Source: Bacteroidaceae bacterium (GTDB taxonomy: Bacteria; Bacteroidota; Bacteroidia; Bacteroidales; Bacteroidaceae). From it: a stretch of 32,724 nt of DNA. The stretch covers positions 1 to 32,724 of the forward strand of contig JAFVSR010000101.1 of assembly GCA_017503645.1 (NCBI GenBank). Reading direction: 5' to 3'. Each line of letters begins with the position of its first letter. The stretch's first letter is position 1. The translations under genes and the position numbers were made by a program. The notes under the pieces were generated by a model. That model ran no database searches and had not been told where the DNA came from. It saw only the letters and a list, made by a program, of their open reading frames with translations. Below are positions 1-32,724 of this stretch, piece after piece.

Positions 1-402
1 ATGGTTGAACGAAAAGCTGTTTGAGGCAAACAACAGGCAAACGAAGGATGTCGCTTGCGACTCGTGAGCAGAAGGCTGTTGTGACTGATTTTTGCGCGTA
101 CCGGGCGCTTTGGTTCTTTCACGCGATGAAAGAACATATAAGAATTAGATTAAACAAAGAAAAGCTCACGGGCCACCGAGGATTTTAGAGCAAGCCACCA
201 ACTTTTGCAGGTGAACCCGATGACGCCCGCGGCAGCGTAAGGGATGGGCAAAGCCAATCCCACTACGATGCAAAAAGCGGGTGGAATTTAGCACAATGAT
301 ACAGTAAATTTATTTTACAATAGTACAACTTTTAAGGGGAAAGGAAACAGGCTGCTAAGGTACCTTAGCAGCCTGTTTTAGTTGAAATGTTATGCATCAC
401 TT
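1..402. other. Gene-free left flank with several hairpins
   Basis: No open reading frame with recognisable protein similarity is visible here. Frame 2 is open from the window edge to a stop at 66-68, giving about 22 codons, so the tail of a gene lying to the left is possible but not supported. The stretch contains a 9-bp perfect stem at 113-121/127-135 and a second hairpin at 241-261 with an AAA loop and one mismatch. It also contains a possible long-range ACCCG/CGGGT pairing (215-219 with 278-282) and the terminator palindrome at 345-378. It could be a repeat remnant or an uncharacterised RNA; the sequence alone does not decide. Confidence 0.4.
345..378. terminator. Perfect palindromic hairpin downstream of the first ligase gene
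   Basis: The 34 bases form a perfect palindrome with 17-base arms centred on GGTACC (359-364). It lies 25 bases beyond the stop codon of the minus-strand ligase at 403, the position expected of its terminator. It is symmetric and has A/T flanks, so it could act in both directions. Its inner core GGCTGCTAA/TTAGCAGCC recurs in the hairpin after aroE and, in part, in the hairpin after the histidine phosphatase gene. Confidence 0.7.
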
Positions 403-2082
403 TTAGCTATACATAAATCGGCGGATACTCTGTTTAGGAGTTTTCTCAAATGGTTTGCGACGGATTTCGGTATAACCGATTTTGCTGTAGGCTGCAAGTT
501 CGTCGTTGAGCGCAAGCACGTTTGCATCCACCATCTTGTTTACCTCTTCTTCGCTGTGGCCGTCGCGTTTGGCGGCATCGTAATCGGGCACTACGAGTGC
601 GACAATTGCGTTCTTGCGCCCCACAACCAACGACTCCACCACATAGGGCAGGTTGTTTATCTTATCCTCTATCTCCTCGGGGTAGATATTCTGGCCGCTT
701 GCTGTGAGAATCATATTCTTGCAACGGCCTTTTATAAAGAGGTTCTTGCGTGCATCCAGAATACCCATATCGCCGGTGCGCAACCAGCCATCGGATGTGA
801 ATGCGGCTTTCGTTGCCTCTTCATTGTTATAATAACCAAGCATCACGGCATCACCCTTTACCTGAATCTCACCAAGCACTCGGCGGGGATTTGCTGAATC
901 GATACGCAGTTCGATGGGGTGTGCCAATGTTCCGCAAGAGTACTTGACGAACTCTTTTCTATCGCGGTATGAGATAAGGGGGCCGCACTCGGTCATACCA
1001 TAGCCCACGCAATAGGGGAACTTCATACGCTTGAGCAGGTCCTCAACCTCGCGGTTAAGGGCTGCACCTCCAATAATGAGGCCGAGTGTGAAGCCACCAC
1101 CAAATGCTTCGAGCAATGCCTTGCGAATTTTGTTAAGCACCAAACGGTCGAGGCCGGGCACCTTCAACAGATATTTTGCAGGGAATTTGCGTATTTGGGG
1201 GAACACCTTCGATTTGAAAATCTTTTCAATAACCAACGGAACAGTAAGGAACATAAAAGGCTTAACTGTTGCAAGGCCGGCCAATAGGCGGGCAGGTGTG
1301 GGCTTGCCGGGCATAACAAAGACGTGACAACCGCTTGCTATGGTATAGAGCACATCAAAAGCCTGGCCAAACATATGTGCCATTGGCAAGATGGCAAAGA
1401 TGTTGCCGCCCTCGCTACCAGGCAACACACGCAAACCGAAATCGAGGTTCACCGATAAAGAACGGGCAGGAAGAACTACACCCTTTGATGTTGCACTTGT
1501 TGTGCCCGATGTGAAACTGATTTCCACAACTGCCTCCATATCCTTCTCCTCTTTATAATAGTTCACGAGGTCGGCAGAAAGGCCGTCGGGGAAGCGCGAA
1601 GAGTAATGCGATGCAATATTTTCTCCCGCATTCGCAAAGCTCTCGATAGATGCGTGTACTACACTGATATCCTTGACATTAAGTATTCCTGCAAAGCCAT
1701 CAATAGTCTCCAATTGCTTTATGAGTTGTTCATCGGCTTTTATTCCGTTTACTGCAATGTCGTCGGCTATAAGGAGCTTGCACTCCGAGAAGCAGGAAAG
1801 CTCCACTACGGCGCCGGGAAGGAAGTCGGGAAGGAAGGGAACGGTTACTGCATCATAGGTGAGTGTTGCAAAATATGCTATCGCCCACTCGGCCGAGTTG
1901 CGTGCATAGAGAGCAATCTTGTCGCCCTTCTTAACGCCTGCCTCTTCGAAGAAAATGTGATACTTTTCTATGCCCTCTGCCAACTGACCATACGTGTATG
2001 TCTGCGCGCCAAAATTGGTCAATGCGGGCATATCCCAATGTTTCTTTATAGATTCATTGATGTGATACAAAAAGTGTTTCAT
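403..2082 (-). CDS. AMP-forming acyl-CoA synthetase-like ligase, paralog 1
   Basis: This 559-residue protein belongs to the adenylate-forming (ANL) superfamily, whose members activate a carboxylate with ATP and usually transfer it to CoA; a fatty acid is the likeliest substrate, by family. Visible motifs are the adenylation signature YGMTECGP, the TGD motif in the segment LRTGDMG, the hinge segment KGRCKNMILTASGQNIYPEE, and a C-terminal KTPKQSIRR that carries the candidate catalytic lysine. The P-loop at residues 191-201 reads TSGTTSATSKG: it is one residue longer than in the two neighbouring paralogs and lacks their proline. The protein has no signal peptide and is presumably cytoplasmic. 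It is the last of three tandem copies. A terminator-like hairpin lies between it and paralog 2, so it is probably transcribed separately. Confidence 0.85.
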   Translation of the reverse strand: MKHFLYHINESIKKHWDMPALTNFGAQTYTYGQLAEGIEKYHIFFEEAGVKKGDKIALYARNSAEWAIAYFATLTYDAVTVPFLPDFLPGAVVELSCFSECKLLIADDIAVNGIKADEQLIKQLETIDGFAGILNVKDISVVHASIESFANAGENIASHYSSRFPDGLSADLVNYYKEEKDMEAVVEISFTSGTTSATSKGVVLPARSLSVNLDFGLRVLPGSEGGNIFAILPMAHMFGQAFDVLYTIASGCHVFVMPGKPTPARLLAGLATVKPFMFLTVPLVIEKIFKSKVFPQIRKFPAKYLLKVPGLDRLVLNKIRKALLEAFGGGFTLGLIIGGAALNREVEDLLKRMKFPYCVGYGMTECGPLISYRDRKEFVKYSCGTLAHPIELRIDSANPRRVLGEIQVKGDAVMLGYYNNEEATKAAFTSDGWLRTGDMGILDARKNLFIKGRCKNMILTASGQNIYPEEIEDKINNLPYVVESLVVGRKNAIVALVVPDYDAAKRDGHSEEEVNKMVDANVLALNDELAAYSKIGYTEIRRKPFEKTPKQSIRRFMYS

Positions 2083-2180
2083 TATATAAAAAGATTGTAT
2101 GAGATTATTTTAATTTTGCGAATATAGCCTTTCTTTTTATTTTTCGGCTGCAAATATCCGCATTTTTTTAGAAATACAAA

Positions 2181-2220
2181 AGAAAATTGCACAAATTAAC
2201 TCGCTTTGTGCAATTTTTCT
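2181..2220. other. Long stem-loop upstream of ligase paralog 1
   Basis: A 15-base left arm (2181-2195) pairs with a 16-base right arm (2205-2220) with one bulged base; the loop has nine bases. It sits about 100 bases upstream of the minus-strand start at 2082. In the minus direction the stem is followed by a short T-rich run, so it may be a second terminator or a leader hairpin. A role as an operator is also possible. Confidence 0.45.
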
Positions 2221-2270
2221 AACAACAGCAGTGAATAAGCGTGACAGATTTAACACATTTTTACAAATAG

Positions 2271-2310
2271 GCGTAAAAAAGGTGCGCAAGCCGCAGAGCC
2301 CACGCACCTT
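2271..2310 (-). terminator. Rho-independent terminator of ligase paralog 2
   Basis: Read on the minus strand, the arms AAGGTGCG and CGCACCTT (2303-2310 and 2279-2286) form a stem that is immediately followed by a run of T (the plus-strand A run at 2275-2280). It lies about 27 bases after the stop of the ligase at 2338, the classic arrangement for an intrinsic terminator. Confidence 0.75.
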
Positions 2311-2337
2311 CCAATTAAAATAATCTACAATCTCTCT

Positions 2338-4011
2338 TTATTTGTACATAAATCTCTTAATACTCAATTTGGGAGTTTTGGCAAAAGGCTCTTTCATAAG
2401 CTCGCAAATGGTGAGCTTGCTGTAGGGAGGTAGCTGGTCGTTGAGAGCAAAGAGGTTCTCCTCCATTGTCTTTTGCAACTCCTCGGGCGAGAGGCCGGCC
2501 TCGGCCACAGCATCGGGGTTGGGAACAATGAGCGCTGCAAGGCCGTGCTTGCGGCCAACAACCAACGACTCCATAACCATAGGCAACTGGTTTACAAGTT
2601 CCTCTATCTCCTCGGGGTATATATTCTGGCCGTTGGTCGTGAGAATCATATTCTTGCAACGGCCCTTGATGAAGATGTTCTCATCTTTGTCCATTGTACC
2701 CATATCACCTGTTTTCAACCAGCCATCGGCAGTGAAGGTGGCTGCAGTAGCCTCTTCGTTCTTGTAGTAACCAAGCATAACGGAATCGCCCTTTACCTGA
2801 ATTTCACCGGGTACCTTGCCGGGGTTCTCCGAGTCGATGCGGACCTCAACACCGGGATGTGCCACAGCACCGCAGGAACGGAAAACAAAGTTGGGCCACT
2901 CCTTGTAACTGATAAGGGGGCCGCACTCGGTCATACCATAGCCCACGCAATATGTGAATTTCATCTTCTTCATTAGCTGCTCCACATCCTTACTTATGGC
3001 CGCGCCACCGATGATGATACCACCCTTGACAATCTTGTCACCAAAGGTATCGATAAGCTTTGCACGCACCTTGCCAAGTATCAGCGAACTGATTCCGGGA
3101 ATCGACAGGAGCACGCGCATAACGGGCTTCCGCAACTGGGGCATCACTCTCAAGCGGAAGATTTTTTCCACCAACAAGGGCACTGTGAGGAACATAAAGG
3201 GCTTCACATCGGCAATAGCCTTGAGGAGGCGTGCAGGGATTGGTTTCTCGGTGAAGATATTTATATGACTACCCGATGAAAATGGGAAGAGGAAGTCGAA
3301 TACCTGGCCGAAAATATGCGCCATAGGCAATATTGAAAGGATGGAATCCTCGGGCATCGCTTTAATATGTACGCGTGCATACTCCACGTTGGCCGACAGG
3401 GAACGCGATGTGAGCATTACACCCTTGGGCGAACTGCTTGTACCCGATGTATAGCTGATAACCGCAAGCGCATCGAGGTTTGTTTTGGCATAATCGACAC
3501 GGTCGGGTGTTACACCGTTGGGGAAATAGGTTGCAAAGGCCTTTTCCACCTGTGCTTCAATATCATCGAGTTTGCCATTGCAATTGCTATGAACCTGCAT
3601 ACCGACAATATCCACAATGCCGCAGAAATCCTCTATGGCAGCAAACTGAGGTACGATATTATCGCGAGTGAGGCCACCAAGAACAGCTTTGTCAACCAAA
3701 AGCAAACGGCTGTCGGACATACGTGTGAGGTCGGCAACATTCTGCGGGAGGAAGTCGGGTAACAGAGGTACAACTACAGCATCGTATGTTACCACGGAAA
3801 GATATGCAACACACCACTCTGCCTGGCTACGGGCGCAAAGAGCTATTTTTTCGCCTTTCTTAATGCCACACTTTTCAAAAAGTATATGCATTTTTTCAAT
3901 CTCCGATGCCACAACGCCATAGGTCATTGTGTTTGCACCATAGTTAGTCAACGCAGGGCGGTTCCAATTGGCTTTGATAGCCTCGTCAATGTAGGACAAA
4001 TAGTGTTTCAT
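2338..4011 (-). CDS. AMP-forming acyl-CoA synthetase-like ligase, paralog 2
   Basis: This 557-residue adenylate-forming ligase is closely related to its two neighbours; all three begin MKHxLxxI and share the PDFLP or ADFLP segment near residue 86. The P-loop TSGTSSSPKGV is at residues 188-198, and the YGMTECGP signature, the TGDMG motif, the KGRCKNMILTTNGQNIYPEE hinge and a C-terminal KTPKLSIKR lysine motif are all present, so the enzyme looks intact. The likely reaction is ATP-dependent formation of an acyl-CoA from a carboxylic acid; the substrate cannot be read from sequence. It starts 45 bases after the stop of paralog 3, with no hairpin between them, which suggests co-transcription. A terminator follows it. 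Confidence 0.87.
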   Translation of the reverse strand: MKHYLSYIDEAIKANWNRPALTNYGANTMTYGVVASEIEKMHILFEKCGIKKGEKIALCARSQAEWCVAYLSVVTYDAVVVPLLPDFLPQNVADLTRMSDSRLLLVDKAVLGGLTRDNIVPQFAAIEDFCGIVDIVGMQVHSNCNGKLDDIEAQVEKAFATYFPNGVTPDRVDYAKTNLDALAVISYTSGTSSSPKGVMLTSRSLSANVEYARVHIKAMPEDSILSILPMAHIFGQVFDFLFPFSSGSHINIFTEKPIPARLLKAIADVKPFMFLTVPLLVEKIFRLRVMPQLRKPVMRVLLSIPGISSLILGKVRAKLIDTFGDKIVKGGIIIGGAAISKDVEQLMKKMKFTYCVGYGMTECGPLISYKEWPNFVFRSCGAVAHPGVEVRIDSENPGKVPGEIQVKGDSVMLGYYKNEEATAATFTADGWLKTGDMGTMDKDENIFIKGRCKNMILTTNGQNIYPEEIEELVNQLPMVMESLVVGRKHGLAALIVPNPDAVAEAGLSPEELQKTMEENLFALNDQLPPYSKLTICELMKEPFAKTPKLSIKRFMYK

Positions 4012-4056
4012 TTTACCAATAATTTAACTAATACAGGTTAATCAATTATTACTAAA

Positions 4057-5736
4057 TCAGTTATACATAAACCTTTTTATACTCAACTTAGGAGTTTTCT
4101 CAAACTGTTCGCGACGCATTTCACAACGGCTTATCTGGCTGTACACTGGCAGCTTCTGGTTCAGCGCTATCACAGCCTGCTCTATCGACGCCTGCGCCTC
4201 CTCGGCCGAAATACCGGCAGCCTTTACCGCGTCGGGGCTCATTACCACCAAAGCCACAAGCGAGTGTTTGCGACCAACCACCAAAGACTCCATAACATAA
4301 GGAATGGCGTTTATCATCTCCTCAATCTCCTCGGGGTAGATGTTCTGGCCGCTACCGGTGAGAATCATATTCTTGCAACGGCCCTTGATGTAAACAATGC
4401 CGTAACGGTCGCGAATACCCATATCGCCTGTTTTCAACCAACCATCGGATGTAAACGAAGCCTTTGTAGCCTCTTCGTTTTTGTAATAACCGGTGGTGAC
4501 AACATCGCCTTTTACCTGAATCTCACCGGCAATACGTGCGGGAGCATCGGAATCTATGCGCAAGTCGAGTGTGGGAGAGGTTATGCCACCTTCGTTGAAC
4601 AATGTGGGGTGATTATAACCCTTATAGCTTATGAGCGGACCGCACTCGGTCATACCATAACCCACTGCATAGGGGATTTTCACCTTTTGCATAATTTTAT
4701 CCACATCGCGGCTTATGGCAGCACCACCAATGAAGAAACCACGCTTGCCCAGGTTGCCGCCAAAGGCATCTATAATAGTTTTACGCACCTTCTTGAATAT
4801 CAGCCGGCGCACACCGGGAATAGCGGTGAGGAAACGCATAACAGGCTTGTTGAGCGTGGGGATAACCTTTGAGCGGAAGATTTTCTCTATAAGCAAAGGT
4901 ACTGTGAGGAAGATGAAGGGCTTCACATCGGAAAGAGCCTTCAACAACCTCGCGGGCACAGGGCGCTCTGTAAATATGTGCATATGACAACCATACGATG
5001 TCATAAGAATGAAATCGAATGCAAGGCCGAATATGTGAGCCAAAGGCAGAATAGAGAGGGTTTTGTTATCCTCCTCCTCGTTCACGGGAACAAGTTTATG
5101 CGCCATTTCCAGATTACCCGACAGCGATTTTGCGGGCAACATCACTCCTTTGGGCGAGCTGCTTGTACCGGATGTATAACTGATGACATTCAAATCGTCA
5201 AGATCACCTACCTCAAATTTAACATCTGCAACAGTGAAGCCCTGGGGAAAACGAGCATTGAAGGCTGCATCCAAATCTTCTTGCACAACTTTAACATCGC
5301 TACCACAACTATCTATGGTTTCACACTTTACAATATCTATAACACCCTGCAAGTCTTCGTAATCGGCAAACTGTGAAATAATATTGTCGCGAGTGAGATT
5401 ACCCAATATCGTCTTATCTACAAAAAGCAGGCGGCTGCCCGATATCTTTGTGAGGTCGGCAATATTTTGGGGAAGAAAATCGGCAAGCAATGGAACTGCC
5501 ACTGCACCATAAGTTGTTATTCCATAAAATGCAATACACCACTCTGCAGAGTTACGTGCACAAATGGCTATGTGGTCGCCTTTTTTGATATCATATTTAT
5601 TAAATAGGATATGCATTTTCTCGATACCGGCAGCTAATTCGCCATAGGTGTAGCTGTTTGCACCATAGTTTGTAATGGCAGGGCGGCTCCAATGTTTTTT
5701 GATAGCAGCCTCAATGTAAGTTAGGTAGTGTTTCAT
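4057..5736 (-). CDS. AMP-forming acyl-CoA synthetase-like ligase, paralog 3
   Basis: This 559-residue ligase is the first of the three tandem copies in transcription order. The frame is open to 5805, but the ATG at 5736 was chosen because it gives the MKHYLTYIEAAIK start shared with the paralogs; the 23 extra residues have no counterpart. Motifs are the P-loop TSGTSSSPKGV (188-198), YGMTECGP, TGDMG, a KGRCKNMILTGSGQNIYPEE hinge and a C-terminal KTPKLSIKR. No Shine-Dalgarno sequence is visible; the start is preceded by an A/T-rich stretch, as is usual in Bacteroidota. It probably forms an operon with paralog 2. Function beyond acyl activation, most likely acyl-CoA synthesis, is inferred from the family. 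Confidence 0.87.
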   Translation of the reverse strand: MKHYLTYIEAAIKKHWSRPAITNYGANSYTYGELAAGIEKMHILFNKYDIKKGDHIAICARNSAEWCIAFYGITTYGAVAVPLLADFLPQNIADLTKISGSRLLFVDKTILGNLTRDNIISQFADYEDLQGVIDIVKCETIDSCGSDVKVVQEDLDAAFNARFPQGFTVADVKFEVGDLDDLNVISYTSGTSSSPKGVMLPAKSLSGNLEMAHKLVPVNEEEDNKTLSILPLAHIFGLAFDFILMTSYGCHMHIFTERPVPARLLKALSDVKPFIFLTVPLLIEKIFRSKVIPTLNKPVMRFLTAIPGVRRLIFKKVRKTIIDAFGGNLGKRGFFIGGAAISRDVDKIMQKVKIPYAVGYGMTECGPLISYKGYNHPTLFNEGGITSPTLDLRIDSDAPARIAGEIQVKGDVVTTGYYKNEEATKASFTSDGWLKTGDMGIRDRYGIVYIKGRCKNMILTGSGQNIYPEEIEEMINAIPYVMESLVVGRKHSLVALVVMSPDAVKAAGISAEEAQASIEQAVIALNQKLPVYSQISRCEMRREQFEKTPKLSIKRFMYN

Positions 5737-5940
5737 AAAATAATTATTAAATGTGTTAATATCGGGAATCCCGCATAACGTGATGCCGCCAAACGTCGCA
5801 AGCACCTATCAATACGCAAGCATTCCTTTTACGCATTTGAATAGTATTTTGGAGTTATTTTCAGCGCAAATTTCGCACATCATTTCAAGAAAATAGAATT
5901 TTCGCGATAAAGAGGGGTTATGAGTGGTTAAAACTCAGTT

Positions 5941-6024
5941 TTAGGGGCGAAATTCGGTATTTAGGGGTGAAATTTTGAATAAAAAGATTTGATTTTTTGA
6001 GATTTTTGCGAATTTCGCCCCTAA
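5941..6024. repeat. 84-base element with 16-bp perfect inverted ends
   Basis: The left end (5941-5956, starting TTAGGGGCGAAATT) is the exact reverse complement of the right end (6009-6024). A direct, slightly diverged copy of the left end (TTAGGGGTGAAATT) lies at 5961-5974, so the right arm could pair with either left copy. The interior is A/T-rich. It may be a small repetitive element, an operator, or a switchable RNA hairpin; no target-site duplication was evident by eye. Confidence 0.6.
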
Positions 6025-6115
6025 CGACAGGACGGTGACATACTCCCCTGTGCATTACAAAAATAGTGTTAAAACAAAGAAAAATGCAAAGAAGAAGATA
6101 AAAATTTAGAAATAA

Positions 6116-6146
6116 TTAGGATTTTTGAATAAAGCAAGTAACTTTG
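6116..6146 (+). promoter_or_regulatory. Probable promoter of the carboxyltransferase-like gene
   Basis: A perfect TAnnTTTG box (TAACTTTG) lies at 6139-6146. Nineteen bases upstream is TTAG at 6116-6119, a one-mismatch match to the TTTG -33 box used by the primary sigma factor of Bacteroidota. Transcription would start near 6153. Confidence 0.5.
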
Positions 6147-6289
6147 CAAAAAGGCTTGACAAAAGCAGGTGCAAAACAGCGGCACGCTGCTGCTGCGACA
6201 GTTTTTTGGAGATTAAAACATAATTAAGAACATACAACTAACATAAACCGACACGGGGTGTGCCCCACCCCGCTAAAAACATAAAGATT

Positions 6290-8065
6290 ATGGGAAAGAA
6301 GATTAGATTCAGTTTGGTTTACCGCGATATGTTTCAGTCGTCGGGTAAATTTCAACCACTTGCAAACCAATTGGAGAAGATAGCTCCTGCAATTATAGAG
6401 ATGGGCTGCTTTGCACGCGTGGAGACAAACGGCGGTGCATTCGAGCAGGTAAATCTTATGGCGGGCGAGAACCCCAACAAGGCGGTGCGCACGTTCACAA
6501 AGCCTTTTAACGAAGCCGGCATACAGACACATATGCTCGACCGCGCGCTGAACGCACTGCGTATGTTTCCCGTGCCTGCCGATGTGCGCCGCCTTATGTA
6601 TAAGGTAAAAAAGGCACAAGGAGTGGATATAACACGTATCTTCTGCGGCCTTAACGACACCCGCAACATTATCCCCTCCATTAAATATGCATTGGAGGCA
6701 GGTATGATTCCGCAGGCAACACTCTGCATCACCAGTTCACCCGTTCACACCATAGAGTATTACAGCAATATGGCCGACGAGCTTATTGCAGCCGGTGCAC
6801 AGGAGATATGTTTGAAGGATATGGCCGGTATAGGCCGCCCCGACTTCCTAGGCCGCCTCGTAAAGAGTATAAAGGAGAAGCACCCCGAGATTGTAATCCA
6901 GTACCACGGCCACAGCGGCCCCGGCCTCTCTATGGCATCTATTCTGGAGGTGTGCAAGAACGGCTGCGACATCATAGACACAGCCATAGAGCCATTGTCG
7001 TGGGGCAAGGTGCACCCCGACATCATAAGTGTGCAGGCTATGCTCAAGGATGCCGGTTTCGACGTGCCCGAGATAAATATGAACGCATATATGAAGGCAC
7101 GCAGCCTCACACAGGAGTTCATCGACGAGTGGTTGGGCGTGTTTATGGACAACAACAACAAACTTATGAGTTCGTTGCTGCTCACCAGCGGCCTCCCCGG
7201 CGGTATGATGGGTTCAATGATGTCGGACCTTGCAGGCGTTCACAAAGGAATAAACGGCATTTTGCAGAGTAAAGGCAAGCCCACATATACACTTGACGAA
7301 CTTATGGTGGAACTGTTCAACGAGGTTGCATACGTGTGGCCGCGCGTGGGATATCCCCCACTCGTTACCCCCTTCAGCCAGTATGTAAAGAACATTGCAC
7401 TAATGAACCTGTTGAGCCGTGCACAGGACGAACCCCGCTTCAGCCGTATGGACGATAGTATGTGGGGTATGATTCTTGGAAAGAGCGGTCGCCTGCCAGG
7501 CGAGCTTGCCCCCGAGATTATTGAATTGGCAAAGGAGAAGGGTTACGAATTCACCACTGCCGACCCGCAGAGCTTCTACCCCGATGCACTCGACAAATAC
7601 CGCAAGGAGATGGAGGAGCTGGGCTGGGACAAAGGCCAAGACGACGAAGAGCTATGGGAATTTGCAATGCACGAGCGCCAATACCGCGATTACAAGAGCG
7701 GTGTGGCCAAAGAGCGTTTCCTCGCCGACATTGAAAAAGCCAAGGAGAGCGAAATGGCCAAAAGCGGTGTGAGCGTGGAGGAGATTAAGGCCATAAAACA
7801 CGCAAAGGCCGACCCCATTGTGGCCCCAGCAAAGGGACAGCTTGTATGGGAGGTCGCCGTGGAGGGCGAGTCGCAGGCACCCGCAATAGGCAAGCAATAC
7901 AGCGCCGACGATATGTTCTGCACCATCATCACCCCGTGGGGCGAGCTGATGCCCGTGGCTGCAGGGCTTGGCGGCCGCGTGGTTGAGGTGTGCGCACAGC
8001 AAGGCAGCCACGTAAACCGTGGCGAGGTTATCGCATACATTCAGCGCGACGAACTGTTTGCATAA
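6290..8065 (+). CDS. Carboxyltransferase-like enzyme (pyruvate carboxylase subunit B / oxaloacetate decarboxylase alpha type)
   Basis: This 591-residue protein has the HMGL-like TIM barrel of biotin-dependent carboxyltransferases. Visible elements are the metal-binding RD at residues 12-13 (RDMFQS), GLNDTRN near 120-126, the LKDMAG lysine at 176 (the site carbamylated in the family) and the HGH pair at 206-208. The family moves CO2 between carboxybiotin and pyruvate or a related acid. The C-terminal 75 residues resemble part of a biotinyl domain (MPVAAGLGGRVVEV, then GEVIAYI), but the chain ends there and no AMKM lysine motif exists, so the protein cannot carry biotin in the usual way. No biotin carboxylase or separate carrier gene lies beside it. 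The ATG at 6290 is preferred over the GTG at 6260. A strong hairpin follows. Substrate is uncertain. Confidence 0.75.
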   Translation: MGKKIRFSLVYRDMFQSSGKFQPLANQLEKIAPAIIEMGCFARVETNGGAFEQVNLMAGENPNKAVRTFTKPFNEAGIQTHMLDRALNALRMFPVPADVRRLMYKVKKAQGVDITRIFCGLNDTRNIIPSIKYALEAGMIPQATLCITSSPVHTIEYYSNMADELIAAGAQEICLKDMAGIGRPDFLGRLVKSIKEKHPEIVIQYHGHSGPGLSMASILEVCKNGCDIIDTAIEPLSWGKVHPDIISVQAMLKDAGFDVPEINMNAYMKARSLTQEFIDEWLGVFMDNNNKLMSSLLLTSGLPGGMMGSMMSDLAGVHKGINGILQSKGKPTYTLDELMVELFNEVAYVWPRVGYPPLVTPFSQYVKNIALMNLLSRAQDEPRFSRMDDSMWGMILGKSGRLPGELAPEIIELAKEKGYEFTTADPQSFYPDALDKYRKEMEELGWDKGQDDEELWEFAMHERQYRDYKSGVAKERFLADIEKAKESEMAKSGVSVEEIKAIKHAKADPIVAPAKGQLVWEVAVEGESQAPAIGKQYSADDMFCTIITPWGELMPVAAGLGGRVVEVCAQQGSHVNRGEVIAYIQRDELFA

Positions 8066-8084
8066 AAGCAATACTACAATTACT

Positions 8085-8124
8085 TACAAACAAATCGCAG
8101 ACTACAGTCTGCGATTTGTTTGTA
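8085..8124. terminator. Strong hairpin terminator after the carboxyltransferase-like gene
   Basis: Two perfect 19-base arms (8085-8103 and 8106-8124) are separated by only two bases. The hairpin begins 19 bases after the stop at 8065. Because it lies between convergent genes and its arms are A/T-rich at the outer ends, it could also stop the minus-strand operon that ends at 8205. Confidence 0.8.
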
Positions 8125-8204
8125 TCCCCCTACCCTTCTTCTCGCTAAAACAAGCTACAATCGGCAGGTTTCAAGATAGTAAATTTATTTTACAAATACA
8201 TTCT

Positions 8205-9125
8205 TTATTTCTTCCCCCTGTTTATTATATAAATACCGCAAGTGGCAAGCAGGGCGGCAACCATATATTTCCAGTAGAAGGGCTCGGCAAGGCAAAGACA
8301 CGATGTTATTGCCCCCACTACGGGTATGAGTGAATTGAATATTGCAACCTTGCCTACAGGGTTGCAGGTTATGAGTTTGTTGTAGAGTGTGAAGCCCATT
8401 GTGGATATACCTACAAGCAAGCCCAAGATTACGATGCCCCACCAGGTGACAACGGGTAATGTGCCGCCAAGCAACAGACCGGGAATAATGAGCAGCACCC
8501 CACCCGATGCGAGACTGTAACCGGTACCCACAAAGACATCTACACGCTTGCCGAGGCCGCGTGTCATAAGGCCCGCGAATGCCGAGCATAGGGCGTTGAG
8601 GATTATCATTCCATCACCCATAAAGGAGAAACTGCCACCGCCTGCACCGCCTATGTTCAACGACAATATGCCGGCAAAGCCCACTACGCAACCAAGCAGT
8701 TTGCGGGTAGTGAATTTGTCGCTCTTGAAGAAGAGGCAGGCAAGCATCACAAGCAGGAACACGCCAAGCGAGTTCAGTATGGCGGCGCGAGCGCCCTGGC
8801 TGTGGGAGAGGCCTATATAAAAGAATGTATAGTGCAGCGTGGTGTTCAGCAGGCCGTATGCAAGCACATACCCTGCTGCGGCAGGCGATGCCACGGCAAA
8901 ACGGCGTTTGGCGGCTGCGGCAACGGCCAGAATGATGATGCCCGATATTGCAAAGCGTATGCCGGCAAAGAGCATCTTGCTGCCGGTCATATCGGCAGTG
9001 ATGGCAAACTCGTCGAAGCCGAGTTTTATGAGCGGGTAGGCCCAGCCCCACGCAATAGCTGCCGAGAGGGCAAAAAGAGTCACCCACAGCGGGCGTTGGA
9101 ATATACTTGTACTTTGAGTGTTCAT
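8205..9125 (-). CDS. EamA/DMT-family membrane transporter
   Basis: This 306-residue protein is very hydrophobic, with about ten predicted membrane segments and the internal duplication typical of the drug/metabolite transporter superfamily. The first EamA repeat covers roughly residues 12-145 and includes the AWGWAYPLIKLGF segment; the second covers roughly 160-300 and contains NSLIPVVGAITS near the end. Such proteins usually export or import small metabolites; the substrate cannot be inferred. Its ATG overlaps the stop codon of the upstream lipoprotein gene by four bases, so the two are translationally coupled. It is the last gene of the hydG-hydF minus-strand cluster. Confidence 0.85.
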   Translation of the reverse strand: MNTQSTSIFQRPLWVTLFALSAAIAWGWAYPLIKLGFDEFAITADMTGSKMLFAGIRFAISGIIILAVAAAAKRRFAVASPAAAGYVLAYGLLNTTLHYTFFYIGLSHSQGARAAILNSLGVFLLVMLACLFFKSDKFTTRKLLGCVVGFAGILSLNIGGAGGGSFSFMGDGMIILNALCSAFAGLMTRGLGKRVDVFVGTGYSLASGGVLLIIPGLLLGGTLPVVTWWGIVILGLLVGISTMGFTLYNKLITCNPVGKVAIFNSLIPVVGAITSCLCLAEPFYWKYMVAALLATCGIYIINRGKK

Positions 9126-9790
9126 TTACGTGCCGTTATATGGAAACAAGCCTGTTTAACCTCGTGCTTCACGTAGCAACGGCCCTGCGCCTTGAGGTCG
9201 CGCAATACCTCGCCAAGAACAGCCTTCAACTTGGCCTGTGAGGTTTCGTCGGCATCGTCATCAAGGCGTTGAAAGCGCTTGTATGTCACATCCACGGTGG
9301 TGCCATAGCAATGCACCGAGCGTTTCGATGCATTTATATTGCGGCGCGATAGACCTTTTACATCCTCATCGGTGCGCAATACCGAGGTCACAATAATTTT
9401 ATAAGGTGAATAGTGGTGGCGCACAAGCGAATCCTGGAAGCTCTCGCCTATCTCCTTGAGCAGTGCTGCCGCCTCGGGTACAAGCAGTGGCGATGAGTGT
9501 GTGAGCGGCTCCACGTCGTATGCAGGACAGCTTTCTATGTAGACAAGCTCTCGCGAGGCGTTTTCAACATCGGCACGGCAGGCCAATGGTTTTATGCCTA
9601 TCGCCTGTGCTGCGGCCAAGTGCGTGTCGTTCATATCGTTGAAGGTACGGCCGTACTTCACATAATTCAGGCGGGTGGGCTTTTCGGGCCGTTCCACGCG
9701 CGGTTCATATCGTTCCGCATTACTGCAGCTGCACGCTGCAATCAACAGGGTAACCACCGAGAAAAGGAGTATTTTTGTTATGTTTTTCAT
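9122..9790 (-). CDS. M15-like (DUF5715-type) peptidase lipoprotein
   Basis: This 222-residue protein starts with a lipoprotein signal; lipobox LIAAC puts the acylated cysteine at residue 20. The frame is open to 9832, but the ATG at 9790 puts the signal sequence at the N-terminus. The C-terminal half carries the metal-site pattern of M15-type D-Ala-D-Ala peptidases: SVHCYGTTVDV at 158-168 (candidate zinc ligands H160 and D167), KHEVKQACFHI at 208-218 (E210 and H217), and an arginine at 139. A role in peptidoglycan trimming at the periplasmic face is therefore likely, by family; the target bond is not known. It lies 42 bases after the GH43-like gene and overlaps the EamA gene by four bases. 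Confidence 0.72.
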   Translation of the reverse strand: MKNITKILLFSVVTLLIAACSCSNAERYEPRVERPEKPTRLNYVKYGRTFNDMNDTHLAAAQAIGIKPLACRADVENASRELVYIESCPAYDVEPLTHSSPLLVPEAAALLKEIGESFQDSLVRHHYSPYKIIVTSVLRTDEDVKGLSRRNINASKRSVHCYGTTVDVTYKRFQRLDDDADETSQAKLKAVLGEVLRDLKAQGRCYVKHEVKQACFHITARK

Positions 9791-9832
9791 TGTGTTTAAC
9801 AAGAGTATTTTATATTGTCGGATGTATTGCAT

Positions 9833-10948
9833 TTACAACTGCCAATTAAATTGCCACTCAATAACCGGCATTCCATATTTGAAACGTAGCGGCAACCATA
9901 TATAACGGCTGTCTATGGGATTGTAATGGCGCCAACTGTCGGCCATAAAAATATAGGTATCGGGCATACCGTTTACGGGGAACACATATGTACCGCGCGA
10001 ATTAAAAGTTTTTGAGGCGGTCTTTCCCTTGCAAGGGCCCAGGCGAGGCTCCCACGGCCCCCAAATGGATGGGGCGGAAAAGAGGCGCGTGGCGCCGTGA
10101 CGCCAAGCCGACGAGCTCGACGTTAGGAGCCAATAGAGGCCGTCGCTCTTGAAGAGTATGGGCGCTTCGTTCTGCCCTGTGGGGTCGACACGCATATATC
10201 GCCCAGTGCAGTCGAGGTAGTCATCAGTGAGTTCGGCAATGTGCAGTGCCAGACCATCCTCCGACGAATACACAAGATAGCAGCTGCCATCGTCGTCGGT
10301 AAAGAGGGTTATATCGGAGCACTGCTGCCCTGCCCTGAAGTCGCGGCGCACAAAGAGGCCGTTTGTAACAGCATCGTGCCATCCTTCGGCCCACTTTTTG
10401 TTGCTCAAATCCTTGTCGGCTTTGGTGTATTCGCCGTGTTTCACATTGCCGTTCATTGGCCACTGCCCTGCATTCACCCTACCGTGTTTTACAAGTTTGT
10501 ACGGGCCTGTAACGCTTTTGCTCACAGCCACGCCCACACAACCGCTTTGCTGCCCGCTTGCGGGCTCCAGGTGAAAATACATTACAAAATTGTTATTCTT
10601 TTTATTATATACCACACGGGGACGTTCTATAAGCGCCCCCACGGCCAGCGGGGAGTTTTTGTCTTTTGACACGGGAAGCACAATTCCCTCATTCTCCCAA
10701 TTGAGCAAATCGACCGAAGAGTAACAGGAGACGCCCGCTAACGTTTCTGTGGTAAACTCCTCGCGATGTTCGCCAAACCAATAGTACCTACCCCGGTGAA
10801 ACAGCACGCATCCGCCGTGTGCATTTATCACGCGCCCTTCGGTATCGAACCATAATGTGCCAGGCCTGAACTTGGTGTAGTGCGGCTTTTGTGACGCAAG
10901 CGGCAGGGAAAGAAGAACAAGCAGCAATATTGGTAGGACTCTTTTCAT
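9833..10948 (-). CDS. Secreted GH43-like glycoside hydrolase
   Basis: This 371-residue protein has a cleavable signal peptide at about residues 1-19 and then a five-bladed-propeller type sequence. INAHGG (41-46), followed by GRYYWFGEH (53-61) and ERPRVVYN (108-115), resembles the GH43 subgroup that includes exo-beta-1,3-galactanases and related galactosidases. No carbohydrate-binding module is apparent; the length fits a single catalytic domain. It probably acts in the periplasm or on the cell surface on plant- or host-type galactan. There is no SusC/SusD pair beside it, so this is not a canonical polysaccharide-utilisation locus. It follows hydF by 18 bases and appears to be in the same transcript. 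Confidence 0.75.
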   Translation of the reverse strand: MKRVLPILLLVLLSLPLASQKPHYTKFRPGTLWFDTEGRVINAHGGCVLFHRGRYYWFGEHREEFTTETLAGVSCYSSVDLLNWENEGIVLPVSKDKNSPLAVGALIERPRVVYNKKNNNFVMYFHLEPASGQQSGCVGVAVSKSVTGPYKLVKHGRVNAGQWPMNGNVKHGEYTKADKDLSNKKWAEGWHDAVTNGLFVRRDFRAGQQCSDITLFTDDDGSCYLVYSSEDGLALHIAELTDDYLDCTGRYMRVDPTGQNEAPILFKSDGLYWLLTSSSSAWRHGATRLFSAPSIWGPWEPRLGPCKGKTASKTFNSRGTYVFPVNGMPDTYIFMADSWRHYNPIDSRYIWLPLRFKYGMPVIEWQFNWQL

Positions 10949-10966
10949 AGGCCGGAGTTTGTGAGG

Positions 10967-12148
10967 TTAATAAACAATGTCGGGGAGGATTCCCGTGAGG
11001 GCAGCTATTGCAATACCGTAATTTGTGATGGGCACGCCTTGTGCACGCGCCTGACGTACACGCGACAGCACGTGGCGGCGGGTGAACATACAGGCACCGC
11101 AGTGTATCACAATATCATAGGGCGAGAGGTCGGCCGGAAAATCGTTGCCCGACACTATATCCACTTGCAAATTGTCGCCAAAGCGTTTACGAAGAAGGCG
11201 CGGGAGCTTCACGCGCCCAATATCTTCGTTGGCGGGAATATGGGTGCAGGCCTCGGCTATGAGCACACGACTGTTGCCACCCAATGCAAGCAGACGGGTT
11301 GCGCCTGCGCGGAAAGTGTCGATGTCGCCTTTGTGGCGCGCCATAAGCACAGAAAAGGATGTGAGGCGGGTGCCTTGCGGTATCTGCTGCTTCACTTGCG
11401 GGAACACCTGCGAGTCGGTTATCACCAGTGCAGGAGGCTCCTTGAGCGAGGATAGCAGGCGTGGCAGTTCCTCGGGAGCGCAACACACGGGCATACAATG
11501 TTTGTCGAGCAGGTTACGCAGTGTCTGCACCTGCGGCATTATAAGGCGACCTGTGGGAGCTTGGGCATCCTGAGGCATCACCAACAGAACCACATCGCCT
11601 GCCTTCACAAGCGAGTGTGTTATATCTTCGATATTGGCATCGTTGCTGTGGCAGGCGGCTATGCGCTCGAGCAACTGTGGCAACCCCTCGCCTGTAACGA
11701 CCGAAACGGGAATGACATCGACCGACAATGCACTGCCCCACTCCTGTAATGCAGTTGCGCCCTCGTCGCTACGGGCAAGCAGATATATCACGGGCACATC
11801 GGCTTTGGCAAACAGCTGCTGCCACTCCTTTTCCACCGCCGCATCGGCAGGGCTGCCTGTGAGCAATACAAGCGCAAGGTCTATGCGGGCAATGGCGCGG
11901 CGTGTGCTATCGACACGCATATCCCCAAGCGGGCCGCAATCGTCGTAACCAGCAGTGTCACCAATTACGGCAGCGCCTATGCCGGGGAGCTCTATGTTTT
12001 TCCACACCACATCGGTGGTAGTGCCTGCCACATCGCTCACAATGGATACCTGTTGCCCCGTGAGGGCGTTTATGAGCGAGGATTTCCCGGCATTGCGACG
12101 GCCGAAAATTCCTATATGGTAGCGTGAGGAGCGGGCGGTGGTTGTCAT
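10967..12148 (-). CDS. hydF: [FeFe]-hydrogenase maturation GTPase HydF
   Basis: HydF is the scaffold and carrier that receives the diiron precursor made by HydE and HydG and delivers it to apo-hydrogenase. The 393 residues show a G1 loop GRRNAGKSS (16-24), a G2 region TTTD (43-46) and a G3 DTAG (64-67). The cluster-binding residues are CTH at 301-303 and HCGAC at 349-353, as expected for HydF. The G4 position reads LLARSDEG instead of the NKxD usual in GTPases, so guanine specificity may be altered. The gene starts 12 bases after hydG and is followed after 18 bases by the GH43-like gene. Confidence 0.95.
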   Translation of the reverse strand: MTTTARSSRYHIGIFGRRNAGKSSLINALTGQQVSIVSDVAGTTTDVVWKNIELPGIGAAVIGDTAGYDDCGPLGDMRVDSTRRAIARIDLALVLLTGSPADAAVEKEWQQLFAKADVPVIYLLARSDEGATALQEWGSALSVDVIPVSVVTGEGLPQLLERIAACHSNDANIEDITHSLVKAGDVVLLVMPQDAQAPTGRLIMPQVQTLRNLLDKHCMPVCCAPEELPRLLSSLKEPPALVITDSQVFPQVKQQIPQGTRLTSFSVLMARHKGDIDTFRAGATRLLALGGNSRVLIAEACTHIPANEDIGRVKLPRLLRKRFGDNLQVDIVSGNDFPADLSPYDIVIHCGACMFTRRHVLSRVRQARAQGVPITNYGIAIAALTGILPDIVY

Positions 12149-12160
12149 AGGTGCAAAGTG

Positions 12161-13579
12161 TTAGAAACGGAAATCGCGCTCGCCATTCTCTATGGCATCG
12201 AGATACTTGGCTGCTGTGGCGCGGGCCTTTTCGTTGGGCACGTCATTCAACAGCCTTTTTATCATAGCCTCGCCCTTGGCACGTGTTTCGGGCGATGCGT
12301 AGTCTTTCAGATACTCCTTGAGCGTGAGCAGTGCGTTGGGCAGGCAACAGTTCGATATCTGCCCGTTTTTAAGCAACGTCATAAAACGGTCGCCCGTGCG
12401 CCCTTCGCGGTAGCAAGCTGTGCAGAACGATGGAATGTGGTCGAGGTCGAGCAACCAACCCACCACCTCGTCGAGCGAGCGATGGTCGGCAATGTCGAAC
12501 TGCGCGGAGTTTTCCTCCTCGCTCTCCTCGGTGACGTAACCGCCCACACTTGTACGCGAGCCACCGCTTATTTGCGATATACCAAGTTCCAGCACCTTCT
12601 CGCGGCTCTTCACACTCTCGCGTGTGGAAATAATCATACCGGTATATGGCACGGCTATGCGTATAATAGCCACTATCTTGTGGAAAATTTCGTCGGGCAC
12701 CGCGTTCTTGAAATCGGCGGTATCGATGTCGTCGGCTGCGCACAGGCGGGGAACGCTTATAGTGTGCGGGCCCACACCGTATGTTGCCTCAAGATGCTCG
12801 GCGTGCATAAGCAGGCCGATGAAATCGTAGCGATAGGTTTCCAGACCAAAGAGCACACCTATGCCCACATCGTCTATGCCGCCCTGCATTGCACGGTCCA
12901 TAGCCTCGGTGTGGTAGGCATAATCTTTTTTGGGGCCTGTGGGGTGAAGCGCCTCGTAGTTCACCTTATTATATGTCTCTTGGAACAGGATATATGTGCC
13001 AATGCCGGCCTCTTTAAGGCGGCGGTAGTTTTCAACCGTGGTGGCGGCAATGTTCACATTCACACGGCGTATTGCACCATTCTTGTGCTTAATGCTGTAG
13101 ATGGTTTTAATACTCTCCAGGATATATTCGATGGGGTTCATCAAAGGATGCTCGCCCGCCTCTAATGCCAAACGCTTGTGCCCCATATCCTGCAGGGCTA
13201 TCACCTCGGCACGTATCTCCTCCTGGGTGAGTTTCTTGCGATGTATGGTTTTGTTCTTTGCGTGATAGGGGCAATAGACACAGCCGTTCACGCAGTAGTT
13301 CGACAAGTAAAGAGGAGCAAACATCACTATGCGATTGCCATAGAACTTATGCTTTATCTCACGCGCAAGCGCATACATCTGCTCTATCAAATCAGCATCG
13401 GTACACTCGAGCAGAACGGCAGCCTCGCGGTGGGTAATACCCTTGCAGGCACGCGCCTTTTCCAAAATGTTTTTCACCAATTCCCTGTCTCCGGCCTTGT
13501 CGGCCGCATACTCTATTGTGGAGCGAATCTCACTGTCGCTTATGAATTCTTCGGCTTTTAATGATTTTGCGTCATACAT
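12161..13579 (-). CDS. hydG: [FeFe]-hydrogenase maturase HydG (radical SAM tyrosine lyase)
   Basis: HydG cleaves tyrosine to give the CO and CN ligands of the H-cluster. The 472-residue protein has the radical-SAM cluster motif CX3CX2C (C96, C100, C103), a ThiH/HydG-type barrel, and the C-terminal auxiliary-cluster motif CX2CX22C (C386, C389, C412). Length and motifs are normal for HydG, so the enzyme looks functional. It is the first gene of the minus-strand cluster hydG-hydF-GH43-peptidase-EamA. The upstream 279 bases are shared with a divergent ATPase gene that separates hydG from hydE. Confidence 0.96.
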   Translation of the reverse strand: MYDAKSLKAEEFISDSEIRSTIEYAADKAGDRELVKNILEKARACKGITHREAAVLLECTDADLIEQMYALAREIKHKFYGNRIVMFAPLYLSNYCVNGCVYCPYHAKNKTIHRKKLTQEEIRAEVIALQDMGHKRLALEAGEHPLMNPIEYILESIKTIYSIKHKNGAIRRVNVNIAATTVENYRRLKEAGIGTYILFQETYNKVNYEALHPTGPKKDYAYHTEAMDRAMQGGIDDVGIGVLFGLETYRYDFIGLLMHAEHLEATYGVGPHTISVPRLCAADDIDTADFKNAVPDEIFHKIVAIIRIAVPYTGMIISTRESVKSREKVLELGISQISGGSRTSVGGYVTEESEEENSAQFDIADHRSLDEVVGWLLDLDHIPSFCTACYREGRTGDRFMTLLKNGQISNCCLPNALLTLKEYLKDYASPETRAKGEAMIKRLLNDVPNEKARATAAKYLDAIENGERDFRF

Positions 13580-13784
13580 ATCTTCCCCATTTTACGGGCG
13601 CCGCACTCGCCAGCAAGGCACGCCGACACCCTCTTCTAAAATTGAGGTGCAATTTACATATTTTTTTTGAAAAAGAACCGCAGAAGGGGGAATTATCTTA
13701 GAAATAAACGGCCCGTAGGGATTTTTGGAGATGGAATGACGCAACTGTGTTTAGATGGGAAAAATTCATTTTGAGTACTTTTTA

Positions 13785-13816
13785 TTTGGCATTTCTCTTT
13801 ACAGGCGTTATCTTTG
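13785..13816 (+). promoter_or_regulatory. Promoter of the AAA_14/DUF4143 ATPase gene
   Basis: TTTG at 13785-13788 and TATCTTTG at 13809-13816 match both boxes of the Bacteroidota primary-sigma promoter, with a 20-base spacer. The start codon follows 42 bases later. The rest of the 13580-13858 gap shows no gene; a promoter for hydG on the minus strand is expected there but no clear match was found. Confidence 0.65.
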
Positions 13817-13858
13817 CTGAACAAAAATGCGTATTGACGCAAAAATATTCAGTGCCAT

Positions 13859-15112
13859 ATGGAAATTAAGCGTGATTTATACCTAAACAAACTCATTAGG
13901 AGTATGCACAACGGAATGATAAAGGTTATAACCGGAATCCGCCGTTGTGGTAAGTCTTATTTACTTTTCAACATTTTTAGCGACTATCTGAAAACCTGTG
14001 GAGTAGATGATGAGCACATAATCAAGATCGATTTGGAGGACCGTCGCAATAAGAAACTTCGCAACCCCGATGCTTTACTTGAATATATTGACGCACGTAT
14101 TGCAAAGGATGGTATGCACTATGTGATGCTTGATGAGGTACAATGGGTGGATGAATTTGAGGATGTACTGAATAGTTACCTTAAAATTCCCAATGTCGAT
14201 GTATATGTAACGGGCAGCAACTCCAAATTCTTATCGAGTGATGTTATTACTGAATTTCGTGGTCGTGGGGATGAGATAAAGGTTTCCCCTCTATCGTTTA
14301 GCGAATTTTTCTCTGTCTACAACGGCTCCCGCGAGGAGGCTATGGAAGAGTTTATGACTTTTGGAGGACTCCCTATGATTGCAACAATGCAGGGCAATGA
14401 GGAGAAGATGAAATATCTTCAAACACTCTTTAAGAAAACATACATTACAGATATCTTGGAGAGATATAAAATCAAGAACAAAGAAGAGTTGGAGGAACTC
14501 ATCAATATTCTTTCTTCGTCAATCGGAGGTCTTATCAATCCTAACAAATTGCTAAACACATTCAAATCGGTCAAAAATGTATCTATCTCTCCAAATACCA
14601 TTAGTTTCTACCTTGAGATATTGCAAGATGTCTTTATGGTAGAAAAATCCATACGATATGATATTAAAGGTAAGAGATATATTGACACTCCGGCAAAATA
14701 CTATTTCGCCGATTTAGGTTTGCGCAATGCACGTATAAATTTCCGCCAGCACGAGGTAACTCATTTGATGGAAAATCTCATATACAATGAACTTCGCACT
14801 CGTGGATTGATGGTTGACGTGGGTGTTGTTGTGGTAAATACTAAAGATGAGAAGGGCAAGAGCCAACGTAAACAATTGGAAATTGATTTTGTATGTAACG
14901 AGGGTAGTAAACGATGTTACATACAATCAGCCTTGAAATTACCCAATGAAGAGAAGCGAGAACAGGAATTACGCTCGCTGATAAATATATCGGACAGTTT
15001 CCAAAAGTTTATAATCACGGAAGACCCCATAAAGCGTTATCAAGATGAGAACGGAATTATTTTTATGAATATCTATGAATTCCTGCTTGATAAGGATAGT
15101 TTGAGAGTTTAA
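13859..15112 (+). CDS. AAA_14 / DUF4143 ATPase
   Basis: This 417-residue protein has an N-terminal P-loop ATPase with Walker A GIRRCGKS (26-33), Walker B YVMLDEVQ (88-95) and a TGSNSKFL sensor-like segment (118-125). Its C-terminal DUF4143 domain includes YYFADLGLRNA (281-291), ENLIYNEL (305-312) and EIDFV (341-345) with a YIQ segment at 354-356, a pattern like PD-(D/E)xK nuclease folds. Family members are abundant and mobile in Bacteroidota, and their role is poorly defined; toxin-like or defence functions have been suggested but are not shown here. The gene is clearly richer in A/T than its neighbours and is inserted between hydE and hydG. Its stop lies two bases from the convergent stop of hydE. 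Confidence 0.87.
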   Translation: MEIKRDLYLNKLIRSMHNGMIKVITGIRRCGKSYLLFNIFSDYLKTCGVDDEHIIKIDLEDRRNKKLRNPDALLEYIDARIAKDGMHYVMLDEVQWVDEFEDVLNSYLKIPNVDVYVTGSNSKFLSSDVITEFRGRGDEIKVSPLSFSEFFSVYNGSREEAMEEFMTFGGLPMIATMQGNEEKMKYLQTLFKKTYITDILERYKIKNKEELEELINILSSSIGGLINPNKLLNTFKSVKNVSISPNTISFYLEILQDVFMVEKSIRYDIKGKRYIDTPAKYYFADLGLRNARINFRQHEVTHLMENLIYNELRTRGLMVDVGVVVVNTKDEKGKSQRKQLEIDFVCNEGSKRCYIQSALKLPNEEKREQELRSLINISDSFQKFIITEDPIKRYQDENGIIFMNIYEFLLDKDSLRV

Positions 15113-15114
15113 GA

Positions 15115-16182
15115 TTACAACAAAGATTCTGTTTGAGGGAAATCCCCCCTGCCGTAATCTATGTGGTACCCTATTTCTCCAAGACGGGCGGCAAGCAGTT
15201 GCAGGCTTTGAGCCGACTCGCTGCCGCTGCTTTTTTTATTGTTGTATATGGAGTATTTGTCGCGCACATCCATTGGCGACAGGTTGGGCATCACCACGTT
15301 GGCACCGGCCAGAATGCCACGTTCCATTCCGTCGGGCAGCAGTGTGGCAAGGGCTGTGGTGGCGGGAATGAGGGCTTTAGGGAAGCGCAAGCGTAGGAGC
15401 GAGAGCAGCAACAGGGTAAGTTCGGCACTGCCTGCCGGTGATGTGGCGAAGGGGGTGCCTGCTGCGGGAATAAAGGGCCCTATGCCTATCATTTGCGGCT
15501 GCAATTCATCAAGAAAAACGAAATCCTCGGCTATGTGTTCGGGCGTTTGCCACGGGGAGCCTATCATCATACCGCTGCCCACCTGGTAGCCGAGTTCTTT
15601 CAGTGTGAAAAGAGAGTGCTTGCGGTGCGCGTCGCTCATTGAGGCCGGGTGCAGGCGGGCGTAATGGGAGGGAGAGGCCGTTTCGTGGCGCAAAAGATAG
15701 CGCGCGGCGCCGGCTGCGCGAAAGGCGGCATAGGCTTCACGGCTGCGCTCGCCCACCGATAGTGTGATTGCTTTTTCGGGGTATTCACGGTGGATGGCTG
15801 CCACCACATCGGTTATGAAGCGATCGGTTTGCAGGGGATCCTCACCACCCTGCAAAACAAATGTATTAAAGCCGAGTTCCGCACCCTGCCTGCAGCAGGC
15901 AAGTATCTGTTCCTTGGTGAGGCGGTAGCGCGATGCCTCTTTGTTGGCACAGCGCAGGCCGCAGTAGTAGCAGTTGTTCTTGCAGTATGAGCTTATCTCC
16001 ACAAGCCCGCGCACAAAAACACCGCGACCAAAGTGCTCGCGGGCCACAGTGGCGGCAAGGGTGGCAAGGGCTGCACGCTCCTCGCCTGCGGGGAGCGAGA
16101 GGAGGGAAAGCCAATGGTGCTTTTCCATTATTTCGCCTGCCGTGAGGCGCTCCACTATGGCCGAAAACTCCGTTTTATTCAT
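15115..16182 (-). CDS. hydE: [FeFe]-hydrogenase maturase HydE (radical SAM)
   Basis: HydE is the radical-SAM maturase that, with HydG and HydF, builds the diiron subcluster of the H-cluster. The 355-residue protein has the CX3CX2C motif at C67, C71 and C74 (SYCKNNCYYC), then QGGEDP and a BioB-like barrel with GIGPFIPAAGTPF. The ATG at 16182 is preferred to a TTG 18 bases further upstream. The gene is divergent from the hydrogenase gene at 16346 and convergent with the inserted ATPase gene, so it is transcriptionally cut off from hydG and hydF. Confidence 0.93.
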   Translation of the reverse strand: MNKTEFSAIVERLTAGEIMEKHHWLSLLSLPAGEERAALATLAATVAREHFGRGVFVRGLVEISSYCKNNCYYCGLRCANKEASRYRLTKEQILACCRQGAELGFNTFVLQGGEDPLQTDRFITDVVAAIHREYPEKAITLSVGERSREAYAAFRAAGAARYLLRHETASPSHYARLHPASMSDAHRKHSLFTLKELGYQVGSGMMIGSPWQTPEHIAEDFVFLDELQPQMIGIGPFIPAAGTPFATSPAGSAELTLLLLSLLRLRFPKALIPATTALATLLPDGMERGILAGANVVMPNLSPMDVRDKYSIYNNKKSSGSESAQSLQLLAARLGEIGYHIDYGRGDFPQTESLL

Positions 16183-16212
16183 TTTTTTTACTTTTCGCAA
16201 GAAACATTATTG

Positions 16213-16220
16213 CAAAAATA
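16213..16220 (-). promoter_or_regulatory. Possible -7 element of hydE
   Basis: On the minus strand TATTTTTG matches the TAnnTTTG box and lies 30 bases upstream of the hydE ATG. No good -33 TTTG was found at the right distance, so the call is weak. The intergenic space 16183-16345 must also hold the hydrogenase promoter; GATATTTGCG at 16286-16295 is a near match only. Confidence 0.35.
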
Positions 16221-16345
16221 CAAGAAACAAAGTTTTTTTAACTATTTTTACAGCAAATTTTGGAACTGTGGGTTTAATCGGGCAGATATTTGCGCGTGGC
16301 AGTTCCCTTAAACGGCATATAAAAACACATTTATTCTTAAAGACT

Positions 16346-17785
16346 ATGGCATATAATAATAATGTTATGTTTGTAAGATATCGTCTTTTGGCAGAATTGG
16401 TATCTATGTGGAAGAACGACGAACTCGTTGAGAAGATAGACCGCCTGCCCTACCTGCTTCATCCCCGTAACCAAAAGCCGCAAGGCCGTTGCTGCATACA
16501 CAAAGAGCGTGCGGTTACGAAGTACAAAACAATGGCTATGCTCGGTTTCTCGATGAAAGACGAGTATGACGAAATAGATTCTCTGCAGCACTACGCGCAG
16601 CGTATGATGGACCGCGAGAACATTTCGCAAGGGAAGGACATTCTGCACGTGATGGACGAGGCTTGTTCATCGTGCATAAAGACAAACTACGAGGTGTCGA
16701 ACCTGTGCCGCGGTTGCGCTGCACGCCCCTGCTACACAAACTGCCCAAAGGATGCCATCTACTACGACAACGACGGCAAGGCCCACATTGACCACGACAA
16801 ATGTATAAGCTGTGGCAAGTGCCACCAGGTGTGCCCCTACCACGCAATCATTTATATGCCCGTACCTTGCGAGGAGGCGTGCCCCGTGAAGGCCATCTCA
16901 AAGGACGAGTATGGCGTGGAGCACATAGACCCCGAAAAGTGCATCTACTGCGGCAAGTGCCTCAACGCCTGCCCGTTTGGTGCCATATTCGACAAATGCG
17001 AGGTGTTCGACGTTCTCAAGCGCATACGCAGTGGCGAGAAGGTGATTGCAATGGTTGCCCCCGCCGTGCTTGCACAGTTCGGCCAGCCGAGCGAGCAGGT
17101 TTACGGTGCACTCAAAGCCATAGGCTTCAGCGATGTGATTGAGGTGGCATACGGTGCCGAGGAGACAATACGCCGCGAAAGCGAGGAGTTGAAGGAGAAG
17201 ATTGAGGAGGGCGCTGCGTTTATGACAACAAGCTGCTGCCCCGCATATGTGAACCTTGCACGCAAGCACATACCCGACCTTGTGAAATATGTATCGTCAA
17301 CAGGCTCACCGATGCACTACACCGCCGAGTATGCCAAAGAGAAGTTCCCCGGCTGCGTAACGGTGTTCATAGCCCCCTGTGCATCGAAGAAGGCCGAGGG
17401 TATAGAGGATGCCAATGTGGATTTCGTGTGGACCTTCCGCGAGCTCGACTCGGTTATTCAGGGTATGGGCGTGGATATTGAAACATCCATCCCCTACACA
17501 CCTACCGAGGTTGCATCGAAGGATGCTCACAATTTTGCAAAGACAACCGGCGTATTCACTGCCGTGAAGAACTACATAGGCCAGGCCGAACTGGAGGGCA
17601 CGGTTATTGCCGACCTCAACAAGAAGAACATTGCCCTGTTGCGTGCATATGCAAAAACAGGCAAATGCCCCACAAAGATGGTGGAGGTGATGTCTTGCCC
17701 GGGTGGTTGCATCACAGGCCCCTGCTCTTGCAGCCAGGGCGGCGAGGCTGCACGCCGATTTGAGGCCGAGGTTAAACGCAAATAA
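16346..17785 (+). CDS. [FeFe]-hydrogenase, ferredoxin-domain type (group B-like)
   Basis: This 479-residue enzyme would interconvert protons and H2 with ferredoxin-type electron partners in the cytoplasm. Cysteine motifs for several [4Fe-4S] clusters occupy residues 107-218, including CISCGKC (153-159) and CIYCGKC (199-205). The H-cluster motifs follow: TSCCPAY (295-301), APCASKK (343-349) and MSCPGGCITGPC (449-460), giving ligands C297, C345, C451 and C455. The L3 motif lacks the GGGQP that follows in the classical group A enzymes, which fits group B, known from gut Bacteroidota. The frame is open from 15974, but that part is antisense to hydE; the ATG at 16346 begins the homologous region. 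It lies next to hydE, and phoH follows 21 bases later. Confidence 0.92.
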   Translation: MAYNNNVMFVRYRLLAELVSMWKNDELVEKIDRLPYLLHPRNQKPQGRCCIHKERAVTKYKTMAMLGFSMKDEYDEIDSLQHYAQRMMDRENISQGKDILHVMDEACSSCIKTNYEVSNLCRGCAARPCYTNCPKDAIYYDNDGKAHIDHDKCISCGKCHQVCPYHAIIYMPVPCEEACPVKAISKDEYGVEHIDPEKCIYCGKCLNACPFGAIFDKCEVFDVLKRIRSGEKVIAMVAPAVLAQFGQPSEQVYGALKAIGFSDVIEVAYGAEETIRRESEELKEKIEEGAAFMTTSCCPAYVNLARKHIPDLVKYVSSTGSPMHYTAEYAKEKFPGCVTVFIAPCASKKAEGIEDANVDFVWTFRELDSVIQGMGVDIETSIPYTPTEVASKDAHNFAKTTGVFTAVKNYIGQAELEGTVIADLNKKNIALLRAYAKTGKCPTKMVEVMSCPGGCITGPCSCSQGGEAARRFEAEVKRK

Positions 17786-17806
17786 TTGAAGGAGGGCAGC
17801 CGTTAG

Positions 17807-18775
17807 ATGATTGAACGTCACATAATACTCGATGGCATAGACCTCGTTGGTTTCTATGGTGCAGGCAACACACACCTGCAGATGCTCAAAAAATTGCACC
17901 CCAAGTTGCGCATAGTGGCACGCGACAATGTGATAAAAGCCATTGGCGACGAGGAGGAACTGGAGCGCTTTGTGAAGGTGGTGGAGAGGCTCACCGAGTA
18001 CTGCACCAAATACAACAGCCTGAGCGAGGAGGCCATAATAGATGCCGTGAACGGCAAAAAGAGTGACAAGGGCAACGACAGCAATGTTATCGTTTACAAC
18101 ATAAACGGAAAGCCCATATACCCACGAAGCGAGAACCAGTGCCGTCTGGTAGAGGAGTTCAAGAAGAACGATATGCTGTTTGCAGTGGGCCCTGCCGGCA
18201 CCGGAAAGACCTACACGGCAATAGCCCTTGCAGTGCGTGCGCTCAAGAACAAGGAGATAAGGAAAATAATACTCAGCCGCCCCGCAGTGGAGGCAGGCGA
18301 GAAACTGGGATTCCTGCCGGGTGATATGCGCGACAAGATAGACCCCTATCTGCAGCCCTTGTACGACGCCCTGGAAGATATGATTCCAATGGCAAAGCTC
18401 AAGGAGTTTATGGAGATGAACGTAATTCAGATAGCACCGCTTGCATTTATGCGTGGCCGCACCCTGAACGATGCCATTGTGATACTCGACGAGGCGCAGA
18501 ACACCACCCCGCAGCAGATAAAGATGTTCCTCACCCGTATGGGCAGCAACACTAAAATGATTATCACGGGCGACCTCACACAGATAGACCTGCCGCAGCA
18601 CCAGAACTCGGGCCTTGTGCAGGCAACAAAGATTCTGAAGGATGTAAAAGGCATAGGGTTCGTCACACTTGGCAAGAAGGATATTGTGCGCCACAAATTG
18701 GTGACACGCATTGTGGATGCATACGAGAGCTACGAAAAGAGACAAAAAGAGGATAACAAACCCACCGAACAATAA
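17807..18775 (+). CDS. phoH: PhoH-family ATPase
   Basis: This 322-residue protein has the PhoH P-loop domain: Walker A GPAGTGKT (128-135), SRPAVEAGEKLGFLPGD (157-173) and Walker B VILDEAQN (225-232). Family members are ATPases, with a helicase-like fold, linked to RNA metabolism and ribosome-related processes; the exact role is unclear. The N-terminal ~100 residues are the usual PhoH extension. A GGAGG at 17791-17795 lies 11 bases before the ATG, stronger than most starts in this window. It follows the hydrogenase by only 21 bases and precedes purC by 15 bases. The phoH-purC pairing is common in Bacteroidota, so the hydrogenase is probably the newcomer in front. Confidence 0.93.
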   Translation: MIERHIILDGIDLVGFYGAGNTHLQMLKKLHPKLRIVARDNVIKAIGDEEELERFVKVVERLTEYCTKYNSLSEEAIIDAVNGKKSDKGNDSNVIVYNINGKPIYPRSENQCRLVEEFKKNDMLFAVGPAGTGKTYTAIALAVRALKNKEIRKIILSRPAVEAGEKLGFLPGDMRDKIDPYLQPLYDALEDMIPMAKLKEFMEMNVIQIAPLAFMRGRTLNDAIVILDEAQNTTPQQIKMFLTRMGSNTKMIITGDLTQIDLPQHQNSGLVQATKILKDVKGIGFVTLGKKDIVRHKLVTRIVDAYESYEKRQKEDNKPTEQ

Positions 18776-18790
18776 AAACATATATACATT

Positions 18791-19735
18791 ATGGCAAAAG
18801 CATTAACTAACACCGAGTTTCACTTTAAGAAACAAAAGAGTGTATATCACGGAAAAGTGCGTGATGTTTACGATATCAACGACGAGAAATTGGTAATGGT
18901 GGCCACCGACCGCATTTCGGCATTCGACGTGGTGCTGCCCAAAGGCATCCCCTTCAAAGGACAGGTACTGAACCAGATTGCAGCCACCTTCCTCGATGCA
19001 ACAGCCGACATTGTGCCCAACTGGAAACTTGCCACTCCCGATCCTATGGTGACCGTGGGAATAAAGTGCGAGGGATTCCGCGTGGAGATGATTATTCGCG
19101 GCTACCTCACCGGCAGCGCCTGGAGAGAGTACAAGAACGGTTGCCGCTCGCTCTGCGGTGTGGCACTTCCCGACGGTATGCGCGAGAACGAGAAGTTCCC
19201 CACCCCCATTATCACCCCCACAACCAAAGCCGATGAAGGCCACGACGAGAATATCTCTAAAGAGGAGATTATTGCACAAGGCATCGTGAGCAAGGAGGAT
19301 TACGAGCAGTTGGAAAAATACACATATGCCCTCTTTGAGCGCGGCAGCCGAATGGCAGCCGAGAAGGGCCTCATCCTTGTAGATACAAAGTATGAGTTCG
19401 GCAAACGCGATGGCAAAATCTACTTGATAGACGAGATTCACACCCCCGATTCATCACACTATTTCTATGCCGACGGTTACGAGGAGAAGTTCGAAAAGGG
19501 CGAGCCGCAGAAACAGCTGTCAAAGGAGTTCGTGCGCCAGTGGCTCATAGACAACGGCTTTATGGGCCGCGAAGGCGAGCAGGTGCCCGAGATGAGCGAC
19601 GAGTATGTAAACAGCGTATCGGAGCGTTACATCGAGCTATATGAGCACATTGTGGGCAAGCCTTTCGTAAAGGGCGACACCGACCACATTGAAGAACGCA
19701 TAGAGCAGAACATAAAGGATTACCTGGAGCATTAA
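18791..19735 (+). CDS. purC: SAICAR synthetase (purine biosynthesis)
   Basis: PurC condenses CAIR with aspartate, using ATP, to give SAICAR in purine synthesis. The 314-residue protein shows KVRDVYD (22-28), DRISAFDV (40-47), the [13 protein letters not shown] segment and the [11 protein letters not shown] active-site stretch. The length matches the longer form usual in Bacteroidota. It lies 15 bases after phoH, with which it is probably co-transcribed. A strong GC-rich hairpin (19762-19794) follows the stop. Confidence 0.96.
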
Positions 19736-19761
19736 TCCTGTTAACAGAATATTATGATAAC

Positions 19762-19794
19762 ACAACGGGGGCGGCATTCAGCCGCCCTCGTTGT
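19762..19794. terminator. GC-rich hairpin between purC and aroE
   Basis: A 14-bp stem with one G-T pair (19762-19775 with 19781-19794) and a five-base loop lies 26 bases after the purC stop and 13 bases before the aroE ATG. It lacks a T run on the plus strand, so it may be an imperfect terminator or a leader hairpin that limits aroE expression. Confidence 0.55.
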
Positions 19795-19807
19795 TAAAAA
19801 TGAAGTT

Positions 19808-20560
19808 ATGGAGAAAAAAGAGTATGGAATAATCGGCTACCCTCTTGGACAATCGGCCTCACCCGCTTTCTTCAACAAGAAATTTGCCGACGAAGGGATA
19901 AACGCCGAATATATTCCGTTTGAAATAGAGTGCATAGAGGATTTGCGCGAGGTATTGAAGAGCCACCCGCAGTTGCAGGGATTCAATGTGACCATACCAT
20001 ACAAACTGCAGGTAATGCGTTTTCTTGAGGGGTTGAGCCCTGCCGCCCAAGGGATACAGGCTGTAAACGTGGTGAAGGTGGAGCACGATGCCGACGGCAC
20101 GCCGCACCTCTACGGGCACAACAGCGATGTGATAGGCTTTACACGCTCACTGGAACCGCTCACAAAAGGCAAGCACACAAAAGCGCTTATCTTGGGCACA
20201 GGCGGAGTGTCAAAGGCTGTTGCCTACTCGCTAACGCAGATGGGTATTGAGTATATTTTTGTTTCGCGCAAGGCAAGCGAAAAGGCTATTGCATACGAGC
20301 AGCTCACCGAGGAGATTATGCGCACCCATACGCTCATAATAAACTGCACACCGCTTGGAATGGTGGGACACGGAATAGACCAATGCCCTGCAATCCCTTA
20401 TGAGCAACTGAACGAGAGCCACTTGCTATACGACATTGTATATAATCCCGAAAACACCCTGTTCTTGCAAAAAGGAGCAGCGCAGGGCGCCGCCACCAAA
20501 AGCGGGTACGAAATGTGGCACCTGCAGGCGCTGGCTTCGTGGGAGATCTGGAACAAGTAA
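19808..20560 (+). CDS. aroE: Shikimate dehydrogenase
   Basis: AroE reduces 3-dehydroshikimate to shikimate with NADPH in aromatic amino acid synthesis. The 250-residue protein has the substrate-binding SAS serines (16-18), the catalytic lysine in NVTIPYK (K66), N105/D107, and a nucleotide-binding loop GTGGVSKA (130-137). The ATG at 19808 begins at the conserved EYGIIGYPLGQS; an upstream ATG at 19754 would place the hairpin inside the coding region and adds residues without similarity. It is slightly short for the family but has all key elements. A terminator follows. Confidence 0.93.
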   Translation: MEKKEYGIIGYPLGQSASPAFFNKKFADEGINAEYIPFEIECIEDLREVLKSHPQLQGFNVTIPYKLQVMRFLEGLSPAAQGIQAVNVVKVEHDADGTPHLYGHNSDVIGFTRSLEPLTKGKHTKALILGTGGVSKAVAYSLTQMGIEYIFVSRKASEKAIAYEQLTEEIMRTHTLIINCTPLGMVGHGIDQCPAIPYEQLNESHLLYDIVYNPENTLFLQKGAAQGAATKSGYEMWHLQALASWEIWNK

Positions 20561-20565
20561 CTTAA

Positions 20566-20605
20566 CACAAAATAGGCTGCTAAAAATTTAGCAGCCTATT
20601 TTGTG
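20566..20605. terminator. Bidirectional hairpin terminator between aroE and rel
   Basis: Two perfect 19-base arms (20566-20584 and 20587-20605) are separated by two bases. It lies six bases after the aroE stop and 19 bases beyond the stop of the convergent rel gene, so it can serve both. The core GGCTGCTAA/TTAGCAGCC is the same as in the palindrome at 345-378. Confidence 0.85.
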
Positions 20606-20623
20606 AGGATATGAACGACAGCA

Positions 20624-22489
20624 TTACTCTATTCGCTGGCTCACCTCATCCACACCGTCGATGTCGGAAATATTCGAGATTACCTCTTGCAGTTCGGCCG
20701 AGGAGTGTACCGAGAAGGTTGCCGAGCAGGTCACAATCTCATCGACACACTCGGTTGATATGTGAGAGAGGGATAGTTTTAGTTTGTTTGTTATGCACTC
20801 CACAATATCTATGAGCAGGTGATAGCGGTCAACAGCCTTGATATTGATTTTTACGGGGTAGAGAAAATCGTTGTCCTCCTCGAAATTTACGGGGATAATG
20901 TCGTCACCGTGCTGCGATGCCAACCTTATTGCCGACTTGCAGTCGCGGCGGTGCACTATGATGCTGCCATCCTCCTTCTTGAAGCCTATCACCTCGTCGC
21001 CAGGCAACGGGTGGCAGTTTTCGCAACGCTCATAGGGTAGCTTGCGCTGCTTGTTGAGTATGCTGTTTAGGCGCGATTTTGCTTTGTAGGTTGATACGTG
21101 TTGCAGCCAGTCGCTTTTGGGAACCACCTTCTCGCTTTGCCCTATCTCCACACAATCGCCGCGCTTGAGAACAGTCTTTATGGAACAGAGGGTTCCGTTA
21201 ACGCGGGCATATTGGGCGTGGGCGCCAAGCTCGCTATGTATTTCGAATGCAAAGTCGAGGGCTGTGGCACCTGTGGGCAGAATCACACAATTGCCTTTAG
21301 GGGTGAACACCATAATATCGTCGTTGTAAAACGAGGATGTGACACCCTCCATATACTCTACCTCCTTGCCGTGGAAGGCTATATCCTGAAGCACAAGTTT
21401 GAATTTTTCGAGCCAATTGGTGATGTTGCTCTCGGAGCTCTCGGCCACACAACCGAACTGCGACTTTCGCACCATACGTTCCGATGATATATGTACCTCT
21501 TCCCAGGTGCCGTGGGCGGTGAGCAGCTTCACGTGGAAGCTCTGGTAGCCGTTCTCCTTGGGAGAGTCTATGAAGTTGGCTACCGATGCCGGTTTCTCCT
21601 TGAAGGTATCGGTGAGCATTGAGTATATTTTAAGGCTCATATCCTTTTCGGAATAGTCGTGGGTGTTTGGGTATATTATGCGTACATAGAATTTACCCTC
21701 CACGTGCTTGAAGTCGCAACCCGATGCGTGCATCTTCTTCCAGGTGTTATATGGGCCACGGCAAATGAGCTCGGTGCGGCCCATATATATGCCGCTGCGC
21801 TGCAACATCTCCTCTATCTTTTGCACAAAGGGGGTAAGGGCCTGCTCTTTTTGAGCCTGTTCTTCGGCAAGAAGGCGCTCAATGAGCTCATACTCGCGCG
21901 GGCAACGATAGCGGAAGGAGAGGTTCTCAAGCTCGCGTTTTATATGGTATAGGCCCAAACGATGGGCAAGGGGGGCATAGAAATAGTCGGTTTCTCCGGC
22001 AATCTTCATCTGCTTGTCGGGGCGCATACTGTCGAGCGTGCGCATATTATGCAGGCGGTCGGATAGTTTAATGAGCAGGGCACGGATATCGTAGTGAATG
22101 GAGTCGAGCATCTGCTTGTAGTTGTCAATCTGCTTCGACGAGTCGTAGTGCTGTTTCTTTTTCTTCGTTATAACATTTACAAGGAAGGCCACATCGGCAC
22201 CAAAACGCTCCTCTATGTCCTCTATTGTGTAGGGGGTATCCTCAACCACATCGTGCAGGAAAGCCGCTATTATGGGGTTGGCACCCAGGCGCAACTCCTC
22301 GGCCACAATACGTGCTACGGCTATGGGGTGTATAATGTATGGCTCGCCCGACTTACGACGCTGTTCCTTGTGGGCCTCGCGTGCAAGTTCATAGGCTGCT
22401 CTGATTCTGCCGATATCCTCGGTTGAAAGACGGCGCGACAGCGTTGCCAACAAATCTTCAACGCCATTGTCAATTTCCTTGTATTCCAT
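20624..22489 (-). CDS. Rel/SpoT-family (p)ppGpp hydrolase with degenerate synthetase domain
   Basis: This 621-residue RelA/SpoT homolog has domains in the usual order. The HD hydrolase (about 25-190) is complete, with H54, HDVVEDT (79-85) and SDRLHNMR (143-150). The synthetase region (about 235-360) keeps KENGYQSFH (311-319) and a glutamate at 331. Its nucleotide-binding RxKxxxS segment is disrupted (CRGPYNTWKK), and the catalytic aspartate after VRVIV is replaced by proline (VRIIYP, P274). TGS, zinc-finger-like (ERCENCHPLPGDEV) and ACT domains follow. It therefore probably degrades (p)ppGpp and does not make it; a second, complete Rel elsewhere in the genome would be expected. The ATG at 22489 is fixed by a GGAGG at 22494-22498. 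Confidence 0.85.
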   Translation of the reverse strand: MEYKEIDNGVEDLLATLSRRLSTEDIGRIRAAYELAREAHKEQRRKSGEPYIIHPIAVARIVAEELRLGANPIIAAFLHDVVEDTPYTIEDIEERFGADVAFLVNVITKKKKQHYDSSKQIDNYKQMLDSIHYDIRALLIKLSDRLHNMRTLDSMRPDKQMKIAGETDYFYAPLAHRLGLYHIKRELENLSFRYRCPREYELIERLLAEEQAQKEQALTPFVQKIEEMLQRSGIYMGRTELICRGPYNTWKKMHASGCDFKHVEGKFYVRIIYPNTHDYSEKDMSLKIYSMLTDTFKEKPASVANFIDSPKENGYQSFHVKLLTAHGTWEEVHISSERMVRKSQFGCVAESSESNITNWLEKFKLVLQDIAFHGKEVEYMEGVTSSFYNDDIMVFTPKGNCVILPTGATALDFAFEIHSELGAHAQYARVNGTLCSIKTVLKRGDCVEIGQSEKVVPKSDWLQHVSTYKAKSRLNSILNKQRKLPYERCENCHPLPGDEVIGFKKEDGSIIVHRRDCKSAIRLASQHGDDIIPVNFEEDNDFLYPVKINIKAVDRYHLLIDIVECITNKLKLSLSHISTECVDEIVTCSATFSVHSSAELQEVISNISDIDGVDEVSQRIE

Positions 22490-22660
22490 AATTCCTCCCT
22501 TTTTGTAAAACTTTCTCCGAAAATGCGAATTTGATAAAAAAATATCAATAAGCAAACTCTTTTGTACATTTTGTGGGGATTTTAAGAAAAAAAGCAGAAT
22601 ATGGGCTCAATTTGAGGAAATAAAATCGGGGTGGTTATTCATATTTTCGGCATAATTGAC

Positions 22661-22668
22661 TACATTTG
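22661..22668 (+). promoter_or_regulatory. -7 element of pheS
   Basis: TACATTTG matches the TAnnTTTG consensus exactly and is followed by GC and an A-rich stretch. No exact TTTG was found at the -33 distance. The transcript would have a leader of about 65 bases before the ATG at 22742. Confidence 0.5.
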
Positions 22669-22741
22669 CAAAACTATTGCGGCTAGGTGTTGTTATGCGC
22701 CACCGCACAATGAACTTTTTTGAAATTATAAAATAACAGAT

Positions 22742-23761
22742 ATGTTAGAGCAGATAAATTTATTGCTTGAGGAGATTAAGGGCGTGACAGCTGCCAATGC
22801 CGAGGAATTGGAGGCGCTACGCTTGAAATATTTGAGTAAGAAAGGTATTCTCAATGGCCTAATGGCACAGTTCCGCGAGGTGCCTGCCGAGCAGAAGAGA
22901 GAGGTGGGTGTGAAACTGAATGAATTAAAAACAGCTATTCAGGAACACATAAACAGCCTTAAGGAGCAGCTTGAGACAAGCGATGACGAGCAGTGCGAGA
23001 TAGACCTCACACGCCCCGCCTACCCTGCCACACTTGGCACACGCCACCCGTTGACTATTGTAAAGAACGAGATTGTGGATATTTTTGCCCGCTTAGGCTT
23101 CTCCATTGCCAATGGCCCCGAGGTTGAGGACGACTGGCACGTATTCTCGTCGATGAACTTTGCCGAGGACCATCCCGCACGCGATATGCAGGATACATTC
23201 TTTGTGGAGGCTCACCCCGACATCATTCTGCGCACCCACACCAGCAGCGTGCAGAGCCGCGTGATGGAGGCAAGCAAGCCCCCTATCCGCATTATGGCAC
23301 CCGGCCGCGTGTATCGCAACGAGGCCATCAGCTACCGTGCGCACTGCTTCTTCCACCAGCTGGAAGGCTTGTATATAGACAAGAACGTGTCGTTCACCGA
23401 CCTTAAGCAAGTGCTTTTGCTCTTTGCACAGGAGATGTTCGGCAAGGATACCAAGATACGCCTGCGCCCCTCGTACTTCCCCTTCACCGAGCCCAGCGCC
23501 GAAATGGACATCAGCTGCAACATCTGCGGTGGCAAGGGTTGCCCCTTCTGCAAAGGTACAGGTTGGGTGGAGATTCTCGGTTGCGGTATGGTGGACCCCA
23601 ACGTACTTGAGCTTTGCGGCATAGACAGCAAAGAGTACTCGGGCTACGCATTCGGTATGGGTATCGAGCGTATCACCAACCTCAAATACCAAGTAAAGGA
23701 TTTGCGACTCTTCAGCGAGAACGATGTCCGATTCTTGAAACTTTTTGAAAGCGCTAATTAA
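22742..23761 (+). CDS. pheS: Phenylalanyl-tRNA synthetase alpha subunit
   Basis: PheS is the catalytic subunit that charges tRNA-Phe together with PheT. The 339 residues comprise an N-terminal coiled coil (about 1-85) and the class II core. Motif 2 begins RVYRNEAIS near residue 188, and motif 3 is AFGMGIERITNLKY. A cysteine-rich insertion (CNICGGKGCPFCKGTGW) resembles the standard family element. The beta subunit gene is not adjacent, which is common in Bacteroidota. A terminator with a clear T run follows. Confidence 0.97.
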   Translation: MLEQINLLLEEIKGVTAANAEELEALRLKYLSKKGILNGLMAQFREVPAEQKREVGVKLNELKTAIQEHINSLKEQLETSDDEQCEIDLTRPAYPATLGTRHPLTIVKNEIVDIFARLGFSIANGPEVEDDWHVFSSMNFAEDHPARDMQDTFFVEAHPDIILRTHTSSVQSRVMEASKPPIRIMAPGRVYRNEAISYRAHCFFHQLEGLYIDKNVSFTDLKQVLLLFAQEMFGKDTKIRLRPSYFPFTEPSAEMDISCNICGGKGCPFCKGTGWVEILGCGMVDPNVLELCGIDSKEYSGYAFGMGIERITNLKYQVKDLRLFSENDVRFLKLFESAN

Positions 23762-23772
23762 AAAACAGAATA

Positions 23773-23813
23773 AAGAGTCGGCACCAAAACAAAACGGTCG
23801 CCGACTTTTTTTT
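23773..23813 (+). terminator. Intrinsic terminator of pheS
   Basis: Stem AGTCGGC/GCCGACT (23776-23782 with 23800-23806), extended by an inner ACC/GGT pairing, is followed by a run of eight T. It lies 14 bases after the pheS stop. Confidence 0.88.
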
Positions 23814-23833
23814 ATAAATCACAAAAACGCACT

Positions 23834-24334
23834 ATGAGCACAACACTATACCTTGTACGCCACGGCGAAACCATAGAGAACTCAAAAGGCTTGTTCCAAG
23901 GGCAAACCCCCGGGCACCTATCGGAAAAGGGCAAAGAGGAGGCATTGAGTCTGCGCCCCCGCCTTGCAAATATGACATTCGACGTGGTGCTGTGCAGCGA
24001 CCTTAAACGCTGCTTGGACACGGCAGAGATTGCCCTCGATGGAATTGAGTGCACATTCATAAAAGAGCCGCTGTTGCGTGAGCGCGACCTTGGCAACCTG
24101 GCAGGAACACCCATAAAAGGAGCCGTGCTTAACGAAACGGTGGAAACCGAGGAGTCAATGGCACAGAGGGCCCAAGCCTTCTTGGAGAAGGTGCGCAAGG
24201 AGTACCCCGGAAAGAGGGTGCTTGCCTTCAGCCACGGATTTTTCTGCCGCATTATGCAGGCAGGGCTCGAGGGCGTGACACACCGCGACGTAACGCTTAT
24301 GGGCAACTGCGAAATAAGAGAATTTACTATTTAA
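23834..24334 (+). CDS. Histidine phosphatase (phosphoglycerate mutase-like)
   Basis: This 166-residue protein belongs to branch 1 of the histidine phosphatase superfamily. The catalytic RHGE is at residues 9-12 with phospho-acceptor H10; the acid/base glutamate is probably E83 (LRERDLGN), and the second histidine is H134 (FSHGFF). It is shorter than true phosphoglycerate mutase (about 230-250), so a small broad phosphatase acting on a sugar phosphate or nucleotide is more likely. It is cytoplasmic, as no signal peptide is visible. It is preceded by the pheS terminator and followed by its own palindromic hairpin. Confidence 0.85.
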   Translation: MSTTLYLVRHGETIENSKGLFQGQTPGHLSEKGKEEALSLRPRLANMTFDVVLCSDLKRCLDTAEIALDGIECTFIKEPLLRERDLGNLAGTPIKGAVLNETVETEESMAQRAQAFLEKVRKEYPGKRVLAFSHGFFCRIMQAGLEGVTHRDVTLMGNCEIREFTI

Positions 24335-24342
24335 TCATTTGT

Positions 24343-24374
24343 ATTATGGCTGCTTGCGCGCAAGCAGCCATAAT
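24343..24374. terminator. Palindromic hairpin after the histidine phosphatase
   Basis: A perfect 32-base palindrome centred on GCGCGC (24356-24361) lies eight bases after the stop. Its arms contain GGCTGCT/AGCAGCC, shared with the hairpins at 345-378 and 20566-20605. The T-rich tail is short, so termination may be partial. Confidence 0.7.
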
Positions 24375-24391
24375 TTGTCACCGAAAACATT

Positions 24392-25744
24392 ATGAAGAAA
24401 GCAGTTTTGCTACCATTATTGCTTATTGGGTTGCTGTTACCCTTCACTGCCTGCAGCGATTCCGACAACAGCAACGAAACAAACCCGCTTGTGGGCTATT
24501 GGCACATTGCCGATAACGGCAGAATAGTATCGCTCAGGATAGAGGAGAACGGCACAGGCAAGGCCGCCATTTATACATACAACGGAAACGAGTGGAATAT
24601 AGATAATTTGCCATTGCAATACACCATAGCCGATGGCCATATCGCCATAAAAGCCGGCAACGATTACACATTGAGTGGCAAAATGGCTATTACGGGAGCA
24701 TCGCTTTCTATAACCGACAACGGCAATGTAACAATGTTCACCGGGTACGATGGCGGGGATAGTATAATAAAAATCCTGCAAATGAACATCGAAAACAATT
24801 TTACGCAAGGTGGAGGTAACGACGCCGGAGGCGACGACGATGGCAACAACGATGGCAACAACGATGGCAACAACGACAAAGACGATGAAATAATAATATT
24901 GCCATCTGTATCGAAAGAGGATTTATTTCAAACAGAAGCACATGTCCTCGCCGCACTTGCTGCAACATACATAAACATCGTATCGTTTGAAGCAGCCCAA
25001 CTGAACTTGGAGAATATAATAATCACGGGCAAAGATATGACAGGTGTTCCTAGGAGCATTACCGCCACTATGCCCGAGATTGAGGAGTGTTGGACAAATG
25101 CATACAAAGCAATAAACCAGTGCAACACAATAATTGAGTACGCAAATGAGGAGTACGGCAAATATGCCGACGAGGCAAAAGCACTGCGCTGTTTCTTATA
25201 TTATAACGTTGCCCATTTGTGGGGCAAGGCACCCTTCATAACAGCAGCCGATGTTGATATTGCAACTTCTTTACCCGTGCACGAACAATATGAGCTGTTC
25301 AACATTATTTACGACGAAATTGAGATGCTGCTCCCCTATTTCGAAAATAGCATTGCGGGTAATTATCGTATAGATGCGGGGGCGTTGCTTGCCATACAAG
25401 CGGAAATTGAGCTAAGTGTCGGCAACAAGAGTGTTGCGTGTGAACTGCTTTCGCGCTGCCAACCCAATTTCAGCCTATCAATAAATGAAAACCAAAAAGA
25501 GCTGTTTTCTATTTTTGGCAATAAGATAACGCTATACACACCCAAGTATGTGGAATTATTAACGCAAGAAGCTCAAGCAGCAGAGAACCTCCCTGCGTTG
25601 TGGAACGAAAAAAGCGGTTCCTCATACGGCTATTGGGCAATGCTAAAGCGTATAGGCAAGGCTGATATTGAATATAAGTTGATGCCTATCCCCGAAAATG
25701 AACTTACATTTAACCCCAACCTAACACAGAACCCAGGATATTAA
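24392..25744 (+). CDS. Lipoprotein: N-terminal beta-rich (calycin-like) domain fused to a short SusD-like domain
   Basis: This 450-residue protein starts with a lipoprotein signal; FTAC puts the acylated cysteine at residue 21. Residues 32-125 begin NPLVGYWHI and alternate short beta-type strands, resembling the small lipocalin-like domains of Bacteroidota lipoproteins. A glycine/asparagine/aspartate linker (about 138-166) contains three exact DGNN repeats. Residues 175-450 look like SusD/RagB: NAYKAINQCNTIIEYA, then EAKALRCFLYYNVAHLWG, a helical segment with YRIDAGALLAIQAEIEL, and the hallmark ending LMPIPENELTFNPNLTQNPG. SusD proteins bind glycans at the surface with a SusC TonB-dependent transporter and are usually near 500-600 residues. 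Here that part is only about 275 residues and there is no SusC gene. Binding function is likely; the ligand is unknown. Confidence 0.75.
   Translation: MKKAVLLPLLLIGLLLPFTACSDSDNSNETNPLVGYWHIADNGRIVSLRIEENGTGKAAIYTYNGNEWNIDNLPLQYTIADGHIAIKAGNDYTLSGKMAITGASLSITDNGNVTMFTGYDGGDSIIKILQMNIENNFTQGGGNDAGGDDDGNNDGNNDGNNDKDDEIIILPSVSKEDLFQTEAHVLAALAATYINIVSFEAAQLNLENIIITGKDMTGVPRSITATMPEIEECWTNAYKAINQCNTIIEYANEEYGKYADEAKALRCFLYYNVAHLWGKAPFITAADVDIATSLPVHEQYELFNIIYDEIEMLLPYFENSIAGNYRIDAGALLAIQAEIELSVGNKSVACELLSRCQPNFSLSINENQKELFSIFGNKITLYTPKYVELLTQEAQAAENLPALWNEKSGSSYGYWAMLKRIGKADIEYKLMPIPENELTFNPNLTQNPGY
24839..24874 (+). repeat. Three perfect 12-bp tandem repeats
   Basis: The unit GATGGCAACAAC occurs three times without a mismatch, in frame, and encodes the DGNN linker repeats of the fusion lipoprotein (residues 150-161). 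A fourth, partial copy is degenerate. Being a multiple of three, length changes would alter the linker without breaking the reading frame. Confidence 0.9.
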
Positions 25745-25748
25745 GGCA

Positions 25749-26408
25749 ATGAAAACCGCAGAACTATATAAAAAGGTAATAGAGTACTTCGAGGTGGCTA
25801 TGCCCATAGCCGAAACCGAGCTCAACTACTCCACCCCGTTTGAATTGCTCATAGCCGTGATACTGTCGGCACAATGCACCGACAAGAGGGTGAATATGGT
25901 TACGCCCGACCTCTTTGCACGCTACGACACGCCCGAGGAGCTGGCCGCTGCACACCCCGAAGAGGTTTTCAACTACATAAAAAGCATATCGTACCCCAAC
26001 AACAAGGCAAAGCATCTTGTGGGTATGGCACAAAAGCTGTGCAGCGACTTTGGAGGCGAGGTGCCCGCCACACTGGAGGAGCTCGTAACGCTGCCCGGCG
26101 TGGGAAGAAAAACAGCCAATGTAATACAGGCCGTGGTGTTCAACAAGAGCGCTATGGCGGTAGATACCCACGTGTTCCGCGTGAGCCACCGCATAGGGCT
26201 TGTACCCAAGCGCTGCACCACCCCATACAGCGTGGAAAAAACACTTATGAAATACCTGCCCGCGGATATTGTGCCCAAGGCACACCATTGGCTCATACTG
26301 CACGGGCGATACACCTGCAAGGCACGCACACCGCTGTGTGGCGAGTGTGGACTCAAGGAGTTTTGCAAGGAGTATAATAAAGACACGGGCTGCAAATACA
26401 GGGGCTGA
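25749..26408 (+). CDS. nth: Endonuclease III
   Basis: Nth is a DNA glycosylase/AP lyase that removes oxidised pyrimidines. The 219-residue protein has the HhH-GPD core with LPGVGRKTANV (115-125; catalytic K121), VDTHVFR (138-144; catalytic D139), and the iron-sulfur loop CX6CX2CX5C at C190, C197, C200 and C206. Length and motifs are normal. The ATG is four bases after the stop of the SusD-like lipoprotein gene, so the two are probably co-transcribed, which is an unexpected pairing. Confidence 0.95.
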   Translation: MKTAELYKKVIEYFEVAMPIAETELNYSTPFELLIAVILSAQCTDKRVNMVTPDLFARYDTPEELAAAHPEEVFNYIKSISYPNNKAKHLVGMAQKLCSDFGGEVPATLEELVTLPGVGRKTANVIQAVVFNKSAMAVDTHVFRVSHRIGLVPKRCTTPYSVEKTLMKYLPADIVPKAHHWLILHGRYTCKARTPLCGECGLKEFCKEYNKDTGCKYRG

Positions 26409-26463
26409 AAGAGGTTTTTTGTGCGAATTGAAGTTGTTTCAAAATATTTATAAAATATTAGTG

Positions 26464-26492
26464 TTGTTTTTTATTAAAAAACACTATTTTTG
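26464..26492 (+). promoter_or_regulatory. Promoter of pgk
   Basis: TATTTTTG at 26485-26492 matches the TAnnTTTG box, and TTG at 26464-26466, 18 bases upstream, is a partial -33 box. The start codon at 26564 leaves a leader of roughly 65 bases. The remaining bases of the 26409-26563 gap are A/T-rich with no gene. Confidence 0.55.
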
Positions 26493-26563
26493 CAAGGAAT
26501 GGCCTTGTGCCAAGCAAGTGTGAATATAGATAATATTACTAATCATATTAAATTTCAGTAACT

Positions 26564-27814
26564 ATGACAATTGACCAGTTTAATTTCGCCGGAAAGAAGG
26601 CAATCGTTCGCGTTGACTTTAACGTACCTTTGAACGAAGAGGGCAAGATTACCGATGATACACGTATCCGCGGTGCACTCCCCACACTCAAGAAAGTATT
26701 GGCCGATGGCGGTGCGCTCATCATTATGTCGCATATGGGCAAACCCAAAGGCAAGGTTAATGCAAAATACTCTTTGAGCCAGATTGTTGATGCAGTATCC
26801 GAGAAGTTGGGTGTTGCAGTTAAGTTTGCTCCCGACTGCGCTAAGGCTGCCGAGGCTGCTGCCGCCTTGAAGCCCGGTGAGGTACTTATGCTCGAGAACC
26901 TCCGTTTCTATCCCGAGGAGGAGGGCAAGCCCGTGGGCATTGACAAGGAGGACCCCGCATACAACGATGCAAAGAAGGCTATGAAGGAGTCACAGAAGGA
27001 GTTCTCAAAGACTCTCGCTTCTTATGCCGACTGCTACATCAACGATGCTTTTGGTACAGCTCACCGTCGCCACGCTTCTACAGCTGTCATCGCCGACTAC
27101 TTCGATGCCGACAACAAGATGCTCGGTTATCTTATGGAGAAAGAGGTGCAGGCTGTTGACAACATCCTCAAAGATATCAAACGCCCCTTCACCGCCATTA
27201 TGGGTGGTTCAAAGGTTTCTACCAAGATTGGTATCATCGAGAACCTTATGGACAAGGTTGACAACCTCATCCTCTGCGGTGGTATGACATATACATTTGC
27301 AAAGGCTCAGGGTGGACAGATTGGCCGCTCTATTGTTGAGGACGACAAGTTGCAGCTTGCTCTCGACATCATTGAGCAGGCTAAGGCCAAGGGTGTGAAC
27401 CTTGTTCTTGCTACCGACTGCGTTGCTGCCGACGACTTCTCTAACGACGCCAACACACAGGTATGCCCCGCAGGTGCAATTCCCGAGGGTTGGGAAGGTC
27501 TCGATGCAGGCCCCGAGGCACAGAAAGCTTTTGCAGCAGCTATCGTTGATGCAAAAACTATTTTGTGGAACGGCCCCGCAGGCGTATTTGAGTTCGACAA
27601 CTTCACAGCAGGTTCACGTGCCATTGCCGAGGCTATCGCCAAGGCTACCGCCAACGGTGCATTCTCACTCATCGGTGGTGGCGACTCTGTAGCTTGCATC
27701 AACAAGTTCGGTATGGCCGACCAGGTGTCTTACATCTCAACAGGTGGTGGTGCTCTTCTCGAGGCTATCGAGGGTAAAGTGCTCCCCGGTGTTGCAGCCA
27801 TCAAAGGCGAATAA
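26564..27814 (+). CDS. pgk: Phosphoglycerate kinase
   Basis: Pgk transfers phosphate from 1,3-bisphosphoglycerate to ADP in glycolysis. The 416 residues show the N-terminal VRVDFNVPL substrate site, [27 protein letters not shown] near the hinge, and the nucleotide-site LIGGGDS. Codon use is visibly different from the neighbours, with many GGT, GTT, CTC and CGT codons, the bias expected of a highly expressed gene. It has its own promoter and a following hairpin, so it is probably monocistronic. Confidence 0.98.
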
Positions 27815-27836
27815 TAATTTATTCAAATAACAACCT

Positions 27837-27870
27837 ACATAAACAGCGTGGTTTTCCGCGCTGTTTATGT
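27837..27870. terminator. Hairpin terminator of pgk
   Basis: A 15-bp stem with one G-T pair (27837-27851 with 27856-27870) closes on a TTTT loop, 22 bases after the pgk stop. An ATG in the right arm (27865-27869 region) could be mistaken for the start of the next gene. Confidence 0.75.
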
Positions 27871-27890
27871 TTATAATCACAGGGCATATA

Positions 27891-30098
27891 ATGGAAAAGG
27901 AACGTATTGCAGAGATAAACCGCTTGGTTATGTCGTACATAACAAAAGGAAGACTAAAGGAGGCTATCGACACCCTTAAAGAGGATATCGAGGAGCTGCA
28001 GGACTGGTCTTTGCGCACACGTTTCACCCAGATGGAGACATCGTATAACTATATGCTCGAATATTTGCGCGAAGGCACCCCCGACCCCACGAGAGAGGCT
28101 ATGTACCGCAGCCTCACGGGCGAATGCGTGCTGCTGAACGACCTTATAGCCGTTGCCCGCCACACGGAGCATAGCACCACCGTCTATTGCCAGAACCGCC
28201 GCAAGTACAAAAACCTTGATGAACTTGAAAGGGTTTATGCAGCACTTTGCGACAACACCGAAAAAAGAGAACTCGCATCAATGATGAAGGGCGACGAGGC
28301 CGGCAACAGCGAGGCCGAGGAGGAGCACGAACGATTGCTCGACACCCTTTTTCATATGATATGGTGCAGCACCAACTGGCGTAAAGGTGACGGCGAACTC
28401 ATTGCAAGAATCATAGAGGATATTGCATTGAACGTGAACGACCGCGCCATTGTGATAAGCGCCATCACTATGAGCCTGCTCAAATGTTTCGAGCCCATAA
28501 AGGCATTGACTCTTATTACAGCAACAACAAACGACGAGATGATGCTGGCTGTGAGAGCCACCGTGGGCGCTGTAATTGCCTTGCAAGAGAATCACAGAAA
28601 AATTGGCTACTACCCCGAACTTGTTGCCGCCATAGAGAGTATGGGCGACAATGAAGGCACAAGGCGCTTTGTGGAAAATGCGCAGATACAGTTGCTGCAA
28701 TGCCGCGAAACAGCCAAAATAGACCGCAAGATGCGCGAGGAGATTATACCGGCAATGCTCAAGAACCCCAACCTGGGCAAGGACAAATTGGGAATAGACA
28801 TTGTGAGTGAGAGCGTAGGTGACGAAGACAAGAACCCCGAGTGGGAAAAGTGGCTCGAAAGCAGCAACATCAAAAAGAAGATTGAGCAGATGAGTGCCTG
28901 GCAGAGTGAGGGTGCCGATTTGTATATGACCACATTCTCGCAACTGAAAAGATTCCCATTCTTTAGCGAGATGAAGAACTGGTTGCGCCCATTCTCGCCC
29001 CACATCCCGGCAATTGCAAAGGCATTGCCCGCCGGCATTATGAGCAAGAATTCTATACTGAAGAACATATTTGCATCGTCGGTATTCTGCAACAGCGACA
29101 AATTCTCCTTCTGCCTCACATTCCAAAGCATACCAAAGGAGCAGATGAAGATGCTGAGCGAGGAGATGATGGGCAACGACGACAGCAACAGCGCAATGGG
29201 CATCACGCCCAAAGAACTGCCCACCGAGGAAGCACAGAGCATAAGCAATATGTACATACAGGATTTGTACCGTTTCTTCAAATTGTCCGATTTTCGCAGG
29301 GAGTTCCACGACCCCTTCGGTACATCGCTCAATCTGTTGGAGAGTGAACATCTTGCATTGCTCACAAACTCGCCCGAGGCTTTGATGCGCATATTCACCC
29401 ACCTCACCAACAAGGGTTACTACAGCGAAGCTATCGAGGCAGGCAGGCTATACGAGAAGGCCATAGGAGAGGGGTTATGCGAAGGCAGCGCCCTATTCTA
29501 TCAGGAACTCGGTTACTGTTTGCAAAAAGAGGAGAGATACAAAGAGGCCGTTGATTACTACACCCGCGCCGACATCATAAAGCCCGACAATGTGTGGACA
29601 CTGCAGCACATTGCCCAGTGCCACCGCCTGCTTGGCAACCCCGAGGAGGCTTTGAGTTTTTATCTTACTGCCGAGGAGATAACACCCGAATCGCTGCCTC
29701 TGCTGCGACAAACAGGCGAATGCCTTGTTGCGCTAAAGCGATATGACGAGGCGTTTGCACGTTTCTTCAAGGTGGAATATCTGAATCCCGGGAATATAAA
29801 TGCCTTGCGTGCCATTGCCTGGTGTTCGTTTCTCACAGGCAAGGAGGAGCAGGCACGCAATTGCTACAATAAGATTTTCGAACAGCCAAAGGCCACATAC
29901 ATAGACTATATGAACGCGGCTCACGTGGAGTGGATTGCCGGCAGCAACAGGCGTGCCTCCGAATTGTATGGCAAAGCAAGGGAGCTATGCGGCAACGACG
30001 AAAAATTCCTGATAACATTCAACAAAGACTGCGCTACATTGCAGGAGCGCGGAGCAAAACCGCACGAACTGAACCTGCTGCGCGATATCATAATGTAA
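27891..30098 (+). CDS. Large tetratricopeptide-repeat protein of unknown function
   Basis: This 735-residue, mostly helical protein is not recognised as a characterised enzyme. About residues 530-690 form at least four TPR-like units, among them [40 protein letters not shown] and [18 protein letters not shown]. The long N-terminal part (about 1-500) is helical and charged, without a signal peptide or membrane segment. Such cytoplasmic TPR proteins usually act as scaffolds for protein complexes. The ATG at 27891 was preferred to one at 27867, which lies in the pgk terminator hairpin. A strong terminator follows, so the gene stands alone. Confidence 0.8.
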
Positions 30099-30120
30099 CT
30101 CTTTTTATTTTTATTACAGG

Positions 30121-30151
30121 CGGTACCAAGAACCTTTGGTACCGTTTTTTT
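30121..30151 (+). terminator. Intrinsic terminator of the TPR gene
   Basis: Perfect stem CGGTACCAA/TTGGTACCG (30121-30129 with 30136-30144), six-base loop, then seven T. It starts 23 bases after the stop at 30098. Confidence 0.9.
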
Positions 30152-30178
30152 GTTTCCATTCATAATAATTATAATTTT

Positions 30179-31897
30179 ATGAATTGGATAATAGAACTAT
30201 TACGTTCCCACCCCGAAACAGCAATATATCTTACTATTGGTGTGGGATTTCTCATTGCGAAGATACGCATAAAAGGGTTCAGCCTCGGTATTGTAACAAG
30301 CGTGCTGCTTGTGGGTGTTGTTGTGGGACAGCTTCACATACCCATAGGCAATACACTGAAACCGGTAGCTTTCCTAATGTTTCTTTTTGCCATAGGTTAT
30401 AAAGTGGGGCCGCAGTTTTTCAGCGGTCTCAAGAAGGAGGGATTGCCACAGGTATATTTTGCTGTGGTTATGTGCTTTTTAATACTCCTTTCCACCTGGG
30501 TAATTTCACTTATTATGGGCTACAGTGCGGGAGAGGCCGCAGGCTTGCTGGCCGGTTCGCAGACAATAAGCGCGGTTATAGGTGTAGCCGATGACACCAT
30601 ACGCGGGCTTGACGTCGATGCTGCCACACAAGATAAAATGATAAACATAATACCTGTTGCATACGCCGTGACATATATTTTTGGCACAGCAGGCTCGGCG
30701 TGGATTATCGCAAGATTAGGGCCGCGCCTGTTGGGTGGATTCGACAAGGTGAGGGCCGCTTGCCGCGAACTGGAAAAGAGCCTTGGCAGCGACGACAGCG
30801 AAAAGCCCGGGTTCGTAACCGCCAAACGCCTCGTGGAGTTCCGTGCCTACAGGGTGGCGAACGAGTGGTTTGTCGATGGGCGCAGTGTGGAGGAGTTGGA
30901 GAGGTTCTTCAAGCAACAGGATAAACGTCTTTTTGTGGAGCGCATAAGAAAGGATGGGAAAATCATCGACAGCATAAACCCGCACGAGATGTTGTACATA
31001 GGCGACGAGGTGGTACTCAGCGGCCGACGAGAATATACCATAGGCGAGGAGAAATGGATAGGCAGCGAAGTGAATGACGATGCCATATTGGAGTTCCCGG
31101 TTATGGTGATAAGAACACGAGTGGCCGCAAGCAGCCGCAAGCGCGCTATGAGTTTTAACGGCAAGAGTGTGGGCGAACTGCGCGCACAACCCTTTATGCA
31201 CGGCGTGAGTATACAGAAGATTATGCGTATGGGAGTGAACATCCCCATATTCAACGGTACCAAGCTGAACACGGGCGACGTGATTGAGATTGTGGGCAAG
31301 AAATTCGAAGCCGAGCCTGCTGCCAAGGAGATTGGCTACCCTGCACCAAGCAGCGAAACAACCGATGTGGTATTTATGAGTATGGGTATTCTCATAGGTA
31401 TCATTGTGGGCAGCCTTGCACTGCATATAGGCGGTGTGCCCATAAGCCTCAGCAGTAGCGGTGGCGCACTCATAGCAGGCCTGGTGTTCGGTTGGTGGCG
31501 GTCGCACCACCCCACAATAGGCACAATACCCGATGCCGCCTTGTGGGTATTCAACAACCTGGGACTTAACATCTTTATAGCCGTTGTGGGTATTACCGCG
31601 GGCCCGGGATTCATCGAAGGGTTCAAGGAGGTGGGCCTCTCGCTCTTTATTGCAGGAATTTTTGCAAGCAGCATACCATTGTTAGCGGGCATATACATTG
31701 CATCGCACTGGTTCAAGTTTCACCCGGCCATCACACTTGGCTGCTGTGCAGGAGCCCGCACCACCACTGCCGCACTTGGCGCGTTGCAGGAAACAATAGG
31801 CAGCGATACCCCCGCGCTTGGCTACACGATTACATATGCAGTGGGCAATACATTGCTCATCCTGTGGGGAGTAATTATTGTATTGTTATGTCAATAA
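30179..31897 (+). CDS. aspT: AspT-family aspartate:alanine antiporter-like transporter
   Basis: This 572-residue inner-membrane protein has the AspT/YidE architecture: an N-terminal membrane half (about 1-180), two soluble RCK_C (TrkA-C-like) domains (about 200-380) and a C-terminal membrane half (about 395-572). The second half contains the conserved GITAGPGF segment and [18 protein letters not shown]. AspT exchanges aspartate for alanine, and with cytoplasmic aspartate decarboxylation this generates proton-motive force. The neighbour at 32077 is an aspartate 4-decarboxylase, which makes the substrate assignment much firmer. The frame is open further upstream, but that part overlaps the TPR gene; the ATG at 30179 begins the first membrane segment. 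Confidence 0.88.
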
Positions 31898-31943
31898 CTA
31901 TTTAATAAAGACGGTTATATACGATATTACACTAAATACCAAA

Positions 31944-32032
31944 TTGTCATCCCGACAGAGCGAAGCGACGAGGGAACTCAAAACATCGTGGAATATGAGA
32001 TTTCTCCTCCCGCGCGGGAGGAGAAATGACAA
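31944..32032. repeat. Palindromic intergenic repeat element between aspT and aspD
   Basis: The 89 bases begin TTGTCAT and end ATGACAA, short exact inverted ends. Inside are the GAGCGAAGCGACGAGGGAAC segment, a type found in dispersed bacterial intergenic repeats, and a perfect 26-base palindrome at 32001-32026 centred on GCGC. It looks like a small dispersed repetitive (REP- or MITE-like) element; copy number cannot be judged from one window. As RNA the palindrome would be a strong hairpin in the aspT-aspD transcript. Confidence 0.7.
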
Positions 32033-32076
32033 CCTTGTGTAAACTACGATATAAATACCTTAATAAATATACTATT

Positions 32077-32724
32077 ATGAACAGATTACTGACACAGAAA
32101 AACTATGCTCCCGACTTTGAGAAGGAGATGGAGAAGATAAGCCCGTTTGAGCTGAAGAACCGGCTTATAGAGCTTGCCGATGAGAGCATACGCAAGATGA
32201 CGCGCACACTTTTGAACGCAGGCCGCGGCAACCCCAACTGGGTGGCCACACTACCGCGCGAAGCCTTCTTTCTGCTTGGAGAATTCGGCATAGAGGAGTG
32301 CCGTCGCAGTGGCAACAGCCCCGAAGGGCTTGCGTGGCTGCCGCAAAAGCAAGGCTGTGCGAACAGGTTTACACAGTTCATTGCCGGCAAGCAAAAGAAT
32401 GAAGGCGCCATATTCCTGCAAAAGTGTTACGATTATATGATTGAGGAGCACAAGAGCGATGCCGATGAACTTATTCACGAATGGGTGGAGGGAGTGATAG
32501 GCGACCAATACCCTGTGCCCGACCGCATACTAAAGCACTGCGAAATCGCAGTGAACGACTACCTGGCACAGGAGCTGTGCGCGGGAAGGCCGCCGCAGGG
32601 CGAAACCGACCTTTTTGCAACCGAAGGCGGCACGGCCGCAATGTGCTATATATTCGACAGCCTGCAACAGAACTACCTATTGCAAAAAGGAGATAAAATA
32701 GCACTGATGACACCGGTGTTCACC
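32077..32724 (+). CDS. aspD: Aspartate 4-decarboxylase, N-terminal part (cut by window end)
   Basis: The first 216 codons of a PLP enzyme of about 540 residues are present; the frame is open to the last base. NAGRGNPNW (47-55) is typical of AspD, and ATEGGTAAM (181-189) is the start of the PLP-binding region. The catalytic lysine lies beyond the window. AspD converts aspartate to alanine and CO2, consuming a cytoplasmic proton; with AspT it forms an energy-conserving cycle. Some family members also have aminotransferase activity. The gene follows aspT by 179 bases, with a repeat element between. No Shine-Dalgarno sequence is visible. Confidence 0.9.
   Translation, partial: MNRLLTQKNYAPDFEKEMEKISPFELKNRLIELADESIRKMTRTLLNAGRGNPNWVATLPREAFFLLGEFGIEECRRSGNSPEGLAWLPQKQGCANRFTQFIAGKQKNEGAIFLQKCYDYMIEEHKSDADELIHEWVEGVIGDQYPVPDRILKHCEIAVNDYLAQELCAGRPPQGETDLFATEGGTAAMCYIFDSLQQNYLLQKGDKIALMTPVFT

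Follow-up and report, generated by a model that had tools for sequence, protein, structure and literature searches.

Related systems and position of the locus

Few surface proteins of gut Bacteroidota are as common as those of the SusD type. Surface glycan-binding proteins (SGBPs) such as SusE and SusF, with their usual Ig-like repeats, are another group of surface lipoproteins found in these bacteria.

In the available portion of the report on BT_3984 (PMC2954216), the loop-rich region is described as following TPR3, and TPR4 as extending the superhelix. The same portion locates the sugar site at the boundary between the two subdomains, of which the C-terminal one is rich in loops, and speculates that a conserved face composed of the second half of TPR1, TPR2, the first half of TPR3, and the C-terminal helices might bind SusC (PMC2954216). 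The sugar contacts given for Bt1762 in the excerpt of the corresponding source include C298, R368, and Y395 (PMC7782687).

The protein dealt with here is encoded in a stretch of 32,724 nucleotides of a Bacteroidaceae bacterium (contig JAFVSR010000101.1 of assembly GCA_017503645.1), which was analyzed as a whole and is referred to below as the window. TPR1-3, the beginning of TPR4, the C-terminal helices, the PIP...NP.L.QNPG tail, and the lipoprotein character are shared with the SusD/RagB proteins (PF14322, PF07980; BT_3984, Bt1762), whereas about 110 residues between TPR3 and TPR4 and most of TPR4 are missing, an extra N-terminal domain is present, and there is no adjacent SusC. The N-terminal domain is about 95 residues long, like the lipocalin-like domains known in Bacteroidota (PF13648 Lipocalin_4, DUF5640, and BT_0846, PDB 2m4l), but it scores below the cut-offs and is fused to a SusD module. 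Like the SGBPs (SusE/SusF), the protein is predicted to be a surface lipoprotein whose binding domain is separate, but the window gene is not located beside a SusC/SusD pair, and a SusD-derived module takes the place of the Ig-like repeats. Among the matches listed in a search of open-licence papers, no title or beginning of an abstract described a SusD family of this kind, and the proteins in question, which we call "compact SusD" proteins, apparently form an undescribed group.

Organization of the gene and the protein

The gene consists of a single intact ORF encoding 450 amino acids on the forward strand (24392-25744), with no internal stop codon. The following features were assigned to the gene and its upstream region:

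24343..24374, + strand: hairpin between the upstream histidine-phosphatase-family gene and the window gene (fold z-score -4.8)
24392..25744, + strand: whole gene, predicted to encode a lipoprotein consisting of a lipocalin-like domain, a linker, and a compact SusD (ORF; eight fusions with the same order, including the window gene)
24392..24454, + strand: signal peptide up to the lipobox cysteine C21 (by eye; C21 is invariant in alignment A2)
24482..24766, + strand: probable lipocalin-like N-terminal domain, residues 31-125 (DUF5640 sub-threshold; Lipocalin_4 in L033; 2m4l; alignment A7)
24821..24880, + strand: Asp/Gly/Asn-rich linker with repeated DGNN, residues about 144-163 (sequence and alignment)
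24884..25741, + strand: predicted compact SusD module, residues 165-450, 286 amino acids (hhalign against 15 canonical SusDs; PDB profile search)
24884..25447, + strand: putative equivalent of TPR1-TPR3, residues 165-352 (profile alignment; anchor spacings close to canonical)
25526..25573, + strand: ITLYTPKYVELLTQEA, putative equivalent of the first TPR4 helix of SusD (profile alignment and anchor spacings)
25625..25663, + strand: YGYWAMLKRIGKA, signature of the short compact SusDs (alignments A5 and A6)
25685..25741, + strand: C-terminal SusD tail PIPENELTFNPNLTQNPGY (SusD_RagB profile positions 270-297; PDB tails)

The ORF, the lipobox cysteine, the N-terminal domain, the DGNN linker, and the C-terminal PIPENELTFNPNLTQNPGY had been recognized in a preliminary description of this DNA, and all of them lie where that description placed them. 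The DGNN linker is absent from the Rikenellaceae homologs in the alignment. Residue C21 is followed by S-D-S-D, which, as judged by eye, resembles but is not identical to CS(D/E)2, a motif reported for the surface export of SusG in the part of the source available (PMC6222051). The scan for promoters and terminators gave no signal clearly exceeding the shuffled expectation, and no NCBIfam family exceeded its own cut-off either in the window protein (E ≤ 1) or in 10 relatives (E ≤ 0.01).

Homology of the C-terminal module with SusD

Judging from the profile comparisons, the C-terminal module is a SusD homolog. The Pfam family SusD-like_3 (PF14322) matched residues 217-290 above its cut-off (31.2 vs. 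27 bits), and SusD_RagB matched residues 425-450 by its last 28 positions only, below its cut-off (20.7 vs. 23.1). The SusD-type tail PIP..E...NPNLTQNPGY is present in the window protein, as established from the Pfam profile and the tails of PDB entries. When 15 compact modules were aligned with 15 canonical SusDs using hhalign, the module was covered end to end with a probability of 100 and an E-value of 3.9e-41, which bears out over the whole module the SusD-type domain, or reduced SusD, proposed in the preliminary description. A PDB profile search performed with the 15 compact modules retrieved SusD-family chains, the best of which was 6gcz_A (E 1.4e-21). The SusD and lipocalin-like fold assignments both derive from sequence profiles.

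The canonical set (alignment A3) comprised 15 of 20 ORFs, which were picked on the basis of their length and completeness; L013, L015, L035, L038, and L041 were not used, and two of the 20, L035 and L041, turned out to belong to the long compact type. Since these canonical SusDs were retrieved by the window protein or its profile, they constitute a non-random sample, and their SusC neighbors were not verified singly.

Internal loss of the loop-rich lobe

The compact modules are 281-347 amino acids long, as compared with 440-543 amino acids in the canonical SusDs (15 proteins in each case). The "half-size SusD" of the preliminary description was therefore roughly correct in terms of length, but the fact that the missing stretch is internal rather than terminal had been missed. 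To measure spacings, 25 compact and 15 canonical proteins were aligned jointly and anchors were placed on the alignment. N-terminally, both spacings were alike in all the groups. The distance from TPR3 to the first TPR4 helix was 51-55 residues in seven lipocalin fusions, 47-77 in eight other short compact proteins, and 76-99 in 10 proteins of the long type, vs. 127-211 in the 15 canonical SusDs; the gap is about 110 residues smaller than the canonical one (medians 54 vs. 166). The median distances from TPR4 to the GYW anchor were 21 in the lipocalin fusions, 25.5 in the other short proteins, 49 in the long type, and 54 in the canonical SusDs, and those from GYW to the PIP tail were 22, 22, 22, and 31, respectively.

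Simple truncation ("half a SusD") was rejected, since both the end-to-end profile alignment and the anchor spacings indicate that the loss is internal. On this alignment evidence, the compact SusD retains TPR1-3, the first TPR4 helix, and the PIP...NPNLTQNPG tail, and all the compact forms examined are without most of the predicted loop-rich lobe, which in canonical SusD contributes part of the sugar site; the majority of the short ones have a shortened TPR4 as well. In the window protein, the lobe expected ahead of ITLYTPKYVELLTQEA is mostly absent. The Bt1762 residues C298, R368, and Y395, as numbered in the excerpt of the source, fall beyond the aligned part of the chain (93-256), where the chain index and the residue numbering may be offset.

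The N-terminal domain

The window protein scored below the Pfam cut-off for DUF5640 (16.5 vs. 28.5), and Lipocalin_4 exceeded its cut-off in L033, a fused homolog belonging to the same clade (23.9 vs. 22.4 bits). The profile built from seven N-termini gave a weak PDB match with BT_0846 (2m4l; E 0.022), and its comparison by hhalign with the Lipocalin_4 region of L115 also gave a weak match (probability 4.7, E 0.0026). The N-terminal domain of the window protein is likely to be lipocalin-like, judging from these profiles. The "calycin-like domain" of the preliminary description thus finds support in the L033 score and the weak 2m4l match, although the window protein itself remains under the cut-offs.

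Distribution of the fusion and exchange of the N-terminal domains

The first search covered 61 genomes: that of the window, 36 from the same genus, and 24 from the same order. The fused protein was found in four of the 37 genomes of the genus (the window's own genome, G018, G010, and G009, at another location in the case of G009). Of the five loci retrieved in the collection search, two were those of the G018 and G010 proteins already found, and three were copies in Rikenellaceae MAGs (L029-L031). One further fusion came from the order search (393 genomes), in G294, which is 99% complete and belongs to another genus of the window's family. Fusions showing the same order therefore total eight including the window gene, in two families and at least three genera. 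The preliminary description had proposed looking for the same domain order in several genera, and it was found in the genus of the window, in that of G294, and in the Rikenellaceae MAGs. In the window's own genome (86% complete, 108 contigs), the gene is present in a single copy, and apart from it nothing was matched at E ≤ 1 except, weakly, a SusD on contig C5.

At E ≤ 1e-20, matches were obtained in 15 of the 399 genomes of the family search, ten of which were new. Seven of the ten new matches were examined along their whole length: three of them carry Lipocalin_4 (L115), Fasciclin (L117), and Dockerin_1 (L120) domains, each above the Pfam cut-off, and the four others (L113, L114, L119, and L121) carry a region including EKGPF and ending with the EF-hand-like DFNGDGVID, which gave no Pfam match and was labeled by eye. 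This KGPF type is also represented by L118 and L122, whose copies are broken or cut, and EKGPF occurs at the start of L116 too. In L034, which was obtained in the order search, the compact SusD is preceded by a short N-terminus; no clear lipobox was recognized by eye in L034 or L120. When the C-terminal 82 positions alone served as the query (E 1e-9), eight of the 393 order genomes and 28 of the 399 family genomes were matched, and matches located in open frames of more than 630 amino acids that were new to the first set accounted for five of the eight and nine of the 28, respectively. The ten of these proteins that were read and the eleven whose neighborhoods were retrieved (L171-L181; 634-777 amino acids) are of a longer type, in which the compact SusD has kept TPR4 and 10 of the 11 starts contain the KGPF region; this region gave no Pfam match in L035, the single complete case scanned.

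In a quick, unrooted tree, the 25 compact modules were grouped on one side of a branch and the 15 canonical SusDs on the other (SH-aLRT 96); lacking a root, this tree does not demonstrate that the compact form arose only once. The seven lipocalin fusions included in the tree form one group (SH-aLRT 96), the eighth, L031, having been omitted. L031, which is 96.5% identical to L029, was also omitted from alignments A5 and A7; L116, L118 (stop inside), and L122 (cut frame) were omitted from A5 and the tree, and L121 from A6, and the Pfam scan was run without L116. Taken together, the relatives suggest that the compact SusD has been reused as a module behind swapped N-terminal domains. The fusion indicated in the preliminary description is real, but the fact that several other N-terminal domains precede such a compact SusD had escaped it.

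SusC and TonB-dependent receptor genes

Using the five SusC proteins of the window's own genome as tblastn queries, no SusC was detected in the window or in 20 stretches from relatives (18 distinct places, 7-20 kb); two of the three intended SusC controls were matched, and the third one, L035, is itself of the long compact type. Further tblastn searches detected SusC in none of the 11 long-type neighborhoods (L171-L181) and in all three of the G294 stretches carrying a full-length SusD. SusC was thus found near none of the 30 compact SusD genes (19 + 11) in their visible neighborhoods, some of which ended at contig ends: the upstream view extended over 263 bases in L135, 1.2 kb in L134, 1.4 kb in L030, and 1.5 kb in L029, and the downstream view over 0.8 kb in L123. 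To this extent, the lack of a SusC partner noted in the preliminary description holds true for the window and its relatives. In the long type, a gene encoding a TonB-receptor Plug domain (Pfam) starts 4 bases downstream of the compact SusD of L179, and a TonB receptor gene is convergent to that of L178. A home-made TonB Plug model matched only its two source sequences and none of the seven SusC-bearing controls, and was therefore uninformative; non-SusC TonB receptors at the other places were judged by eye from ORFs of at least 500 amino acids.

In the window's own genome, all five SusC genes exceeding the TIGR04056 cut-off adjoin a SusD match, one of which (on contig C77, in an 817-amino-acid frame) is below both Pfam cut-offs, and seven further SusC matches are below the TIGR04056 cut-off. 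An orphan SusC that might serve as a partner was looked for in this genome, and none was found over the cut-off. The SusC genes having an adjacent SusD amount to 36 of 38 in G294, 2 of 2 in G431, 3 of 3 in G430, 9 of 9 in G329, 3 of 3 in G429, 6 of 7 in G010, 7 of 8 in G018 (where one gene was counted from two pieces, each below the cut-off), and 6 of 7 in G009, the SusD side having been scanned with PF14322 only in these eight genomes. TIGR04056 misses divergent SusCs: three G294 SusDs scanned as unpaired adjoin divergent SusC-like genes. Of the two roles envisaged in the preliminary description, a stand-alone binder or a protein working with a distant SusC, the former is mildly favored, all five SusC genes over the cut-off in the own genome being paired.

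L185 (6338-8356) and L186 (5491-7524) each encode a full-length SusD that has an additional N-terminal region and lacks a clear SusC neighbor; tblastn gave a weak SusC match over 69 residues in L185 and none in L186.

Genomic context and selection

The neighbors of the window gene are housekeeping genes according to Pfam: those encoding phenylalanyl-tRNA synthetase, a histidine-phosphatase-family protein (gpm), an HhH-GPD DNA glycosylase (nth), and phosphoglycerate kinase. The gene is absent from the closest sibling genome, G013, where about 60 bases separate the flanking genes and the upstream flank shows 95.8% DNA identity over 1076 aligned columns; a variant of the hairpin has been kept there although the gene is absent. 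In G018 and G010, the gene occupies the same place and the proteins show about 48% identity with that of the window, as compared with 81-82% in the case of the nth proteins. From the sequences compared, the window gene thus seems to evolve fast, and its presence is patchy. Other ORFs occupy the gpm-nth gap in L095 and L106 (see below), so that genes may often be exchanged at this site.

Among the three Rikenellaceae copies, dN/dS values of 0.18-0.23 were obtained, which is indicative of purifying selection, and both domains were near 0.18 in the L029/L030 pair. Between the window gene and its nearest relatives, dS was saturated or not computable, so that no reliable dN/dS is available. The ORF upstream of L029, which looks by eye like a regulator, gave no Pfam match at 1e-5.

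Possible functions of the compact SusD proteins

The explanation we propose, which has in our opinion about an even chance of being correct, is that the window protein might be a surface-displayed binder lipoprotein in which the compact SusD would serve as a scaffold or docking module and not as a nutrient-binding lid. The lipid anchor would put the protein on the cell surface, the acidic stretch after the lipid-bearing cysteine resembling the CS(D/E)2 motif of SusG. Ligands would be bound by the lipocalin-like domain, and in the relatives by the fasciclin, dockerin, or another domain, and the compact SusD would form a TPR scaffold or docking module tethering the binding domain to a surface partner. 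The conservation of the domain order in eight proteins shows that this is one fused protein. The compact SusD may work without its usual transporter partner; the SusD face that is retained is the one speculated to bind SusC in the portion of the BT_3984 report available, and this fits docking on a transporter as well as a stand-alone role.

The protein might instead act in trans with a TonB-dependent transporter, the TPR face docking on a barrel encoded elsewhere and the lipocalin-like domain replacing the lost sugar lobe. This is possible but rather unlikely in our view. It is consistent with the match between the helices kept and the face speculated to touch SusC in the accessible text of PMC2954216, with the presence of one or two SusC genes having no adjacent PF14322 match in four of the nine compact-SusD genomes (G294, G010, G018, and G009), with the TonB Plug gene located directly downstream of the long-type L179, and with the case of BtuG-BtuB, where, according to the excerpt of the source, a TonB receptor is stably bound by a surface lipoprotein other than SusD. 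However, the five SusC genes over the cut-off in the own genome, an 86% complete assembly with seven sub-cut-off matches, are all paired, and the visible neighborhoods of the 30 genes show no SusC match. In addition, a lid after deletion of both hinge loops is described in the excerpt consulted as staying on SusC via about 15 residues after the lipid anchor, whereas a whole domain intervenes at this point here. We are still more doubtful about the wider idea that the compact SusD might be a docking adaptor plugging interchangeable binding domains onto TonB-dependent transporters or surface complexes in trans; if this was true, one barrel could serve several cargo-capturing lids (lipocalin-like, fasciclin, dockerin, and KGPF).

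The patchy distribution of the gene (four of the 37 genomes of the genus) and its absence from the sibling G013, despite the 95.8% identical upstream flank, are what might be expected of a decaying, functionless SusD paralog, but this seems very improbable: the fused homologs have intact ORFs and conserved motifs, dN/dS is 0.18-0.23 among the three Rikenellaceae copies and near 0.18 on both domains of the L029/L030 pair, and the same reduction is common to 25 modules. In the Rikenellaceae copies, purifying selection led to the pseudogene hypothesis being rejected. The joining of two genes by an assembly or annotation error, which the preliminary description had named as one finding that would overturn the fusion, has a negligible probability: the window does belong to a fragmented draft consisting of 108 contigs, but the ORF has no stop, and the same fusion recurs in independent assemblies from at least three genera. 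It is because eight fusions with the same order exist in two families that the fusion is not an assembly error, and the homologs thus rule out an artefact of this kind.

SusD is treated as one half of the SusC-SusD pair. A group of modules devoid of the sugar lobe, with swapped N-terminal domains and no SusC in view beside them, suggests that another task has been given to the fold. Since the long type has kept TPR4 and the present protein has a shortened one, these proteins also provide a natural deletion series for separating docking by SusD from binding. Automatic annotation probably labels such genes RagB/SusD, in which case polysaccharide loci would be miscounted.

Other genes observed

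In the gpm-nth gap of L095 and L106, which come from other genomes of the genus, an acyltransferase-like or glycosyltransferase-like ORF was recognized by eye. Elsewhere in the window, HydF-, HydG-, and HydE-like ORFs and an iron-hydrogenase-like ORF, all named by eye, occupy positions 10967-17785, and an AAA_14/DUF4143 ATPase gene (13859-15112; Pfam) lies between the HydG- and HydE-like genes. On the reverse strand, positions 403-5805 carry three mutually similar ORFs in tandem, which resemble by eye AMP-binding acyl-CoA/ACP synthetases.
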